Of a stretch of 64,000 nt of DNA, positions 1 to 64,000 are shown in pieces. The stretch is taken from assembly GCF_014204815.1 (NCBI RefSeq), contig NZ_JACHMC010000001.1, forward strand, positions 620,001 to 684,000. The letters run 5' to 3'. Every line of letters starts with the position of its first letter. The first letter of the stretch is position 1. A model generated the notes under the pieces. It was not told the origin of the DNA, ran no database searches, and saw only the letters and a program-made list of their open reading frames with translations. The position numbers were made by a program, and so were the translations under genes. This DNA is from Micrococcus flavus. Its GTDB lineage: Bacteria; Actinomycetota; Actinomycetes; Actinomycetales; Micrococcaceae.

Positions 1-838
1 CGTCGTCTATCTCGTCCAGGTAGAGCCGCTCGTACTTCAGCGTGCCGAAGCCGCGTTCACGGGACCCGTTCTGCCCCGGGGTCTTCACTCGGGTACGCAC
101 GTGGTGTAGCTCGGGGTGGGCGGCGATGAAGGACTCGAAGCGGAAGGACCGGAACGGCCCGCCGTTGTCCGTCACGATGGTCACCACGGGCAACAGCTCA
201 CCGGTCTCGGGATCGACCGGGCAGGCCTCGACCAGCGGGTGACCGAACATAGCCTCGTAGTCGGCCAGGGCCAACTCGATCGCATCGATCGCGTCGTGCT
301 GGTTCCCGGTGGGCGAAACGTGGAAGGGGTGCTCGTACTTGGACCAGTAGTCCCGGCACCCGGCCAGCCGCCGGGTCCCTCCGGTGGTGGTCTCGAACTC
401 ACTGAAGTCCAGCTGCCAGACTTGGTTCGGGCCTGAGGGCTTGGTGGCGAACGCGGCCTTGCGCCGCTCGGCCAGCTTCCGTCGCTCCCGTTGGTACTGC
501 GCGGGCAGAATCAGCCCCTCGTCGCGCAGGATCCGCAGCACGGTCGCCTCGGAAACCACATGCCCGTCGTGGCGGACCATTGCCCAGATCTTCCGATGCC
601 CCCACGCCGGATGGGCCAGCGCGTGCTTGACCACCAGTTCCCTGGCGGCCTGCCGTCCCGGTTGCGGCCACGGTCCCTTCACCGCCGTCCCGGTGCGGGC
701 CTTGGCCTGCCAGCGGCGCCAGGTCCGCTCGGGCATGTCGAAGAGCTGGCAGAACCTCGCGGTCGACATGCCCGCTTCCACGCGGATCACCTCGAGGTCC
801 TCGAAGGGCCCAGCCGGCCCTCCGCGGACTTCTTCCAC
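1..838 (-). CDS. IS3-family transposase OrfB, catalytic subunit (3' end outside window)
   Basis: DDE integrase half of an IS3 transposase, which cuts and joins the element ends. The minus-strand frame is open from a GTG at 838 to the window edge. It shows a WQLDFSEFE motif (first Asp codon 409-407), IVTDNGGPF (second Asp 169-167) and GSRERGFGTLKYERL (Glu 58-56), with the spacing of an rve domain. The frame is -1 relative to OrfA and overlaps it by about 50 bases, so it is normally made as an OrfAB fusion by programmed -1 frameshifting. An internal ATG at 769 is the first methionine. No stop or frameshift lesion was found in the visible part. The subgroup within IS3 is not certain. Confidence 0.85.
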   Translation of the reverse strand, partial: MEEVRGGPAGPFEDLEVIRVEAGMSTARFCQLFDMPERTWRRWQAKARTGTAVKGPWPQPGRQAARELVVKHALAHPAWGHRKIWAMVRHDGHVVSEATVLRILRDEGLILPAQYQRERRKLAERRKAAFATKPSGPNQVWQLDFSEFETTTGGTRRLAGCRDYWSKYEHPFHVSPTGNQHDAIDAIELALADYEAMFGHPLVEACPVDPETGELLPVVTIVTDNGGPFRSFRFESFIAAHPELHHVRTRVKTPGQNGSRERGFGTLKYERLYLDEIDD

Positions 839-1104
839 ACCCTGGCTTCCAGGTGTGCCTCGCCCAAGGCCTGGGTCAGCTCGGCGACCTCGGCCTCCAG
901 CTGTTCCTCTCGGGAGGATGGTCCGGACCTGCCGGCCACCAGGGCGGTCTTGCCGGCTTCCAGGAACTCGGCCTTCCACCGTCCGATGGACTGCTCACTG
1001 ACTTTCTCCTTGCGTGCCGCTTCGGCGATGGACATCTCGCCGGCCAGCACGCTCAGCACTATCCGGGTCTTCTTCTCCGCCGGAATCGAAGGTGGTCTAC
1101 CCAT
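787..1104 (-). CDS. IS3-family transposase OrfA (helix-turn-helix subunit)
   Basis: 105-residue DNA-binding half of the transposase. It starts MGRPPSIPAEKKTRIVLSVL and contains a helix-turn-helix (IAEAARKEKVSEQSIGRW, about residues 26-43), then a Glu/Leu-rich stretch (REEQLEAEVAELTQAL) that forms the dimerising leucine zipper of the family. A clear ribosome site, GAAGGAGA, precedes the ATG at 1104. The last 18 or so codons overlap OrfB in the -1 frame, so ribosomal slippage there would give the full transposase. Complete and undamaged. Confidence 0.85.
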   Translation of the reverse strand: MGRPPSIPAEKKTRIVLSVLAGEMSIAEAARKEKVSEQSIGRWKAEFLEAGKTALVAGRSGPSSREEQLEAEVAELTQALGEAHLEARVWKKSAEGRLGPSRTSR

Positions 1105-1158
1105 GTCTGACTCTCCTTCAGGACCTACATAACGGCCCTGCCACTAAGTCTGACGCGC

Positions 1159-1317
1159 GACACGGGCACCAGCAACGGTCCGACAGAGGCGATCAACGGC
1201 CGGCTCGAACACCTCCGCGGCTCCGCCCTCGGGTTCCGCAACCTCACCCACTACATCGCCCGCAGCCTCCTCGAAGCAGGAGGCTTCAGACCCCACCTAC
1301 ACCCTCAAATGCGATGA
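1159..1317 (+). pseudogene. ISL3-family transposase, C-terminal remnant
   Basis: An open plus-strand frame ending at TGA 1315-1317 reads DTGTSNGPTEAINGRLEHLR and then SALGFRNLTHYIARSLLEAGG, the C-terminal tail of ISL3-family transposases (the catalytic Glu lies in GPTEAINGRLE). About 52 codons of a protein that is normally around 400 residues remain. The upstream part is replaced by the minus-strand IS3 element, so this looks like an ISL3 copy cut by IS3. No start codon is left. Confidence 0.75.
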
Positions 1318-1455
1318 GCCGGATTACGAGACTCGACACCCCGTATCATCCCAGGCCAGGAGCACCTTTCTCTATGACGCCCACCCGTCGAGACCACACC
1401 CCAGTGAAATCTCGAGGTCAGCGGGTGCTCGTGGTAGGGCCTGAACTGTGGTCCG
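1318..1455. other. Intergenic stretch between the ISL3 remnant and the antiporter gene
   Basis: About 140 bases with visibly lower GC than the rest of the window. It probably contains the 3' end of the old ISL3 copy, but I could not identify its terminal repeat. No gene or convincing -35 element was seen. Confidence 0.4.
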
Positions 1456-1461
1456 TACACT
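1456..1461 (+). promoter_or_regulatory. Leaderless-type -10 (TACACT) of the antiporter gene
   Basis: TACACT ends 7 bases before ATG 1469, the spacing seen for many starts in this window. It favours ATG 1469 over the GTG at 1448. Confidence 0.5.
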
Positions 1462-1468
1462 CCTACTC

Positions 1469-2611
1469 ATGGATGCGCTTGATATTGGACGGATCGTGGC
1501 CGGACTGGTGCTGCTGGTCTTGGGTGGGGAATTTTTGGTGCGTGGGGCGTCAGCACTGGCCGGACGTTTCGGGATTTCGTCATTGGTGATCGGTCTCACC
1601 GTAGTGTCAGCGGCGACGTCGGCACCCGAGTTCGCAGTGAGCGTCGGTGCTGTACTGCGTGATGAACCGGGGCTTGCCGTGGGCAATGCGGTTGGCAGCA
1701 ACATCATTAATGTCCTGCTCATCCTGGGACTGTCCGCGCTGGTCGTTCCCCTCGCTGTAAAGCGGAGGCTGATCCGCTTTGACCTGCCCCTGATGGTCGT
1801 CTTGTCAGTTCTACTGCTCCTTGTGTCCCTGGATGGGAGGATCAGTGCGGTGGACGGGCTGATACTATTTTTCGGTGTGGTGGTCCACACCATAATGTCC
1901 GTGGTGGTTAGTCGGCGGGACGCCAAGACCGCGGTGAATGCCCGGGAAGGGACAGGAGATTCGGCAACCATCGATCCAGCCGACGAGGAAGGGGCTGCGC
2001 TAGGCGCCTCGGTCAGCAGGTCGCTCTTCTTTGTGCTGCTGGGGGTCGCGTTGCTGGTCGCCGGTGCCACGCTGCTCGTGGAAGGAGCAGTGAACATAGC
2101 CACCACGTTGGGCGTAAGCAGCCTCGTGGTCGGACTGACCGTTGTGGCTGTCGGGACATCGCTGCCCGAGCTGGCGACGTCCATCATTGCCGTGCGTCGC
2201 GGTGAACGGGACCTAGCGGTGGGCAACGTGGTCGGCAGCAATATCTTCAACATAGGGGTAGTGCTAGGACTAACCGCGCTCATCTCTCTTGAGGGCATTC
2301 CCGTATCCGGCGCCGCAGTGGCCTTCGATATCCCAGTAATGCTGGCGGCCGCAGTGGCACTACTGCCGATCGCGTTCACGGGCTTCGCGGTGGCGCGATG
2401 GGAGGGCGGCTTGTTCGTGGTTTTGTACGCCGCCTACACCGGATACCTTGTGCTGGCTGCCACAGCGCACGATGCACTGGAGGGATTCACCGTAGCCATG
2501 GCGTGGTTCGTGCTGCCGTTAATCGCACTGACGCTCATTTCCTTTACAGCCTACGAAATCGGGCTCCGCAAGGGACGCCGAGACCTGGACCAGACCACGA
2601 CTTCGACGTAG
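1469..2611 (+). CDS. CaCA-family calcium/sodium (cation) antiporter, YrbG-like
   Basis: 380-residue inner-membrane antiporter that exports Ca2+ (or K+) in exchange for Na+ or H+. Both alpha repeats are present: GLTVVSAATSAPE (Glu 54) with GNAVGSNIINVLLILG, and GLTVVAVGTSLPE (Glu 234) with GNVVGSNIFNIGVVLG. These are the ion-binding hallmarks of the CaCA superfamily. About ten membrane segments flank a polar loop around residues 150-185. Length suits bacterial YrbG-type proteins. ATG 1469 is preferred because of the -10 hexamer 7 bases upstream; GTG 1448 in the same frame is the alternative. GC is clearly lower than in most neighbours, and transposon debris lies on both sides, so acquisition by transfer is plausible. 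Confidence 0.85.
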   Translation: MDALDIGRIVAGLVLLVLGGEFLVRGASALAGRFGISSLVIGLTVVSAATSAPEFAVSVGAVLRDEPGLAVGNAVGSNIINVLLILGLSALVVPLAVKRRLIRFDLPLMVVLSVLLLLVSLDGRISAVDGLILFFGVVVHTIMSVVVSRRDAKTAVNAREGTGDSATIDPADEEGAALGASVSRSLFFVLLGVALLVAGATLLVEGAVNIATTLGVSSLVVGLTVVAVGTSLPELATSIIAVRRGERDLAVGNVVGSNIFNIGVVLGLTALISLEGIPVSGAAVAFDIPVMLAAAVALLPIAFTGFAVARWEGGLFVVLYAAYTGYLVLAATAHDALEGFTVAMAWFVLPLIALTLISFTAYEIGLRKGRRDLDQTTTST

Positions 2612-2752
2612 ACCGTCGAGTGCATTCGGCTGCTGGCTTCATTCAGGTCGTCGGCTGAATGTAAATCGGCAAGAGATGACTGTCGGTTGGTGGTGTCATA
2701 GCGTCGTAGCAACACTCCCGGTCCGTGGGGGCTCGAGGCGAGGAGGCCTGGG
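2612..2752. other. Intergenic region with probable IS30 terminal repeat
   Basis: Contains a weak hairpin (ATTCAG at 2641-2646 pairing with CTGAAT at 2655-2660) after the antiporter gene. Around 2692-2716 a GTCGTAGCAACACT-like segment resembles the terminal repeat of the intact IS30 element at 3357-4859, so the left end of the truncated IS30 copy probably lies here. Confidence 0.4.
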
Positions 2753-3034
2753 ATGGTGCGGCGGCGACTCACGTTCACGGAGCGGATGGAGATCTCGACG
2801 GGATCGAAGGCCGGGTGGGGAGTCCGGAAGATCGCGTCTCACCTGGGTAGATGCCCTTCGGTGGTCTCCAGAGAGCTTCGACCGAACTCGACGAAGACGC
2901 GCGGCTATCAAGCCGTGACCGCGGACGTGAAAGCGCAACGCCAGCGCTCTCGCCCACAGGTCCGGAAAGTGGCAAAGGACCCGGTACTCGAGGCCCGCGT
3001 CAACGCCGACCTCGCAGCGTCATGGATGCCGAAG
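2753..3034 (+). pseudogene. IS30-family transposase, N-terminal fragment
   Basis: The frame starting at ATG 2753 encodes a helix-turn-helix region typical of IS30 transposases (LTFTERMEISTGSKAGWGVR, KIASHLGRCPSVVSRELRPN), followed by the linker up to ADLAASW. The homologous position in IS30 transposases continues with WSP and the catalytic domain, but here the frame runs into the end of the IS3 element at about 3034 and stops at 3052. Roughly 93 residues of a protein of more than 350 remain, so it is non-functional. Confidence 0.75.
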
Positions 3035-3058
3035 GGACTGGTGCACGTGTAGGTGACA
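3034..3058 (+). repeat. IS3 terminal inverted repeat (OrfB side)
   Basis: Matches the repeat at 5792-5816 in inverted orientation at 21 of 25 positions; the differences are two GT/AC dinucleotides. Confidence 0.7.
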
Positions 3059-3065
3059 GTTGTCT

Positions 3066-3356
3066 TCACGCCGGGTCTGCGGGCGTGTGGTCCATGATCA
3101 GCTCGTACTCGACGGGCGTCAATCGGCCCAGGCGCACCTGCCGGCGGCGGCGGTGGTAGGTCCGCTCGATCCAGGTGATGATCCCGGCCCGCAGCTCGTC
3201 CTGGGTGTCCCAGTCGCGTCGGTCCAGCACGTTCTTCTGCAGCAACGCGAAGAAGGACTCCATAGCCGCGTTGTCCCCGGCAGCACCGACCTGACCCATT
3301 GACCCGATCAGCCCGTGGGTGGTGAGGGCGTCCTGGAATAGGGCCGAGCGGAACTG
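3066..3356 (-). pseudogene. IS3 transposase OrfB, 3' part separated by IS30 insertion
   Basis: Minus-strand frame reading QFRSALFQDALTTHGLIGSM, then GDNAAMESFFALLQKNVLD (catalytic Glu) and RTYHRRRRQVRLGRLTPVEY, the C-terminal third of an IS3 OrfB of the actinobacterial MIYPLV type. The preceding HSDRGSQ motif is found 1.5 kb away at about 4880, on the other side of the IS30 element. Joining the two sides and removing one CAG restores the conserved GSQFRS, which proves the interruption. Confidence 0.85.
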
Positions 3357-3384
3357 GGCGGGTTCAACCGGTCGTTGCAACACC
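3357..3384 (+). repeat. IS30 terminal inverted repeat (transposase 3' end)
   Basis: Inverted match to 4832-4859, sharing CGGTCGT and GCAACACC blocks with four mismatches. It overlaps the last codons of the transposase gene. Confidence 0.8.
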
Positions 3385-4806
3385 GTTCGTCGTGAGCGAG
3401 CTTAGCTGCTCGGCGAAGACCTCCGCTGGCGTCTTCCAGTCCAGGACCTTCCGGGGCCTGTTGTTCAGCGTGTACGCGACTGCTGCGAGGTCCTGGGCCG
3501 ACCATCTCGACAGGTCCGTGCCCTTGGGGAAGTACTGCCGCAGCACCCCGTTCGTGTTCTCATTCGTCGGCCGCTGCCATGGTGAGTGCGGGTCAGCGAA
3601 GAACACTCTTGTGCCCGTGTCCATCGTGAACTGGACGTGCCCGGCCAGCTCCTTGCCCCGGTCCCACGTCAAGCTGCGCCGCAGCTGCTGCGGCACCGTC
3701 GCCATGGCCTTGATCAGGGCCGCGGTCATCGCCTCGGCCCCGTACCCGCCCAGCGAGGGCCCGTTCTTCACCGGCGGCAGCTCGCCCCAGCCGGCAAGAC
3801 GGGGAAGATGGACCAGGATCGTGGCCCGGCTCTTGCGCTCGGTCAGAGTCCCGATCGCTGAACGCCCGGTCCCGATGATCAGGTCCCCTTCCCAGTGCCC
3901 GGGCACAGCACGATCAGCGGCCTCGGGTGGGCGCTTGCTGAACACGACATCCTCGGTGACATGTCCCTGGGGCTTGTTCCGGGTGCGTGCCCGCGGCTCG
4001 CGCAGAGCCCGCCCGGTACGCAGGCACGCGACGAGCTCACGTTTCAGAGCTCCCCGGCCTTCGATGAACAGCGACTGGTAGATCGCCTCGTGAGAGATCC
4101 GCATGGACTCATCATCCGGGAACTCCAGGCGCAGCCGGTGGCTGATCTGCTCCGGGCTCCACGCCGTGGACCACCGCCGGTCCGCCCGGCGCGGTTTCAT
4201 CTTCCGCCCCTTGAAACCGGGCCCGACTGGTCCTGGTACGGCCACACCATCAGGGCCCAGGACCACCCCGTTCAGGCGTGCCTGGACGTAGTCATGCAGC
4301 CGCTGGTTCGTGGCCAGTTTCGCCGGCTTGGGCCGCCTGGCCGCCTCCTGTGCCTTCCACTGCGCCACCGTGGCCCGGTACTCCTTGCTCCCGGAACGTG
4401 TGGCGCAGTTACGGCGCAGTTCACGACTGATCGTGCCCGGGTCACGTCCCAGGGCACGCCCGATCTGGCGGACCCCGTGGCCCTGGGCGTGGAGGATCGC
4501 GATCTCTTCACGCTCAGCGAAGGACAGGTACCGGCCGGTGGGCTCGGCCAGGGACAGTGGGGCCATGCCGCCAGCGTGACGGAACCAGCGCGCCCCGACG
4601 GGCCAGGACACGCCCACACTCAGGGACGCCTCGACCGTGGTGACACCGGTGGCGATCACCCGCCAGAACTGGCGTTGGACCTCTCGTGAGGGCTGCGGCC
4701 TGCCAGGAGAGCGCATGGGGGCCCGCAAGGCCCGATCCGCTCTCCACTGACGCCGTGTCCCCTCGGGCACGTCACCGATCTTCCTCGCCCAGTCCTTGCT
4801 TGCCAT
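3364..4806 (-). CDS. IS30-family transposase
   Basis: 480-residue DDE transposase of the intact IS30 element. N-terminal helix-turn-helix domain with YLSFAEREEIAILHAQGHGV and IGRALGRDPGTISRELRRN, a middle SPEQISHRLRLEFPDDE segment, then the integrase core with GHWEGDLIIG (Asp), LTWDRGKELAGH (Asp) and PTNENTNGVLRQYFP (Glu). ATG 4806 is chosen because it lies just inside the terminal repeat. The reading frame is also open upstream through the disrupted IS3 OrfB to 5457, which is an accident of insertion and not a real fusion. No lesions seen. Confidence 0.9.
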   Translation of the reverse strand: MASKDWARKIGDVPEGTRRQWRADRALRAPMRSPGRPQPSREVQRQFWRVIATGVTTVEASLSVGVSWPVGARWFRHAGGMAPLSLAEPTGRYLSFAEREEIAILHAQGHGVRQIGRALGRDPGTISRELRRNCATRSGSKEYRATVAQWKAQEAARRPKPAKLATNQRLHDYVQARLNGVVLGPDGVAVPGPVGPGFKGRKMKPRRADRRWSTAWSPEQISHRLRLEFPDDESMRISHEAIYQSLFIEGRGALKRELVACLRTGRALREPRARTRNKPQGHVTEDVVFSKRPPEAADRAVPGHWEGDLIIGTGRSAIGTLTERKSRATILVHLPRLAGWGELPPVKNGPSLGGYGAEAMTAALIKAMATVPQQLRRSLTWDRGKELAGHVQFTMDTGTRVFFADPHSPWQRPTNENTNGVLRQYFPKGTDLSRWSAQDLAAVAYTLNNRPRKVLDWKTPAEVFAEQLSSLTTNGVATTG

Positions 4807-4831
4807 CGCCCATGCCTCCAGTGATTCTGGG

Positions 4832-4859
4832 GGTGTTGCGACGACCGATTGAATCCACC
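4832..4859 (-). repeat. IS30 terminal inverted repeat (transposase 5' end)
   Basis: Partner of 3357-3384; immediately followed by the CTG target duplicate at 4860-4862. Confidence 0.8.
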
Positions 4860-5457
4860 CTGCGAGCCGCGGTCCGAGTGCACGATGCACCCGGCCACCG
4901 CATCGGTGCCTCCGCGGCGTGCCACGGCCTGCTCGAGGGCGTTCACGGCCAACGAGGCCTGCATACGCCCGGCCATGGAGTACCCCACGATCCGTCCGGC
5001 GTAGAGATCCTTGATCGCGCTTCAGGTAGAGCTTGCCCTCACTGGTGGGGTGCTCGGTGATGTCGGTCAGCCACAGCCGGTTCGGAGCTTCGGCAGAGAA
5101 GTCCCGGCGGACGTGGTCGTCGTGCACGGGTGGGCCTGGGCGGGTCCCGTTCTTGCCACGCTTGGCCCCGAACGCGCAGTGCCACCCGTTCTGGCGGCAG
5201 AGCCGCCAGGCAGTACGGGGGGCCATTCGCTCCCCGGCCGCCTCGGCATCGTCCCGCAGCAGCCGGTACCCGAACTCCGGATCGTTCAGGTGAGCGGCGT
5301 GCAGGGCGTTGGCCCGGTGGGCCTGCTCCACCTCAGAAACGGCGACGGGCTTCTCCCGCCAGCGGTAGTAGGGCTGGCGGGCGAGCTTGAGGACCCGCAA
5401 GGACACCGCGACCGGGATCTGGTCGGTGGCGAGCTCGGACACGAGCGGGTACATCAT
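4860..5457 (-). pseudogene. IS3 transposase OrfB, 5' part, frameshifted and truncated by IS30
   Basis: Minus-strand frame beginning MMYPLVSELATDQIPVAVSL, with PEFGYRLLRDDAEAAGERMA and NRLWLTDITEHPTSEGKLYL (first catalytic Asp). After KLYL the expected AIKDLYAGRIVGYSMAGRMQ continues only in the next frame: one extra base lies near 5021-5024. HSDRGSQ (second Asp) is reached just before the IS30 junction. The gene is therefore broken twice. The ATG 5457 follows the OrfA stop in the same frame, separated by GCCGAAAAA. Confidence 0.85.
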
Positions 5458-5466
5458 TTTTTCGGC

Positions 5467-5748
5467 TTACTTCGCCTGGGAGAGGTAGGCCGCGGCGCGG
5501 CGTAGGACTTCGTTCTCCTGCTCGAGGAGCCGGATCCTGCGGCGGGCTGCGCGGAGTTCTTCGGCCTCGGCCTTGGTGGTGCCTGGGATGTTGCCTGCTT
5601 CGATCTCGGCCTGGCGAATCCAGTTCGTCAGGCAGGACTCGGAGATGCCGAAGTCCTTCGCGATGTCTTTCAGATGGGTGCCGGGCTCACGGTTCTGCGC
5701 GACCCGGACGACATCATCGCGGAACTCTTTGGGGTAGGGGGCGGGCAT
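5467..5748 (-). CDS. IS3-family transposase OrfA
   Basis: 93-residue OrfA beginning MPAPYPKEFRDDVVRVAQNR, with the helix-turn-helix IAKDFGISESCLTNWIRQAE and a leucine-zipper region (LLEQENEVLRRAAAYLSQ). The ribosome site GGAAGGA is 8 bases before ATG 5748; the ATG at 5757 overlaps that site and is less likely. It ends in TAA 5467-5469 and OrfB follows in the same frame, so the usual -1 slippage cannot join them here. This suggests either separate initiation of OrfB at the A-rich ATG or an additional lesion. OrfA alone is intact, but the element lacks a working OrfB. Confidence 0.8.
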   Translation of the reverse strand: MPAPYPKEFRDDVVRVAQNREPGTHLKDIAKDFGISESCLTNWIRQAEIEAGNIPGTTKAEAEELRAARRRIRLLEQENEVLRRAAAYLSQAK

Positions 5749-5791
5749 GGTGCACATCCTTCCCTGTGGTGTGGGAACACCACAGATCGTA

Positions 5792-5816
5792 TGTCACCTG
5801 TACGTGCGTCAGTCCC
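5792..5816 (-). repeat. IS3 terminal inverted repeat (OrfA side)
   Basis: Inverted partner of 3034-3058; lies 44 bases before the OrfA start. Confidence 0.7.
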
Positions 5817-5928
5817 AAGCTTCTTGCCGAGCTTCGGCCACTCGTCGAGGATGACATTTCGGTCAACAGAGGGGCCTGGGGAAGCCGCGATACAGTCCGG
5901 TGTCTTCGGCGACTGTCTGCCTCGGCGC

Positions 5929-5955
5929 GGCACCGGGCCTCGGTGACCCGGTGCC
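5929..5955 (-). terminator. Hairpin terminator of the SfnB-like operon
   Basis: Perfect 9-bp stem GGCACCGGG / CCCGGTGCC with a 9-base loop, 16 bases beyond the stop codon of the minus-strand gene ending at 5971. There is no T tract, as is common in high-GC actinobacteria. The rest of 5817-5970 holds no gene I can recognise. Confidence 0.6.
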
Positions 5956-5970
5956 ACGCCGCCCTGCGTC

Positions 5971-7266
5971 TCAGCCGCCCAGGCGGTAGTGACGCTCGAG
6001 CGGGGTGCCGTTGACGGCCCGGTCGCCGAGCAGTCGGGCGCGGTAGATCAGCGGGTTGTGGCTGGCGAGCACCCGCGCATTGCGCCAATGCCGGTCCAGC
6101 CCACGCGTGCGCAGCGTCGCGGAGGCCCCGCCCACCTCGAACAGGCGGGTCGCCGCGTCGAGGGCGGCCCGTGCGATCACCTGCTGGGCGGCGTAGACGG
6201 CGGTGTACACCGCGTCCACCTCGGCCTCGGCCAGGGGCGCGCCCGCCGCCTCGGCCCGCAGCGCCCGATCCAGGGGCCCGACGACGGCGTCGAGCGCCGC
6301 CTGCGCCCCGAACGCGGCGGCCTCCAGCTCGCCCACCACCTGCAGCACCTGCGGATCGTCACCGGGCCGCCGGGCTGCCCCGTGGGAGAAGCCGCGCGTG
6401 CGTCCGGCCACATAGGCCGCCGCGTCGCGCACGACGGCGCGGGCGATGCCCGTCAGGCCCACCAGGTGGACGAACTGGAAGATCGCCTGCGAGGCGAAGA
6501 TCGACGAACCGTCGTCCAAGGACTGGCCCACCGGCGTGAGCTCCTCCGGATCCACCACCACGTCCGTGAACTCCGTGGTCCCCGAGGCGGACAGCCGCTG
6601 ACCGAATCCGTCCCAGTCGTCGTGCAGGGTCACCCCGGGGGCGTCCGAGCGCACGGTCGCCGCGCGCTCGGCGCCGTCCTCGTCCTCGACGACGACGATC
6701 GTCCAGTCCGCGTACAGCGTCCCGGTGGAATAGGCCTTGCGACCGTTGACCACCGCCGAGCCGTCCGGACGCGTCGTCAGGCGGGTCTCGTAGTGGCCGG
6801 TGCGGTTGCCGATCTCCGTGGTCGCGTTCGCGACCGTCTCGCCCGTGGCGAAGCGGTGCAGCCACCGCTCGCGGCGCGGCCCGGCCGGCGAACCGAGCAC
6901 CGTCTCCACGTTCACCACGTGCACCCGCAGGGCCTGCAGCACGTTCGAGTCGGCCTCGGCGAGCTCCACGTACAGGCGCGCGGCCTCCGGGAACGTCAGG
7001 CCGGCCCCGCCCGCGTCCTCGGGCACGCGCAGCCCCGGGAAGCCGGCGGCGGCGAGGCGGTCCGTGGCCTCGCGATCGGTCACGCGTTCACGGTCCCGCT
7101 CGGCGGCGGTCTCGGCGAGCCAGGCGAACACGGGAGCCAGCCGTGCGCGGGCGGCGAGGAACTGGGGCCGGTCGGCCGGGTGCGCGGTGGTCGGCACCCC
7201 CGGGTCGGTGGTGCCGACGTCTGCGGGACGGGAGATCGTGTCGGTGCGGTCGGTGGTCGTCGTCAT
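5971..7266 (-). CDS. SfnB/DszC-like acyl-CoA-dehydrogenase-fold monooxygenase (second gene of pair)
   Basis: 431 residues with the acyl-CoA dehydrogenase fold of SfnB/DszC-type reduced-flavin-dependent monooxygenases, which oxidise organosulfur compounds in sulfur scavenging. Recognisable blocks are the N-terminal helical domain (LRVPEDAGGAGLTFPEAARL), the middle beta domain with NGRKAYSTGTLYADW and DDWDGFGQRLSASGTTEFTD, and the C-terminal signature GLDRHWRNARVLASHNPL. Fatty-acid acyl-CoA dehydrogenases have a catalytic Glu, whereas this subgroup uses a His/Asn-rich site. ATG 7266 begins one base after the upstream stop, so the two genes are translationally coupled. The substrate cannot be told from sequence, and a flavin reductase is not in the window. 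Confidence 0.75.
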   Translation of the reverse strand: MTTTTDRTDTISRPADVGTTDPGVPTTAHPADRPQFLAARARLAPVFAWLAETAAERDRERVTDREATDRLAAAGFPGLRVPEDAGGAGLTFPEAARLYVELAEADSNVLQALRVHVVNVETVLGSPAGPRRERWLHRFATGETVANATTEIGNRTGHYETRLTTRPDGSAVVNGRKAYSTGTLYADWTIVVVEDEDGAERAATVRSDAPGVTLHDDWDGFGQRLSASGTTEFTDVVVDPEELTPVGQSLDDGSSIFASQAIFQFVHLVGLTGIARAVVRDAAAYVAGRTRGFSHGAARRPGDDPQVLQVVGELEAAAFGAQAALDAVVGPLDRALRAEAAGAPLAEAEVDAVYTAVYAAQQVIARAALDAATRLFEVGGASATLRTRGLDRHWRNARVLASHNPLIYRARLLGDRAVNGTPLERHYRLGG

Positions 7267-7267
7267 C

Positions 7268-8635
7268 TCACTGCTCCTTCGGGGCGGCGGGGGTCGAGGG
7301 GGACGGGGAGGCACTGTCGCGGGACGGATCGGCGCCGGCGGACGATGCGGTCTCGACCGCGTCCGCGCTGTGCGGGGCGGGGGTGCCGTGCAGCAGGCAC
7401 TCCCCGATCTGGCGGCGGCGGTGCGGCAGGGGCGTGTGACTGGCCAGCACCCGGGCGTTGCGCCAGTGGCGGTCCAGTCCCGGGCCCGCGACGACGGCCG
7501 ACGCCCCGGCGGTCTCGAACAGATCGGAGGTCAGGCGCAGCGTCAGGTCGGCCGCCACGGAGGACGCCGAGGCCGCGGCGACCCAGGCCTCCGTGTGGGC
7601 GGCCTCGAAGGCCTCCGCGGCGCCGTCGTCCGGGGACTCGCCCTCGGCCGCGCCGAGCGCGGGCGCCGCGCCGGCCGCGGCGGTGTACGCCGCCTCGAGG
7701 GCGGGGACCGCGCCGAGGACCACGGAGCGCAGCGCGCGGACCTGCGCGGCGGCGGCCCCGAGCTGGTGCTGCAGGACCGGGTCGTGGGCGGGGCTGGCGC
7801 TCGCGGCGTGCTGGTAGGAGCGGGAGCGGCGGCGGAGGATCTCGGCGAATTCGTCGAGCGCGCGCTGGGCGATGCCCGCCTGGGTGGCCGCGAGGATGAG
7901 CCACAGGAACGGGTAGCCGGGGGCGGCGGCGGGGCGCTCCAGGTCGAGGCGACGCCAGGCGGGGGCGGGCGCGTCGGTGTAGACGGTGGTGCCGGACGCC
8001 GTGCCGCGCTGGCCGATGCCGTCCCAGTCGTTGCGGGCCTCGACGCCCGGCCCGGTCACCTCGACGACGAGGGGCTGCAGCGCCCCGGCGTCGTCGTGGG
8101 CGGCGACCAGGGTCCAGTCCGCCAGCAGAGTGCCGGTGGAGTACTGCTTCGTGCCGGTCAGCAAGAACGCCGCCGGGTCGCGCGGGTCCCGGCGGGCCGT
8201 GACGCCCGGCAGGCCGGTCGCGGCCGGCGGGTCCACGAGTGCGTTGGCGAAGACCTTCCCGGCGGCCACCTCATCCAACCACCAGTCGGTCAGACGCGGG
8301 TGGACGTCGCGTGCGACCTGCTCCGTGAACATGAAGTGCCCGTGGAGGGCCTGGGGGAGGTTCGCGTCGGCCGCGGCGAGGTCCACGAGCAGGTCGAGGA
8401 GCTGCGTGAGGGTCGCGCCGGAGCCGCCGCGCTCCCGCGGCAGCCGGAGGGCGGTGAAGCCGGTCTCGGCGAGCAGGCGCACGGCCGCATGGGGCGCGAC
8501 GGCCGTGTCCCGCCGCCTGGCCTCGTTCTCGGCGATCCGGGCGAAGACGGGGGCGAAGCGGGCTCGGAGTTCTGCGGTGTCGGGGGCGTCGGTGGCCGAG
8601 GCCGGCGCGGGACGGTCGAGGACGGGAATGGTCAT
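7268..8635 (-). CDS. SfnB/DszC-like acyl-CoA-dehydrogenase-fold monooxygenase (first gene of pair)
   Basis: 455 residues, a paralogue of the next gene with the same motif order: LRLPRERGGSGATLTQLLDL, TGTKQYSTGTLLADW, NDWDGIGQRGTASGTTVYTD and GLDRHWRNARVLASHTPLPH. It differs by a longer C-terminal region with a Ser/Pro/Ala-rich tail (last 35 or so residues). ATG 8635 is preceded by GGAAGGA at good spacing; a longer frame upstream to 8788 is low-complexity and lacks a ribosome site. It is the promoter-proximal gene of a two-gene operon ending in the hairpin at 5929. By family it would act in dialkyl sulfone or similar organosulfur oxidation with FMNH2; this is inference. Confidence 0.75.
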   Translation of the reverse strand: MTIPVLDRPAPASATDAPDTAELRARFAPVFARIAENEARRRDTAVAPHAAVRLLAETGFTALRLPRERGGSGATLTQLLDLLVDLAAADANLPQALHGHFMFTEQVARDVHPRLTDWWLDEVAAGKVFANALVDPPAATGLPGVTARRDPRDPAAFLLTGTKQYSTGTLLADWTLVAAHDDAGALQPLVVEVTGPGVEARNDWDGIGQRGTASGTTVYTDAPAPAWRRLDLERPAAAPGYPFLWLILAATQAGIAQRALDEFAEILRRRSRSYQHAASASPAHDPVLQHQLGAAAAQVRALRSVVLGAVPALEAAYTAAAGAAPALGAAEGESPDDGAAEAFEAAHTEAWVAAASASSVAADLTLRLTSDLFETAGASAVVAGPGLDRHWRNARVLASHTPLPHRRRQIGECLLHGTPAPHSADAVETASSAGADPSRDSASPSPSTPAAPKEQ

Positions 8636-8881
8636 GGGCGGTCCTTCCGTGTGCAGGTGAGCTGACCGTAGGCGTCCGCGCCGCGCTCGTCCCAGCCCGC
8701 CGTCGGGTGACGTCACGTGCCCGCCCCCACCATCGGGCGGCGGCATCGGCACCGCCGGCATGACGGGCACCGGCGGCAGGTCCGTCACAGCGGGTCACCC
8801 GGGCCCCGCCGGACCCGGAGGATCCGCCCGCCGGGACTTCCGACGCCACCGTCCAGGACAGAGCCGGCGAACGGCCGGTGC

Positions 8882-9649
8882 TCAGAACAGCGGCCAGGGC
8901 ACCGCCGGCGTCAGCCCGCTCGGGGCAGGGAAGATCCCGTCGTCGAGCAACTGGGCACAGCGTTCGGCCAGGGCGTCGACTTCCTCGACACTGAGCAGCT
9001 CCGCCAGCCCCCGCCCCAGCTCACCGTCAAGCCCGTCGAGGACCCGGCCGACGCCGTCGCGCTCGTCCTCGCTCAGCTCCTCGCCGAGCCAGCCCCACAG
9101 CACGGTCCGCAGCTTGTCCGCCACATGGAACGTGAGCCCGTGGTCCACGCCGTGGCGGTGCCCGCCGGGCATGGTGAGGATGTGGGCGCCCTTGCGGTCG
9201 GCGTTGTTGACGATCAGGTCGAACACTGCCATGCGCCGCAGTGCCGGGGTGTCCTCATGGGCCAGGACGAGCCTCCGCCCCGCCTGGTCCTCGCCCTCCA
9301 GCACGGTCCGCCAACCGGCCGCGGGCACCTGGTCCGCCGGGAACAGGTCCACGGCGTCCTGGTCCGGATCCTGCTCCTGCCAGAGCTGCACCATGCCCTC
9401 GCCGAACGGGCCGTCACGCAGCCACGTGCGCGGCACGATGTCCCACCCCAGCGCCTCGGACACCAGGTGCGCGGCCACCTCGCGGCGGGCCAGGGTGCCG
9501 GCGGGGAAGTCCCAGAGCGGCGCCTCGCCCGCCACCGGCTTGTAGACCACCACCGTGTCCCCGATGCTGCTCAGGAACGTGGCGTTGGACGCCGTCGTGA
9601 TGCGGCCGGTGAGCGTCAGCTCCCCGCCCACCAGGTCGTCGGCGCTCAT
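8882..9649 (-). CDS. SCO1664-family protein (kinase-like fold, function unknown)
   Basis: 255-residue actinobacterial protein of the SCO1664 family, distantly related to phosphatidylinositol 3/4-kinase-like folds. It begins MSADDLVGGELTLTGRITTA, has VVVYKPVAGEAPLWDFPAGT (nucleotide-binding Lys region) and FDLIVNNADRKGAHIL (Asn/Asp of the catalytic loop), then GVDHGLTFH. ATG 9649 overlaps the stop of the DUF3090 gene (TGATG), and the pair follows the phosphomutase gene, an arrangement conserved across actinobacteria and often near mycothiol genes. The biochemical role is not established. Confidence 0.8.
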   Translation of the reverse strand: MSADDLVGGELTLTGRITTASNATFLSSIGDTVVVYKPVAGEAPLWDFPAGTLARREVAAHLVSEALGWDIVPRTWLRDGPFGEGMVQLWQEQDPDQDAVDLFPADQVPAAGWRTVLEGEDQAGRRLVLAHEDTPALRRMAVFDLIVNNADRKGAHILTMPGGHRHGVDHGLTFHVADKLRTVLWGWLGEELSEDERDGVGRVLDGLDGELGRGLAELLSVEEVDALAERCAQLLDDGIFPAPSGLTPAVPWPLF

Positions 9650-10191
9650 CAGGCCTCGGGGAGGCCGCAGACGTGGCCGTCCGGGTCCATGGGGTGGCCG
9701 CAGTCCGAGCACATCGGACGCCCGGCGTCCACGACCTCCCGGGTGCGCCGGGTGAACGCGCGGGCGGCGCCCACCGGCATCCGCACCAGCACCGCCTCGG
9801 ACTCCTGCTGGAGGAGCTGGTCGAACTCGTCCTCGACGAGAGGATGCACCTCCACGACCACCTGCGCCGTGCTGGGGTCCCAGCCGAGGCCGATGGCCCC
9901 GACCCGGAACCGCTCCTGCACGGGCTCCAACGGGTCGTTGTCCACGAGCTCGACGGGCGTACTGTCCGGGACGCTGTGGGGATTGCCGTCCAGGGCCATG
10001 AGCTCGTCGAGGATCTCGTCGATCTTCTCCGCCATGATGGCGGACTGCTCCTTCTCCAGGGCAACGCTCATCAGCCGCGACCCGGCTCGCACCTGCAGGT
10101 AGAACGTCCGGGCACCGGGGCGGCCGATCGTCCCGATGACCACTCGGTCCGGCCAGTCGAACTCATGGACATGGGCAGGCGCGTCACTCAT
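9649..10191 (-). CDS. DUF3090 family protein
   Basis: 180 residues, complete DUF3090 (Rv2134c-like) protein. It opens MSDAPAHVHEFDWPDRVVIG, is beta-rich in the middle (ARTFYLQVRAGSRLMSVALE) and ends in a small zinc-ribbon-like motif, MCSDCGHPMDPDGHVCGLPE, with three cysteines. Start ATG 10191 overlaps the end of the phosphomutase gene by four bases, and a TAGGAT hexamer lies 6 bases upstream, so it may also be transcribed alone as a leaderless message. Function unknown; always found beside the phosphomutase and SCO1664 genes. Confidence 0.85.
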   Translation of the reverse strand: MSDAPAHVHEFDWPDRVVIGTIGRPGARTFYLQVRAGSRLMSVALEKEQSAIMAEKIDEILDELMALDGNPHSVPDSTPVELVDNDPLEPVQERFRVGAIGLGWDPSTAQVVVEVHPLVEDEFDQLLQQESEAVLVRMPVGAARAFTRRTREVVDAGRPMCSDCGHPMDPDGHVCGLPEA

Positions 10192-10928
10192 GCGTCGATC
10201 CTAGGCGCCTGCCGGTCGCCGGCGTGGGTGCCCGCCGTCGTCGTCGGTGCGCCCGCCCCGCCGCCCACCGCGGCGTCGTCGGCCGGGGCGAGCGTCGCGA
10301 GCCAGGACAGGTCCCCGGCGTCGGTGTTGATGGCCAGGACGCGCGGCCGGCTGGGGCCGTAGCTCACGATGGACACGGAGGCGGGCCCCACCTCGAGCCG
10401 CTGGAACAGGTCCAGGTGCATGCCGAGCGCGTCGGCCAGGATCGACTTGATGACGTCCCCGTGGCTCACCGCCACCCACACCGCGCCCGGCCCGTGCTCG
10501 GCCTCGACCGCGGCGTCGTGCCGGCGGATCGCCGCCACCGCCCGGGCCTGCATCCCCGCCATGGACTCGCCGCCCGGGAAGACGACGGCGGACGGCTGGC
10601 TCTGCACCGTCGCCCATAGGGGCTCGGTGGCCAGGTCGCTGAGCTTCCGGCCCTGCCACTGGCCGTAGTCGCACTCGGTGAGATCGGCGTCGACCAGCGA
10701 GGGCGGCGCCGCCGGCTGGCGCTCGAGGATCGCGTGCGCGGTCTGCGCGCACCGCTCGAGGGGGCTGGCCACCACCGCGGCCACGGGCACGGCCGCGATC
10801 CGGTCCGCGGTGCGGGCCGCCTGGTCCCGGCCGTGGTCGTCCAGGCTGACCCCGGGGGTGCGGCCCGCCAGCAGTCCGGTCGCATTGGCCGTGGTGCGGC
10901 CGTGCCGCACGAGAAGTACCGTCGCCAT
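10188..10928 (-). CDS. Histidine phosphatase superfamily protein (MSMEG_4193/Rv2135c-like)
   Basis: 246-residue member of the phosphoglycerate-mutase-like histidine phosphatases. It carries the phosphate-accepting LLVRHGRTTANATGLLAGRT (His 9), SPLERCAQTA, the acidic ECDYGQWQGR and the second catalytic histidine in VAVSHGDVIKSILADALGMH. The last 35 residues are a disordered Gly/Thr-rich tail. ATG 10928 is preferred over the adjoining GTG 10931. It heads a three-gene operon with DUF3090 and SCO1664. The mycobacterial relative is a phosphatase; the true substrate is unknown. Confidence 0.8.
   Translation of the reverse strand: MATVLLVRHGRTTANATGLLAGRTPGVSLDDHGRDQAARTADRIAAVPVAAVVASPLERCAQTAHAILERQPAAPPSLVDADLTECDYGQWQGRKLSDLATEPLWATVQSQPSAVVFPGGESMAGMQARAVAAIRRHDAAVEAEHGPGAVWVAVSHGDVIKSILADALGMHLDLFQRLEVGPASVSIVSYGPSRPRVLAINTDAGDLSWLATLAPADDAAVGGGAGAPTTTAGTHAGDRQAPRIDA
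10198..10203 (-). promoter_or_regulatory. Possible internal -10 (TAGGAT) for DUF3090
   Basis: TAGGAT on the minus strand ends 6 bases before ATG 10191, inside the end of the phosphomutase gene. Confidence 0.4.
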
Positions 10929-10958
10929 CACTCCAGCCTAACGAAGGGGCTCCCCTGC

Positions 10959-10964
10959 CATACT
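10959..10964 (+). promoter_or_regulatory. Leaderless-type -10 (CATACT) of mntA
   Basis: CATACT ends 6 bases before ATG 10971; no ribosome site is present. Confidence 0.4.
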
Positions 10965-10970
10965 TGTCCC

Positions 10971-11279
10971 ATGACCATCACGCTGATGTTCGACCGTGCG
11001 GCCATCGCCCGCGCGGCACGGCAGCACGGTGTCGCTCGGCTGCAGGTCTTCGGCTCTGCTGCCGCGGGTGCGTTGCGGCCAAGCAGTGACGTCGACTTCC
11101 TCGTGGACTTCCTGCCCGGTCGGGCGGATGCCTTCGACGACTACACCGGACTGCAGCAGGAGCTCAGTCGGATCGTGAGTCGACCGGTGGACCTCGTGGT
11201 GCGCCGCGCCATCCGTAACCCCTACTTCCGGGCGAGCGCAGAGGAGCACGCGGAGGACGTCTATGTCCGGCAGGGGTGA
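10971..11279 (+). CDS. mntA: MntA-type minimal nucleotidyltransferase antitoxin
   Basis: 102-residue minimal nucleotidyltransferase. The signature G28-S29 with D40 and D42 (VFGSAAAGALRPSSDVDFLV) provides the metal and nucleotide site. In the MntA-HepT toxin-antitoxin system this enzyme AMPylates the toxin on a tyrosine near its active site and so silences it. The gene overlaps hepT by 17 bases. ATG 10971 fits a leaderless start; ATG 10986 in frame would leave the motif intact. GC is somewhat lower than in adjacent genes, in keeping with mobile accessory DNA. Confidence 0.8.
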   Translation: MTITLMFDRAAIARAARQHGVARLQVFGSAAAGALRPSSDVDFLVDFLPGRADAFDDYTGLQQELSRIVSRPVDLVVRRAIRNPYFRASAEEHAEDVYVRQG

Positions 11280-11604
11280 CGCCCACCTGTGGGACGCGCG
11301 GGAAGCCTGTTACTCGTCAGTCACTTTCATGGGCACACTGATCGAGGAAGAGTTCGCCGCCAGTGCACTGCACCGCTCTGCCGTAGAGCGTCAGCTGGAG
11401 ATCCTGGGGGAGGCCCTGAACCGACTGCGGCGAGATGCGCCGGACCTCGCCCAGTGCATCGACGGCGTGGACCAGGCCGTAGGGATGAGGAACATTCTCG
11501 CTCACGAGTACGGCGTCGTGGACCATGCCATCGTGTGGTCGGTGGTGACCCGTCGGCTGCGACCCATGGCCGAGCAGCTGGATGCACAGCTCAGCGGCCA
11601 GTGA
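11263..11604 (+). CDS. hepT: HepT-type (DUF86) RNase toxin
   Basis: 113-residue alpha-helical HEPN-fold protein. The active-site motif R-x4-H-x-Y is seen as RNILAHEY (Arg 76, His 81, Tyr 83); family members cleave RNA or tRNA as dimers and are AMPylated at the Tyr by the partner nucleotidyltransferase. The start ATG 11263 lies inside the mntA end, so translation is coupled. Together they form a complete two-gene toxin-antitoxin module placed next to a DNA-repair gene. The RNA target cannot be predicted. Confidence 0.8.
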   Translation: MSGRGDAHLWDAREACYSSVTFMGTLIEEEFAASALHRSAVERQLEILGEALNRLRRDAPDLAQCIDGVDQAVGMRNILAHEYGVVDHAIVWSVVTRRLRPMAEQLDAQLSGQ

Positions 11605-11615
11605 ACCCTTACCCC

Positions 11616-12181
11616 ATGCGCTTCACCCAGGCCGAGCTCCAGCAGTTCCGCGACCGCGCCGTCCCGGACCTGCTCCCGGACCCGTTGCGTCTCCTCTTCA
11701 TCGGCATCAACCCGGGCCTGTGGACCACCGCCACCGGGGCCCACTTCGCCCGGCCCGGCAACCGGTACTACCCGGCGCTGCACCGGGCGGGGCTGATCTC
11801 CCACGTCTTCGACGCCTCCGCCGGCTACCAGCCCGAGGACCTCGCCGAGCTCCACGAGCGCGGCATCGGCGTCTCCAACCTCGTCCCGCGGGCCACCGCC
11901 CGCGCTGACGAGCTCACCCGGGAGGAGCTCGCCGCCGCCCCGGCCCGGCTGGACGCGCTGGTCGCCGCGCACGCCCCGACCGTCGTCGCCGTGCTGGGCG
12001 TGACCGCCTACCGCCAGGCGTTCGCGCAGCCCAAGGCGAAGCTGGGGGAGCAGGATTCGCCATGGCCGGGCACGCGGCTCTTCGTGGCGCCGAATCCGAG
12101 GGGCTCAATGCGCACGCGACCCTGGACTCGCTCGCCGAGGACTACCGGGCCATCGGGGAAGCGGCCGGGATCGTCCGCTGA
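11616..12181 (+). pseudogene. Mug/TDG-family mismatch-specific uracil/thymine-DNA glycosylase, frameshifted
   Basis: Homologue of the intact gene at 20573 (roughly 70-75% identical by eye). It has the family motif GINPGLWTTATGAHFARPGN (catalytic-site Asn) and SNLVPRATARADELT. The conserved second motif NPSGLNAHAT reads NPRGSMRT here because one C is missing at about 12103-12105 (GGCTC instead of GGCCTC). The correct tail continues in the next frame to TGA 12179-12181. The shifted frame has no stop and runs in frame into the ABC-F gene at 12258. The lesion removes about 30 C-terminal residues including part of the DNA-intercalating loop. A sequencing error is possible. ATG 11616 matches the start of the second copy. 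Confidence 0.75.
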
Positions 12182-12257
12182 CCACCAGGCGTCAGCGCCT
12201 GTGTGGCAGGGTGGCTTCAGCCCCGCCCGGGGACGCACCGCCACAGAGGAGACGTCC

Positions 12258-13913
12258 ATGACCGCCACCCTCGTCGCCTCCGCACTCGCCGGCGGCCATG
12301 GCCACCGCACGCTCTTCGACTCCCTCGACCTCACGGTCGCGCCGGGGGACGTCGTCGGCGTGGTGGGGGCCAACGGGGTGGGCAAGTCGACCCTGCTGCG
12401 CATCCTGGGCGGCGGCCTCGCCCCGCAGGCCGGCACGGTCAGCCTGGCCCCGGCGGACGCGTTCGTGGGCTGGCTGCCGCAGGAGCACGAGCGCGTGCCG
12501 GGGGAGACGGTGGCCGGGTACATCGCCCGCCGCACCGGCTGCGCCGCCGCGCAGGCGGAGATGGACGAGGCGGCCGAAGCCCTCGCGGATCCGGACGTCA
12601 CCGACGCCGCCGCGGACCGCTACAACGCCGCCCTCACCCGCTGGCTCGCCTCCGGCGCCGCGGACCTGGACGAGCGCGTCCCCCAGGTCCTCGCCGACCT
12701 CGGCCTGGACATGGACGGCGACGCCGCCCAGCGCACCCTCATGACGTCGCTGTCCGGCGGGCAGGCGGCCCGCGTCGGCCTCGCGGCGCTGCTGCTGTCC
12801 CGCTTCGACGTCGTGCTTCTGGACGAGCCCACCAACGACCTCGACCTGGACGGCCTCGAACGCCTGGAGGCCTTCGTGCAGGAGCTGCGCGGCGGCGTCG
12901 TGCTGGTGAGCCACGACCGCGAGTTCCTGGCCCGCTGCGTCACCCGCGTCCTGGAGCTCGACCTCGCCCAGCGCACCAACCGCGTCTACGGCGGCGGCTA
13001 CGAGGCCTACCTCGAGGAGCGGGCCACCCTGCGCCGCCAGGCCCGGGAGAAGTACGAAGAGTTCGCCGAGCAGAAGCAGGACCTCGTCTCCCGCGCCCGC
13101 ACCCAGCGGGAGTGGTCCAGCCAGGGCGTGCGCAACGCGATGAAGAAGTCCCCGGACAACGACAAGCTGCGCCGCAAGGCCAACAGTGAGTTGAGCGAGA
13201 AGCAGGCCCAGAAGGTCCGGCAGATGGAGAGCCGCATCGCGCGCCTGGAGGAGGTGGAGGAGCCGCGCAAGGAATGGAGGCTGGAGTTCACCATCGGTGC
13301 GGCGCCGCGCTCCAGCTCCGTGGTCGCCACCCTCAACGACGCCGTGTTCCGGCAGGGCGGCTTCACGCTCGGCCCGGTGTCCCTCCAGGTGAACGCGGGG
13401 GAGCGGATCGGCATCACCGGGCCCAACGGGGCCGGCAAGTCAACCCTGCTGCGCGGGCTGCTCGGCCGCCAGGCCCCGGACGAGGGCATGGCCGCCCTGA
13501 GGTCCAGCGTGCAGATCGGGGAGATCGACCAGGCGCGCTCGCTGCTGGTCGGGACCGTCCCGCTCGCCGCGGTCTTCGAGGCGCTCGTGCCCGAGATGGC
13601 CTCCGGGGAGGTGCGCACCCTGCTGGCCAAGTTCGGCCTCAGGGCCGACCACGTGAACCGCCCCGTGGACGAGCTCTCGCCCGGCGAGCGCACCCGCGCC
13701 GGGCTGGCCCTGCTGCAGGCCCGCGGCGTGAACGTGCTCGTCCTGGACGAGCCCACCAACCACCTGGACCTGGAGGCCATCGAGCAGCTGGAGCAGGCCC
13801 TGGAGACCTACGACGGCGCACTGCTGCTGGTCACCCACGATCGACGCATGCTGGACACCGTCCGTACCGACCGCCGCTGGCAGGTCCAGGACGGGCGGGT
13901 GACGGAGCGCTGA
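12258..13913 (+). CDS. ABC-F family ATP-binding protein (ribosome-associated)
   Basis: 551-residue soluble protein with two ABC ATPase domains and no membrane segments. First domain: Walker A GANGVGKST (37-45), signature LSGGQAARVGL, Walker B VVLLDEPTNDLDLDGLE. A charged linker with coiled-coil character (residues about 245-335, KYEEFAEQKQDLVSRARTQR) corresponds to the ABC-F P-site tRNA-interaction motif. Second domain: Walker A GPNGAGKST (388-396), a degenerate signature LSPGERTRAGL, and LVLDEPTNHLDLEAIEQ. ABC-F proteins rescue stalled or antibiotic-bound ribosomes. ATG 12258 has AGAGGAGA upstream. It is in frame with the broken glycosylase gene before it, but its own ribosome site argues for separate translation. 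Whether it confers resistance is unknown. Confidence 0.85.
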   Translation: MTATLVASALAGGHGHRTLFDSLDLTVAPGDVVGVVGANGVGKSTLLRILGGGLAPQAGTVSLAPADAFVGWLPQEHERVPGETVAGYIARRTGCAAAQAEMDEAAEALADPDVTDAAADRYNAALTRWLASGAADLDERVPQVLADLGLDMDGDAAQRTLMTSLSGGQAARVGLAALLLSRFDVVLLDEPTNDLDLDGLERLEAFVQELRGGVVLVSHDREFLARCVTRVLELDLAQRTNRVYGGGYEAYLEERATLRRQAREKYEEFAEQKQDLVSRARTQREWSSQGVRNAMKKSPDNDKLRRKANSELSEKQAQKVRQMESRIARLEEVEEPRKEWRLEFTIGAAPRSSSVVATLNDAVFRQGGFTLGPVSLQVNAGERIGITGPNGAGKSTLLRGLLGRQAPDEGMAALRSSVQIGEIDQARSLLVGTVPLAAVFEALVPEMASGEVRTLLAKFGLRADHVNRPVDELSPGERTRAGLALLQARGVNVLVLDEPTNHLDLEAIEQLEQALETYDGALLLVTHDRRMLDTVRTDRRWQVQDGRVTER

Positions 13914-14027
13914 TGTCCCGGGCACGGCGGCCGCGGCGTGAGGCTGGTGGGCACCGTCACCCTTGCCCGAGATTCGGTTGTGTACGACCATGAGAGTTCC
14001 GTCCCCACCAACGAAAGGGCCCCAGAC

Positions 14028-14711
14028 ATGTCCCGCATCCTGATGATCCTCACCTCGCACGACCAGCTGGGCGACACCGGCCGCAAGACCGGGTTCTGGC
14101 TCGAGGAGTTCGCCTCGCCCTACTACGTCTTCACGGACGCCGGCCATGAGGTCACCCTCGCCTCGCCCCGCGGCGGCCAGCCGCCCATCGACCCGACGAG
14201 CTCGAAGCCGGAGATGCAGACCGAGGCCACTCGCCGGTTCGACCAGGACGAGGAGGCCAAGGCCGCCCTGGCCCATACCACGCCCCTGGCCCAGGTGGAC
14301 GTGGACGGGTTCGACGCCGTCTTCTACCCGGGCGGTCACGGCCCGCTGTGGGACCTGGTGTCCGACGCCGACTCCACGCGGATCATCCTCGACAGTGACG
14401 CGGCCGGGCGCCCGCTCGGCCTCGTCTGCCACGCGCCCGGGATCCTGCACCCGATCACCGCCGCCGACGGCACCCCGTTCGTGCGCGGCCGTCAGGTCGC
14501 CGGCTTCACCAACGGCGAGGAGGACGCCGCCCAGCTGACGGACGTCGTCCCGTTCCTCGTCGAGGACTCGCTGATCGCCGCCGGCGCGGACTACCGCAAG
14601 GGCCCGGACGGGGAGAGCTTCGTGGTCACGGACGGCACCCTGGTGACCGGCCAGAACCCGGCCTCCTCCGCCGACACTGCCCGCCGCCTCCTGGACCTGC
14701 TCGCGCGCTGA
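14028..14711 (+). CDS. DJ-1/PfpI (Hsp31-like) family protein
   Basis: 227-residue class I glutamine-amidotransferase-fold protein of the Hsp31/glyoxalase III branch, which detoxifies methylglyoxal or protects proteins. It begins MSRILMILTSHDQLGDTGRK, has GFWLEEFASPYYVFTDAGHE with the conserved Glu, VFYPGGHGPLWDL, and the nucleophile elbow LVCHAPG with Cys 134. CGAAAGGG before ATG 14028 acts as the ribosome site. It is followed by a CurA-like reductase and a hydrolase, forming a plausible carbonyl/electrophile-stress cluster. Confidence 0.85.
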   Translation: MSRILMILTSHDQLGDTGRKTGFWLEEFASPYYVFTDAGHEVTLASPRGGQPPIDPTSSKPEMQTEATRRFDQDEEAKAALAHTTPLAQVDVDGFDAVFYPGGHGPLWDLVSDADSTRIILDSDAAGRPLGLVCHAPGILHPITAADGTPFVRGRQVAGFTNGEEDAAQLTDVVPFLVEDSLIAAGADYRKGPDGESFVVTDGTLVTGQNPASSADTARRLLDLLAR

Positions 14712-14752
14712 CTCTCCGCCGAGCCCGCCGTCCCGACCCCGAGGAGACCACG

Positions 14753-15763
14753 ATGAGCACCCCCACCCGCACGCGCGAGATCCACCTCGCCTCCCGCCCC
14801 CACGGCGCCCCGACGCCGGAGAACTTCCGTCTCACGGAGGTCGAGCTCCCCGAGCTCGCCGAGGGCCAGGTCCTCGTGCGCAACACCGTGATGTCCGTGG
14901 ACCCGTACATGCGCGGCCGCATGAACGACGTCGAGTCCTACGTGCCCCCGTTCCAGCTCGACGCCCCCCTCGACGGCGGCGCGGTGGGCACCGTGATCGC
15001 CTCGCGCCACGCGGACGTGCCGGAGGGCACGTCCGTGCTCCACGGCCTCGGCTGGCGCGAGCACGCCGTCCTCGACGGCGGCGCCGTCCAGGCCGTGGAC
15101 ACCTCCCAGTTCTCGGACAGCACCTACCTGGGCGTGCTGGGCATGACGGGTCTGACCGCCTACACCGGCCTCGTGCATGTGGCCGAGATGCAGGAGGGCG
15201 ACGCCGTGTTCATCTCGGGCGCCGCGGGGGCCGTCGGCTCGGTCGCCGGCCAGATCGCCCGCCTGCTGGGCGCCTCGCGCGTGATCGGCTCGGCGGGCAC
15301 GCCCGAGAAGGTGGCGCGGGTGAAGGAGCTGGGCTTCGACGCCGCGTTCGACTACCACGACGGCTCGCCCACCGATCTGCTGGCCGAGGCGGCGCCGGAG
15401 GGCATCGACGTCTACTTCGACAACGTGGGCGGCGACCACCTCGAGGCCGCCATCGCCGCCATGCGGGTCGACGGCCGCGTGGCGATGTGCGGCGCGATCG
15501 CCCAGTACAACTCGACGGAGCCGCCGGCCGCCCCGCGCAACCTCGCCCTGGCGATCGGCAAGCGACTGACCCTGCGCGGCTTCGTCCTGCAGAAGTACGC
15601 GTCGCAGGTCCGCCCCGAGTTCCTGGAGCGCGTGGGCCCGTGGGTCGCCGCCGGGACGATCCAGTGGGATGAGACCGTTCGGGAGGGTCTGGAGAACGCA
15701 CCCCAGGCGTTCATCGACCTGCTCGAGGGCGCCAACACGGGGAAGATGCTCGTCCGGCTGTGA
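14753..15763 (+). CDS. NADP-dependent oxidoreductase, CurA/MDR family
   Basis: 336-residue zinc-free medium-chain reductase resembling CurA and leukotriene B4 12-hydroxydehydrogenase, which reduce C=C bonds conjugated to carbonyls with NADPH. Motifs: SVDPYMRGRMND near the start, GMTGLTAYTGL, the NADP-binding FISGAAGAVGSVAGQIARLL and VDVYFDNVGGDHLEAAI. ATG 14753 follows GAGGAGA. The downstream hydrolase starts at or just after its stop, so they are co-transcribed. The natural substrate is unknown. Confidence 0.85.
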   Translation: MSTPTRTREIHLASRPHGAPTPENFRLTEVELPELAEGQVLVRNTVMSVDPYMRGRMNDVESYVPPFQLDAPLDGGAVGTVIASRHADVPEGTSVLHGLGWREHAVLDGGAVQAVDTSQFSDSTYLGVLGMTGLTAYTGLVHVAEMQEGDAVFISGAAGAVGSVAGQIARLLGASRVIGSAGTPEKVARVKELGFDAAFDYHDGSPTDLLAEAAPEGIDVYFDNVGGDHLEAAIAAMRVDGRVAMCGAIAQYNSTEPPAAPRNLALAIGKRLTLRGFVLQKYASQVRPEFLERVGPWVAAGTIQWDETVREGLENAPQAFIDLLEGANTGKMLVRL

Positions 15764-15789
15764 CGAGCGACGGCGCACTCGGGGGCGGC

Positions 15790-16596
15790 ATGGACACCTT
15801 CCGGCATCAGGGCCTGACCTTCGACGTCCGCGACGGCGGGCCGGCCGAGGGGGAGGTGGTCCTGCTGCTGCACGGCTTCCCGCAGGACGCCACGTCCTGG
15901 AGGCACGTCGAGCCGCTGCTGCACGCCGCGGGGCTGCGCACCCTCGCCCCGGATCAGCGCGGCTACTCCCCGGGGGCCGCTCCGCGGGCGACGGCGGCCT
16001 ACCGCCTCCCGGCGCTCGTGGGGGACGCCGTCGCACTGGCGGACGCGGCGGGGGCGCGGCGCGTCCACATCGTCGGCCATGACTGGGGCGGCGCCGTCGC
16101 CTGGGCGCTGGCCACCGCCCACCCCGAGCGCGTCGCGTCCCTGACGGTCCTGTCCACGCCGCACCCGGCCGCCCTGGCCCGCGCCCTGCGCGGCCCGGAC
16201 CAGCTGCGCCGCAGCTGGTACATCGCCGCCTTCCAGGCACCGGCCCTCCCCGAACGGATCCTCGCGCGACGGCTGGGCTCCCTGCTGCAGCGGGGGCAGG
16301 TCCCCGGGGCGGAGCACTACGCCCGCCGGTTCTCCACCCCGCAGAGCCTGCGCGGCCCGGTGAACTGGTATCGGGCGAACCCGGATCTGGTGACCACCAC
16401 GCGCAACGCGCCCGTGTCGGTCCCCACCACGTATGTGTGGGGCACTCGGGATGCGGCCCTGGGGCCGCGGGCCGCCGAGCTCACGGCGGGGCAGGTGGCG
16501 GGGGAGTACCGGTTCGTGGCGCTCGACGCGGACCACTGGCTGCCTGAGCGCGAGGCGGACGCCGTCGCCCGGGCGATCCTGGACCGGGTGCGCTGA
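15790..16596 (+). CDS. Alpha/beta hydrolase, epoxide-hydrolase/dehalogenase-like
   Basis: 268-residue alpha/beta hydrolase. HGFPQDATSW supplies the oxyanion region, GHDWGGAVAW the nucleophile (Asp 98, as in epoxide hydrolases and haloalkane dehalogenases), and LDADHWLPE the catalytic His near the C terminus, with a helical cap between. ATG 15790 has a G-rich stretch upstream; a GTG at 15760 overlapping the previous stop gives ten more residues and is also possible. It is coupled to the CurA-like gene. Confidence 0.75.
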   Translation: MDTFRHQGLTFDVRDGGPAEGEVVLLLHGFPQDATSWRHVEPLLHAAGLRTLAPDQRGYSPGAAPRATAAYRLPALVGDAVALADAAGARRVHIVGHDWGGAVAWALATAHPERVASLTVLSTPHPAALARALRGPDQLRRSWYIAAFQAPALPERILARRLGSLLQRGQVPGAEHYARRFSTPQSLRGPVNWYRANPDLVTTTRNAPVSVPTTYVWGTRDAALGPRAAELTAGQVAGEYRFVALDADHWLPEREADAVARAILDRVR

Positions 16597-16629
16597 CCCG
16601 CGCTCGGCGCGCGCGCCGCTCCCGCCGGC

Positions 16630-17121
16630 TCAGCGCGGCCCGACGGCCTCGGTGATCCGGTTCAGCAGATCCATGAGGACCTGGCGCTCGGTGGCGTCGA
16701 GGGGGATCCGGGTGAGGGCGTCCGCCGGGACCGTCCGGGCGGACGCCCGCAGCGCCCGTCCCTCGTCCGTCAGCCGCACCAGCACGCGCCGCTCGTCATG
16801 GAGGTCGCGCTCCCGCGTGACGAGCCCCATGCCGGCGAGGCGCCGCACCAGGGGTGTGATCGTCCCGTTGTCCATGCCGAGCCGGTCCCGCAGCGCGCCG
16901 ACCCCCAGTGCGCCGGCGGCGTCCGACGTCGACGCCTCCGTCTCAGCCGAGGCGTCACTCTCCACCTGCCACAGGGTGAGCATCACGAGGTACTGCGGGT
17001 AGGTGAGGCCGAGGCGGGAGAGCAGGGGGCTGTAGCCGCGCGTGACGGCGCGCGTCGCCCGGTGCAGGGCGAAGCAGAGCTGGTCCTCGAGGGCGAGGCT
17101 GGGGGTCGGCGCGGCATCCAT
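16630..17121 (-). CDS. ohrR: OhrR-type MarR-family peroxide-sensing repressor
   Basis: 163-residue winged-helix repressor. LEDQLCFALHRATRAVTRGY matches the OhrR sensor region, with the reactive Cys at residue 16; SRLGLTYPQYLVMLTLW and TPLVRRLAGMGLVTRERD follow, with the wing LHDERRVLVRLTDEG. Organic hydroperoxide oxidises the Cys and releases DNA. An unusual acidic insert (SDASAETEASTSDAAG, about residues 55-70) sits before the recognition helix. ATG 17121 is leaderless, 7 bases after TAGAAT. Divergent from ohr with a palindrome in the shared region, so it very probably controls ohr and itself. Confidence 0.85.
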   Translation of the reverse strand: MDAAPTPSLALEDQLCFALHRATRAVTRGYSPLLSRLGLTYPQYLVMLTLWQVESDASAETEASTSDAAGALGVGALRDRLGMDNGTITPLVRRLAGMGLVTRERDLHDERRVLVRLTDEGRALRASARTVPADALTRIPLDATERQVLMDLLNRITEAVGPR

Positions 17122-17128
17122 GGAAGCG

Positions 17129-17134
17129 ATTCTA
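17129..17134 (-). promoter_or_regulatory. Leaderless-type -10 (TAGAAT) of ohrR
   Basis: TAGAAT on the minus strand, 7 bases before ATG 17121. Confidence 0.55.
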
Positions 17135-17155
17135 GTGGTCGCTGGGGAGCGACTT

Positions 17156-17169
17156 GGTTGCGCGCGACC
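17156..17169. promoter_or_regulatory. Candidate OhrR operator
   Basis: GGTTGCGCGCGACC, a 14-bp palindrome with a single mismatched pair, in the 111-base divergent region between ohrR and ohr. Placement suits repression of both genes; assignment to OhrR is inference. Confidence 0.5.
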
Positions 17170-17232
17170 TAACCGGGTGGCAGGCTGGAGCCGACTCGTC
17201 CCGCACGGGGCGGGCGGATGAAAGGACCTCCC

Positions 17233-17652
17233 ATGGAGACCATCTACACCGCCGAGGCACTCAGCACCGGCGCCGGCCGCGACGGCCATGTCCGCACCAC
17301 CGACGGGCGGGTCGACCTCGACCTCGCCGTGCCCACCGAGATGGGCGGCTCCGGCCAGGGCACCAACCCCGAGCAGCTGTTCGCCGCCGGCTACGCCGCG
17401 TGCTTCCACTCGGCCCTGCAGATGGTCGCCCGCGCCTCCCGTACCGACATCACCGACTCCTCCGTCGGCGCGCGCGTGGGCATCGGCCGCCAGGGTGAGG
17501 GCTTCGGCCTGGAGGTCACCCTCGAGGTCGTGCTGCCCCACGTCCCCGCGGACCAGGCCCGCGCCCTCATGGAGCAGGCGCATCAGGTGTGCCCCTATTC
17601 GAACGCCACCCGGGGCAACATCGACGTCGTCCTCGAGCTCGGGGAGGCGTGA
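17233..17652 (+). CDS. ohr: Organic hydroperoxide resistance protein Ohr
   Basis: 139-residue thiol peroxidase that reduces organic and fatty-acid hydroperoxides, in the OsmC/Ohr fold. Both active cysteines are present: Cys 57 in AACFHSAL and Cys 120 in HQVCPYSNATRGN, together with the catalytic-loop region VPTEMGGSGQGTNPEQLFAAG. Full family length. AAAGGA precedes ATG 17233. The DoxX-type gene downstream overlaps its stop codon (ATGA), and ohrR lies divergently upstream. Confidence 0.95.
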   Translation: METIYTAEALSTGAGRDGHVRTTDGRVDLDLAVPTEMGGSGQGTNPEQLFAAGYAACFHSALQMVARASRTDITDSSVGARVGIGRQGEGFGLEVTLEVVLPHVPADQARALMEQAHQVCPYSNATRGNIDVVLELGEA

Positions 17653-18077
17653 TGACGAAGCGCCGGCAGCCCGTCCCGCTCTCGCAGACCGCCGCCCGCC
17701 TCGGCCTCGGCGGATTCATGACTGCCGCGGGGATGTCCCACCTCACCGTGGCGCGCCGTGAGTTCCGCGCCCAGGTGCCCTCGTGGGTCCCGCTCCCGGC
17801 GGACCTCGTGGTGCTCGGATCCGGCGTGGCCGAGATCGGCCTCGGGGCCGCTCTGCTGGCGCTCCCCGGGCAGCGCCGCCTGACCGGCACCGCCCTGGCG
17901 GCCTTCTACACGGCGATCTACCCCGGGAACATCGGGCAGTACGCCGAGCGCAAGGACGGCTTCGGGCTGGACACGGACGGCCGCCGGCTGGCGCGGCTGT
18001 TCGGCCAGCCCGCCCTCATCGCGGCCGCCCTGTGGGCCGCGGGTATCCCTGAGCGGGAGCAGGGCGGGCGCCGCTGA
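17652..18077 (+). CDS. DoxX-family membrane protein coupled to ohr
   Basis: 141-residue protein with four hydrophobic segments (around residues 14-30, 53-72, 79-97 and 119-133) typical of DoxX/DoxD-type proteins. Visible landmarks are GLGGFMTAAGMSHL and YTAIYPGNIGQYAERKDGFG. ATG 17652 overlaps the ohr stop, so the two are translationally coupled, which suggests a membrane redox partner role in peroxide defence; this is inference. It shares a PGN motif and layout with the DoxX-type protein at 35747. Confidence 0.75.
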   Translation: MTKRRQPVPLSQTAARLGLGGFMTAAGMSHLTVARREFRAQVPSWVPLPADLVVLGSGVAEIGLGAALLALPGQRRLTGTALAAFYTAIYPGNIGQYAERKDGFGLDTDGRRLARLFGQPALIAAALWAAGIPEREQGGRR

Positions 18078-18263
18078 GGTCGGCGTCCTCCGCCCGCCAG
18101 GTGCACCGGCAGGGCCCGGGTGAACGCCTCGTGGTGCTGGAACACCCCGCCGTGGCCGGAGTCCGGGACGGTGCCGGTCGTGCCGCTCACGCCCTCGAGC
18201 TCGAGGGCGACCACGCGGCACTGCTGCGCGAGGGCGTCCACGACTGCTCCCTCCCGTCCGCTC
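18078..18263 (-). pseudogene. Alpha/beta-hydrolase remnant
   Basis: The minus strand reads VDALAQQCRVVALELEGVSG and then DSGHGGVFQHHEAFTRALPV. The first block resembles the strand before the nucleophile of alpha/beta hydrolases and the second the C-terminal catalytic-His segment. About 150 residues that should lie between them, including the nucleophile, are missing, and there is no start or stop codon at sensible places. It fills most of the 231-base gap between DoxX and the next gene. Identification is from pattern only. Confidence 0.4.
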
Positions 18264-18295
18264 GCGGGCCCTCCCACGGGGCGTCGACCAGCGGC

Positions 18296-18301
18296 TACCG
18301 T
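18296..18301 (+). promoter_or_regulatory. Leaderless-type -10 (TACCGT)
   Basis: TACCGT ends 7 bases before ATG 18309. Confidence 0.5.
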
Positions 18302-18308
18302 CGGACCC

Positions 18309-19667
18309 ATGACCGGTCCGCGCCCCCAGCACCCCATGCCCACCGATCCACCCCGGGAGGAGCGCGAGTTCGATCTCGTCCTGGTCGGCGCCACCGGCTT
18401 CGTCGGGCGGCTGACGGCCGCCCATCTTGCCCGGAGCGCCCCGGCAGGACTCCGCATCGCGCTCGCGGGCCGCAATGAGTCCAGGCTCGCCGACGTCCGC
18501 CGAACCCTGCCGGACGCGGCCGCGGACTGGCCGCTCGTCGTCGTCGACACCCTGGATGAGGTGGCGGTGCGCCGCCTGGCGCGGCGCACGCGCGCCGTCG
18601 TCACCACCGTGGGTCCCTACGCCGAATACGGCCGGCACCTGCTGGGCGCGTGCGCGGCCGCGGGCACGCACTACGCCGATCTCACGGGCGAGGTCCTGTT
18701 CGTGCGGGACATGATCGACCGCCACCACGCGATGGCGCAGGACACCGGGGCGCGGATCGTCACCTCCTGCGGGTTCGACTCCGTGCCCTCCGACCTGGGC
18801 GTGTTCCTGACCGCCCAGCGCGCCGCAGAGGACGGCGAGGGCACCCTCGAGGAGACCGTCCTGCACGTGCGCTCCATGCGGGGCGGGATGAGCGGCGGCA
18901 CCGTGGACTCGATGCGCCGCCAGTTCGCCGAGATGGGTCAGGACAGGGAGCGGGCGGCCATCGTGGCGGACCCCTTCGGCCTCTCCCCGGACCGGGACGC
19001 CGAGCCGGACCGTCACGACGCCGGCCGACCCGCCTCGGGCGCCGCCGCGCCCACGGCGCAGGCCGCTGCGGGCCCGCTCGGCCGCCTGCGCCGCCTGGCG
19101 TCCGCCTCGCCCGTCCGCCGGGATGCCACGTCCGGCACCTGGCACGCCCCGTTCTTCATGGCCGGGTACAACACGCGCATCGTGCGCCGCAGCAACGCCC
19201 TGACCGACTGGTCCTACGGCCGCGGCCTCCGGTACCGCGAGGTCTCGGACACCGGCTCCGGCGCGCGCGGTGCACTCACCGCCGCCGCGCTGACCGCCGC
19301 GCTCGCGGGCGTCGCCGGGGGCATGCGGTTCGCGCCCACCCGGGCCCTCCTGGACCGCCGCCTGCCCAAGCCCGGCGAGGGCCCGTCCGAGGAGTCCATG
19401 GCCCGTGGCCGGTTCGTCATGGAGGTCGAGGCGACCACCACCACCGGCGCCCGCTACGTCACCCGCGTGGCCGCGGACAAGGACCCGGGCTACACGGGCA
19501 CCGCGGTGATGCTGGGGGAGTCGGCGCTCGCCCTCGCCATGGAGGACGACGCTCTGCCGGACCGCGCCGGCGTCCTCACCCCCGCCACGGGGCTGGACCA
19601 GGCGCTGGTCGAGCGCCTGCGCGCCCACGGGTTCACCCTCACGACGGAACGCCGCGACGCCGGGTGA
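18309..19667 (+). CDS. Saccharopine-dehydrogenase-like NADP-binding protein (trans-acting enoyl reductase type)
   Basis: 452-residue protein of the saccharopine dehydrogenase-like family that in mycobacteria includes trans-acting enoyl reductases of lipid synthesis. An N-terminal Rossmann fold (LVLVGATGFVGRLTAAHLAR) is followed by VVTTVGPYAEYGRHLLGACA, THYADLTGE and TSCGFDSVPSDLGVF, then a catalytic-like domain with MRGGMSGGTVDSMRRQF. A hydrophobic stretch (TAAALTAALAGVAGG) near residue 320 may contact membrane. ATG 18309 is leaderless. The actual reaction is unknown, and no polyketide synthase is nearby. Confidence 0.75.
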   Translation: MTGPRPQHPMPTDPPREEREFDLVLVGATGFVGRLTAAHLARSAPAGLRIALAGRNESRLADVRRTLPDAAADWPLVVVDTLDEVAVRRLARRTRAVVTTVGPYAEYGRHLLGACAAAGTHYADLTGEVLFVRDMIDRHHAMAQDTGARIVTSCGFDSVPSDLGVFLTAQRAAEDGEGTLEETVLHVRSMRGGMSGGTVDSMRRQFAEMGQDRERAAIVADPFGLSPDRDAEPDRHDAGRPASGAAAPTAQAAAGPLGRLRRLASASPVRRDATSGTWHAPFFMAGYNTRIVRRSNALTDWSYGRGLRYREVSDTGSGARGALTAAALTAALAGVAGGMRFAPTRALLDRRLPKPGEGPSEESMARGRFVMEVEATTTTGARYVTRVAADKDPGYTGTAVMLGESALALAMEDDALPDRAGVLTPATGLDQALVERLRAHGFTLTTERRDAG

Positions 19668-19671
19668 GCGG

Positions 19672-20481
19672 TCAGCGGGGCTCGTCGCCGCCGTCGTCGT
19701 CCGCCTCGATGGAGCGCACGACGCGCGGGGCCGTGATCAGCAGCAGCCCGCCCAGCATGTTCAGGGGGATGACCCACCACACCCAGCCCAGCCAGTCCAG
19801 GTAGGTGATGCCCTCGGCGCCGGACTGGATGGCGCCGAAGATGAGGATCGAGTCCATCACCGAGTGGAACAGCGAGCCGCCCGCCAGGACGACGGCGCCC
19901 GCCACCGAGGCGGCGATCGTGGCGCCGTCGCTGTCCGTCCCGGCCTGCATGCGGGTCATCAGCGTGATGGCCGTGCCCGCCAGGACCGCCAGCGCCGCCC
20001 CCTGCCAGCTGAACCCGATGTCCAGGAAATGGCGCGCCGACGTCGCCATGGTCTCGTGGAGCTTGGGGAAGGCCACCGTGACCAGCCCGATGGTCACCCA
20101 CCCGCCCACCAGGTTGGTCAGCAGCGTCATGGACCACAGTCGCACGAGCTCCAGCATCGTGCCCCGGCCGGTGGTCACGGCCTTGATGGGGTAATAGAAG
20201 CCCTCGGTGAAGAGCTCCGAGTGCGCCAGGAAGAGCGCCACGAAGCCGATGGAGAAGGCCAGGCCGGCCAGCAGGTGGCTGTCCGTCTCGTGGAGGGTGA
20301 GCAGGTAGGCCAGCAGGCCGATGGTGATCTCCACGCCGCCGAGGAACCCGGTGGCCAGGAGCACGGGCCAGGAGCGGTGCAGGCGCTCCTCACCCTCCTG
20401 GACGGCCTCGTGGTGTGCCTTCTCGATGGGCTCTTCGACGTCCGTGTCCTGCCGGCCGTGGTCCGCGTGCTGCTCGCTCAT
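19672..20481 (-). CDS. Formate/nitrite transporter (FNT) family membrane protein
   Basis: 269-residue channel-type transporter for small monovalent anions. Six hydrophobic segments follow a charged N terminus (EKAHHEAVQEGEERLHRSWP). Motifs include GFLGGVEITIGLLAY, LFLAHSELFTEGFYYPI, LLTNLVGGWVTIG and HSVMDSILIFG, which align with FocA/NirC-like helices. ATG 20481 is chosen; the frame extends to 20574 but that part would overlap the divergent Mug gene. Ends convergently 4 bases from the saccharopine-type gene. Formate, nitrite or another anion cannot be distinguished, though a copper nitrite reductase occurs 3 kb away. Confidence 0.75.
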   Translation of the reverse strand: MSEQHADHGRQDTDVEEPIEKAHHEAVQEGEERLHRSWPVLLATGFLGGVEITIGLLAYLLTLHETDSHLLAGLAFSIGFVALFLAHSELFTEGFYYPIKAVTTGRGTMLELVRLWSMTLLTNLVGGWVTIGLVTVAFPKLHETMATSARHFLDIGFSWQGAALAVLAGTAITLMTRMQAGTDSDGATIAASVAGAVVLAGGSLFHSVMDSILIFGAIQSGAEGITYLDWLGWVWWVIPLNMLGGLLLITAPRVVRSIEADDDGGDEPR

Positions 20482-20560
20482 CGGCCGATCATCCCACGCC
20501 GGCACTGCATGGGCCGGACGGCTGGGGCTGTAGACCCGATCTCGTGTCTCCGAAGCCATA

Positions 20561-20566
20561 TAGCCT
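20561..20566 (+). promoter_or_regulatory. Leaderless-type -10 (TAGCCT) of the intact Mug gene
   Basis: TAGCCT ends 6 bases before ATG 20573. Confidence 0.5.
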
Positions 20567-20572
20567 CCACCC

Positions 20573-21139
20573 ATGGGTTACACGCAGGCGGAACTCCAGG
20601 CGTACCGGGACGCGACCGTCCCCGACCTCCTGCCGGACCCGCTGCGGCTGCTGTTCATCGGCATCAACCCGAGCCTGTGGTCCGCCGCCACCGGGGCGCA
20701 CTTCGGCCGCCCCGGCAACCGCTTCTACCCGGCCCTGCACCGCGCCGGCCTGACCCGGCACCTCCTGGACGCCTCCGCGGGGTACCGGCCGCAGGACCAC
20801 GCAGAACTCCACGAGCGCGGCATCGGGATCTCCAACCTCGTCCCGCGGGCCACCGCCCGGGCGGACGAGCTGACCCGTCAGGAGCTCAAGGCCGCCCCCG
20901 CGCGCCTGGACGCGATCGTGGCGGAGCACGCGCCCGCCGTCGTCGCGGTGCTGGGGGTGGGTCCCTACCGGCTGGCCACCGGCCAGCGCCGGGCGCAGGT
21001 CGGCGAGCAGGAGTCGCCATGGCCGGGCACCCGGCTGTTCGTGGCGCACAACCCCAGCGGCCTCAACGCGCACGCCACCGTGGACTCGCTGGGGGAGCAG
21101 TACCGCGAGATCGGACGGGCCGCGGGGATCGTCGACTGA
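20573..21139 (+). CDS. Mug/TDG-family mismatch-specific DNA glycosylase (intact copy)
   Basis: 188-residue uracil-DNA-glycosylase superfamily member that removes U or T from G:U/G:T mispairs. GINPSLWSAATGAHFGRPGN carries the active-site Asn, and NPSGLNAHATVDSLGEQYRE is the DNA-intercalation motif that is destroyed in the copy at 11616. It starts leaderless at ATG 20573. The two copies lie 9 kb apart on the same strand; this one appears functional and may explain why loss of the other is tolerated. Confidence 0.85.
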   Translation: MGYTQAELQAYRDATVPDLLPDPLRLLFIGINPSLWSAATGAHFGRPGNRFYPALHRAGLTRHLLDASAGYRPQDHAELHERGIGISNLVPRATARADELTRQELKAAPARLDAIVAEHAPAVVAVLGVGPYRLATGQRRAQVGEQESPWPGTRLFVAHNPSGLNAHATVDSLGEQYREIGRAAGIVD

Positions 21140-21154
21140 GGGCGTGGGGCGCGG

Positions 21155-21628
21155 TCAGCGACGCCGACGCTCGCGCGGAGTGGGCAGCGGCTGGTTGTCC
21201 ACGATGGTGCGCATGACGATGGTCGAGGTGACCTGCCCGACGCCCGGCAGCGCCGCGATCCGCTGATCCCGCAGGTCGGCGAAGTCCTCGATGTCCCGGG
21301 CGACGACGCGCAGCAGGTAGTCCGGGTCGCCGAACAGCCGCTCCGCGTGGCGCATCTCGGGGATCTGTGCCAGGGCCCGCTCGAACTCCGCCAGGGTGGC
21401 CGTGTCCTCGAGGTTCATGGTCACGTGCACGAGCGCCTCGAATCCCAGGCCGAGCGCCGCCGGGTCCACGTCCGCCCGGTAGCCGCGGATGGCGCCGGAG
21501 CGCTCGAGCTCCCGCACCCGCCGGCTCGTGGGGGCGCTCGTGAGGTTCACGCGCTCGGCGAGGTCGTTGATGCTGATGCGTCCCTCCCGCTGCAGGTGGG
21601 TCAGGATCTGGCGGTCGGTGGCGTCCAT
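21155..21628 (-). CDS. Lrp/AsnC-family transcriptional regulator
   Basis: 157-residue regulator with an N-terminal helix-turn-helix (DATDRQILTHLQREGRISIN, DLAERVNLTSAPTSRRVREL) and a C-terminal RAM ligand-binding domain (FEALVHVTMNLEDTATLAEF, DPDYLLRVVARDIEDFADLR). Such proteins sense amino acids and oligomerise on DNA. ATG 21628 lies 7 bases after AAGAAT; ATG 21637 is an alternative. It is divergent from the PQ-loop membrane protein gene, which may be its target. Confidence 0.85.
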   Translation of the reverse strand: MDATDRQILTHLQREGRISINDLAERVNLTSAPTSRRVRELERSGAIRGYRADVDPAALGLGFEALVHVTMNLEDTATLAEFERALAQIPEMRHAERLFGDPDYLLRVVARDIEDFADLRDQRIAALPGVGQVTSTIVMRTIVDNQPLPTPRERRRR

Positions 21629-21635
21629 GCGCACC

Positions 21636-21641
21636 ATTCTT
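21636..21641 (-). promoter_or_regulatory. Possible leaderless-type -10 (AAGAAT) of the Lrp gene
   Basis: AAGAAT on the minus strand, 7 bases before ATG 21628. Confidence 0.35.
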
Positions 21642-21757
21642 GCGCGTTCTGTCCGGATGCCGCATGGAAGACGCGTCACGGGGCCGTCCGGGCCACGAGA
21701 ACGACGGCGACCTGCGCACCCTCTGGGGGAGGGTTGCCGGGACCGACAAGGAGTCCC

Positions 21758-22411
21758 ATGCCTCTCACCGCGCTCGTTCCCCTGCTCCCGCTGCTCGCGG
21801 GGGCCTTCGCCGTCCCGCAGTACCTGCCCCAGCTGCTGCGGGTGCGCCGCCTCGGCGCCGCGGCCGGCGTCTCCTGGTCCTGGGCTGCCCTCGCGGCCGT
21901 GAACAACCTGGCGTGGGCCGTCTACTTCGTGTGGTCCGGTGTGCCCTCCGGGCTGGTGGCCGTGCTCAGCTGCGCGCTCGTGGCGGGCCTGCTCACGCAC
22001 GCCCTCACCCGCCTGGGCGGGGGCGTCGACCCTCGAGTCGTGGCCGGTGTGGCCGCGTGGGTGGTGGTCATGGCGCTCGCGGGCCTGCTGGGTGGACGCC
22101 TCGGGCTCGGCGCGGCCATGAACGTGGCGCTGATCGTCCAGGTGGCGCCCTCCGTGGTCACCGCGTGGCGCTCACGGGACGTCTCCGGCATCTCCGTGGG
22201 CACGTGGCTGCTGGTGATGGGCGAGCTGACCTGTTTCGGCCTCTTCGGCCTGGCCACGGGGGACCGCACCCTGCTGCTCCTGGGCGTGGTGGGGGACGCG
22301 GCCGGGCTGCTCATGCTCGCCCGCGTGGCGTGGGAGCGCGTGCGGCAGGAGCGGCCGACAGCGCATCCGGTGACGGCCCCGGTCCCCGTGACGGCCGGCA
22401 TCCCGGGCTGA
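21758..22411 (+). CDS. PQ-loop/SWEET-like membrane protein
   Basis: 217-residue protein with about seven membrane segments arranged as two triple-helix bundles. Each bundle has a PQ-loop-like motif: VPQYLPQLLRVRRLGAAAGV near residue 17 and VQVAPSVVTAWRSRDVSGIS near residue 130, where the second has lost the canonical Gln. Families with this fold move sugars or amino acids. AAGGAG precedes ATG 21758. Divergent to the Lrp regulator. Substrate unknown. Confidence 0.7.
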   Translation: MPLTALVPLLPLLAGAFAVPQYLPQLLRVRRLGAAAGVSWSWAALAAVNNLAWAVYFVWSGVPSGLVAVLSCALVAGLLTHALTRLGGGVDPRVVAGVAAWVVVMALAGLLGGRLGLGAAMNVALIVQVAPSVVTAWRSRDVSGISVGTWLLVMGELTCFGLFGLATGDRTLLLLGVVGDAAGLLMLARVAWERVRQERPTAHPVTAPVPVTAGIPG

Positions 22412-23229
22412 TCGGCGCCGCGCGTCGGCGGTCCGGGGCGTTCCGGGGCCCGCCCCGAGCCGCAGCCACTGGACCCCGCCGACCATGGCCGAGTTCCGGC
22501 GGATCCCGAACCTCTTCGAGATCCTCAGCTGGGACTACTGGCGCCTGAACCACGGTGTGGAGCTCCCGGCTGACGCGCGGGCCCACCGGGACGCGTACCT
22601 CGCCTCGCCAGCGGGCCGGACGCACGTGCTCGCCGTCGTCGGGACGAAGTTGCGCGCGGCCGGCCGGAGCGCCGCCGAGGTGGAGGCGATGCCGGAGGAG
22701 CACCACCAGTTCCTCCGCTTCACCGCGGACGCGGCGCGGGAGCTGTACGCCGCCCACCCCGCCGTCGCGTACGTCTCCGTCTTCCAGAACTGGCTCAAGC
22801 CCGCCGGCGCGTCCTTCGACCACCTGCACAAGCAGCTCGTGGCCATCGACGAGCGCGGCGCCCAGAACGAGGCCGCCCTCGCCCGGCTGGCGGCGGAGCC
22901 GAACGTGTTCAACGACGTCGCCGTCAACGCGGCGCTCGATGCGGGCCTGGTGATCGCGGCCAACGACCATGCCGTGATGTTCGCCGGCTTCGGCCACCGC
23001 TACCCGACCGTGGAGGTGTGGTCCCGCAGCGCCGTCTCGGACCCGTGGGCCCTGCCGGAGGCCGAGCTGCGCGGCATGTCCGACCTGCTCCACGCCGCGC
23101 ACGCCGCGACCGGGGCCGATGTGCCGTGCAACGAGGAGTGGCATACCCGCCCGGCCGGGCATGCTCCGGTACGCGGACTGACGGGTCGGCCCGCCCCGCC
23201 CGCTCCACGTGCCCCGCTCGCCTCCGTGA

Positions 23230-23288
23230 ACGAGCCGCCACTTTCGGTCCCTTCCCGACGCCGGAGACGACGAAAAGTGGCGGCTCGT
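23230..23288. repeat. Long perfect inverted repeat (possible REP-like element)
   Basis: ACGAGCCGCCACTTT at 23230-23244 pairs perfectly with 23274-23288 around a 29-base loop. It lies between the decayed GalT-like gene and the nitrite reductase promoter. No T tract follows, but a G8 run does. Confidence 0.7.
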
Positions 23289-23374
23289 CCGAGGGGGGGG
23301 TGGTGCGGGTGGGGGACTCGTCGTGGTCGCCGGGTTCGGACGCCCCCGAACCATTCTGGTATGAGAAATGCGAG

Positions 23375-23380
23375 TATGAT
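23375..23380 (+). promoter_or_regulatory. Strong -10 (TATGAT) upstream of the nirK-type gene
   Basis: TATGAT ends 7 bases before ATG 23388, in a locally AT-rich patch. It overlaps the second of two GTATGA direct repeats (23359-23364, 23374-23379; period 15), and TTCT/AGAA half-sites lie at 23354-23367; either may bind a regulator. Confidence 0.5.
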
Positions 23381-23387
23381 GACGGAC

Positions 23388-23474
23388 ATGGATCTCCCGC
23401 TCATCCCGGCGTACGGCCACTCCGTGGCGCAGGTCTCCGAGGCCGGGCGCCTCGAGTCCACGCGCACGGCCTGA
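23388..23474 (+). CDS. Possible 28-residue upstream ORF before the nirK-type gene
   Basis: ATG 23388 sits exactly 7 bases after a consensus -10, so the transcript would start at or next to it. The predicted peptide MDLPLIPAYGHSVAQVSEAG plus eight residues ends 7 bases before the GTG of the large gene, which lacks a clear ribosome site. The peptide could serve as a translated leader that feeds ribosomes to nirK. It could also be only the tail of the decayed frame, with which it is in frame. Confidence 0.4.
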   Translation: MDLPLIPAYGHSVAQVSEAGRLESTRTA

Positions 23475-23481
23475 TCCTGTC

Positions 23482-26196
23482 GTGACCGACCCCAGCCCTG
23501 CCCCGCACCCGCCCGTCGGCGGCGCACCGGGAGGCCGCCCGCCCGGCCGTCCCCGCCGCAGCCCCCTGCGCGATTACACCGTCGTGCTGTGGTTCGTGGC
23601 CGCCGCCGTCGTCTCCCTGGTCCACCGCTGGGTGCCGGAGTCCACGTGGTTCATGGTCCACCTGGTGGTCCTCGGCGCGCTCACGCACTCGATGCTCGTG
23701 TGGAGCCGCCACTTCTCCCGCGCCCTGCTGAAGACCCGCCACGACGGGCGGGACGACCGCCGCCAGAACGCCCGCCTGCTCACGCTGCTGGTCGGCTCCG
23801 TCGCCGTGTTCGTCGGCGTCCCCACCTCCACCTGGCCGCTCGTCGTGGCGGGCGGGGCCGTCGTCGCGGCGGCGGTGCTCTGGCACGGCGCGAGCCTGCT
23901 GGCCCAGCTGCGCCGCGCCCTGCCCGGCCGGTTCCGCGGGACCATCCGCTACTACCTCGCCGCCGCGGCGTGGCTGCCCGTGGGCGTGACCTTCGGCGTG
24001 CTGCTGGCCCGGGGGCTGGGGGAGCAGTGGCACGCCCGCCTCCTCGTGGCGCACACGCTGACCATGCTCCTGGGCTGGGTGGGCCTGACGGTCGTCGGCA
24101 CGCTCGTGACGTTCTGGCCCACGGTCCTGCGTGCCCGCATGGACGACCGCGCCGAGGGCGCCGCTGCCCGGGTGTTCGTGCCGCTGAACGTGGCCGTCGC
24201 CGTGATCGCGGCCGCCGCGCTCGCGGGCTGGACCGCCGTGGCCGTGACCGCGCTGGCGGTCTACCTCGTCCTGGTGCTGTGGTGGGGCCGCACCCTGCTC
24301 GCGCCGCTGCGCGCCAAGCCGCCGCGCGAGTTCGCGCCCGCCTCGATCGGCGCGGCCCTGGTCTGGTTCGTGGTCGCCGCCGCCCTGACGGGCTGGCTCG
24401 TGCTGACCTCCGACGACGGCTCGATCGCCCGGAACTACCCGGGCCTGGCCGTCTTCTGGGTGGGCGGATTCGTCCTCCAGCTGCTCACGGGCGCCCTGAG
24501 CTACCTGCTGCCCGCGGCCATCGGCGGCGGGCCCCGCGTCGTCCGCGCCTCGGCCCGCTGGTTCGACCGCTTCGCCGCGCTGCGCCTCACCGTGATCAAC
24601 GGCGGCCTGCTGCTGTGGCTGCTGCCGCTGCCCAGCTGGGCGCGCGTGGTCCTCTCCTCCACGGTGATGCTCGCGTTCCTCGCGTTCGTCCTGCTCATGG
24701 TCCGGGGCATCCGCGCCGCCGTCGCCGAGCGCCGGCGGGCCGCGGCGGGGGAGCCGGCCGCCGCGTTCGAGCGGCCCCGCGCCCTCACCCGCGCGGGGCT
24801 CACGTCCGGCATCGCCGTGCTGGCGGTGGCGACCGCGCTCGGCCTCGCCGTCGCGCAGACGCTGGGCGCGTCCGGCGCCGCGGAGACGGGGACGAGCTCC
24901 GCCGTCGCCGCGACGGGCGAGACCGTGGAGGTGACCGTCCAGGCGAAGGACATGCGGTTCCTCCCGGACACCATCCACGCCGACGCCGGGGACCGCGTGG
25001 TCGTGACCGTGGAGAACGCGGACCCGGAGATGGTCCACGACCTCACCATCGCGGGCCAGACCACCCCGCGCCTGGACCCCGGTCAGTCCGCCGTGCTCGA
25101 CCTCGGCGTGGTCGGCGCGTCCACGCAGGGGTGGTGCAGCATCGTCGGCCACCGGCAGCAGGGGATGGTGCTCGACCTCGTCGTCGCGGGCGCGGAGGGC
25201 GACGACGCCGGCCACGGCGCCCACCACGCGGCGGACGACCCGGCCGCGGACCCCGCCGCCGCGCGGACCGCCTACGACCCGCAGACCCCGCTCACCCGCA
25301 CGGTGGACGCGACCGCGCCGGAGACCCCCGCGGAGGTCGACCACCGATTCACCATCACCACCCGCGACGAGGACGTGGAGGTCGCCCCGGGCGTGTGGCA
25401 GACGCGCTGGCCGTTCGAGGGCGGTCCCGACGGCGCCCCCGACCCCGGCGGCAGCCTCGGCCCCACGATCCGCGGCAAGGTGGGCGACACCTTCGAGGTG
25501 ACGTTCGTGAACGAGGGCACGATGGCCCACTCGATCGACTTCCATGCCTCAGAGGTGGCCCCGGACGAGGCCATGCGCAGCATCGCCCCGGGCGAGCGCC
25601 TCGTCTACCGGTTCACGGCGAACCGCTCCGGGGCGTGGCTGTACCACTGCGGCACCATGCCCATGACCGCGCACATCGCCGCCGGCATGCACGGCGCGGT
25701 GATCATCGACCCGCCGGACCTCGAGCCCGTGGACCGCGAGTACGTGCTCGTGCAGTCCGAGGTCTATGTGCAGCCCGGCACAGGAGAGTCGGCCGACGCC
25801 GCCGCGCCCGTGGACGCCGCCGGCGCCCAGACCTGGGACCCGGACATGGTGGTGTGGAACGGGATCGCGGACCAATACGCGCAACGTCCGCTGACCGCGC
25901 GCACCGGCGAGCGCGTGCGCTTCTGGGTGGTGGCGGCCGGCCCGAACCAGGGCACGAGCTTCCACATCGTGGGCGCGCAGTTCGACACGGTCTACGCCGA
26001 GGGTGCCTACCGCCTCCGGCGGGGCCGGGACGCCTTCGGCACCGAGAACGGCGGGGCACAGGCGCTCGACGTCGCCGTCGCGCAGGGCGGCTTCGTCGAG
26101 ACCGTGTTCGCCGAGCCGGGGCACTACGTGATGGTGGACCACGCCATGGTCAACGCCGAGCGCGGTGCCCGGGGGATCGTGGCCGTCACGGACTGA
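23482..26196 (+). CDS. Membrane-anchored fusion: multi-helix membrane module + cupredoxin + copper nitrite reductase (NirK-type)
   Basis: 904 residues. Residues about 28-440 form roughly a dozen membrane helices with histidines (THSMLVWSRHFSRAL, VAHTLTMLLGWVGL), similar to NnrS/heme-copper-oxidase-like modules. A cupredoxin follows with a full type-1 copper set His 519, Cys 552, His 557, Met 562. The C-terminal two-domain copper oxidase has type-1 ligands His 683, Cys 723, His 731, Met 736 and type-2 ligands His 688, His 722, His 828, as in NirK, which reduces nitrite to nitric oxide outside the membrane. The cupredoxin probably delivers electrons. GTG 23482 has no ribosome site and may depend on the upstream ORF. 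The family call rests on the ligand spacing. Confidence 0.8.
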   Translation: MTDPSPAPHPPVGGAPGGRPPGRPRRSPLRDYTVVLWFVAAAVVSLVHRWVPESTWFMVHLVVLGALTHSMLVWSRHFSRALLKTRHDGRDDRRQNARLLTLLVGSVAVFVGVPTSTWPLVVAGGAVVAAAVLWHGASLLAQLRRALPGRFRGTIRYYLAAAAWLPVGVTFGVLLARGLGEQWHARLLVAHTLTMLLGWVGLTVVGTLVTFWPTVLRARMDDRAEGAAARVFVPLNVAVAVIAAAALAGWTAVAVTALAVYLVLVLWWGRTLLAPLRAKPPREFAPASIGAALVWFVVAAALTGWLVLTSDDGSIARNYPGLAVFWVGGFVLQLLTGALSYLLPAAIGGGPRVVRASARWFDRFAALRLTVINGGLLLWLLPLPSWARVVLSSTVMLAFLAFVLLMVRGIRAAVAERRRAAAGEPAAAFERPRALTRAGLTSGIAVLAVATALGLAVAQTLGASGAAETGTSSAVAATGETVEVTVQAKDMRFLPDTIHADAGDRVVVTVENADPEMVHDLTIAGQTTPRLDPGQSAVLDLGVVGASTQGWCSIVGHRQQGMVLDLVVAGAEGDDAGHGAHHAADDPAADPAAARTAYDPQTPLTRTVDATAPETPAEVDHRFTITTRDEDVEVAPGVWQTRWPFEGGPDGAPDPGGSLGPTIRGKVGDTFEVTFVNEGTMAHSIDFHASEVAPDEAMRSIAPGERLVYRFTANRSGAWLYHCGTMPMTAHIAAGMHGAVIIDPPDLEPVDREYVLVQSEVYVQPGTGESADAAAPVDAAGAQTWDPDMVVWNGIADQYAQRPLTARTGERVRFWVVAAGPNQGTSFHIVGAQFDTVYAEGAYRLRRGRDAFGTENGGAQALDVAVAQGGFVETVFAEPGHYVMVDHAMVNAERGARGIVAVTD

Positions 26197-26214
26197 GCGT
26201 TCCCTGCGCACCCC

Positions 26215-26247
26215 CCGCGGGCCCGCGCGCGTGGTGCCGGCCCGCGG
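26215..26247 (+). terminator. Hairpin after the nirK-type gene
   Basis: CCGCGGGCC (26215-26223) pairs perfectly with GGCCCGCGG (26239-26247), 18 bases after the stop codon and just before the next promoter. No T tract. Confidence 0.55.
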
Positions 26248-26251
26248 TCGG

Positions 26252-26257
26252 TAGCGT
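26252..26257 (+). promoter_or_regulatory. Leaderless-type -10 (TAGCGT) of the ABC1 kinase gene
   Basis: TAGCGT ends 7 bases before ATG 26265. Confidence 0.5.
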
Positions 26258-26264
26258 GGGGCCC

Positions 26265-27920
26265 ATGGCCCTCCACCTGCAGCGGTACCGCGAGATCGCC
26301 CATGTCATGGCACGGAACGGCCTCATGGCCACGGCGGTGCAGGCGGGGCTGGGCCGCTGGCTGTCCCCCGAGGAGCGGGCGGTGCACCGCGGGATCGACG
26401 CCGGGGCGCGCCCCGAGCTCGTGGTCCGCACGTTCGAGGAGCTCGGCACCACCTTCGTCAAGCTCGGGCAGCTGATCTCCTCCCGGCCGGACCTGTTCCC
26501 GGAGTCCTACATCGCGGCGTTCGCCCGCCTGACGGACAACACCGCCGCCGTCCCGTTCGAGGCTGTGGCCCGCACGATCGAGGAGGACTTCGGCGCCGGC
26601 GTCGACGAGCTGTTCACCGAGTTCGACCGCCGCCCGCTGGCCACCGCCTCCGTGGGCCAGGTGCACGCGGCGCGGCTGCGGGACGGCCGCGACGTCGTCG
26701 TCAAGGTGCGCAAGCCCGGCGTGGTGGAGAAGGTGACCGCGGACCTGGAGATCCTGCGCACCCTCACCGGCAGGCTGACCCGCGCCTCGCACACCCTGGC
26801 CGACATGGACGTGCCGGCCATGGTGGACGAGTTCGACCGGTCGCTGCGCGCCGAGCTGGACTTCGTCGTGGAGGCCCGGGCGTGCGAGGAGATCGCCGCC
26901 GGCTTCACCGACACCCCCGGCGTGCGGTTCCCGTGGATCGACTGGGAGCTGACCACCTCCCGCGTGCTCACCATGCAGCGGCTGGCCGGGATGCGCGTGG
27001 ACGACCTGCCCGCCCTGGACGCCGCCGGGATCGACCGCGAGGACCTCGCCTACCGCGCCGCCGACGTGCTGCTGCGCATGGTGTTCGAGCAGGGCGTGTT
27101 CCACGCGGACCCCCACGCCGGCAACCTGTTCATCGAGCCGGACGGGACCATCGGGTTCATCGACTTCGGCTCCGTGGGCCGCATCACCCCGGCCGTGCGG
27201 GACCGCTTCGGCGGGCTGGCCATGTCCCTGGCCCAGCAGGACGTGGACGGACTCGTGCGGGCGCTGCTGGAGATCGCCCCGCCGCGCCGGGCCGTGGACC
27301 GCCGCGTGCTCCGCTCCGAGGTCGCCCGGATCGTCATGCGCCTGGACGGGCGCGACCTGCAGGACATCCGCGTGCCGCAGCTGGTCTCCGAGATCTTCGC
27401 GATCGTCCGCCGGCACCGGCTGTCCATGCCGCCGGAGCTCGTGCAGCTGTTCCGCATGCTGATCATCGTGGACGGCCTCGGGCGCCGCCTGCACCCGGGC
27501 TTCGACTACACGCGGGTGCTGGACCCGTTCGTGCTGCGCCTGGTGGGGGAGCAGCTGGACCCCCGGAGGATCGCGGGCCGGTTCGGCCGCGCCACCCTCA
27601 CCGCCGCCGAGCTGGGCCTGGACCTGCCCCGCTACCTGCGCACGCTCATGGAGCGCGTCGAGGACGGCGGGGTGGACATCAACGTGCGGACCAGCGAGCT
27701 GGAGCCCCTCGTCACGCGCGTCGAGCGCACCGGCGACCGCGTGGTGGCCGCCATGGTGGTGGCCGCCATGATCACGGGCGGCACCAACGTGCTCGTGGCC
27801 TACAAGGACCGGCTCGGCCCGTTCGCCGCGCCCGTGGTCGCCGCCGGCGGCGCCGCCCTCACCACCGGCAGCGCCTACCTGGCGTGGATCAGCCGGCCGC
27901 GGCGTCGGCCGCGCCGTTGA
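26265..27920 (+). CDS. ABC1/UbiB (AarF)-family atypical kinase
   Basis: 551-residue protein-kinase-like ATPase. The family KxGQ motif is FVKLGQLISSRPDLFPESY, the alanine-rich loop is ATASVGQVHAARL, the nucleotide Lys lies in VVVKVRKPGV, and the catalytic and metal loops are FHADPHAGNLFI and IGFIDFGSVG. Two C-terminal hydrophobic helices (VVAAMVVAAMITGGTNVLVA and the segment after residue 520) anchor it in the membrane. Relatives promote synthesis of ubiquinone or other isoprenoid lipids, here probably menaquinone-linked. ATG 26265 is leaderless. Confidence 0.85.
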   Translation: MALHLQRYREIAHVMARNGLMATAVQAGLGRWLSPEERAVHRGIDAGARPELVVRTFEELGTTFVKLGQLISSRPDLFPESYIAAFARLTDNTAAVPFEAVARTIEEDFGAGVDELFTEFDRRPLATASVGQVHAARLRDGRDVVVKVRKPGVVEKVTADLEILRTLTGRLTRASHTLADMDVPAMVDEFDRSLRAELDFVVEARACEEIAAGFTDTPGVRFPWIDWELTTSRVLTMQRLAGMRVDDLPALDAAGIDREDLAYRAADVLLRMVFEQGVFHADPHAGNLFIEPDGTIGFIDFGSVGRITPAVRDRFGGLAMSLAQQDVDGLVRALLEIAPPRRAVDRRVLRSEVARIVMRLDGRDLQDIRVPQLVSEIFAIVRRHRLSMPPELVQLFRMLIIVDGLGRRLHPGFDYTRVLDPFVLRLVGEQLDPRRIAGRFGRATLTAAELGLDLPRYLRTLMERVEDGGVDINVRTSELEPLVTRVERTGDRVVAAMVVAAMITGGTNVLVAYKDRLGPFAAPVVAAGGAALTTGSAYLAWISRPRRRPRR

Positions 27921-27932
27921 ACAGCACCGGGC

Positions 27933-28454
27933 TCACACCCCGTAGGACCAGCCGTCCACCAGCCCGCGGGCGTAGGCGGCCTGGCCGAGGTGGATCGCGG
28001 CGTCGTCGATGATGCTCACGAGCCGCACCCCGCGGGTCACCGGGGGCGTGTAGGACGGGTCGACGACGTCGTCCAGCTCGTCGTCCGAGAGCGTGGCCAC
28101 GTACGCTACGAGGGCCGCGACGCACGCCTCGAGGTGCGCGCCGAGCGCGGCGACGTCGGTGACGCGCAGCGCCCGGACGGCGTCGACGTCGTCCCCGAAG
28201 CCGAAGTCGTTCGACTCCCGGTCCACCCCGAGGCGCGCCGCCCAGTCTCCGGCGGCCCACACGGTCCGCTCGCCGCTGAGCGCGGAGGTCTGCACGTCCA
28301 TCTGCCGGGCCGCGTGCCACAGCAGCCAGGCGATCGAGTTCGCGCGGTCCCCGGGCAGGGTGTGGGCGGCCTCGGGGGTGAGCCCGTCCAGCACGGGGCG
28401 GGCCAGGTCCAGGGGACGGCGGGCGGCGTCGGTCAGCAGAGCGCGGGTGTCCAT
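27933..28454 (-). CDS. DinB/mycothiol-transferase-like (DUF664) protein
   Basis: 173-residue four-helix DinB-fold protein. Metal-binding histidines appear in LLWHAARQMDVQ and IDDAAIHLGQAAYARG, the third ligand of the triad probably nearby. GDRANSIAWLLWHAARQ is typical of the actinobacterial DUF664 branch, members of which use mycothiol as cofactor. ATG 28454 chosen. It ends 12 bases from the convergent ABC1 gene. The specific reaction is unknown. Confidence 0.75.
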   Translation of the reverse strand: MDTRALLTDAARRPLDLARPVLDGLTPEAAHTLPGDRANSIAWLLWHAARQMDVQTSALSGERTVWAAGDWAARLGVDRESNDFGFGDDVDAVRALRVTDVAALGAHLEACVAALVAYVATLSDDELDDVVDPSYTPPVTRGVRLVSIIDDAAIHLGQAAYARGLVDGWSYGV

Positions 28455-28608
28455 GCCCCCATGCTCGCGCGCCGGCCGGGGGTCGGGCCAGCCCCCTTGC
28501 GGGGCGGGCACTAGGCTGGCCGGGTCCGCGGCGCCCGCACGTCCCCACGACGCCGGCCCGCGTCCGCCGTCCGGTGCCGCCGCCCCCACCCCGTCAGGAG
28601 TTCCCGCC

Positions 28609-28983
28609 GTGACCGACCAGCCCACCGCCGACGCCCTCCCGCTCTGCCCCGCGTGCGGTGAGGACTTCACGTACGAGTCCGGCGCCCTGCTGACCTGCCC
28701 GATGTGCGGACACGAGTGGTCCCCATCCGCTGACGGGGACGCCGCCGACGAGGCGGGCGCGGTCGCCGAGGTGCGCGACGCCGTCGGGAACGCGCTCGAG
28801 GACGGGTGTGACGTGACGATCGCCAAGGACCTCAAGGTGAAGGGTGGGGCCACCATCAAGTCCGGCACCAAGGTGCGTGGCATCCGCCTGCTGGAGTCGC
28901 CCGTGGACGGGCACGACATCAGCGCGAAGGTCCCCGGCCAGGGGCAGATGTACCTCAAGTCCTCCGTGGTGAAGCGGGCCTGA
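28609..28983 (+). CDS. yjdM: YjdM (PhnA-like) zinc-ribbon protein
   Basis: 124 residues. An N-terminal zinc ribbon, LPLCPACGEDFTYESGALLT followed by CPMCGHEW, supplies four cysteines. An acidic linker leads to the conserved C-terminal domain (DVTIAKDLKVKGGATIKSGT, KVRGIRLL, DGHDISAKVPGQGQMYLKS). The family was once named alkylphosphonate uptake protein, but its function is not settled. GTG 28609 is preceded by CAGGAG at good distance. Confidence 0.85.
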   Translation: MTDQPTADALPLCPACGEDFTYESGALLTCPMCGHEWSPSADGDAADEAGAVAEVRDAVGNALEDGCDVTIAKDLKVKGGATIKSGTKVRGIRLLESPVDGHDISAKVPGQGQMYLKSSVVKRA

Positions 28984-28992
28984 TCGGAGCGC

Positions 28993-29442
28993 TCAGTCCC
29001 TGCCCGGGCGACGTCGGGCCTGCTTGACCTCGGACCGCTGCCGTTTGGCCTGCAGCCGTCGCCGCTGGGAGCCGCGGGTGGGCTTCGTCGCCCGCCGGGG
29101 GACCTCCGGCGTGAGCGCCTCCCGCAGCAGCGCGGCCAGACGCTCGCGGGCGGCCACCCGGTTGCGGCGCTGGGCGCGGTGCTCGGCGGCGTCCACCTGC
29201 AGCACGGTTCCCGCCAGGCGCGGGGCGAGGACGGCCAGGGCGCGGGCCCGCTGGGTGTCGGTGAGCGCCGTCGTCGTGCCGAGGTCCAGGCTCAGCTGGA
29301 CCCGGGAATCGGCGGTGTTGACGCCCTGGCCGCCGGGGCCGGAGGCGTGGGAGAACCGCTCGGCGAGCTCGGCGGCGGGGACCGTCAGGCCGCGCGGCGC
29401 GCCGGGCCCGGGCGGGACACGCAGATCGCCCAGGTCAGCCAT
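28993..29442 (-). CDS. arfB: Alternative ribosome-rescue factor ArfB (peptidyl-tRNA hydrolase)
   Basis: 149-residue release-factor-like protein. The GGQ motif is seen in FSHASGPGGQGVNTADSRVQ, where it catalyses peptidyl-tRNA hydrolysis in stalled ribosomes, and the C-terminal tail is very basic (GSQRRRLQAKRQRSEVKQAR), which in ArfB inserts into the empty mRNA channel. It lacks the stop-codon recognition domain of RF1/RF2, in keeping with its length. Convergent with yjdM; ends 10 bases away. Confidence 0.9.
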   Translation of the reverse strand: MADLGDLRVPPGPGAPRGLTVPAAELAERFSHASGPGGQGVNTADSRVQLSLDLGTTTALTDTQRARALAVLAPRLAGTVLQVDAAEHRAQRRNRVAARERLAALLREALTPEVPRRATKPTRGSQRRRLQAKRQRSEVKQARRRPGRD

Positions 29443-29463
29443 CCCGGCCGTCCTGCCGCCCGC

Positions 29464-30075
29464 TCATCCCGCGCCTCCCCCGTCCGCACCCGCCAGCAGG
29501 TCCGCGATCACCGCGCGGATCGAGGCCAGGTGGGGGATGACCGGACCCACGGTGACCCCGCCGGACGAGAGGGCCAGGCCGGGCGTGCCGGTCACCCCGG
29601 CGGCGCGGGCGTCCTCCGTGGCGGAGATCAGGGCCGGCTGGTGGTCGCCGGCCATGTCCTGGGCCCAGCGGTGCAGGTCCAGGCCGTCCACCTGCTGGGC
29701 CACGAGGGCCAGGTGCCGCGGGGTCACGTAGCCGGAGTTCTCCTCGCGCTGGGTCAGGAGGAACACCTGGACGAACTCCCAGAGCCGATCCTGCGCAGCG
29801 GCGGCCGCAGTGGCCGCGTGCTGGAGCACGAACACGTCCGGGTTCTCCGTGGTGGTGGCCAGGGGCCGGAACCGCACCGCCAGGGTCCCGGCGCGGACCT
29901 CCTCGGCCAGCAGGTCCTTGAGTGCGGTGAGGGCGAAGGCCTTCGAGGAGGGGCACTGCAGGTCGGCCCAGAAGGTCAGCGTGACGGGGGCGTCGGCGTC
30001 GCCGATCCGCTCCCCGTGCTGGTCCAGGCCGGCGGCGGTGGCGTCCAGATGGTCGGTGATCTCCTGCAGGGCCAT
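29464..30075 (-). CDS. DsbA-family thioredoxin-fold protein with CPSS site
   Basis: 203-residue DsbA-like protein, with no signal peptide, so probably cytoplasmic. TLTFWADLQCPSSKAFALTA holds the active site, where the usual CxxC is reduced to one cysteine (CPSS), and GVTGTPGLAL has the cis-proline of thioredoxin folds. A mono-thiol site fits reduction of mixed disulfides with mycothiol or a non-redox role. ATG 30075 chosen; ATG 30084 is three codons earlier. It is divergent from the serine hydrolase gene with only 38 bases between. Confidence 0.75.
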   Translation of the reverse strand: MALQEITDHLDATAAGLDQHGERIGDADAPVTLTFWADLQCPSSKAFALTALKDLLAEEVRAGTLAVRFRPLATTTENPDVFVLQHAATAAAAAQDRLWEFVQVFLLTQREENSGYVTPRHLALVAQQVDGLDLHRWAQDMAGDHQPALISATEDARAAGVTGTPGLALSSGGVTVGPVIPHLASIRAVIADLLAGADGGGAG

Positions 30076-30100
30076 GGGCCCCATTGTGCCCGCCGCGGCC

Positions 30101-30106
30101 TAGGCT
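30101..30106 (+). promoter_or_regulatory. Leaderless-type -10 (TAGGCT)
   Basis: TAGGCT ends 7 bases before ATG 30114. Confidence 0.5.
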
Positions 30107-30113
30107 GGCGGCC

Positions 30114-31580
30114 ATGACCCAGACCACATCCGCCTCCGGCGCCCCCACCCGTCCGAGCCTCGAGCAGCTGCGGGACCTCGCCCCGTCCCTGTCCCGCTGG
30201 CTCGCCACCCAGGTGGAGGTGCGCCAGGTGCCCGGCGCGCAGGTGGCCGTGCGCCTCGGCGACGAGCTGGTGCTCTCCGAGGCGTTCGGCGAGGCGGACC
30301 AGGCCGTCGGGGAGGCGCTCACCACCGAGCACCTGTTCCGGGTGGCCAGCCACTCCAAGACCTTCACAGCGGTCGCCGTGCTGCAGCTCGTGGAGGCCGG
30401 CCGTCTCCGCCTGGACGACACCGTCGGCGACCTGCTCGAGGACTACGCGGACACCCCGCTGGCCGAGGCCACCGTCCGTGAGCTGCTCAGCCACACCTCC
30501 GGTGCGATCCGTGACGGCGTGGACGCCGACTTCTGGCAGCTGGACCGGCCCTTCCCGGACACCGAGGCCCTGCGGGAGGTGGTGGCCGAGCACGGCGCCA
30601 CGTACGCCCCGCAGGAGCACTTCAAGTACTCGAACATCGGCTACGGCGTCCTGGGCGCGATCATCGAGCGCCTCACGGGCGCCGACGACGTCTCCCACGT
30701 GAGCACCGCGGTGCTCGAGCCGCTCGGCCTGGAGCGGACCAGCCCGGAGCTCGCCGACGCCCGGGACAGCGCCCCGGACGACGACGGCGCCGACGCGCCG
30801 CGCCTCGTCACCGGCCACTCGCGCCCGCACGGCCGGGACCGGGCCCGCGTCACCGTCGGCAACCCGACCACCGGCGCCCTGGCCGCGGCCACCGGGTTCG
30901 TCTCCACGGCGGAGGAGCTCAGCCGGTTCTTCGCCTCCCTCGCCCTGGGGCAGGGCGGGCTGCTCACCGACCGCGCTCTGCGCCTCATGCACCGGGCCGA
31001 GTCGAGCTTCCGGCGCGGGACCGGCACGGGCACGTACGGCCTCGGCCTGATCGGCATCACGGTGGGGGAGCGGCGTCTCGTGGGCCACTCCGGGGGCTTC
31101 CCGGGGCAGATCACCCGCACCCTCGTGGACCCGGACACGGCCCTCACCGTCTGCGTGCTCACCAACGCGGTGGACGGCCCCGCGGACGCGCTCGCCGTGG
31201 GCCTGGTGCAGCTGATCGACCTGCTCACCCGGCCCGCCGCGGACTGGCAGGCCCTGCCCGCCGGCGTCACCGAGGAGGACCTGCGGCGCCTGACCGGCCG
31301 CTACGGCAACCTCTGGGGCGAGACGGACATCGTGGCCGGCGGCGGCCGTCTGGTCATGCTCGACCCCGTCACCCCCGGACCGCTGGACGCGGCCCAGGAG
31401 CTGCGCGCCCTGGACGCCACCACGCTGCGCGTGGAGGACACGGACGGCTTCGGCGCCTCCGGCGAGCGGATCCCGTTCGAGGTCGACGACGACGGCCGGG
31501 TCACCCGGATGCGCGTCACCGGCGTCAGCAGCTGGCCCGAGGAACAGCACCGCGCCGGTGGCCGGGCCGACGGGAACTGA
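30114..31580 (+). CDS. Serine hydrolase of the beta-lactamase/AmpC-like (class C) family
   Basis: 488-residue esterase/peptidase-type member of the beta-lactamase-related family. The catalytic SxxK is SHSK (in FRVASHSKTFTAVAVLQL), the YxN motif is YSN (FKYSNIGYGVLG), and the third box is HSG (GHSGGFPGQITRTL), where KTG is usual in true beta-lactamases. No signal peptide, so likely cytoplasmic and not a resistance enzyme. The C-terminal 130 residues form a lipocalin-like beta domain. Leaderless ATG 30114. Confidence 0.8.
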   Translation: MTQTTSASGAPTRPSLEQLRDLAPSLSRWLATQVEVRQVPGAQVAVRLGDELVLSEAFGEADQAVGEALTTEHLFRVASHSKTFTAVAVLQLVEAGRLRLDDTVGDLLEDYADTPLAEATVRELLSHTSGAIRDGVDADFWQLDRPFPDTEALREVVAEHGATYAPQEHFKYSNIGYGVLGAIIERLTGADDVSHVSTAVLEPLGLERTSPELADARDSAPDDDGADAPRLVTGHSRPHGRDRARVTVGNPTTGALAAATGFVSTAEELSRFFASLALGQGGLLTDRALRLMHRAESSFRRGTGTGTYGLGLIGITVGERRLVGHSGGFPGQITRTLVDPDTALTVCVLTNAVDGPADALAVGLVQLIDLLTRPAADWQALPAGVTEEDLRRLTGRYGNLWGETDIVAGGGRLVMLDPVTPGPLDAAQELRALDATTLRVEDTDGFGASGERIPFEVDDDGRVTRMRVTGVSSWPEEQHRAGGRADGN

Positions 31581-31612
31581 CCCGCCGAGCACTCCCGTGT
31601 CCGGCTGCGGTC

Positions 31613-31618
31613 TACCGT
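31613..31618 (+). promoter_or_regulatory. Leaderless-type -10 (TACCGT)
   Basis: TACCGT ends 6 bases before ATG 31625. Confidence 0.5.
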
Positions 31619-31624
31619 AGGGGC

Positions 31625-32161
31625 ATGGATCTCGTCGATCGGGGCGCACAGCCGCCCACGCCCGGACGGCTCGTCGTCGTGTGCGGACTGCCGGGCACCG
31701 GGAAGACGACCCTCGCCCGGGCCCTCGTGCGGGCGCGCGGCGGCGCCCACCTGCGGGTGGACGCCGTGGAGACGCCCTTCACGGCGGCGGGCGTCGACGT
31801 CGGGCCGCTCGGCTACGCCGCGGTGCGCGCGCTCGCGGCGGGCAACCTGCCACTGGGCACGGACGTCGTGGTGGACCTCGTGGACCCCCTTCCGGAGACC
31901 CGTCGTCTCTGGTCCTCGCTCGCAGCGGAGACGGGCGCGCCACTGACGGTCCTGGAGTGCGTCCTCCCGGGCGAGCCCGAGCACCGGCGGCGGGTCCAGG
32001 CCCGCGTCCCCGACCTCCCCGGACAGACCGTGCCCTCCTGGCCGGAGGTCGTCGGCCGGGAGTACGTGCCGTGGGACGAGGTCCGCGACGGGCCGCGCAC
32101 CGAGGTGGAGACGACCGACGAAGGGCGTGCCCTGCGCGTCGCCCTGGAGGCCCTGCGATGA
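31625..32161 (+). CDS. AAA/P-loop kinase-like protein
   Basis: 178-residue small P-loop protein. Walker A is CGLPGTGKTTLARAL near the N terminus; VDAVETPF and TDVVVDLVDPLPETRRLW follow, as in zeta-toxin-like or chloramphenicol-phosphotransferase-like kinases that phosphorylate small molecules. A Walker B in the strict sense is unclear. Its stop overlaps the start of the SDR gene (ATGA), so the two are co-translated. Substrate unknown. Confidence 0.7.
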   Translation: MDLVDRGAQPPTPGRLVVVCGLPGTGKTTLARALVRARGGAHLRVDAVETPFTAAGVDVGPLGYAAVRALAAGNLPLGTDVVVDLVDPLPETRRLWSSLAAETGAPLTVLECVLPGEPEHRRRVQARVPDLPGQTVPSWPEVVGREYVPWDEVRDGPRTEVETTDEGRALRVALEALR

Positions 32162-32997
32162 AGCGCCGCGCGCCGCTCCGCCGTGGGGGCGGCGACCCCC
32201 TCGACCTATCCACCGCCATCGTGGTGGTGACCGGCGCGAGTTCCGGCATCGGCGCGGCCTTCGCCCGGGCCCTGGCCGCCCGCGGTGCCGACCTGGTGCT
32301 CGTGGCCCGCCGCGCCGACCGCTTGGGGGCCCTGGCCGCGGACCTGCGGGCCGCCCACGGGGTCGCCGTCACCCCCGTGGCCCGGGACCTCGCCGCCCCC
32401 GACGCCGGCCGCGCCCTCCACACCGACCTCGCCGCCCGCGGTCTGCGTGTGACGGGCCTCGTGAACAACGCCGGGTTCGGCGCGTCCGGGCTGTTCACGG
32501 AGCAGCATCCGGACCGGCTGCAGGCGATGATCGCTCTGGACGTGGCCGCCGTCGTCGACCTCAGCCACGCCTTCCTGCCGGACCTGACCGCCGCGTCCGG
32601 CGGGTTCCTGGTGAACGTGGCGAGCGTGCTGGCGTACCAGCCCGCCCCGCGCATGGCCGTGTACGCGGCGGCCAAGGCGTTCGTGCTGAGCTTCACGGAG
32701 GCGCTGTGGGAGGAGCACCGGGCGACCGGGCCGCGCGTGCTGTGCGTGTCCCCGTCCAGCACGGACACGGAGTTCTTCGACGTCGCGGATCCGGACGGCA
32801 TCTCCCGACGGCCACGAGCCGCCACGCCCGAGCGCGTGGTGGCCGCAGCGTTTGCGACACTGGAGCGGCGGAACCCGCCGCCGTCGATCGTCACGGACGA
32901 CCGGTTCGTTCCCGTCCTCGCGCGCGCCCTGCCCCGCCGGGCGATGGTGCGCGCCGTGGGAGCGGTGCAGCGCGGGCTCAGCCGTCCGCGCGGCTGA
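32158..32997 (+). CDS. Short-chain dehydrogenase/reductase
   Basis: 279-residue NAD(P)-dependent oxidoreductase. The cofactor motif TGASSGIGAAFARAL, the NNAGFG motif, the catalytic Ser in VNVASVLAY, and YAAAKAF (Tyr and Lys of YxxxK) are all in place, so it should be active. It resembles the DltE/YqjQ-type SDRs. The last 20 bases overlap the end of the convergent methyltransferase gene. Coupled to the kinase-like gene upstream. Confidence 0.85.
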   Translation: MKRRAPLRRGGGDPLDLSTAIVVVTGASSGIGAAFARALAARGADLVLVARRADRLGALAADLRAAHGVAVTPVARDLAAPDAGRALHTDLAARGLRVTGLVNNAGFGASGLFTEQHPDRLQAMIALDVAAVVDLSHAFLPDLTAASGGFLVNVASVLAYQPAPRMAVYAAAKAFVLSFTEALWEEHRATGPRVLCVSPSSTDTEFFDVADPDGISRRPRAATPERVVAAAFATLERRNPPPSIVTDDRFVPVLARALPRRAMVRAVGAVQRGLSRPRG

Positions 32998-33625
32998 GCA
33001 GCGCCACCAGGAAGTCCTCCGCCGGCGGGTGCAGCTGCCACGTGGAGAACCGGGCGTCCACGCGCCATCCGGTGGCCTCGGCGTCGGCGGCGAAGTCCTC
33101 GAACGGGTAGCCGCGGCCGGCGCCGAAGCCGGTGACCAGCCGACCGCCCGGGGCCAGGTGCGCCCGCATCCGCTCCAGGGCCGGTCGGCGCTCGGCCTCC
33201 GCGAGGAACGTGGGGACGTTGCCCGCGCACACGATCAGATCGAACGCCTCGGGGGTGCCGTCCTGGTCGGCGAGGGTGAACTCGGCCAGGTTCCCCACCT
33301 CCCAGCGCTGGGCCGGGAACCGCTCGCGCGCCACCGAGATCAGGTGCGGGTCCAGGTCCACGCCTGCCACCGAGTGGCCCAGCGCGGCCAGCCGGCCGCC
33401 GACCCGGCCGGTGCCGCAGCCGGCGTCCAGGATGCGGGCGCCGCGCTCGGCGAGGGCGTCCACCAGGCGGGCCTCGCCGTCGAGATCCCGGCCCATCTCC
33501 TCGAATCGATCCCACCGCTGCGCGTACCGGCGGGGGTGCTCCGGGTCCGCCCGGACCGCGGCGAGCCACACGTTCTCCTGCGGGGCGGGGACGGCGTCGG
33601 GCGTGGGGGCGGTGTGCGGGGTCAT
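32978..33625 (-). CDS. Class I SAM-dependent methyltransferase
   Basis: 215-residue methyltransferase. Motif I is ILDAGCGTGRVGGRLAALGH, the acidic motif II is VAGVDLDPHLI, and FDLIVCAGNVPTF and LAPGGRLVTGFGAG are motifs IV-V. The family transfers a methyl group from SAM to small molecules or proteins; substrate unknown. ATG 33625 lies 7 bases after CATACT on the minus strand. Divergent from the AlkB gene, 54 bases apart. Confidence 0.8.
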   Translation of the reverse strand: MTPHTAPTPDAVPAPQENVWLAAVRADPEHPRRYAQRWDRFEEMGRDLDGEARLVDALAERGARILDAGCGTGRVGGRLAALGHSVAGVDLDPHLISVARERFPAQRWEVGNLAEFTLADQDGTPEAFDLIVCAGNVPTFLAEAERRPALERMRAHLAPGGRLVTGFGAGRGYPFEDFAADAEATGWRVDARFSTWQLHPPAEDFLVALLSRADG

Positions 33626-33632
33626 GCCAGTC

Positions 33633-33638
33633 AGTATG
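33633..33638 (-). promoter_or_regulatory. Leaderless-type -10 (CATACT) of the methyltransferase gene
   Basis: CATACT on the minus strand, 7 bases before ATG 33625. Confidence 0.4.
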
Positions 33639-33665
33639 CGGGACGGCCCCGGCCGCCCGCCCCGC

Positions 33666-33671
33666 TACCGT
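33666..33671 (+). promoter_or_regulatory. Leaderless-type -10 (TACCGT) of the alkB-like gene
   Basis: TACCGT ends 8 bases before ATG 33680. Confidence 0.45.
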
Positions 33672-33679
33672 GGACGCCC

Positions 33680-34351
33680 ATGGAGCCCCTCTTCGGCGAC
33701 GACGTCCTGGCCCGCCCCGCCGTGGCCCTGCCCGACGGCGCCCACCACCTCCCGGGGTTCCTCACCCTGGAGCAGCAGCGGTGGATCGTGGCCCGGTTCC
33801 ACGAGTGGACGGCCGGGCCCGTGCCGCTGCGGGCCGCGCGGATCGGCGCGCACGAGATGAGCGTGCGCACCGTGTGCCTCGGCTGGCACTGGCGTCCCTA
33901 CGCCTACTCCCGCGAGGCCGTGGACGTGAACGGCAACCGCGTCCTCGACGTGCCCGACTGGATGGTCCGCCTCGGCCGGTCCGCGCTCGCGGCGGCCACG
34001 GGGGACGAGGCGGCCACCGCGGCGTACACCCCGGACACCGCCCTGGTGAACCTCTACGAGGGCGACGCGCGGATGGGCATGCACCAGGACAAGGACGAGG
34101 TGTCCCGCACGCCCGTGGTGTCCCTGTCCATCGGGGACACGTGCCGCTTCCGGCTGGGGAACACCCGTACCCGCACGCGGCCCTGGCAGGACGTCGACCT
34201 GGCCTCGGGGGACCTGTTCGTCTTCGGCGGCCCCTCCCGCCTCGCGTATCACGGGGTGCCGAAGGTCTACCCGGGGACCGCGCCGGAAGGCTGCGGGCTG
34301 GCCTCCGGGCGGATCAACATCACCCTGCGGGAGACCGGCTTGGAGGGGTGA
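33680..34351 (+). CDS. alkB: AlkB-family alpha-ketoglutarate-dependent dioxygenase
   Basis: 223-residue Fe(II)/2-oxoglutarate dioxygenase that reverses alkylation damage (1-methyladenine, 3-methylcytosine) in DNA or RNA. Iron ligands His and Asp lie in MGMHQDKDEVS and the distal His in LAYHGVPKVY; the 2-oxoglutarate-binding RxNxTxR is RINITLR near the C terminus. Length fits E. coli AlkB (216). Leaderless start at 33680. Confidence 0.9.
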   Translation: MEPLFGDDVLARPAVALPDGAHHLPGFLTLEQQRWIVARFHEWTAGPVPLRAARIGAHEMSVRTVCLGWHWRPYAYSREAVDVNGNRVLDVPDWMVRLGRSALAAATGDEAATAAYTPDTALVNLYEGDARMGMHQDKDEVSRTPVVSLSIGDTCRFRLGNTRTRTRPWQDVDLASGDLFVFGGPSRLAYHGVPKVYPGTAPEGCGLASGRINITLRETGLEG

Positions 34352-34394
34352 GCTGCTTGTTCAGAAGGACACGGTCGGCGGTCGCGGCCCGTCA

Positions 34395-34400
34395 TACGCT
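34395..34400 (+). promoter_or_regulatory. Leaderless-type -10 (TACGCT)
   Basis: TACGCT ends 6 bases before ATG 34407 and decides that start over the in-frame GTG at 34401. Confidence 0.5.
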
Positions 34401-34406
34401 GTGAGC

Positions 34407-35690
34407 ATGACCACAGACAAGTCTGACCTTCAGGTGTTCCAGTCCGATGATGGACTGTTGGTGTGGGGACCTTCGGCCTCGATGGCGTTGTTCGACTCCA
34501 AGGCCGCGCGAACCGCGCGGCCTGTCCCACGTGACCTGCTGGGAAAAATGACTCTTGCAGCCGGTGTCATTGGTCTGGCACTCACAAGCGACGAGTACCG
34601 GGGCATCTACTTCCGACCCGACGATGAATCACTGGCATTCGCGCGCGAGCACGGAATCGACCTGAGGAACGTCACCAGTGGAGTCATGCGGGCCAAGGAC
34701 ATCGCCGGCGGCAAAGGCGGGGAGATTGCCAAGCATGTGGGCTTTGTCGCCGTTCCCCCCGATCCGACCCTCATGGTGCTGAGCGCCGTCCTGACAACGC
34801 AGATGTCGATCGTGGACCAGCTGGAGAAGATCCAGGACTACCTCAAAGAGATGGACCACAAGCTCGACCGCCTGATGAGGCAGCGGAAGCTCGAGGTCAC
34901 AGGACTGCTCGGCGGGGTGGTCTTGGCCATCGACGAGGCAGAGACGGTCCAGTCCGCTACCGGGCACGTGTCCGAGGTCACGTGGTCCAAGGTGCAGGCC
35001 AACTCACTGGTGCTCCAGCAGATCCAGGCCGAGGCAGTCGCCCAGCTCGCTGCGATGGCGGACGAGATCATCGCGTGCAAGGACGACGTGGATGAGCTGG
35101 CTAAGGTTGTCCGCCGCGAGACGGAGGGCGTTCAGTTCTGGCTGGGTGTTCTGGCGCGAGCGGTTGCCACCCAGGACCGTCAACATCTTCTCGAACTGGC
35201 GCGTGTGGAGGGGCAGCACCCGGACCAACTGGAGGCACATAGACGTGGCCTCGTGGCGGCCCGGTCCCACCGCCTCGGCCGCATCACGGACGCGCTCCGA
35301 CGCATTAACGAATCACTCGTCGGGGCCGGCACACTCACCAACTTCGGCTACGTTGCGAATCCGTTGTCCTCACGTGCTGTCACCCGTGGGTCTGAAGAGA
35401 TCACCGGTCATGTCCTGACCTTCGCCGCCCATGCTGACGTCAATCTCGACGATCTGGGCCAGGTGGAGGGGAAGGCATGGCTGAGCGCGGTTCGCGGTCT
35501 CGCCGGGGATGTGAAGTCGGGCGTAGACGACACCGCATCGACCGCAGCCCGGCGTGTCGGACAGTTCAGCCGAGTCATCAAGACCGCAGGCGAGGAGCGT
35601 GCCCTGGCCCGCGCCGAGCGCATCCGCGCCCGCCGGGCCGCTGGTGCCGCCGTCGAGGATGCATCCGCCGATACGGATACGGAGGCCTGA
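34407..35690 (+). CDS. Unrecognised 427-residue protein with two hydrophobic segments and coiled coil
   Basis: I do not recognise a family. The N-terminal 45 residues are polar; a first hydrophobic stretch is KMTLAAGVIGLALTSDEYRG (about 48-67). After GGKGGEIAKHVGFVAVPPDP comes a second (LMVLSAVLTTQMSIVDQL, about 120-137) running straight into a coiled-coil-like segment (EKIQDYLKEMDHKLDRLMRQ). The rest is mainly helical, ending in an Arg/Ala-rich tail (ERALARAERIRARRAAGAAV). Base composition is clearly lower in GC than both neighbours and codon use is less biased, suggesting recent transfer. It is a single gene with its own promoter. The layout recalls membrane-associated effector or pore-type proteins, but this is only a guess. 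Confidence 0.7.
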   Translation: MTTDKSDLQVFQSDDGLLVWGPSASMALFDSKAARTARPVPRDLLGKMTLAAGVIGLALTSDEYRGIYFRPDDESLAFAREHGIDLRNVTSGVMRAKDIAGGKGGEIAKHVGFVAVPPDPTLMVLSAVLTTQMSIVDQLEKIQDYLKEMDHKLDRLMRQRKLEVTGLLGGVVLAIDEAETVQSATGHVSEVTWSKVQANSLVLQQIQAEAVAQLAAMADEIIACKDDVDELAKVVRRETEGVQFWLGVLARAVATQDRQHLLELARVEGQHPDQLEAHRRGLVAARSHRLGRITDALRRINESLVGAGTLTNFGYVANPLSSRAVTRGSEEITGHVLTFAAHADVNLDDLGQVEGKAWLSAVRGLAGDVKSGVDDTASTAARRVGQFSRVIKTAGEERALARAERIRARRAAGAAVEDASADTDTEA

Positions 35691-35746
35691 TCCGGCGCTG
35701 AGGTGCGGGGCGGGCTCACCGCCGGCCCCACACCCCGCCCTCCGTC

Positions 35747-36103
35747 TCAGCCCTCCCCGCGCGCGATCCGCACCGCGGACCGGATCATGGGGATCTGCAG
35801 CGGCAGCCGCCCGTAGGCGATGGCCTGCTTCGCCGCCGGGCGGTGCCGCCACCGCCACGCCATCCACATGTTGCCGGGCCACACGCCCACGAACAGGGCG
35901 GCGGCCGCGGCGCCTCCGGCCTGCCGCGTGGCCGGTGCCGCCAGCAGACCGGCCACGGCGAGTTCGGCCACCCCGGATCCGTACGTCCACGCACGGGCCG
36001 AGCCGGGCAGCGCCGGGGGGATGAGCTGGTCGAAGGGCTCGGGTCGCACGAAGTGCAGGACACCCATGCCGCCGAGGGCGGCGGCCATCACCGGGGCCTT
36101 CAC
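35747..36103 (-). CDS. DoxX-family membrane protein coupled to the ThDP enzyme
   Basis: 118-residue protein with four hydrophobic helices: MAAALGGMGVLHFVRP, SGVAELAVAGLLAAP, AAAALFVGVWPGN and a weaker C-terminal segment. The VWPGNMWMAWRWRHRP block parallels IYPGNIGQYAERKDG of the ohr-linked DoxX protein at 17652. GTG 36103 overlaps the stop of the upstream gene (GTGA), so it is translationally coupled. Likely a small membrane redox accessory; function unproven. Confidence 0.7.
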   Translation of the reverse strand: MKAPVMAAALGGMGVLHFVRPEPFDQLIPPALPGSARAWTYGSGVAELAVAGLLAAPATRQAGGAAAAALFVGVWPGNMWMAWRWRHRPAAKQAIAYGRLPLQIPMIRSAVRIARGEG

Positions 36104-37812
36104 GCGGCACCGCCCTCGGTGGAGGGGACCTCGATCGGCGGGACCATCATGGCGGGCCTGGGCCGCAGCGCCGGGACGTCCACCTCGATCATGGACGGCC
36201 CGCCCCGCTTGAGCGCCTTCTTCAGGGCCTTGTCGAAGCCCGTGGGACCGTCCACCTTCGTGTGGCGCAGGCCCACGGACTCGGCCAGCAGCGAGAAGTC
36301 CGGGGTCAGCAGGTCCACGGCCCGCTTCTTCGCCTTCCGCGCCTTCTGGATGTTGCGCAGCACGCCGTAGCCGCCGTCGTTGAACACCACCAGGACCACG
36401 TCCGGGGCTTCGGCCGCCAGCACGGCGAGCTCGCCCTGATGGACGGCCAGGCCGCCGTCGCCCACGATCGCCAGCACCGGGTCCTCGGGGCGTCCGACGC
36501 CGGCCCCGATCGCCATGGCCAGGCCCTGGCCGATGCCGCCGCCGGCGGCGAAGACGTTGTCCCGCGCGTCGTACACCTCGAGGAGCCGGTTGCCCCACGA
36601 GCTGCCGGGCACGGTGACGTCCCGGACGATGACGGCACGGCGGGGCAGGCGCCGGCGCATGGCGTCGCAGATCCCCGCGTAGGCGCCGATGTCCTTCCGG
36701 TGCGCCGCGCGCGCGGCGTGGGCGGCCCGGCGCACCCGCGTCGCCCAGCCGTCCTCGGTGGCGGTCTCCCCGAGCTCCTCCGTGAGGCCGGCGACGGCAG
36801 AGCGCGCGTCCGCCTGGAGGCCCACCGTGACGGGGAAGTTCTTGCCGATCACCTCGGCGTCCAGGTCGATCTGCACGTGCCGCTCCGGCAGCGGGAGGGC
36901 GAAGTTCTGCGTCTCGTTGCCGCGCAGGTGGGAGCCGATGGTCAGGAGGCAGTCCGCCTCCTCGTACAGAGGGAGCACCGCCTCGTCCGCGGGGAAGTTG
37001 CCGATCAGCAGGGGGTGGTCCTCCGGGACCGTGCCCCGGCCGTTGGTGCCCGTGAGCACGCCGGCGCCCCACGCCTCGGCGAGGGCCACCACGTCCGCTC
37101 CGGCCTGGCGAGCGCCGCCGCCGGCCCAGATGAGGGGACGGCGGGCCTCGCGCAGCGCCGCCGCGGCCCGCTCGATGTCCCGGCGGGCGCCCGTGCGCAG
37201 CGTCTCGGTCCGCTCGGTCGCCCTGTCCTGGTCGTCCGGCTTCGCCAGGTACTGCAGGTCGATGGGCCAGTCCACGCTCACCGGTCCGGAGGGGGCGGTG
37301 GCGGCCCGCTGCACGGCCTCGGTGAGCACGGCGCGGGCCTGGCGAGGGGTCTCCACCCGCAGGGCGTGGGCGCTGACGGCCTCGAGCATCTGCATCTGGC
37401 GCGGGACCTCGTGGTAGGCGCCCTTGCCCTCGCCGATCAGGTCCGCATTGATGTTGCCGGTGATGTGCAGGACCCGGCTGGAGGCGGCCATCGCCTCGAG
37501 CATGGAGCCGGCCGCGTTGCCCGCCCCCGTGCCCGTGGAGGTCAGCGCGACGCCGACCCCGCCCGTGGCGCGCGCGTAGCCGTCCGCGGCGTTGATCGCG
37601 GCGGCCTCGTGGCGCACGGGCACGAACCGCAGCTCGCGGTCCACGGCCTCCACCAGCGGGAGGTTGTGGATGCTGATCACGCCGAACGCCACGTCCACGC
37701 CGGCGTCCCGCATCACCTCCACGAGGACGTCGCCGCCGGTGCGCTCGTCCGGGACGAGGTCGCTCGTCGGGATCTCGTGGGCTTCGGTGCTGACATGGGA
37801 CTTCTTCGCCAT
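36100..37812 (-). CDS. Thiamine-diphosphate-dependent enzyme (acetolactate synthase/benzoylformate decarboxylase-like)
   Basis: 570-residue three-domain ThDP enzyme. The N-terminal Pyr domain has the cofactor-activating Glu in FVPVRHEAAAINAADGYARA, the central domain GPVSVDWPIDLQYLA and HVQIDLDAEVIG, and the C-terminal PP domain the metal/diphosphate motif AIVGDGGLAVHQ with VVFNDGGYGVLRN. Such enzymes decarboxylate 2-keto acids or join two of them. No small regulatory subunit is adjacent, so it is not a standard IlvB. ATG 37812 is preferred to 37815 for spacing from GAGAGGA. The DoxX gene follows with overlap. Confidence 0.8.
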   Translation of the reverse strand: MAKKSHVSTEAHEIPTSDLVPDERTGGDVLVEVMRDAGVDVAFGVISIHNLPLVEAVDRELRFVPVRHEAAAINAADGYARATGGVGVALTSTGTGAGNAAGSMLEAMAASSRVLHITGNINADLIGEGKGAYHEVPRQMQMLEAVSAHALRVETPRQARAVLTEAVQRAATAPSGPVSVDWPIDLQYLAKPDDQDRATERTETLRTGARRDIERAAAALREARRPLIWAGGGARQAGADVVALAEAWGAGVLTGTNGRGTVPEDHPLLIGNFPADEAVLPLYEEADCLLTIGSHLRGNETQNFALPLPERHVQIDLDAEVIGKNFPVTVGLQADARSAVAGLTEELGETATEDGWATRVRRAAHAARAAHRKDIGAYAGICDAMRRRLPRRAVIVRDVTVPGSSWGNRLLEVYDARDNVFAAGGGIGQGLAMAIGAGVGRPEDPVLAIVGDGGLAVHQGELAVLAAEAPDVVLVVFNDGGYGVLRNIQKARKAKKRAVDLLTPDFSLLAESVGLRHTKVDGPTGFDKALKKALKRGGPSMIEVDVPALRPRPAMMVPPIEVPSTEGGAA

Positions 37813-37894
37813 CATGGTCCTCTCGTTCCCGTGCGCCCGGATGCGGGCGGCGGCGCTGCCAGCCTAGGTTCACGGCCTCGGCCGGGTCGACGGG

Positions 37895-39166
37895 TCAGCC
37901 CCGTGCCCCCAGATCCTCCGCGACCGCGTCGGCCACGCGCGCGCCGGAGACCACGGCGCCCTGGATGGACGCGGTGTCCCGGTGGTCGCCGGCGGCGTAG
38001 ACGCCCGGGGCCACCCCGGCGGGCCGGCGCAGCTGCAGGGGGACGGACTGCACGGGCAGGGCGTGGGCGACGTCGTCGCGCGCCAGCAGGTCCCACCCGG
38101 CGGCGTCCACACCCCAGATGCGGGCCGCGTGCAGGCGGGCGGCCTCATCCGTGACGCGGGCGGCGGCCGGGTCCAGCAGGGCCGTGGCCTGCACCAGCGG
38201 GGTCCCGTCCGGGGACAGGCCGGGCGCCACCGCACTCATCACGGCCGTGTGCACCAGCGGGCCGGAGCGGGTGCCGTCCACCGCCAGGAACCGCTCGTCC
38301 GGCGCGTTCGGGGCGCGGAACCACCACGTGGTCAGGCCGCGCGAGGGCACGTCCGCCTGACCCGTGACCGGGGCGAACGCCTCGGGTCCCACGGCCACCA
38401 CGGCGGCCCGCGCGGTGAGCGCGCGCCCGTCCGCGGTGGCCACGCGGACGCCCGTGCCCTCCGGCGTCACCCGGTCCACGGCGACGCCGAGCTCCACCCG
38501 GGCGCCCGCGGCGCCGGCGCGGGCCGCCAGCTGGTCCGGCAGGGCCCGCACGCCGCGGGCGGGCACCCCCGGGGTGCCCAGGAGGAACATGCGCACCAGC
38601 AGCTGGACGAAGCGGTGCGAGGTGGTCAGGTGCGGGTCCGCGAGCACGCCCTGCAGGAACGGCTCGAGCACCGCCCGGCGCAGCGGCCCGGTCACGCCGG
38701 CCGCGTCCCACGCGGCGGTGAGCGGCGCGTCGTCGCCGTGCTTCGTCCGCCCCGGGGCGACGAGGGCGGGCCCCGCCCACCGCGCCAGTCCCGCGAGGGT
38801 CCGGGGCTCGAGAAGGCCGGTGCCGCGCGTCGTGCGCAGCATGCGGGCCACGGCGGCGGGCTCGCGCCGCGGATCGGCGAGCAGGGCCAGCCCGTCCGTG
38901 CCCCGCACGAGCACGCCAGCCCGGAACTGCTGGAGGTCAAGTGCCGCGAGGTCCGCGTGCTTCGGCAGGTCCGGGTAGGCGGGGTTGATCAGCTGGAAGC
39001 CCCGGTCCAGGACGAACCCGTCCACCGTCCGGGTGCGCTGCCGCCCGCCGACCTCGGCCTCCCGCTCCAGCACGAGCACGGACAGCCCGCGCTCGGCGAG
39101 GGTGCGGGCGGCCACCAGCCCGGCGAGGCCGGCTCCGACGACGATCACATCCTGATGCTCTGCCAT
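37895..39166 (-). CDS. FAD-dependent amine-oxidase/desaturase-like oxidoreductase
   Basis: 423 residues. The N-terminal dinucleotide-binding motif is VIVVGAGLAGLVAARTLAER with VLEREAEVGGRQRT, the typical start of phytoene-desaturase and amine-oxidase flavoproteins, and the C-terminal FAD motif is GVYAAGDHRDTASIQGAVVS. DRGFQLINPAYPDLP is characteristic of a bacterial and plant chloroplast-type NAD(P)/FAD subgroup of unknown substrate. Start ATG 39166 lies 6 bases after CATACT. Confidence 0.8.
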   Translation of the reverse strand: MAEHQDVIVVGAGLAGLVAARTLAERGLSVLVLEREAEVGGRQRTRTVDGFVLDRGFQLINPAYPDLPKHADLAALDLQQFRAGVLVRGTDGLALLADPRREPAAVARMLRTTRGTGLLEPRTLAGLARWAGPALVAPGRTKHGDDAPLTAAWDAAGVTGPLRRAVLEPFLQGVLADPHLTTSHRFVQLLVRMFLLGTPGVPARGVRALPDQLAARAGAAGARVELGVAVDRVTPEGTGVRVATADGRALTARAAVVAVGPEAFAPVTGQADVPSRGLTTWWFRAPNAPDERFLAVDGTRSGPLVHTAVMSAVAPGLSPDGTPLVQATALLDPAAARVTDEAARLHAARIWGVDAAGWDLLARDDVAHALPVQSVPLQLRRPAGVAPGVYAAGDHRDTASIQGAVVSGARVADAVAEDLGARG

Positions 39167-39172
39167 GCGGCC

Positions 39173-39178
39173 AGTATG
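39173..39178 (-). promoter_or_regulatory. Leaderless-type -10 (CATACT) of the flavin oxidoreductase gene
   Basis: CATACT on the minus strand, 6 bases before ATG 39166. Confidence 0.4.
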
Positions 39179-39198
39179 CCGGGGTCCTCCCCCGGCCG

Positions 39199-39717
39199 TC
39201 AGAGGCCGAGCGCCTCGCCGGGGGCCAGACGCACCGGTCCGCGCGCCGTGGCCACGTCCACGGCCTCTCCCTTCTGCGTCACGACGACGACGTCGGCCGC
39301 CGCCAGCTCGCCCGCCACCTCCCGGGCCACGGGCATCAGGTCCCGCCAGTCCTCCCCGCCGACCACGCGAGCCGCGTCCGAGGGGCAGATGGTCGTCCCC
39401 TCGCCGCGGTGGCGCAGCAGGGTGCGCATGGCGGCGGCGAGCCGCTCGCGCCGGCCCTGATCGGTGGGCTCCCACCACGGGTCCCCGCGCTCGCCGAGCG
39501 CCACCTTGGCGTCCTGGACGCGGAACCGGACGCCGTCGCCGCGGCTCTTCACCAGTCGCCGGGCCGTCATGAGCTCCTTGACCAGCTCCGCGTGCAGGGC
39601 CTCGGGGATGTGCGGGTCCGTGGCGCGCCACTTGCGGCCGTTCACGATGATGTGGTGCCCGTCGGGCGTCCTCTCGGGCCCGGGGCGGTCGGCAGTGGGG
39701 GTGTCCTGGTCCGTCAT
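39199..39717 (-). CDS. DUF3253 domain protein
   Basis: 172 residues. The C-terminal region (RERLAAAMRTLLRHRGEGTT, ICPSDAARVVGGEDWRDLMP, VAREVAGELAAADVVVVTQK) is a winged-helix-like DUF3253 domain; the first half (HHIIVNGRKWRATDPHIPEA) matches a family often written NGRRWRATDP. Function unknown, possibly DNA or RNA binding. ATG 39717 overlaps the MscS stop and has GAGGAGA upstream, so it is the last gene of the DUF2254-MscS operon. Confidence 0.75.
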   Translation of the reverse strand: MTDQDTPTADRPGPERTPDGHHIIVNGRKWRATDPHIPEALHAELVKELMTARRLVKSRGDGVRFRVQDAKVALGERGDPWWEPTDQGRRERLAAAMRTLLRHRGEGTTICPSDAARVVGGEDWRDLMPVAREVAGELAAADVVVVTQKGEAVDVATARGPVRLAPGEALGL

Positions 39718-40595
39718 GGGGTCTCCTCGTCGGGGGTGGCAGGGGCGGGGGAGATGCGGCCGGGGTCGGAGGTCCCGGTGAGACGGTCCAGGGCGCGGCG
39801 CAGCTCCGGCCCCGCGTCCACGATCCGCACGTCGTTGCCGGTGCGCACGCCCTGGGTGGTGAACGCCCGCAGCACCGAGGCGATCACGGCGTCCTGGGCC
39901 TCGCGCGTCTCCATCTGGCGCGCCCCGGACCAGAAGCGCAGCTCGAGCTCCACCGTGGTCACGCCCACCGAGGTGAGCAGGGCCTGCGGCGCCGGGTCCG
40001 TGAGCACCGAGGGCAGGGCCGCCATGGTCTCCACGGCCACCGCGCGGGCGCGGTCCAGGTCCGTGGCGTCGTCGAGGTCCAGGGACACGGACGAGCGCAC
40101 CGCGTTGAAGCCGGTCTGCACGGTGACCGCGTTCGAGTGCAGGATCTGGTTGGGCAGCAGCACGAGGCGCCCGTCGAAGGTCTTGATGCCGGTGGCGGAC
40201 AGGCCCATCTCCACCACGGTGCCGGCGTGGTCGGCCACGGCGATCTGGTCGCCCACCCGGAAGCGGTCCCGGGCGAGGATCACCATGCCGGCGAACATGT
40301 TGCCCAGCACCGTCTGGAACGCGATGCCTGCCGCGATCGAGATGACACCGATCCCGCCGAAGACGTCCACGGGCTTGACGCTGGGGAAGACCACCGTGAC
40401 GGCGGCGCCGAGGGCCAGGACGGTGAGGCCCCCCGCCACGAGGGAGCCGAACACGCGGGCGGCGCTGGGGCTGCGGCCGCCCCGCGTCAGCGCCCAGGTC
40501 ACGCCGGAGCCCACGAGGCGCCCCAGGGCATAGCCGAGGACGGCGACGGCCAGGCCGACGCCGACCGCGGTCGGGGTGATCGGGGGCAGGTCCAT
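39714..40595 (-). CDS. MscS-family mechanosensitive ion channel
   Basis: 293-residue small-conductance channel homologue. Three N-terminal membrane segments are followed by the pore helix and beta domain: GGIGVISIAAGIAFQTVLGN, MFAGMVILARDRFRVGDQIA and VVEMGLSATGIKTFDGRLVL with PNQILHSNAV, all classic MscS features. It opens under membrane tension to release solutes on osmotic downshift. ATG 40595 overlaps the stop of the DUF2254 gene, and the DUF3253 gene overlaps its end. Confidence 0.85.
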   Translation of the reverse strand: MDLPPITPTAVGVGLAVAVLGYALGRLVGSGVTWALTRGGRSPSAARVFGSLVAGGLTVLALGAAVTVVFPSVKPVDVFGGIGVISIAAGIAFQTVLGNMFAGMVILARDRFRVGDQIAVADHAGTVVEMGLSATGIKTFDGRLVLLPNQILHSNAVTVQTGFNAVRSSVSLDLDDATDLDRARAVAVETMAALPSVLTDPAPQALLTSVGVTTVELELRFWSGARQMETREAQDAVIASVLRAFTTQGVRTGNDVRIVDAGPELRRALDRLTGTSDPGRISPAPATPDEETP

Positions 40596-41854
40596 CAGGC
40601 GTCCTCCAGACGTCGGGTCACGAGGGCACGCGTCCGCTCCAGGGCGGTGCGGTGCCGGTCCAGGGTCACGTCCTCGAGCTCGTCGAGGAGGGTCGCGAGC
40701 CGGCGCGGGATCTGCACGCCGCCCGCGCCGTAGTGCGCGATCTCCTCCACGCCCAGGGTCAGCAGCTCGGCCACGGTCGCCGGGCGGATCCGCAGCCGGG
40801 CCACGCCGTCGTCGTCGGCGACGTGCCGCGGGCGGTCGTGGCGGCGCACGGCCGTGCCGAGCACCCGGCGCAGCTCGAAGACCACCTGGGTGGCCGTCGT
40901 CGGATCGTTGATCCCGGGGGACAGGGCCCGCTCCGCCACGTCCACCAGCTGGCGGACGCCGAACCCCGGATCGTGGGTGGACCGCCGCTCGGCGGCCAGC
41001 ACCACTGCATCCTCGACGGCGTCGCGGACGTCGTCGGTGACCTCGCCCCACACGCGGGCCAGCGGCGTCCCGGGCGCCAGGAACGCCCCCGGGGCGGGCA
41101 GGAGGTCGAGGTGCAGGTCCTTCTCGTGCGCCAGGGTCGTCAGGCGCTGCTCGTCCACCTCGACGACGTGGCCGTGGCGGTCGCCCACCCGGACGAGGGA
41201 GGGGGTGCCACGGGGCTCCCAGTCGGCCTGCTCGGGCAGCGTGTCCTCGTCCGGGAAGTACTCCGCCACAGCGGCGCACGTGGCGTCCCCGACCCGGCTG
41301 ACGACCTGGGAGACCTGGATGAGGGACATGATCGTGCGGATGAACGCGGGGAACAGGATGAAGGCTGTGAGCACCAGGAGATAGGCCAGGGACACGGACA
41401 GCTGCGGCACGAACGCCTCGGCGTCGTCCGCCGCGCCGCGCACCTCCCGGAGCACCGTGAGCGCGTACACGAACGACGCCACGAAGACGCCGAGCGTCCA
41501 CTGCGTGATGCGGGTGGACAGGAAATCCTGCAGGATCCGCGGGCTGAACTGGCTGGAGGCCAGCTGCATCACGACCATCGTGATCGAGAAGACCAGACCG
41601 GTCACGGAGATCATGGCGCTCGCGATGGTCCCCAGCACGCTGCGCGCCCCGGCCGGGCCGCCCGGGAAGGCGACCCCGATCTGGTGGTGGAGGGCGGCGT
41701 CGAGCAGGGGCAGGACGAAGCCGAGCGCCACTGCGGCGATCGTGACGAGGGCGGGGATCACCCAGAAGGGCTCGAAGAGGCGGCGCAGCGGGGACGCCCG
41801 GTGCACGGCATGGGGCTCCCGGACGACCGGCACCCGGGCGACGGCGTGGTTCAT
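40595..41854 (-). CDS. DUF2254 membrane protein
   Basis: 419-residue DUF2254 protein. Four membrane segments in the first half (FWVIPALVTIAAVALGFVLP, SVLGTIASAMISVTGLVFSI, GVFVASFVYALTVLREV, LLVLTAFILFPAFIRTIMSL) and a soluble second half with LVRVGDRHGHVVEVDEQRLT and GVRQLVDVAERALSPGINDP. The SPGINDPTTA motif is the family hallmark. Function unknown; here it is the first gene of an operon with an MscS channel, suggesting a role in envelope stress. ATG 41854 is the only good start. Confidence 0.8.
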   Translation of the reverse strand: MNHAVARVPVVREPHAVHRASPLRRLFEPFWVIPALVTIAAVALGFVLPLLDAALHHQIGVAFPGGPAGARSVLGTIASAMISVTGLVFSITMVVMQLASSQFSPRILQDFLSTRITQWTLGVFVASFVYALTVLREVRGAADDAEAFVPQLSVSLAYLLVLTAFILFPAFIRTIMSLIQVSQVVSRVGDATCAAVAEYFPDEDTLPEQADWEPRGTPSLVRVGDRHGHVVEVDEQRLTTLAHEKDLHLDLLPAPGAFLAPGTPLARVWGEVTDDVRDAVEDAVVLAAERRSTHDPGFGVRQLVDVAERALSPGINDPTTATQVVFELRRVLGTAVRRHDRPRHVADDDGVARLRIRPATVAELLTLGVEEIAHYGAGGVQIPRRLATLLDELEDVTLDRHRTALERTRALVTRRLEDA

Positions 41855-41925
41855 GGGGGACAGTCAACCAGGCGAGGCGTGGCCGAGGGCCGACGCGCCG
41901 CACGCACGGGCGGCAGACTGGGGGG

Positions 41926-42444
41926 ATGCTCGTCCCCTCCCTCGACGCCCTGATGCGCATCCTCATCGTCACCCCGCTCATCTACCTGGCCGCGGTGGTC
42001 CTGCTGCGCGTCAGCGGCAAGCGGTCCCTCGCCAAGCTCAACGCCTTCGACCTGATCGTCACCGTGGCCCTCGGCTCCGTCCTGGCCAGCACCGTGACCT
42101 CCTCCAACACGGCCCTGCTCTCCGGAGTGGCCGGGTTCGGCCTGCTGCTCCTGCTGCAGATCCTGGTGTCCTGGCTGACCTCGCGACGCCACGTGACATC
42201 CTCCGTGGTGCGCTCCGAGCCCACGCTCGTGGTGCGTCACGGCGAGTTCCTCCCGGACGCCCTCGCCGAGGTGCGGCTCACCGAGGACGAGGTCCGCCAG
42301 GCGGTGCGCTTCCAGGGCGTCGGCGGCCTGGACCAGGTGGCGGCGGTCTGCCTGGAGTCCGACGGGTCCGTCTCCGTCATCACGGACTCGAGCGTGGGGG
42401 ACGGCTCGGCGCTCACGGATGTGCGGGGGTGGCGGGCGGACTGA
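41926..42444 (+). CDS. DUF421 (YetF-domain) membrane protein
   Basis: 172 residues: three membrane segments (LIVTPLIYLAAVVLLRVSGK, IVTVALGSVLASTVTSSN, AGFGLLLLLQILVSWLTSR), then the small DUF421 soluble domain (PTLVVRHGEFLPDALAEVRL, TEDEVRQAVRFQGVGGLDQV). The GKRSLAKLNAFDLIVTVALG motif defines the family; Bacillus homologues sit in the spore or cell envelope. Divergent from the DUF2254 operon, 71 bases apart. A weak -10 CAGACT lies 6 bases before the ATG. Confidence 0.8.
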   Translation: MLVPSLDALMRILIVTPLIYLAAVVLLRVSGKRSLAKLNAFDLIVTVALGSVLASTVTSSNTALLSGVAGFGLLLLLQILVSWLTSRRHVTSSVVRSEPTLVVRHGEFLPDALAEVRLTEDEVRQAVRFQGVGGLDQVAAVCLESDGSVSVITDSSVGDGSALTDVRGWRAD

Positions 42445-42491
42445 CCCGCCGGCCGGTCGGACCCGCCGCTGCCCCGGGGCGCGCCCATGGG

Positions 42492-42497
42492 TAGGGT
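42492..42497 (+). promoter_or_regulatory. Leaderless-type -10 (TAGGGT)
   Basis: TAGGGT ends 6 bases before ATG 42504. Confidence 0.5.
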
Positions 42498-42503
42498 GAG
42501 CGG

Positions 42504-43520
42504 ATGGAGACCGTCCCCGTCTCGCCCGAGCCCGCCGTCGACCTGCGCCCCGTGGCGGCCAAGGACGAGGAGTTCCTCTGGGGCTGGCTGCACGGGACGC
42601 CGGACCCGGAGTGGAAGCGCTGGGACGCCCCGTACTTCCACGCCGGGGACACGCCGGTCCCGGACCGGTCTGCGTTTGCCGTCACGCACGCCCGACACGT
42701 CGAGGACCGGCACCGGCGGATCGTCGCCGTGGACGGCGCCTCCGTGGGTCTGGTGACCCGGTACGAGGAGGCCCCCGCCGGCGGAGGCTGGTGGGAGCTG
42801 GGGATCTTGCTGTTCGACCCGTCACGCTGGGGGCGGGGGATCGGACGCCGTGCGCTGGCGGCGTGGACGGACGCGACCTTCGCGGAGACCGATGCGCACC
42901 TGATCACCCTGACCTCGTGGTCCGGCAACGAGCGCATGGTGGCCTGCGCCCAGCATGCGGGGTACACGTCCGTCGCCCGCGTCCCCGAGGCCCGCGCCTG
43001 GGACGGGCGGCGCTGGGACTCGGTCCGCCTGGGCCTGCTGCGCGCCGAGTGGCAGGCGGCCCGCACTCCCGCCGCCGACGACGCCGCCCCGCTCACGCCC
43101 CCGGATATCGCCTTCCGCGAGGGTGAGGTCCCGGCGGCCGAGGACCTTCGCCGGCTCTACGACGCGGTCGGCTGGAGCGCCTACACCCAGGACATGGAGA
43201 CGCTCGCGGCGGGGGTCGCCGGGTCTTCCCGTGTGGTGACCGGGTGGGCGGGCGACGTCCTGGTGGGGCTGGCCCGGGTGGTCTCGGACGGCCACACCAT
43301 CGCGTACCTGCAGGACCTGCTCGTGGACCCGGCGCACCAGCGGCGGGGGATCGCCTCGGAGCTGCTGCGCCGCGTGTTCGCCCCCTACGTCCATGTCCGC
43401 CAGCACGTGCTGATCACGGACGCCGAGCCCGGCCAGCGCGCCTTCTACGAGGCCGCCGGGTTCTGCGAGATCCGGGACGGCCGGTCCCCGGGTCGGGCGT
43501 TCGTGCGCTTCGCCGCCTGA
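42504..43520 (+). CDS. Double-domain GNAT acetyltransferase
   Basis: 338 residues with two GNAT domains. Domain 1 (about 10-180) is RimJ-like with WWELGILLFDPSRWGRGIGR as the acetyl-CoA-binding loop; domain 2 (about 205-338) has YLQDLLVDPAHQRRGIASEL and LITDAEPGQRAFYEAAGFCE. Both loops keep the Q/RxxGxG/A pattern, so both may bind acetyl-CoA. Acceptor unknown. The two domains may have been separate genes that fused. Leaderless start at 42504. Confidence 0.8.
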   Translation: METVPVSPEPAVDLRPVAAKDEEFLWGWLHGTPDPEWKRWDAPYFHAGDTPVPDRSAFAVTHARHVEDRHRRIVAVDGASVGLVTRYEEAPAGGGWWELGILLFDPSRWGRGIGRRALAAWTDATFAETDAHLITLTSWSGNERMVACAQHAGYTSVARVPEARAWDGRRWDSVRLGLLRAEWQAARTPAADDAAPLTPPDIAFREGEVPAAEDLRRLYDAVGWSAYTQDMETLAAGVAGSSRVVTGWAGDVLVGLARVVSDGHTIAYLQDLLVDPAHQRRGIASELLRRVFAPYVHVRQHVLITDAEPGQRAFYEAAGFCEIRDGRSPGRAFVRFAA

Positions 43521-43530
43521 CGCGGCGGCG

Positions 43531-44793
43531 TCACGCCGTCTGCGCGGCCCCCGAGGCGGTGCCCGCCGTCCAGGTGCGGTAACCGCCGTCGAGGTTGCGG
43601 GCCCGGCGGCCGTGCGCGGCGAGGATGCGGGCGGCGATGTGCCCGCGCAGCCCCACGGCGCAGTGCACCACGAGCTCGCCCTCGGGGACGTCGGCGAGGC
43701 GGTCGCGGAGCTCGTCCACGGGGATGTTGACCGCACCCGGGATGGCCCCGGCCGCGAACTCCCCGGGGGAGCGCACGTCCACCACGGAGGCCCCGTCGGC
43801 GAGCGCGTCCTCCAGCTCGTGTCACTGCACGGTCTCGCTGACGCCGCCGGCCACGTTCTGGTCCACGTAGCCCAGCATGTTCACGGCGTCCTTGGCGGAG
43901 CCGAACGCCGGGGCGTAGGCGAGCTCGAGGTCGGCGAGGTCGGAGGCGGTGAGGCCGCCGGCGATCGCGGTGGCGATCACGTCGATCCGCTTGTCCACGC
44001 CCTCCTCGCCGACGCCCTGGGCGCCCAGGATCGCGTCCGTCTCCGGGTCCACGAGGAGCTTGAGCGCCATCGTGGCCGCCCCGGGGTAGTAGCCGGCGTG
44101 GGAGGCGGGGTGGGTGTGGATGATCCGGTGCGGGCGCCCGGCCGCGCCGAGCCGCAGGTCCACACCGCGCTCGCGCAGCCGCTCGTGCACCGGCGCGGCC
44201 ATCTCGGGGTCCAGCGGCGCCATCACCTGAGAGGTCGCCTCCACGAGGGTCACCTGCAGGCCGCGGTGCACGAGGTTCTCGGCCGCCTCCACGCCGATGA
44301 ACCCGCCGCCCACCACGACGGCGGTGCGCGCGTCCGCCACAGCGGCGGCCATCCGGTCGGTGTCCTCCACGTCCCGCAGGGGCAGGGCGCGCTCGATGCC
44401 CGGGATGGGCGGGAACACGGGCCGGGCGCCGGGGGAGAGGACGAGGTGGTCGTACCCGAGCTCCGTCTCCGCGCCCGCCGCCGTGCGGAGGGCGACGGTG
44501 CGGGCCGCGGCGTCGATCCCGGTGACCTCGGTGTCCACGAGCACGCGGATCCCGAAGCGGGCCGCGAGCGACTCGGGCGTCTGCAGCAGCAGGGAGGACC
44601 GCTCCTCGATCACGCCGCCCACGTCGTAGGGCAGGCCGCAGTTGGCGAAGGACACGTGGGCGCTGCGCTCGACCACGGTGATCTCGGCGGTCTCGTCCAG
44701 CCGACGCAGGCGCGTGGCGGTGGACATGCCGCCGGCCACGCCGCCGACGATCACATAGCGGGCGGGGGAGGCGGGGTGCGAGGTCTCGGTCAT
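43531..44793 (-). pseudogene. CoA-disulfide reductase-rhodanese (CoADR-RHD) gene, broken
   Basis: The first frame (44793 to stop 43824-43822) has the FAD motif RYVIVGGVAGGMSTATRLRR, the redox Cys 52 in SFANCGLPY and the NAD motif AVVVGGGFIGVEAAENLV. It jumps from GVDLRLG straight to AAGRPHRIIHTHPASHAGYY, skipping about 120-140 residues normally present (second FAD segment). It ends ETVQ with TGA where relatives have VQWHEL, a TGG-to-TGA change. The same frame continues with a rhodanese domain (VVDVRSPGEFAAGAIPGAVN, catalytic Cys in VVHCAVGLRG) to 43531. Two independent lesions make it a pseudogene. The deletion size is estimated from family length (about 550 residues). Confidence 0.75.
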
Positions 44794-44804
44794 GTCTCCA
44801 TCGT

Positions 44805-44820
44805 ATACCCCGAGGGGTAT
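44805..44820. promoter_or_regulatory. CsoR/CstR-type operator (ATACCCC-GA-GGGGTAT)
   Basis: Perfect 7-bp arms ATACCCC and GGGGTAT around a 2-base spacer, 11 bases upstream of ATG 44793 and overlapping the likely -10. It matches the known binding pattern of CsoR-family copper or persulfide repressors. The spacing before a sulfur-trafficking gene favours a persulfide-sensing CstR-like factor. No csoR/cstR gene is in the window. Confidence 0.7.
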
Positions 44821-44850
44821 CGACGTCGCGGGTGAGCGGCGTTCCCTCGC

Positions 44851-46605
44851 TCACTTCGCGTCGGCGTAGGACTCCGTCTGGGACACCGTCAACGGGAAGT
44901 CCACCGGCGCGGCGCCGAAGAGCAGCCGCCCCGCCTCCGCGGCGGCCTCCCGCACGACGCCGGCCACGGCCTCCGCCTCCTCCGCCGGCCCGTGCAGGAC
45001 CACCTCGTCGTGCACGAAGAAGACCAGCTGCGTCCTCGCTCCGGCCGTCCGCAGACGCCGCCGGATCTCCCCCATCCAGCACAGGGCCCACTCGGCCGCG
45101 GTGCCCTGCACCACGTAGTTGCGGGTGAAGCGCCCGGCCGAGCGGCGCAGGGTGCCGGCCCGGGACTCCGCCTGGCGGGTGGAGCGGTCGGCGACGGCGC
45201 TGAGCCACCCCTCGTCCGCGGGCGGCGACCAGCGGCCCAGCCACGTCGACACGGGCCGTCCCGCCTCGCCGGCGGCGGCGGCCTGCTCCAGCAGGCCCAG
45301 GGCGTTCGGGTAGAGCCGACGCAGGTGCGGCAGCAGGGCGGCGGAGTCCCCGGTGGTGGCACCGTACATGGCCCCCAGGAGGGCCACCTTGGCGCGGGAG
45401 CGGTCGTCGAGGGCGGTGCCGGCCGAACGCCCCTGCTCCGCCACCTCGCGGTACAGGTCCGGGGTGGATCCCGCGGCGGCGAGGGCGGCGTCCTGCGCCA
45501 TGGCCGCGAGGATCCGCGGCTCCACCTGGGAGGCGTCCGCCACGGTGAGGAGGTGGCCGTCGTCGGCCCGCACCGCGTCGCGCACCACCGCCGGCACCTG
45601 CATGGCCCCGCCGCCGTGGGCCGCCCACCGGCCGGTGACCACGCCGCCCACCAGGTAGGCGGCATGGAAGCGGCCGTCCCGCACCCAGGTGTCGAGCCAG
45701 TGCCAGCCGTTGGCGGTCCAGAGGCGGTAGAGCGCCTTGTACTCCAGAAGCGCGGCGATGCGCGCCGTCCGCGCCTCCGCCTCCGCTCCTCCGCGCGCGG
45801 CCCACGACTGCAGCTCGTGCTGGCGCGTGGAGTCCACCGTGACCCCGGCGGTCTGGAGGGCGCGCAGCAGGTCCTTCTGGGAGTCCGGGTTCAGCCCGGG
45901 GGCGCCGAGGTCGTCCGCCACCTGTTCGGCCAGTGCCTGCAGCCGTGCGGGCCGCTCACCCTCGGCCGGCCGGGGGCCCAGGCGTTCGGTCAGGCGTGCG
46001 TCGTGCAGGTCGGCGCGCCACGGCAGCCCCGCCCGGTGGATCTCGGCGGCCACGAGCGCACCCTGGGATTCCGCGGCCAGCAGCAGGCGGAGACGCGCCG
46101 GGTGGGCGGAGGAGGCCACGGCCCGGTGCTGGGCCGCGAGCTCCGCGGCCAGCCGGCGCACGTCGGGGGCGGCCTGCGCGGCGGGGGCGGGGAGCTCGAA
46201 CATCGTCCCCTGCTGGAGGGCGGGCGCCGCCTCCCCGGCGGGGGCATCGCCCTCCGGCTCGTGCACGGCCAGCTCCACCGCCGGTCGGTACTCCACCGCC
46301 CCGGCCGCCGCGGCGCGCGTCAGGATGCGCTGACCGAGGGACAGGTCCCGGACGGCGTCCACGGGCACGCCCGCGCGCAGCCACCGCGGATACTCCTCGG
46401 CCACCGAGGCCAGCACCCAGCGCACGGCCCGCGCCTCCGTCCCGAGCCGTCGCGGGAGGTCGCGGACGACGTCGGATGCGGCCTCGCGCGGGAAGGTCAC
46501 CGGGGTGGGCACCTCCGGCAGGCCCGCGGGCGCGTCCGGCTCCGCCGGGACCGCGCACCAGGTGCCGGAGCCGGCGTCGGGCGCGGGGCCGAGGACGATG
46601 TGCAC
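44851..46605 (-). CDS. PolA-like family A DNA polymerase (actinobacterial 3'-5' exonuclease/polymerase type)
   Basis: 584-residue family A polymerase without the 5'-nuclease domain. Polymerase motif A is TVADASQVEPRILAAMAQD, motif B SRAKVALLGAMYGATTG and motif C FFVHDEVVLHG, so the catalytic carboxylates remain. The N-terminal half is a shortened 3'-5' exonuclease-like domain with its acidic residues not obvious. Actinobacteria carry such a second PolA-type enzyme besides true PolA; role presumed repair or Okazaki-fragment processing. GTG 46605 lies 6 bases after GACAAT. Confidence 0.8.
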   Translation of the reverse strand: MHIVLGPAPDAGSGTWCAVPAEPDAPAGLPEVPTPVTFPREAASDVVRDLPRRLGTEARAVRWVLASVAEEYPRWLRAGVPVDAVRDLSLGQRILTRAAAAGAVEYRPAVELAVHEPEGDAPAGEAAPALQQGTMFELPAPAAQAAPDVRRLAAELAAQHRAVASSAHPARLRLLLAAESQGALVAAEIHRAGLPWRADLHDARLTERLGPRPAEGERPARLQALAEQVADDLGAPGLNPDSQKDLLRALQTAGVTVDSTRQHELQSWAARGGAEAEARTARIAALLEYKALYRLWTANGWHWLDTWVRDGRFHAAYLVGGVVTGRWAAHGGGAMQVPAVVRDAVRADDGHLLTVADASQVEPRILAAMAQDAALAAAGSTPDLYREVAEQGRSAGTALDDRSRAKVALLGAMYGATTGDSAALLPHLRRLYPNALGLLEQAAAAGEAGRPVSTWLGRWSPPADEGWLSAVADRSTRQAESRAGTLRRSAGRFTRNYVVQGTAAEWALCWMGEIRRRLRTAGARTQLVFFVHDEVVLHGPAEEAEAVAGVVREAAAEAGRLLFGAAPVDFPLTVSQTESYADAK

Positions 46606-46611
46606 CCGGCC

Positions 46612-46617
46612 ATTGTC
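46612..46617 (-). promoter_or_regulatory. Possible leaderless-type -10 (GACAAT) of the PolA-like gene
   Basis: GACAAT on the minus strand ends 6 bases before GTG 46605. Confidence 0.35.
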
Positions 46618-46631
46618 CCTGGTCCCCGGGA

Positions 46632-47912
46632 TCAGTCCCGCGCGGTCTCCTCGGCCGTCGAGCGGTCCTCGATCCGGTCCCCGGCGATCCGGTCCATGAC
46701 GAGGGCGATCGCACCGTCGCCGGTCACGTTGGTGGCGGTGCCGAAGGAGTCGATGGCGATGTAGGTGGCCACCATGAGCGCCACCATCGGCTCGGTGAAC
46801 CCGAGCATGGTGGAGAGCAGGCCCGAGGCGGCGACGATCGCGCCGCCGGGGACGCCCGGGGCGGCCACCATGGTGATGCCGAGCATGAAGATGAAGCCCA
46901 CCATGAGGGGCAGGTCCACCGTTCCCCCGGTGAGGAGGATGACGGCCGTGGAGAAGGCCACGATCTTCACGGTGGAGCCGGCCAGGTGGATCGTGGCGGC
47001 CAGCGGCACCACGAAGGAGGCGATCGGCTGCCGCACGCCGAGGGAGAGCACCTGCCGCAGCGTGACGGGGATGGTGGCCGCGGAGGAGGACGTGCCGAGC
47101 GCGGTGGCGTAGGCGGGGAGCATGGCCTTCAGGGCGTGGAAGGGGTTGCGCCTGCTGATCGCGCCGGCCACGAGGTATTGGAGCACGAGCAGGACGAGGG
47201 TCAGGGCGAAGACGATCAGGATGACGCCGAGGAAGGTCATGATCACCGTGAAGACCTCGCCGGCGGCCGCCATGGCCAGGAAGATGCCGAAGATGTAGAA
47301 CGGCAGCAGCGGCACGATCAGGCCGGTGACCACGCGCTCGATGATCGTGCGCAGCTCCTCGAAGCCCTGCTGCATCACGCCCCGGGGGATGAGCGTCATG
47401 CCGATGCCCAGCACGAATGCCAGCAGCAGCGCGGTCATGACGCCGAACGGCGGGCCCATCTCGATCTCGAAGAACGGCGCGGCGGTGGCCTCGGAGGGGT
47501 CGGTGACGCCGGCGATCGAGCCCGGCGTGAGGATCCGGGGGAACAGGAGCGCGGCCACCGTCAGGCTGAGGAGGCCGCCGAGGAGCGTGGAGAGGTAGGC
47601 GATGCCGGCCGTGAGACCCAGCCACTTGCCGGCGCCGCGGCCGAGCTCGGCGATCGCGGGGGCGACGAGGGCCACGATCAGCACCGGGACGATGAACCCC
47701 AGGAAGGCGCTGAAGAGGGAGGTGAACGTCGCCGCCAGGCGCGCGAGCCAGTCGGGGGACACGAGGCCGACCGCCACACCCAGGGCGATGGCGACGAGGA
47801 TGCGGGGCAGCAGCCCGAACCGGGGGCGACGGGCGGGTGAGGCGTCGTCGGCGTCGTGCGTCGACGACGCGGGGGAGACGGGGGGATGAGACGGGGGGAC
47901 CGCGGAGGACAT
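46632..47912 (-). CDS. Dicarboxylate/amino acid:cation symporter (DAACS family)
   Basis: 426-residue inner-membrane symporter with eight helices and two re-entrant hairpins. ALGTSSSAATIPVTLRQVLS is the serine-rich HP1 motif, LAGSTVKIVAFSTAVILLTG the TM7 region, VPGGAIVAASGLLSTMLGF the HP2 tip and ATNVTGDGAIALVMDRI the TM8 signature, including the N..D pair that binds substrate. Likely takes up glutamate, serine or C4-dicarboxylates with Na+ or H+. An acidic, Pro/Ser-rich N terminus precedes TM1. Start ATG 47912 is 7 bases after TAAGGT. Confidence 0.85.
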   Translation of the reverse strand: MSSAVPPSHPPVSPASSTHDADDASPARRPRFGLLPRILVAIALGVAVGLVSPDWLARLAATFTSLFSAFLGFIVPVLIVALVAPAIAELGRGAGKWLGLTAGIAYLSTLLGGLLSLTVAALLFPRILTPGSIAGVTDPSEATAAPFFEIEMGPPFGVMTALLLAFVLGIGMTLIPRGVMQQGFEELRTIIERVVTGLIVPLLPFYIFGIFLAMAAAGEVFTVIMTFLGVILIVFALTLVLLVLQYLVAGAISRRNPFHALKAMLPAYATALGTSSSAATIPVTLRQVLSLGVRQPIASFVVPLAATIHLAGSTVKIVAFSTAVILLTGGTVDLPLMVGFIFMLGITMVAAPGVPGGAIVAASGLLSTMLGFTEPMVALMVATYIAIDSFGTATNVTGDGAIALVMDRIAGDRIEDRSTAEETARD

Positions 47913-47919
47913 GCGCTCC

Positions 47920-47925
47920 ACCTTA
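47920..47925 (-). promoter_or_regulatory. Leaderless-type -10 (TAAGGT) of the symporter gene
   Basis: TAAGGT on the minus strand, 7 bases before ATG 47912. Confidence 0.5.
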
Positions 47926-48065
47926 GGACCCGGTGGGGAGTGCCCCGGGTGGCGCTGCCGGCAAGGACGCGTCCGGGTTGCGCGATGCTCCAGGCGCCGT
48001 CCACACTCGGCGGACGGCGGCGCCCATCGGGGGACGCGCCGATCACACGAGACGGGAGCGCGGAG

Positions 48066-49559
48066 ATGGCGGAGCAGCAGGGCACGGGGGACCGGTCGGT
48101 CCTCAAGGACAGGGTGACCGGACGGGTCGTGGGCATCAGCGTGGCCGCCGCTCTCGGCGGGTTCCTTTTCGGCTTCGACACCGCCGTCATCAACGGTGCC
48201 GTCGACGCCCTGGCGGGGGAGTTCGCGCTCGGCAAGGGCCTGACGGGCTTCGCCGTCGCCTCGGCGCTGCTCGGCTGCGCGCTCGGCGCGTGGTTCGCCG
48301 GACCGCTGGCCAACAAGCGCGGTCGCGTCCCGGTCATGGTCGTGGCCGCCGTCCTGTTCCTCGTCTCGGCCCTGGGGTCGGGCCTGGCCTTCGGCGTCGT
48401 GGACCTCATCCTCTGGCGCGTGGTGGGCGGCCTCGGCGTCGGCGCCGCCTCCGTGATCGCCCCCGCCTACATCGCCGAGGTGAGCCCCGCCCAGGTGCGC
48501 GGCCGGCTCGGGTCGATGCAGCAGCTGGCGATCGTGCTGGGCATCTTCGTGGCCCTGCTCTCCGATGCGATGTTCGCCGGCCTGGCCGGCGGCGCCTCCA
48601 ACGAGTTCTGGCTCGGCCTCGAGGCGTGGCGTTGGATGTTCCTCGCGGAGGCCGTCCCCGCCATCGCCTACGGGCTGTTCTCCCTGCGTCTGCCGGAGTC
48701 CCCGCGCTTCCTCGTCGCCCGCGGCCGCCTCGACGAGGCCGCCCGCGTCCTGCACGACTTCACGGGTGTGGACCGGGTGAACCTGGTGATCGAGGACATC
48801 CGGCTCTCCGTGCAGTCGGAGCGCCGTGAGTCCCTGTCCGACCTGCGCGGCTCGGCCCTCGGCCTCAAGCCGATCGTGTGGGTCGGCATCCTGCTGTCCG
48901 TGTTCCAGCAGGCCGTGGGCATCAACGTGATCTTCTACTACTCCACGACCCTCTGGAAGTCCGTCGGGTTCGGCGAGTCGGACGCGTTGCTGATCACCGT
49001 GCTCACCTCCGTCACGAACATCGCGGTGACGATCGTGGCCATCATGCTCGTGGACAAGGTCGGGCGCCGGCCCATGCTCCTGGTCGGCTCCCTGGGCATG
49101 ACCGTCTCGCTGGGGCTCATGGCCCTGTGCTTCTCCTTCTCCACGGTCACGGTGGCCGCCGACGGCATCGAGGCGGTGAGCCTGGGCGCCCCGTGGTCCA
49201 CCCTCGCCCTGATCGCCGCCAACGCGTTCGTCGTCTTCTTCGGCGCCACGTGGGGCCCGCTGACCTGGGTCCTGCTGGGCGAGATGTTCCCCAACCGGAT
49301 CCGCGCCAGCGCGCTCGCGGTGGCGGCCGCGGCCCAGTGGGCCGCGAACTTCGTCGTGTCCACCACGTTCCCGGCGCTGGCGGCGGTGGGCCTGACCTTC
49401 GCATATGGGCTGTACGCCCTGATGGCGTTGCTCTCGTTCCTGTTCGTGCGCACATACGTCGCCGAGACCAAAGGCAAGACCCTCGAGCAGATGAGCGACG
49501 CGGTGGAGGTCGCGCCGCGGCGTCGAGCCGCCGTGGCCCGCGAGGCAGGGGACGCCTGA
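48066..49559 (+). CDS. MFS sugar porter (sugar:H+ symporter)
   Basis: 497-residue major facilitator of the sugar porter family with 12 helices. Signatures: GGFLFGFDTAVINGAV in TM1, GPLANKRGRVPV in loop 2-3, GVGAASVIAPAYIAEVSPAQ with RGRLGSMQQLAIVLGI, PESPRFLVARGR before the central loop, QQAVGINVIFYYSTTLWKSV in TM7, DKVGRRPMLL in loop 8-9, and VAETKGKTLEQM at the end. These match XylE/GalP/GLUT. ATG 48066 has GAGCGCGGAG upstream. Exact sugar unknown. Confidence 0.9.
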   Translation: MAEQQGTGDRSVLKDRVTGRVVGISVAAALGGFLFGFDTAVINGAVDALAGEFALGKGLTGFAVASALLGCALGAWFAGPLANKRGRVPVMVVAAVLFLVSALGSGLAFGVVDLILWRVVGGLGVGAASVIAPAYIAEVSPAQVRGRLGSMQQLAIVLGIFVALLSDAMFAGLAGGASNEFWLGLEAWRWMFLAEAVPAIAYGLFSLRLPESPRFLVARGRLDEAARVLHDFTGVDRVNLVIEDIRLSVQSERRESLSDLRGSALGLKPIVWVGILLSVFQQAVGINVIFYYSTTLWKSVGFGESDALLITVLTSVTNIAVTIVAIMLVDKVGRRPMLLVGSLGMTVSLGLMALCFSFSTVTVAADGIEAVSLGAPWSTLALIAANAFVVFFGATWGPLTWVLLGEMFPNRIRASALAVAAAAQWAANFVVSTTFPALAAVGLTFAYGLYALMALLSFLFVRTYVAETKGKTLEQMSDAVEVAPRRRAAVAREAGDA

Positions 49560-49614
49560 GCGGCCCTGCCTGGACCACGACGTCGGCCCGCACGGGAGAC
49601 GGCCCCGCGCCGCC

Positions 49615-49620
49615 TACCCT
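49615..49620 (+). promoter_or_regulatory. Leaderless-type -10 (TACCCT)
   Basis: TACCCT ends 6 bases before GTG 49627. Confidence 0.45.
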
Positions 49621-49626
49621 GGTGCG

Positions 49627-50466
49627 GTGACCTCACCGCAGCCGCACTTCACCCCCGCCCACGACGCCTCCCTCGCCTCCACCCGGGTGGGGGAGGGCCC
49701 GCGCCGCGTCGCCTTCCTGCACGGGCTCATGGGCCGGGGCCGCAACTTCACGGGGATCGCCAAGGACCTCGCGGACGACTTCACGTGCGAGCTGATCGAC
49801 CTGCCGGACCACGGCCAGTCCCCGTGGACGGACCGCGTGGACTACCAGGAGATCGCGGACCGCGTGGCGGCGCACCTGCGGGCCGGGCTCGCCGCGGAGG
49901 GCCCCGTCCACCTCGTGGGCCACTCGATGGGCGGCAAGGTGTCCATGGCGCTCGCCCTGCGCCACCCGGACCTCGTGGACCGCCTCGTGGTGGTGGACAT
50001 CGCCCCCCGCATGTCCGAGTCCGCTACGGACGAGTTCGTCCACCTGCTCGGGACCATGCGCCGCATGGACCTGGCCTCGTACGGCTCCCGTGCGGAGGCG
50101 GACGCGGCCATGGCCGAGCACGTCCACGACGAGCGCGTGCGCGGCTTCCTGCTGCAGAACCTCCGCCGGGAGTCGGGCCGGTTCTCCTGGCAGCCGAACA
50201 TCGACATGCTCTTCGAGCACCTCGAGCAGGTGGGCCGCTTCCCCGACCCCGTGGTCCCCGAGGATCCGGAGCGCGTGTTCGACCGGCCCGTGCTGTGGCT
50301 CGGGGGTGCGGACTCCGACTACATCCGGGACGAGGACGTGCCGGGGATGAGGGCCCTGTTCCCGCGCGTCGTGCGGGTGACGGTGCGGGACGCGTCCCAC
50401 TGGGTCCACGCGGACCAGCCGGAGGCGTTCGTCACCGCGCTGCGCACCTTCCTCACCGCGGACTGA
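49627..50466 (+). CDS. Alpha/beta hydrolase (YbfF-like esterase)
   Basis: 279-residue hydrolase. FLHGLMGRGRNFTGIAKDLA gives the oxyanion region, HLVGHSMGGKVSMALALRHP the nucleophile Ser, VVVDIAPRMSES a YbfF-type strand, and RDASHWVHADQPEAF the catalytic His. The combination DLPDHGQSPW and VDIAP is typical of small acyl esterases such as YbfF or human ABHD11. GTG 49627 is leaderless. It ends 11 bases from the convergent DUF808 gene. Confidence 0.8.
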   Translation: MTSPQPHFTPAHDASLASTRVGEGPRRVAFLHGLMGRGRNFTGIAKDLADDFTCELIDLPDHGQSPWTDRVDYQEIADRVAAHLRAGLAAEGPVHLVGHSMGGKVSMALALRHPDLVDRLVVVDIAPRMSESATDEFVHLLGTMRRMDLASYGSRAEADAAMAEHVHDERVRGFLLQNLRRESGRFSWQPNIDMLFEHLEQVGRFPDPVVPEDPERVFDRPVLWLGGADSDYIRDEDVPGMRALFPRVVRVTVRDASHWVHADQPEAFVTALRTFLTAD

Positions 50467-50477
50467 CGGCGCCGGCG

Positions 50478-51419
50478 TCAGTGCGCCAGGGTGTCCTTCT
50501 TCCCGCGCACGCGGTCCACCACCGCCATGATCCCCACCACGAGGGTGCCCCACAGCAGGCCCCACGCGGCGGAGGTGAGGGTCTCCACGAGCCAGGCGAC
50601 GACGCCGCCGGCCGCCTCCACGGCGTGCACGACCTCGTGCTGGAGATCGTACGGCCAGGGCAGGCCCAGGGCGGAGAGCTCCATCAGCACGATGTGGCCG
50701 CCCACCCACAGCATCGCCACGGTGCCGATCGCGGTGATCACGCCGAGCACCACCGGCATGGCCTTGACCAGGCCGGCGCCGAACGAGCGGCCGCCCGAGG
50801 TGCGGGCGTTCTGATTCATGTGCAGGCCGATGTCGTCCATCTTCACGATCAGCGCCACGGCGCCGTAGACCACCACGGTGATCATCACGGCCACCACCGC
50901 CAGGATCGCGGCCTTGAGCCAGAAGGACTGGTCCGCCACCTCGTTCATGGAGATCACCATGATCTCCGCGGAGAGGATGAAGTCCGTGGTGATGGCCCCG
51001 CGCACCACCTTGTCCTCCGCCTCGGGGCCCTGCTCCACGGCCGGCGCCTCGTGCGACGCGTGGTGGCCGGTGAGCTTGCCCCACACCTTGTGCGCGCCCT
51101 CGTAGGAGAGGTACGTGCCGCCGGCGATCAGCAGCCACGGCAGCAGCCACGGGGCCAGCCAGTCGATGATCAGCAGCGCAGGCAGGATGAACACCAGCTT
51201 GTTTCGCAGCGAGCCCTTGGTGATGCGCCAGATCATGGGCAGCTCGCGCTTCGCTGCCGCGCCGGACATGTACTGCGGCGTCACCGCGGCGTCGTCCACC
51301 ACCACGCCGGCGGCCTTCGCGCTCGCCTTGGCGGCACCGGCGGCGACGTCGTCCACGCTCGCCGCGGCCAGGCGCGCCAGGGCGGCGACGTCGTCGAGCA
51401 GGGCTACCAAACCACTCAT
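50478..51419 (-). CDS. DUF808 (YedI-like) membrane protein
   Basis: 313-residue DUF808 protein. It begins MSGLVALLDDVAALARLAAA, has DDVAAGAAKASAKAAGVVVD and DDAAVTPQYM, the family hallmark, then about seven membrane segments and KVWGKLTGHHASHE, AITTDFILSAEIMVISMNEV. Function unknown; E. coli YedI belongs to the same family. ATG 51419 is the family start. Confidence 0.85.
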   Translation of the reverse strand: MSGLVALLDDVAALARLAAASVDDVAAGAAKASAKAAGVVVDDAAVTPQYMSGAAAKRELPMIWRITKGSLRNKLVFILPALLIIDWLAPWLLPWLLIAGGTYLSYEGAHKVWGKLTGHHASHEAPAVEQGPEAEDKVVRGAITTDFILSAEIMVISMNEVADQSFWLKAAILAVVAVMITVVVYGAVALIVKMDDIGLHMNQNARTSGGRSFGAGLVKAMPVVLGVITAIGTVAMLWVGGHIVLMELSALGLPWPYDLQHEVVHAVEAAGGVVAWLVETLTSAAWGLLWGTLVVGIMAVVDRVRGKKDTLAH

Positions 51420-51596
51420 GGGTGTGCTCCTCGGGGTGTGCGCTCCCGCGGCGGTCGCGGCGCGGTGTCGAGCATAACGGGACCAGCCCCGGCGGGTGCG
51501 CCCCGAGCGAGGGGTCCGGGCCCCGCGCGGCGGGCGTCTAGGGTGGGCTCTCGGGGCGCCCCGCCTCACAGACCCGAGCGTCCAGGAGAACCCCCC

Positions 51597-52130
51597 ATGA
51601 CCGTCGACGTCGGCCCCGCCCCCGGACGGACCCGTCCTGCTCCGCGCGGACCGGGTGGCCGCCGTGCCCTCGTGGGCCGCCCGGTGTTCGCCTCCGCGGC
51701 ACTGCGCCGGGTGGTGTACGCCGTGGTATTCGAGGCGCTGGCGGTGCTCTTCACCACCGGCATCCTCGCGGCCCTGGGCAACGCCGGCGGCCCGTCCCTC
51801 ATGGTGGCGGTGGTCTCCTCGACGGTGGCCCTCCTGTGGAACGTGCTGTTCAACACCCTGTTCGAGCGGTTCGAGCGCCGCGTGGGCGTCACCCACCGGC
51901 CGTGGTGGATGCGCGCGGCGCACGCCGTGGGCTTCGAGGGCGGCCTGCTGGTGTTCCTCGTGCCGGCCGTGGCCCTCGTGCTGGGCGTCGGGCTGGGGGA
52001 GGCCTTCCTGATCGAGGCCGGCCTGCTCGTGTTCTTCCTCGTCTACGCGGCCGTGTACGCCTACGCCTTCGACTCGGTGTTCGGGCTCCCCACCCAGTCC
52101 GTGCGGCCGCGCCCCGCGGCCGCCCGCTGA
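51597..52130 (+). CDS. PACE-family efflux transporter
   Basis: 177-residue protein of the proteobacterial-antimicrobial-compound-efflux type. Two tandem BTP-like repeats of two helices each: RVVYAVVFEALAVLFTTGIL with LLWNVLFNTLFERFERRVG, and AAHAVGFEGGLLVFLVPAVA with VYAAVYAYAFDSVFGLP. WN..FN and Y..FD are the family motifs, and the Glu in helix 1 is conserved. It would export biocides such as chlorhexidine or natural polyamines. ATG 51597 follows CAGGAGA. Shorter tail and extra 25-residue Pro/Arg-rich N terminus are specific to this copy. Confidence 0.75.
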   Translation: MTVDVGPAPGRTRPAPRGPGGRRALVGRPVFASAALRRVVYAVVFEALAVLFTTGILAALGNAGGPSLMVAVVSSTVALLWNVLFNTLFERFERRVGVTHRPWWMRAAHAVGFEGGLLVFLVPAVALVLGVGLGEAFLIEAGLLVFFLVYAAVYAYAFDSVFGLPTQSVRPRPAAAR

Positions 52131-52146
52131 CCGGGCCGTCCCGGTC
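52129..52146. terminator. Hairpin between convergent PACE and patatin genes
   Basis: GACCGGG pairs with CCCGGTC around a 4-base loop, overlapping the PACE stop codon and 24 bases from the patatin stop, so it can serve both strands. Confidence 0.5.
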
Positions 52147-52169
52147 CGGACGCGGGCGCCGTCGTCGGT

Positions 52170-53060
52170 TCAGAGGCCCAGGAACTCCCGGATGGCGGGC
52201 ATCTCCCGCCGGGCCTGCGCCAGCCCCAGCTCGTGAGCGGCGGCCAGCTTCGCCACGGACCGCTCCCCGTTGGACACCGGCATGGTCTCGGGGACGAACA
52301 GGTAGGCGCTGCCCTCGCGCTCCATCTGGAACAGGCGCTCCCGCGTGGCGTTGTACCGCTCCCAGCGCGTGAGCAGCGCCTCGGCCACGGCGGGGTACTT
52401 CCGGAAGGCCCGCTGGTAGAACGCGGGGAAGCGCTCGGGCCCCTTGACGTAGGAGCGCTCGCGGGTCATCACCACGAACAGCCGCTCGAAGCCCGCCTCC
52501 TCGGCGGCGGTCACCGGGATGCCGCCGTCCACGCCGAGGGCGCCGTCCACGAACACCGTGCCCTCCGCGTGCACCGGGGGCATGAGGATGGGCATGGTCG
52601 AGGACGCCCGCACGCGCACCATGAGGTCCCGCAGGGTCCCCATGTCCTCGCGGGTCCACCAGCGGGTCTCGCCCGTGACCGCGTCGAAGCCGGCGAGCAC
52701 CAGGCGCGCGGGGTTGGCCTCGAACGTGGCGAAGTCGTACGGCAGGTCCGCCTCCGGCAGGCCCGCGTGCTCGTAGATGTACTCCGCGTTGAACATGCCC
52801 TTGCCGCGCAGGAAGGTCCGCCAGTTGCCGAACCGCGGGTCGTCCGCGAAGTCCACGAACGCCTGCCGCGCGCGCTCGGGGGAACGGGCCAGGTAGTTCA
52901 CGGAGTTGGAGGAGCCGGCGGAGATCCCCGCCACGAAGTCCACGTGCACGCCCGCGCGCAGCAGCTCGACCACCACGGCCGAGGTGTACGAGGCGCGCAT
53001 GCCCCCGCCCTCGAACAGCAGTGCGGTGTCCGTGACGTTGGACGTCAGCGTCTCGTGCAT
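52170..53060 (-). CDS. Patatin-like phospholipase (RssA/YjjU-type)
   Basis: 296-residue patatin-fold esterase. The oxyanion glycine motif is [17 protein letters not shown], the nucleophile elbow [16 protein letters not shown] and the catalytic Asp in [14 protein letters not shown]. These give a complete Ser-Asp dyad of a lipid acyl hydrolase. It resembles YjjU-type patatins with the C-terminal DUF6363-like region ([20 protein letters not shown]). ATG 53060 starts MHETLTSNV; the upstream in-frame ATG at 53105 lies in arginine-rich sequence. Confidence 0.85.
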
Positions 53061-53130
53061 CTCGTGTGGCCTCCCGTTCGCCCTGCGCCGAGTCCCGCGC
53101 GACACGCGCCCGCCCGGCCTCGCGCCATCC

Positions 53131-53136
53131 TAGGCT
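53131..53136 (+). promoter_or_regulatory. Leaderless-type -10 (TAGGCT) of tpx
   Basis: TAGGCT ends 7 bases before ATG 53144. Confidence 0.55.
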
Positions 53137-53143
53137 GTCCGCC

Positions 53144-53644
53144 ATGGCCACCACCCACTTCCAGAGCACCCCCGTCCGCACCGTGGGCGAGCTGCCCGCG
53201 GTCGGCTCCGCCGCTCCCGCCTTCACCCTCACGGGACAGGACCTCGGGGCCGTCGGGCTCGCCGACCTGGCCGGGCGCACCGTGGTGCTGAACATCTTCC
53301 CGTCCCTGGACACCGGTGTGTGCGCGCAGTCCGTGCGCCGGTTCAACGAGGAGGCCGCCGGACTCGAGGGCACCTCCGTCCTCGCCGTGTCCGCCGACCT
53401 GCCGTTCGCCGCCGCCCGCTTCTGCTCGGCGGAGGGCATCGACGCCGTCACCCCCGCCTCCGTCTTCCGCTCGGACTTCGGCACGGACTACGGCGTGGAG
53501 CTCGCGGAGGGCCCCATGGCGGGGCTGCTCGCGCGCGCCGTCGTCGTGATCGACGCCGAGGGCCGCGTGGTGCACACCGAGCTGGAGGACGAGATCACCG
53601 CCGAGCCGGACTACGAGGCCGCCCTGGCCGCCGCGCGCGGCTGA
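53144..53644 (+). CDS. tpx: Thiol peroxidase Tpx (atypical 2-Cys peroxiredoxin)
   Basis: 166-residue peroxiredoxin that reduces hydrogen peroxide and alkyl hydroperoxides. The peroxidatic Cys 60 lies in [20 protein letters not shown] and the resolving Cys 94 in ARFCSAEGI, the same spacing as E. coli Tpx (60/94). Full-length. The HtrA-like gene begins 5 bases after its stop, so the two stress genes form an operon. Leaderless start. Confidence 0.95.
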
Positions 53645-53649
53645 TCCCG

Positions 53650-54870
53650 GTGACCGGCGCCCCGTCCTCCTGGCCGCCCCCGGCCCCGCCGCCCGGGTGG
53701 CCGCAGCCCCCACGCCCGCGGCGACGCTCGCCGGTGACGGTCCTGATCAGCGTCCTCGGTGTGCTCGGCGCGGTGGTGCTGGCCGCGGGGCTGGCGCTGC
53801 TGGTCGCCGGGCGCATGGGGGATGTGGCCGCACGGCAGGGGACGGAGGCGGCGGCCCCCCGCGCGTCGAGCGAGGAGGTGCGGGCGCTCGCGGCCGGCCT
53901 CGAGGGTGCCCACGACGGCGTGGCCGTGGACTGGGACGGCGCGGTGGGGTCAGGCCCGGATCTCGCCGCCGGCGCCCGGGTGGACGACGCTCCGGGCGTG
54001 CTCCTCGTGGAGACCACGCTGGGCACCATGATGGGCACCGGGACCGGGATCGTGCTGTCCGAGGACGGGCTCGCGATCACCAACTACCACGTGGTGGAGG
54101 ACTCCTCGGACGTCTTCGTCACCGTGGCGGACACGGGGCGGCGGTACACGGCCACGGTCCTGGGCAGGGACGCCGAGCACGACATCGCCGTCCTGGACGT
54201 GGAGGACGCCGCGGACCTGACCACCACGAGCGTGTCCCGGCAGCTCCCCGCCCGCGGAGACCAGGTGGCCGCCGTCGGGAACGGCTCCGGGCAGGGCCAC
54301 CTGACGGCCGTGGGCGGCGAGGTGCTGCGGACCGACCAGTCGATCATGGCGGCCACCGAGGGGACGGACGACTTCGCCCGCCTCACCGGGCTCATCCAGA
54401 CGGACGCGGACGTGGTCCCCGGCTACTCCGGCGGGCCGCTCGTGGACGCCGAGGGCCAGGTGGTGGGCGTGACCGTCGCCGCGAGCGAGGGGACCACCGC
54501 GGAGGAGGTGGACGGCTTCGCCATCCCCCTGGACGTGGCCTTCGACGTGGTGGCCCAGGTCCTCTCGGGGGAGGAGACGGACACCGTGAGCATCGGGGCG
54601 GACGGCTCGCTGGGGATCATGGTCTCCGGCTCGGGAGACGGCGTGGAGGTCCTCCGGGTGGACCCGGGCTCGGCCGGCGAGGAGATCGGCCTCGCGCCGG
54701 GCGACGTGATCACCGCCGTGGACGGCACGGAGGTGGGGGGCAATGCCTCGCGGATGTCCCGGCTGGTCAACGACCACAACGCGGGGGAGCGGATCGCCGT
54801 CGCGTGGCGGACCCCCGACGGGACCGAGCGTGAGGCCGAGGCGGTCCTCCAGGAGGCGCGCTACAACTGA
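53650..54870 (+). CDS. HtrA-like S1C serine protease with PDZ domain
   Basis: 406 residues. A Pro/Arg-rich cytoplasmic N terminus leads to one membrane anchor (about 28-52), placing the protease outside the cell. Catalytic triad: His 147 in ITNYHVVEDS, Asp 178 in HDIAVLDV, Ser 260 in PGYSGGPLVD. The usual GNSGGPL is GYSGGPL here. A PDZ domain follows (GSLGIMVSGSGDGVEVLRVD, LAPGDVITAVDGTEVGGNAS). It would degrade damaged envelope proteins. GTG 53650 is the only start near the tpx stop; with the operon it links peroxide defence and protein quality control. Confidence 0.85.
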   Translation: MTGAPSSWPPPAPPPGWPQPPRPRRRSPVTVLISVLGVLGAVVLAAGLALLVAGRMGDVAARQGTEAAAPRASSEEVRALAAGLEGAHDGVAVDWDGAVGSGPDLAAGARVDDAPGVLLVETTLGTMMGTGTGIVLSEDGLAITNYHVVEDSSDVFVTVADTGRRYTATVLGRDAEHDIAVLDVEDAADLTTTSVSRQLPARGDQVAAVGNGSGQGHLTAVGGEVLRTDQSIMAATEGTDDFARLTGLIQTDADVVPGYSGGPLVDAEGQVVGVTVAASEGTTAEEVDGFAIPLDVAFDVVAQVLSGEETDTVSIGADGSLGIMVSGSGDGVEVLRVDPGSAGEEIGLAPGDVITAVDGTEVGGNASRMSRLVNDHNAGERIAVAWRTPDGTEREAEAVLQEARYN

Positions 54871-54879
54871 GCCGCCGGC

Positions 54880-55683
54880 TTAGGCGAGCAGGTCGAGGGA
54901 GACCAGCATGACGGCGATCCCCGACAGCGCGCCCAGCAGCGCGGGGGTGCGTCCGCCGGCGCGCTGGGCCTCGGGGAGCAGGGCGTGCAGGCTCAGCGCC
55001 ACCATGACGCCGGACACCAGGGCGTACACCGCACCGAGCACCGCGGGTGTCAGGAACGGGGCCAGCACCAGGTAGCCGACCAGGGCGCCCGCCGGCTCGG
55101 CGATGCCGGCCACGGCCGCCCACGTGAAGGCCCGGCGCCGCGAGCCCGTCGCCGTGCGCACGGGGACGGCGACGGCGATCCCCTCCGGGACGTTGTGCAC
55201 CGCCATCGCGACGGCCAGGGCGAGCCCCACCGAGGGGTCCTCCAGCGCCCCGGCGAAGGTCACGAACCCCTCCGGCAGATTGTGGGCCGCGATCGCGACG
55301 GCGGTCACGGCACCGAGGCGGGCCATGCGTCGGGCGGCCACGCCCGTGCCGTCCGGGGCGGCCGGCCCGACGACGTCGCCCGGGACCGGGGGCGTGGGCT
55401 CCGGCACCAGGTGTTCCAGCAGCAGGTACGCCCCGGCTCCGGCCAGGAGCGCGGCGACCGCCGCGAGGCCCCCGGCCGAGCCCACCCCGGCGGCCAGCCC
55501 CTCACCCGCGGCGGGCATCATCTCCGCCAGGGAGACCGTCACCATCACTCCGGCGGCGAGCCCGAGGGCCACGGCCAGCCCGCGGCCGGAGATCGGCCGT
55601 CCGACGGCACCGAGGGCCCCGCCGAGGGCGGTCGAGGCCCCGGCGAGGGCGGTCAGTGACAGGGCCGTCCAGAACGGGTCCAC
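54880..55683 (-). CDS. ZIP-family metal transporter
   Basis: 267-residue membrane protein with eight helices. The metal-binding signatures are AIAAHNLPEGFVTFAG (TM4) and MAVHNVPEGIAVAVPV (TM5), which hold the conserved histidines and glutamates for Zn2+ or Fe2+ uptake. The loop between TM3 and TM4 is short, with few histidines. GTG 55683 has GAGGAGG upstream on the minus strand. It ends convergently 9 bases from the HtrA-like gene. Confidence 0.85.
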   Translation of the reverse strand: MDPFWTALSLTALAGASTALGGALGAVGRPISGRGLAVALGLAAGVMVTVSLAEMMPAAGEGLAAGVGSAGGLAAVAALLAGAGAYLLLEHLVPEPTPPVPGDVVGPAAPDGTGVAARRMARLGAVTAVAIAAHNLPEGFVTFAGALEDPSVGLALAVAMAVHNVPEGIAVAVPVRTATGSRRRAFTWAAVAGIAEPAGALVGYLVLAPFLTPAVLGAVYALVSGVMVALSLHALLPEAQRAGGRTPALLGALSGIAVMLVSLDLLA

Positions 55684-55794
55684 GCGTCGGCCTCCTCCGG
55701 ATCGGCGGTCGGCGCGGACAGGACGGTCCGCGGGGTCGTCCGCCATCCTAGGTGGACGGGCCGCCCCTGCCCGCCCCGACCACAGGAGCCCACC

Positions 55795-57345
55795 ATGCCC
55801 CGCAGACCGTCCCCGCCCACCCGCCTGACCGGTCTCGCCGACCGCCTCGGCCTCCCCCTCGGCGCGGACCGCGCCGCCCCCGGCGAGGGGTTCGCCCTGC
55901 CGCGCGGGGCTGAGCCCGGACGCGCCGTCGTCGTGGGCTCGGGCCCCAACGGCCTGACCGCCGCCGCCCTGCTGGCCCGGGAGGGCTGGGAGGTGGACGT
56001 GTACGAACGGCACTGCGCGCCGGGCGGGGCGAGCGCCTCGGGCCCGGTGCTGGGGGAGGGGACCGTGGTGGACCTCGGTGCCGCCGCGCACCCGTTCGGC
56101 GTGGCGAGCCCGGTGTTCCGCGAGCTCGACCTCACCGGCCACGGACTGCGGTGGCTCCATCCGGAGCTGCCCATGGGGCATCCCCTGCCGGGCGGCCCCG
56201 CGGCGCTCCTGCACCGGGACCTGGACCGCACGGCCGAGGGCCTCGGCAGGGACGCCCGCGCGTGGCGGGCGGTGCACGGAGCCCTCGTGCGGCAGCCCGA
56301 GAAGCTCGTCGAGGACGTGCTCGGTCCCATGCTGCGGCCCTGGCCGCACCCCGTGGCCATGGCGCAGCTGGGCCTGCGCGCCCCGTGGCCGGCGGCGTGG
56401 ACGGCCCGGGCCGCCTTCCGCACCGAGCAGGCCCGCGCCCTGTACACGGGCTCGGCCGTGCACGCGATCCTGCCCCCCGGCCGGCCCCTGACCAGCGCGT
56501 TCGGCGCCCTGTTCGGCGCGTTGGGCATGACCACCGGCTGGCCCGTCGCCGAGGGCGGCTCGGGTGCGATCGTCGCCGCGCTGGTCGCGGTGCTCGAGGA
56601 CCACGGCGGCCGGCTGCACCTGGACCATGACGTGAGGGATCTGCGTGAGCTGCCCGCCGCGGACGCGGTCCTGCTGGACATGACGCCGCGCCAGGTGGCC
56701 GCACTGGCCGGGACGGACCTGCCCGCCGGCTACGCCCGGGCCCTGCGGCGCTGGCGCTACGGCGCGGCCGTGTCCAAGGTGGACTTCCTCCTGGACGGGC
56801 CCATCCCCTGGACGGATGCGGCCCTGACGGGCGCCGGCACGGTGCACCTCGGCGGCACGTCGGCGCAGATCCAGCACGCCGAGGCCGAGGCCGCCGCCGG
56901 CCGCATGCCCGAGCAGCCGTTCGTCATGCTCTGCCAGCAGCAGGCGGCGGACTCCTCGCGCGCCACGGGCGCGGCCGCGGGCCGCACCGTGGTGTGGTCC
57001 TACGCCCACGTCCCGCACGGCTGGGCCGGAGACGTGCGGCCGCTGATCGAGGAGCAGGTCGAGCGGTTCGCCCCCGGCTTCCGGGACCGGATCGTGCACG
57101 CCGAGGCCTCCCGGCCCGCCGACCTCGAGGCGTGGGACTCCAACCTGGTGGGCGGGGACATCGCCGGCGGTTCGATGGGCGGGCTGCAGCTGCTCCTGCG
57201 CCCTGCCCCGACCCCCGTGCCGCACCGCGCGGGCCGACCGGGCCTCTACCTGGCCTCCGCCTCCACGCCGCCCGGCGCCGGCGTCCACGGCATGGCCGGC
57301 GCCTGGGCCGTCCGCACCCTGCTGGCCGACCGCGTCGTCCGGTGA
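55795..57345 (+). CDS. FAD-dependent oxidoreductase, phytoene-dehydrogenase-like (CrtI/CrtO-like)
   Basis: 516-residue flavoprotein. The dinucleotide-binding motif AVVVGSGPNGLTAAALLARE is followed by VYERHCAPGGASASGPVLGE, as in phytoene desaturases and retinol-saturase-like enzymes. TSAFGALFGALGMTTGWPVA with EGGSGAIVAALVAVLEDHGG and the C-terminal PGLYLASASTPPGAGVHGMA-like FAD site follow. About 40 residues precede the Rossmann fold. AGGAG lies upstream of ATG 55795. No other carotenoid gene is nearby, so the substrate is open. Confidence 0.85.
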   Translation: MPRRPSPPTRLTGLADRLGLPLGADRAAPGEGFALPRGAEPGRAVVVGSGPNGLTAAALLAREGWEVDVYERHCAPGGASASGPVLGEGTVVDLGAAAHPFGVASPVFRELDLTGHGLRWLHPELPMGHPLPGGPAALLHRDLDRTAEGLGRDARAWRAVHGALVRQPEKLVEDVLGPMLRPWPHPVAMAQLGLRAPWPAAWTARAAFRTEQARALYTGSAVHAILPPGRPLTSAFGALFGALGMTTGWPVAEGGSGAIVAALVAVLEDHGGRLHLDHDVRDLRELPAADAVLLDMTPRQVAALAGTDLPAGYARALRRWRYGAAVSKVDFLLDGPIPWTDAALTGAGTVHLGGTSAQIQHAEAEAAAGRMPEQPFVMLCQQQAADSSRATGAAAGRTVVWSYAHVPHGWAGDVRPLIEEQVERFAPGFRDRIVHAEASRPADLEAWDSNLVGGDIAGGSMGGLQLLLRPAPTPVPHRAGRPGLYLASASTPPGAGVHGMAGAWAVRTLLADRVVR

Positions 57346-57597
57346 GAGCGCTTCAGGCGCCGTGCCCCAGAGGCCGGGCCTCGGAACGCCGCGCTGACGG
57401 GCTGCCGTGGCGGGGCGGGGAGGACGCGGCATGACACGCCCAGGGGGCGGCTTTCCGTTACACGGAGATACCCGCTACAGTGTGTCTCATCTCACGGAGT
57501 GGTCATGATCCACGCCACACCGGAGGTCGTCCCACGCAGGCGGATCCCCCTCCTGCCGGGTCGCCCTTGCACCTTCAGATGAACGGAAGATCCTTCC
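57346..57597. other. 252-base intergenic region before the ABC importer operon
   Basis: Contains a short hairpin (GAGGC-CGG-GCCTC near 57371) after the oxidoreductase gene and the promoter of the importer operon at 57453-57481. The roughly 115-base leader between the promoter and the first gene has no obvious riboswitch fold. Confidence 0.4.
57453..57481 (+). promoter_or_regulatory. Promoter of the importer operon (TTCCGT-N17-TACAGT)
   Basis: -35 TTCCGT (57453-57458) and -10 TACAGT (57476-57481) with an ideal 17-base spacer, in a locally AT-richer patch. Transcription would start near 57488, leaving a 110-base leader. Confidence 0.5.
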
Positions 57598-59526
57598 ATG
57601 AAGCACACGAAGCTCTCCGCGGCCACGGCGCTCGCCTTCGGCTCCGCCCTCGTCCTGTCCGCCTGCGCCCCGGCCGGCCCGGCCTCCAACGACGGCGGCT
57701 CCTCGTCCGCCGCGAACGGCGGCTCCTCGTCCGCCGCGAACGGCGGCTCCTCCGCCGCTGAGGGCGGCTCCGCCTCGGGCGGCGCCGGCGAGGTGACCAC
57801 GGGCGAGAACGGCCAGAAGCTCACCGCCCCCGTCGACGGCCCGGGGCTCGCCGACCTGGGCGACGTGCAGACCGAGGACGGCTCCATCGCGTACTCCGTG
57901 GGTGCCGACGAGTTCCTCTCCTACAACGGCCTCCAGGAGAACACGTACACCACGTACAACTCCGCCGTGGTGGACCGTCTGTTCTCGAGCTTCTGGTACT
58001 ACGGCACCGACGGCACCCTGCTGCCCAACGAGGAGTTCGGCACGTACGAGAAGATCTCGGACGATCCGCTCACGGTGAAGTACACGATCGCCGAGGACGC
58101 GAAGTGGTCCGACGGCACCCCCGTGACCGCCGCGGACTACATCGTCCAGTGGGCCGTGGACAACCCGACCGTCCAGAACCCCGAGGGCGAGGCGGACCCG
58201 GAGACCGGTGACAAGCCGCCGCTGTTCGAGACGATCTCCACCGAGTTCGGCAAGCGCGTGCCCGAGGCCCCGGAGGGCGATCCCAAGGGCAAGGAGTTCA
58301 CCATCACCTACGAGGAGCCCTACGCCGACTGGGAGATCCTCGTCTCCACCGCCCTGCCGGCCCACGTGATCGCCAAGGGCGCGGACATGGAGCTGGACGC
58401 CCTCGTGGAGGCGGCCAAGGCCAAGGATGTGGCGGCCCTGAAGCCGGCCGCCGAGTTCTGGAACAACGGCTGGGACTTCTCCCCGGGCGAGCTTCCCGAG
58501 CAGGACATGATCCCGTCCATGGGCCCGTACCGCATCAAGGACGGCAGCTGGCAGGCCGGCAACTCCATCACCCTGGAGGCCAACCCCGAGTACTGGGGCA
58601 CGCCCGCCGCCACCAAGGAGCTGGTGATCAAGTTCGCCGCCCCGGAGACCCACGTGCAGGCGCTGCAGAACAAGGAGCTCGACGTCATCGAGCCCCAGGC
58701 CACCATCGACACCGTGAGCCAGCTGGACGGCCTGGGCGACCAGGTCAACGTCCAGAAGGGCGACGAGATGACCTGGGAGCACCTCGACTTCAACCGCGGC
58801 GAGGGCTCCGTGTTCGCGGACAGCCCGGAGCTGCGCGAGGCGTTCGCCCTGTGCGTGCCGCGCCAGCAGATCGTGGACAACCTGATCAAGCCGATCAACC
58901 CGGACGCGCAGGTCCTGAACGCCCGTGAGGTGTTCCCGTTCCAGGACAACTACCAGGAGGTCGTGGACGCGGCCTACCCGAAGGAGCTGGACCAGCCGAA
59001 CCCGGAGAAGGCCAAGCAGCTCGTCGAGCAGTCCGGTGTGGACAAGCCCGTCGTGCGCCTCGGCTACCAGGCCGGCAACCAGCGTCGCACCGAGACCGTC
59101 GCGCTCATCAAGTCCGAGTGCGACAAGGCCGGCTTCGACATCCAGGACGCCAACAGCCAGGTGTTCTTCAAGGAGGTCATGCCGGCGGGCGACTACGATG
59201 TGGCGCTCTTCGCATGGGCGGGCTCCGGCCAGAAGGCCTCCGGCGCGAACATCTACCAGTCGGACGGCCAGCAGAACCAGCAGTCCTACTCCAACAAGAC
59301 CGTCGACGAGGCGTGGGACAAGCTCTCCACCTCCCTCGACGAGAAGGAGCAGCTGGAGCAGACCAAGGCCATCGAGAAGGCCCTGTGGGAGGACTTCCAG
59401 GCCATCCCGCTGTACGCGCACCCGGGTGTGCTCGCCCACCAGGCGGACCTCGCCAACGTGCGCGCCACCTCCGTGCAGACCGGCGCCCTCTGGAACGTCG
59501 AGCAGTGGAAGCGCGTCGCCGAGTGA
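57598..59526 (+). CDS. Peptide/nickel-type ABC transporter substrate-binding lipoprotein
   Basis: 642-residue extracytoplasmic binding protein of the SBP_bac_5 family (oligopeptide/nickel binding). A lipoprotein signal is present: MKHTKLSAATALAFGSALVL followed by lipobox LSAC, Cys at residue 22. A low-complexity linker (three GGSSSAAN-type repeats, residues about 33-55) tethers the domain. VDRLFSSFWYYGTDGTLLPN, AKWSDGTPVTAADYIVQWAV, WEHLDFNRGEGSVFAD and ALWEDFQAIPLYAHPGVLA are family blocks. AACGGAAGAT before ATG 57598 is the ribosome site. It is first in the operon, so it can be produced in excess over the permeases. Confidence 0.9.
   Translation: MKHTKLSAATALAFGSALVLSACAPAGPASNDGGSSSAANGGSSSAANGGSSAAEGGSASGGAGEVTTGENGQKLTAPVDGPGLADLGDVQTEDGSIAYSVGADEFLSYNGLQENTYTTYNSAVVDRLFSSFWYYGTDGTLLPNEEFGTYEKISDDPLTVKYTIAEDAKWSDGTPVTAADYIVQWAVDNPTVQNPEGEADPETGDKPPLFETISTEFGKRVPEAPEGDPKGKEFTITYEEPYADWEILVSTALPAHVIAKGADMELDALVEAAKAKDVAALKPAAEFWNNGWDFSPGELPEQDMIPSMGPYRIKDGSWQAGNSITLEANPEYWGTPAATKELVIKFAAPETHVQALQNKELDVIEPQATIDTVSQLDGLGDQVNVQKGDEMTWEHLDFNRGEGSVFADSPELREAFALCVPRQQIVDNLIKPINPDAQVLNAREVFPFQDNYQEVVDAAYPKELDQPNPEKAKQLVEQSGVDKPVVRLGYQAGNQRRTETVALIKSECDKAGFDIQDANSQVFFKEVMPAGDYDVALFAWAGSGQKASGANIYQSDGQQNQQSYSNKTVDEAWDKLSTSLDEKEQLEQTKAIEKALWEDFQAIPLYAHPGVLAHQADLANVRATSVQTGALWNVEQWKRVAE
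57694..57762 (+). repeat. 24-bp tandem repeat in the lipoprotein linker
   Basis: Two perfect 24-bp copies (57694-57717, 57718-57741) and a partial third encode GGSSSAAN repeats; slippage could vary tether length. Confidence 0.8.
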
Positions 59527-59550
59527 CGATTGCCTGACCACTGATCGTGT

Positions 59551-59580
59551 GGCCGCCGGGACCCCCGGGTCCCGGCGGCC
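59551..59580 (+). terminator. Strong intercistronic hairpin 1
   Basis: GGCCGCCGGGAC pairs perfectly with GTCCCGGCGGCC (12 bp, 6-base loop), 24 bases after the lipoprotein stop. No T tract; may attenuate transcription or stabilise the upstream message. Confidence 0.7.
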
Positions 59581-59589
59581 GTGCGTTGA

Positions 59590-59624
59590 GGACTGGGCCC
59601 GGCCGTCGCGGTCGGGCCCAGTCC
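59590..59624 (+). terminator. Strong intercistronic hairpin 2
   Basis: GGACTGGGCCCG pairs perfectly with CGGGCCCAGTCC (12 bp, 11-base loop), 10 bases after hairpin 1 and before the permease gene. Confidence 0.7.
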
Positions 59625-59688
59625 CATGACGGAGCGAACTCCGACACTCCACCCACTTCCCAGTCCGCACGGAAGGCCACCCCCTGTT

Positions 59689-61209
59689 GTGCTGAAATTC
59701 ATCCTGAGACGCCTGGGCAGCTCCCTGCTCGTCCTCTTCGGCGCGTCGATCCTCCTGTTCTTCCTCGTCGTCAACTCGGGCGACCCCCTCTCCGACCTCC
59801 GGGAGTCGCAGGCGAACAACCGCGATCAGCTGATCGCCACCCGCATCGCGAACATGGGGCTCGATCAGCCCTGGTACGTCCGGTACCTCGACTGGCTCAA
59901 GGGTCTGGGAGGCTACCTCGTGGGCCAGGGCACCCTGGGCATGAACCGCTCGGGGCAGCAGGTCGCCGACCTCCTGTCCAACGCCGCGAGCTCCACGCTG
60001 CGGCTCGTGGTCCTCGCCACCGTCCTGGCCATCATCATCGGCGTCGCCGTGGGCATCATCACCGCGATCCGCCAGTACTCCGGCCTCGACTACGCCGTGA
60101 CGTTCCTGATCTTCCTGTTCTTCTCCCTGCCCGTCTTCTGGGCCGCCGTGCTGCTCAAGGAGTACATGGCCATCGGGTACAACAACTGGATCGCCGAACC
60201 GACCCTCAACTGGGGGCTCATCATCGGACTCGCGGTGATCCTGGGCCTCGCACTGCAGGCCGCCATGGGCGGTCCCCTGGCCCGCCGGGCGTTCACGTTC
60301 CTGGCCACCGCGGGCGTGATCGTGCTCGGGGCCTACCTGATGTTCGCGCTCGACATGTGGCGCAACCCCCGCATGGGCCCGATCGTCCAACTGGTGATCG
60401 GGCTGGCCGTGGCTGTCGGCGCCACCGCGCTCGTCACGGGCCTGCGCAACCGCTCCGTGCTGAAGGCGGGCCTCGTGACCGTGGCCCTGGGCATGGTGGG
60501 CTACTACGCCACCTACGGCATCCTGTACGCGAACCCCAACGGCTGGATCATCGCCGGCCTCGCCGTCATCACCGTGCTCGTGGGCGTCCTCGTGGGCCGT
60601 CTGCTGGGCGGCTTCTCCCAGGGGTCGGCCGTCACGGTCTCCGTGGTGACGGCGCTCGTCATGGGCACCGCCATCATCGCCGAGCACATGATGAACTATT
60701 GGCCCGCCCTCCTGCGGGTGAAGTCGCGCCCCATCTCCACGATCGGCTCCGAGACCCCCAATCTGAAGGCGGACTTCTGGGTCCTGTTCCTCGACAAGGG
60801 CACGCAGCTGCTGCTGCCGACCATCCTGCTGACCATCATCTCGGTCGCCACGTACTCGCGGTACACCCGCTCCTCCATGCTGGAGGTCTCCCGCCAGGAC
60901 TACATGCGCACCGCCCGGGCCAAGGGCCTCGGCGAGCGGCAGGTCATCCTGAAGCACGCCTTCCGCAACTCCCTGATCCCGATCACCACCATCATGGCGT
61001 TCGACTTCGCCGGCCTGATCGGCGGCGCGGTCATCACCGAGCGCGTGTTCGGCTGGAAGGGCATGGGCGAGCTGTTCGCCACCGGCCTGAACCAGGTGGA
61101 CCCCGCGCCGGTGATGGCGTTCTTCCTGGTGACCGGCACCGCGGCCGTCCTCATGAACCTCGTGGCGGACATCCTCTATGCCGTCCTCGACCCCCGGATT
61201 CGAGTGTGA
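59689..61209 (+). CDS. ABC transporter permease, DppB/OppB-type, enlarged
   Basis: 506-residue inner-membrane permease. The start KFILRRLGSSLLVLFGASIL and the C-terminal region TYSRYTRSSMLEVSRQDYMR with TARAKGLGERQVILKHAFRN (EAA loop that contacts the ATPase) are typical of OppB. Usual length is about 310-340; here about 170 extra residues with five or six hydrophobic helices (residues about 160-340) sit between TM3 and TM4. GTG 59689 is preferred; GGAAGG lies 12 bases upstream, a longer spacing than usual. Its stop overlaps the next gene. Confidence 0.85.
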   Translation: MLKFILRRLGSSLLVLFGASILLFFLVVNSGDPLSDLRESQANNRDQLIATRIANMGLDQPWYVRYLDWLKGLGGYLVGQGTLGMNRSGQQVADLLSNAASSTLRLVVLATVLAIIIGVAVGIITAIRQYSGLDYAVTFLIFLFFSLPVFWAAVLLKEYMAIGYNNWIAEPTLNWGLIIGLAVILGLALQAAMGGPLARRAFTFLATAGVIVLGAYLMFALDMWRNPRMGPIVQLVIGLAVAVGATALVTGLRNRSVLKAGLVTVALGMVGYYATYGILYANPNGWIIAGLAVITVLVGVLVGRLLGGFSQGSAVTVSVVTALVMGTAIIAEHMMNYWPALLRVKSRPISTIGSETPNLKADFWVLFLDKGTQLLLPTILLTIISVATYSRYTRSSMLEVSRQDYMRTARAKGLGERQVILKHAFRNSLIPITTIMAFDFAGLIGGAVITERVFGWKGMGELFATGLNQVDPAPVMAFFLVTGTAAVLMNLVADILYAVLDPRIRV

Positions 61210-62429
61210 TCCCCGTGAGCTCCTCTGCACTGAACACCACGTCCGCCACGGACGCCACCACCGTCGTCGACCTCGCCGAGGCCGAGGACATCAAGCTCCG
61301 GGAGAACGCGGGCAAGTCCTACTCTCAGGGGGCGCTGGTCCGGAAGCGCTTCTTCCGGCACAAGGCGGCCATGGTCTCGTTGGTCGTGCTGATCCTCGTC
61401 ACGATCCTGGCGTTCACCTCGATCGGCTTCGCCGGCATCCCGGGCTGGTGGGACAAGTCCTACACCTCGGCCGCCACCATCGTGAACGGGGGCAAGCCGA
61501 CCCTCTCGCTCGTGCCGCAGTTCCTCGGCGGCGAGGGCCTGCGCTGGGGCGAGCACCCCTTCGGCCAGGAGTCCACGGGCAAGGACTACTTCGCGCTCGT
61601 CATGCGCGGCACGCAGCAGTCCATGATCATCGCGGCCATCGTGGGCCTGCTCTCCACCGTCATCGGTGCCGCCGTCGGCGCCATCTCCGCCTACTTCGGC
61701 GGGTGGGTGGACTCGGTGCTGATGCGCCTGACCGACCTGATCATCGTGATCCCGCTGCTGGTGCTGGCCGCCGTCCTGGGCCAGATGGCCTCGGGCCTCG
61801 AGCTGGGGATCATCCCGCTCGCCGTGGTGCTGGGCCTGGTCTCCTGGACCTCGCTGGCCCGCCTGGTGCGCGGTGAGATCCTCTCCCTGAGGGAGAAGGA
61901 GTTCGTGGCCGCGGCCGTGGCCATGGGCGCCAAGCCCGGGCGCATCATCGCCAAGCACCTGCTGCCGAACACCATCGGCGTGATCGTGGTCAACGCGACC
62001 TTCGCGATCGCGGGTGCCGTGCTCCTGGAGACCTCGCTCTCCTACCTGGGCTTCGGTGTGACGCCCCCGGACTCCTCCCTGGGCCTGCTGATCAGCCAGT
62101 ACCAGAACGCGTTCACCACGCGTCCGTGGCTGTTCTGGTGGCCCGGCATGATGATCCTGGCGATCGCCCTGTCCGTGAACTTCCTCGGCGACGGCCTGCG
62201 CGACGCGTTCGACCCGCGCCAGTCCGGTGCCCACCGTCGCAAGCGCGGCTTCTTCAGCCGCCGTGCCGCCGCCACCGAGGCCGGCGCCACCACCGCGGGC
62301 GGCCTGGCCGCCGCGCCCACCGCCCGCGACGCGGGCTTGAACGACGCCCCGGTGGACGCGGACGGCCGCCCGAACCAGCCGCACAACACCAGCGGCTTCG
62401 GTGCCGGCGGCGGACAGGGAGGCCTGTGA
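61206..62429 (+). CDS. ABC transporter permease, DppC/OppC-type
   Basis: 407-residue permease partner. A 55-residue cytoplasmic N terminus precedes TM1 (MVSLVVLILVTILAFTSIGF); a periplasmic loop with EHPFGQESTGKDYFALVMRG is the family HPxGTDxxGRD-type motif, followed by four or five helices and the EAA loop EFVAAAVAMGAKPGRIIAKH. The tail after residue 345 is an unusual disordered Ala/Gly-rich extension. GTG 61206 overlaps the upstream stop (GTGTGA); GTG 61215 is possible. The next gene overlaps its stop. Confidence 0.9.
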   Translation: MIPVSSSALNTTSATDATTVVDLAEAEDIKLRENAGKSYSQGALVRKRFFRHKAAMVSLVVLILVTILAFTSIGFAGIPGWWDKSYTSAATIVNGGKPTLSLVPQFLGGEGLRWGEHPFGQESTGKDYFALVMRGTQQSMIIAAIVGLLSTVIGAAVGAISAYFGGWVDSVLMRLTDLIIVIPLLVLAAVLGQMASGLELGIIPLAVVLGLVSWTSLARLVRGEILSLREKEFVAAAVAMGAKPGRIIAKHLLPNTIGVIVVNATFAIAGAVLLETSLSYLGFGVTPPDSSLGLLISQYQNAFTTRPWLFWWPGMMILAIALSVNFLGDGLRDAFDPRQSGAHRRKRGFFSRRAAATEAGATTAGGLAAAPTARDAGLNDAPVDADGRPNQPHNTSGFGAGGGQGGL

Positions 62430-64000
62430 TGAACGCAAAGGCATTCGACGGGAAGGACCGTGACATGGTCGAGAACAACGCCGGCAGCCACGCCGCCTCC
62501 ACCCCCGCGGCGGAGCAGGGCGGCCTCGTGCCGGGCCCGGTCACCGCGCCGCACCCGGTGACGGGGCCGGCCACCAGCGCGATCGGCGTGGTCCAGCGCC
62601 ACGACGACCTCGGCGGCGATCCGATCCTGTCCTTCCGGGACGTGGACGTGCGCTTTGCCACCGAGTTCGGCTCGGTGCATGCGGTCAAGGGAGTCACGTT
62701 CGACGTCAAGCCCGGCGAGGTCGTCGCCCTGGTGGGCGAGTCCGGCTCGGGCAAGTCGGTCACCAGCTCCACGGCCATGGGCCTGCTGCCCCCCACGGCG
62801 GACATCACCGGTTCGGTGAAGCTCGCCGGCCGCGAGGTGCTCACCATGACCCCGGGCCAGCTGCGCGGAATCCGCGGCGACGACGTCGCCATGGTGTTCC
62901 AGGAGCCGATGACGGCGCTGAACCCGGTGCTGACGGTGGGCGACCAGCTCACCGAGGCGCTCCAGGTCCACGGCCTCGCCTACGGCACCGAGGCGGAGAA
63001 GCGCGCCGTCGAGCTGCTCACCATGGTGGGCATCCCCGACGCCGCGAGCCGCCTCAAGCAGTACCCGCACCAGTTCTCGGGCGGCCAGCGCCAGCGCATC
63101 GTGATCGCCATGGCCATCAGCTGCTCGCCCAAGGTGATCATCGCGGACGAGCCCACCACGGCGCTCGACGTCACGGTCCAGGCCGAGATCCTCGAGCTGC
63201 TCCGCTCCCTGAAGAACAAGATGAACACGGGCATCCTGCTCATCACGCACAACATGGGAGTGGTGGCGGACATGGCGGACCGCGTGTGCGTCATGCTCCA
63301 CGGCGAGATGGTGGAGACCGGACCGGTGCACCAGGTGCTGCAGCACCCGCAGCACCCCTACACGCAGAAGCTGCTGGCGGCCGTGCCCCGCCTGGGCGCG
63401 GTCAAGGAGGTCGCCGAGCCGACGCCCGTGACGGCCACGCAGACCACGGCGAAGTACGCGATCGAGGCCGAGGACCTCTGCATCGAGTACAACCACCGCG
63501 GCAAGCGCAACCGTGTGGTGCACGACGTGAGCTTCTCGGTGGCCCCGGGCGAGATCCTGGGCCTTGTGGGCGAGTCCGGCTCGGGCAAGTCCACGATCGC
63601 CAAGTGCGTCCTCGGTCTGCTCCCGGTGGCCTCCGGCGCGCTGCGCATCTACGGCGACGACCTCGCCACGATGCGCGGGGCGGACCAGCGGGCGATGCGC
63701 AAGAGGGTGGGCGTGGTCTTCCAGGACCCGGCGGCCTCCCTCGACCCGCGCTTCCCCATCGGCGACGTCATCACCGAGCCGATGGTCGTGCACGGCGTGG
63801 GGGACCGGCGGTCCCGCCTGGCCCGCGCCGAGGAGCTGCTGGACGCGGTGAAGCTGCCGCGCTCGGTGGTCAACCGCTACCCGCACGAGCTCTCCGGCGG
63901 CCAGCGTCAGCGCGTGTCCATCGCGCGTGCGCTGACCCTCGACCCGGAGGTCCTGATCGCCGACGAGCCCACCTCGGCGCTCGACGTGTCCGTGCAGGCC
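62429..64000 (+). CDS. Fused double ABC ATPase (DppD-DppF type), 3' end outside window
   Basis: ATP-hydrolysing subunit of the importer with two ABC domains in one chain. Domain 1: Walker A VGESGSGKSVTSS, signature FSGGQRQRIVIA, Walker B VIIADEPTTALDVTVQ, and the oligopeptide-type C-terminal HPQHPYTQKLLAAVPR. Domain 2: VGESGSGKSTIAK, LSGGQRQRVSIA, VLIADEPTSALDVSVQA at the window edge. ATG 62429 overlaps the permease stop; ATG 62465, with GGGAAGGA upstream, is the more likely start. About 40 residues of non-conserved N terminus. The frame is open to 64000, so about 80-100 residues lie beyond. Confidence 0.9.
   Translation, partial: MNAKAFDGKDRDMVENNAGSHAASTPAAEQGGLVPGPVTAPHPVTGPATSAIGVVQRHDDLGGDPILSFRDVDVRFATEFGSVHAVKGVTFDVKPGEVVALVGESGSGKSVTSSTAMGLLPPTADITGSVKLAGREVLTMTPGQLRGIRGDDVAMVFQEPMTALNPVLTVGDQLTEALQVHGLAYGTEAEKRAVELLTMVGIPDAASRLKQYPHQFSGGQRQRIVIAMAISCSPKVIIADEPTTALDVTVQAEILELLRSLKNKMNTGILLITHNMGVVADMADRVCVMLHGEMVETGPVHQVLQHPQHPYTQKLLAAVPRLGAVKEVAEPTPVTATQTTAKYAIEAEDLCIEYNHRGKRNRVVHDVSFSVAPGEILGLVGESGSGKSTIAKCVLGLLPVASGALRIYGDDLATMRGADQRAMRKRVGVVFQDPAASLDPRFPIGDVITEPMVVHGVGDRRSRLARAEELLDAVKLPRSVVNRYPHELSGGQRQRVSIARALTLDPEVLIADEPTSALDVSVQA

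Follow-up and report, generated by a model that had tools for sequence, protein, structure and literature searches.

Results

Layout of the fusion gene

In the window, which is the whole 64-kb stretch of DNA that was analysed, a nirK fusion gene lies downstream of a divergent gene of the formate/nitrite transporter family. The positions of both genes, and of the domains and histidine codons of the fusion, are presented in Table 1. The reading frame of the fusion was the sole good match in its own genome (2.55 Mb, two contigs). Relatives of the same layout aligned over nearly the full length with 41-65% identity (42-row alignment), which rules out a chance open reading frame.

Table 1. Positions of the genes, domains and conserved histidine codons in the window
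Feature	Positions	Strand	Remarks
Formate/nitrite transporter family gene	19672..20574	-	PF01226, E 3.6e-31; about 3 kb upstream of nirK, divergent
nirK fusion gene	23482..26196	+	GTG start; 904 aa; single uninterrupted frame to the stop at 26196
Twelve-helix membrane module, residues 29-421	23566..24744	+	Predicted heme-copper-oxidase subunit I fold
Codon of H60, TM2	23659..23661	+	Invariant in 83/83 module relatives; candidate heme/Cu ligand
Codon of H135, TM4	23884..23886	+	46/51 of the actinomycete fused/split NirK group; absent from the stand-alone modules of other lineages
Codon of H191, TM6	24052..24054	+	Invariant in 83/83 module relatives; candidate heme/Cu ligand
Helix 13, residues 437-468	24790..24885	+	Anchors the domains that lie outside
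Type-1 Cu cupredoxin, residues ~478-570	24913..25191	+	PF13473; ligands H519, C552, H557, M562
NirK, residues 602-904	25285..26193	+	TIGR02376, E 3.9e-45 (below the curated cut-off); matches to PDB NirK

From the N-terminus, the protein consists of a disordered stretch (residues 1-22), the membrane module, a cytoplasmic linker, a single helix, the cupredoxin and NirK. The full-length AlphaFold2 model, calculated from 42 full-length sequences, resulted in a mean pLDDT of 88.7 and a pTM of 0.63, values which make the domains confident and do not fix their mutual arrangement. The segments 1-22, 465-473 and 573-595 were disordered or of low confidence. The first-pass annotation of this DNA had placed a membrane part, a full cupredoxin domain and an intact NirK in one chain, and the single frame of the gene agrees with this. 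Its count of about 12 membrane helices is corrected to 13, with 12 in the module and a separate one carrying the copper domains. With the N-terminus inside, 29 Lys/Arg residues in and near the loops were predicted on the inner side vs 3 on the outer side, which places the cupredoxin-NirK part outside. The predicted topology is thus one of external copper domains and an internal N-terminus.

Copper sites of the cupredoxin and NirK

All four cupredoxin ligands were invariant in 42/42 rows of the alignment. In the case of the type-1 site of NirK, H683, C723 and H731 were invariant, and M736 was conserved in at least 90% of the rows. Both type-1 sets had been assigned correctly before. The type-2 Cu ligands are H688, H722 and H887 (MVDHAM), all of them invariant; the earlier assignment had included the first two but named H828 as the third. 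The alignment to Geobacillus NirK identifies H828 of the SSFHV/TSFHIV motif as the catalytic His, which together with D686, the other catalytic residue, was invariant in the same 42 rows.

The score of the window protein with the equivalog model TIGR02376 was 154.6 bits, below the cut-off of 296.3 bits. The cut-off was passed by 5 of the 110 matching actinobacterial genomes, and as low scores are common to nearly all actinobacterial matches, they refer to a limit of the model and not of the protein.

In comparison with known structures, the tandem cupredoxin-NirK part (query residues 496-901) aligned with the two-part NirK of Hyphomicrobium denitrificans (2dv6) with an E-value of 2.6e-33. Unlike the window protein, the Hyphomicrobium enzyme has no membrane module.

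Fold and conserved histidines of the membrane module

No Pfam or NCBIfam family reached its cut-off with the module in the window protein. Structure prediction, which had been proposed in the first-pass annotation, was conducted with 51 module sequences and resulted in an AlphaFold2 model with a pLDDT of 95.5 and a pTM of 0.93. In the Foldseek search of this model against the PDB, the first 34 matches consisted solely of heme-copper oxidases and qNOR (probability 0.98-1.00), including ba3, bo3 and aa3 oxidases, and no other fold ranked before them. The best E-value was 1.4e-3 and the TM-score reached 0.66 by query length; as all the E-values exceeded 0.001, the result is a match of fold and not of a close relative. 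The internal similarity of the module at a lag of ~130 residues is in keeping with the three repeats that make up such a fold. Pfam COX1 matches were obtained with 5 of the 51 module members (best E 2.6e-4), the window protein not being among them. On the strength of the model, the module is predicted with high confidence to have the fold of heme-copper-oxidase subunit I.

Profile searches with the module against PDB sequences gave no oxidase match, only chance matches to SemiSWEET, and against aa3 oxidases nothing significant, the direct and the duplicated profiles both staying within the reversed controls. The relation to the oxidases is therefore visible by fold alone.

The module alignment comprised 83 sequences: 51 fused or NirK-linked, 18 stand-alone actinobacterial and 14 from Pseudomonadota. 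H60 and H191 were the only histidines invariant across all of them; besides these, conservation extended to over a dozen positions. H48 and H135 are hallmarks of the actinomycete NirK group alone. The predicted arrangement of twelve helices with histidines in TM2 and TM6 is shared with subunit I of the heme-copper oxidases and NO reductases (ba3, bo3, aa3, qNOR). In contrast to these enzymes, the module has no conserved His pairs at the helices of the binuclear-site ligands (TM7 HH and TM10 HxH), hence neither a binuclear centre nor the canonical low-spin heme pair, as the usual TM2-TM10 bis-His heme is unavailable to it.

The module as a separate family and its linkage with NirK

Genes that encode the module alone (~380-440 aa) were found in other classes of actinobacteria and, with greater divergence, in Pseudomonadota. 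The stand-alone members tested had no meaningful Pfam or NCBIfam match. A search for the N-terminal part as a separate family, CcoN- or NnrS-like, had been suggested in the first-pass annotation, and the guess behind it was borne out by the oxidase fold, these stand-alone homologues and the linkage with NirK described below.

Among 396 genomes of Actinomycetota, searched with thresholds of E <= 1e-5 for the module and about 1e-38 for NirK, both were detected in 40, NirK only in 12, the module only in 15 and neither in 329. When the genomes with fused genes were excluded, the corresponding numbers were 32, 12, 14 and 329. The Fisher p values of 1e-31 (all genomes) and 5e-26 (unfused only) are indicative and overstate the case, since genomes that are related do not count as independent observations; the direction of the association is nevertheless plain. 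Even as unfused genes, the module and NirK of Actinomycetota are found together much more often than chance would give.

The unfused genes lay side by side in 7 genomes. Split adjacent versions were detected in Catellatospora, Scrofimicrobium and Corynebacterium, in the last also on opposite strands. One Corynebacterium locus (L052) carries two module copies, at 9701-11005 and 13287-14936, around nirK; one overlaps the nirK start and the other lies downstream on the opposite strand. Locus L051 is similar.

The 14 stand-alone modules of Pseudomonadota examined in their context kept both histidines and had no NirK within ~6 kb. The genomes of Pseudomonadota with a strong stand-alone module match were absent from the NirK list, and none of the conserved neighbours had an evident link to nitrogen oxides. 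One stand-alone module gene adjoins a gene of a cupredoxin and multicopper oxidase instead of NirK (L134:6851-9797). The module profile also matched short membrane proteins of ~155-180 aa with the motif HAHINLLGW, which occur in many Pseudomonadota (L166-L171, e.g. L170:2703-3170 and L167:2487-3023). Apparently, these are single four-helix repeats of the oxidase fold; their association with NirK genomes was mild (17/45 vs 39/254).

Genes surrounding the fusion

In 26 of the ~44 loci with enough upstream DNA, an NnrS-like membrane protein of ~390 aa is encoded directly upstream of the fusion, its gene touching the fusion or nearly so (L031-L033, L036-L043, L048 and others, e.g. L037:8817-9989). 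The protein was not named by Pfam at E 1e-4. In the hhalign comparison, its profile aligned collinearly with NnrS with a probability of 96% (P 1.8e-9; reversed controls 0.2-0.4%), and it retains the histidines at the start of TM2 and TM10. Often, a gene of an HTH regulator with conserved Cys/His residues lies upstream of the NnrS-like gene, and relatives of this regulator were detected also near stand-alone modules. The regulators are of the HTH_20/ArsR type with a C-terminal CP...VC..HLGL motif (L048:8218-8838, L036:7981-8865, L143:8014-8790, L145:5220-6260) and may be metal/Fe-S or NO sensors. In the window itself, neither the NnrS-like gene nor the regulator was found with tblastn (E 1e-3).

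In two Cryobacterium, qNOR is encoded directly downstream of the fusion. The formate/nitrite transporter gene of the window was not found beside the relatives of the fusion. In Intrasporangium calvum, the locus tag of focA (Intca_17150) is near that of nirK (Intca_17170) (PMC6349771). By comparison of coordinates, the genes of NirK and NnrS are neighbours in several Pseudomonadota.

Comparison of the module with NnrS

NnrS is a membrane protein that contains heme and copper. It is similar in size to the module and is likewise found with NirK, and the similarity between the two profiles is weak and permuted. With the NnrS family model PF05940, the best E-value among the 51 module members searched was 0.42, obtained with one member. 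NnrS has its histidines in TM2 (HAHEM) and TM10, whereas those of the module are in TM2 and TM6, and the TM10 His and the HAHEM pair have no counterparts at collinear positions of the module. The two arrangements are equivalent only if permuted.

The best register between the profiles was circularly permuted by one repeat, TM1-TM8 of the module being aligned with TM9-TM12 followed by TM1-TM4 of NnrS. With the broad profile, the score of the permuted register was 48.1 (probability 63%), in comparison with 39.2 for the collinear register and 22.7 (probability 0.6%) for the reversed control. In the comparison with the NnrS-like neighbour, too, the permuted register came first (80.6%, 241 columns). 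In this register, H60 and H191 align with the TM10 and TM2 histidines of NnrS, respectively. The permutation is a lead and not a result, because the repeats of the fold let any register score somewhat.

Discussion

Judged by its sequence, the fusion is very probably a membrane-integrated, NO-forming copper nitrite reductase that catalyses the reduction of nitrite. The layout itself is not new, although enzymes of this kind have been studied little. The passages of PMC4770552 on actinobacterial NirK, citing Ellis et al. 2007, describe enzymes of ~900 aa from Propionibacterium acnes and similar organisms with the same order of a ~400-aa membrane domain, a CX4HX4M cupredoxin and NirK. The first-pass annotation had allowed for an already characterised variant; this is correct for the architecture but not for the membrane domain, which is called "of unknown function" in those passages and is given there neither fold, family nor stand-alone gene. 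No paper identifying the domain was found in the open-access literature. The present analysis adds a predicted fold, a family and a genomic association for the membrane module.

The layout, ligands, fold, topology, co-occurrence and conserved gene order were obtained by computation, and a mechanism can be proposed on this basis. With its ligands and catalytic residues intact, the C-terminal NirK would convert nitrite on the outside into NO through the usual T1-T2 copper mechanism, and the cupredoxin would serve as a tethered type-1 copper relay. The module, with a predicted heme-copper-oxidase fold and without the O2/NO-reducing binuclear centre, would most likely hold heme b or Cu at H60 and H191 near the outer face and pass electrons to the cupredoxin from menaquinol or the bc complex. 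If the module feeds the cupredoxin in this way, a freely diffusing donor would be unnecessary. The supply of membrane electrons to the NirK head by the module and the cupredoxin is considered the most likely role, although it is proposed tentatively. Against it stand the missing TM7 and TM10 ligands and the modules of Pseudomonadota without an adjacent NirK. In addition, the N-terminal cupredoxin of the Hyphomicrobium enzyme was reported to lie at too great a distance from the core to transfer electrons effectively (PMC4770552), and a soluble donor via bc1 was assumed by the authors of the I. calvum study (PMC6349771).

As the main rival, the module could be an NnrS-like partner of the NO-producing enzyme that handles copper, heme or NO, whether by loading cofactors, by binding NO or by protection, the cupredoxin being fed by the bcc complex or a small carrier. 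This possibility is only slightly less likely than the electron supply. It agrees with the frequent NnrS-like gene directly upstream of the fusion, with the neighbouring NirK and NnrS genes of Pseudomonadota, with the resemblance of the module to NnrS in the permuted register, well above the reversed control, and with the module gene that adjoins a multicopper oxidase and not NirK. However, the similarity of the module itself to NnrS is weak, and an electron relay is suggested by the invariant type-1 cupredoxin that lies between the module and NirK. As their genes occur together, the same role for the NnrS-like protein and the module is disfavoured.

In a more specific form of the electron-supply role, the module would be a new branch of the heme-copper-oxidase fold acting as a quinol:cupredoxin oxidoreductase, permuted with respect to NnrS by one four-helix repeat and with its pocket between TM2 and TM6 (TM10 and TM2 in NnrS). 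Fused or unfused, it would then form a self-contained menaquinol:nitrite reductase of actinobacteria. This proposal is unlikely.

It is improbable that the module is a mere membrane anchor, by which a cell lacking an outer membrane would retain the nitrite reductase at its surface. Helix 13 does run straight into the external copper domains, and actinobacterial NirKs without the membrane domain exist (PMC4770552), which makes the module dispensable for the enzyme as such. On the other hand, one helix would be enough for anchoring, the conservation of two histidines and over a dozen further positions in 83 sequences would not be expected of an anchor, and the module exists also as an unfused gene co-occurring with NirK. 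That the protein is another multicopper oxidase and not a nitrite reductase, as its low TIGR02376 score might suggest, is very improbable, considering that the protein has every T1, T2 and catalytic residue of NirK and that these are conserved, that nearly all the actinobacterial matches score below the cut-off and that nirK transcripts rise with nitrite in I. calvum, the end product of which is N2O (PMC6349771); the fusion of another strain of this species (L033) is 47% identical to the window protein.

In the host genome, a single COX1-family gene was detected with a score typical of aa3 oxidases, and thus no NorB or qNOR was seen. NarG was absent, as was NnrS by PF05940, a model that might miss the upstream NnrS-like type anyway. 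The host may make NO as an end product from imported or external nitrite. The fusion was found in none of the ten genomes of the same genus that were searched, and its best relative was from Propioniferax (65% identity), both of which refer to a possible horizontal gain of the gene.

The literature found does not settle from where NirK of Gram-positive bacteria receives its electrons. If they come from the module, nitrite could be reduced without the bc complex, and actinobacterial denitrification, which is a source of NO and N2O, would have a different energy yield. The stand-alone family, which is absent from Pfam and NCBIfam, provides a testable handle, as the same module occurs with and without NirK. 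According to its predicted fold, the family would also widen the range of the heme-copper-oxidase fold to include proteins that lack the catalytic centre.
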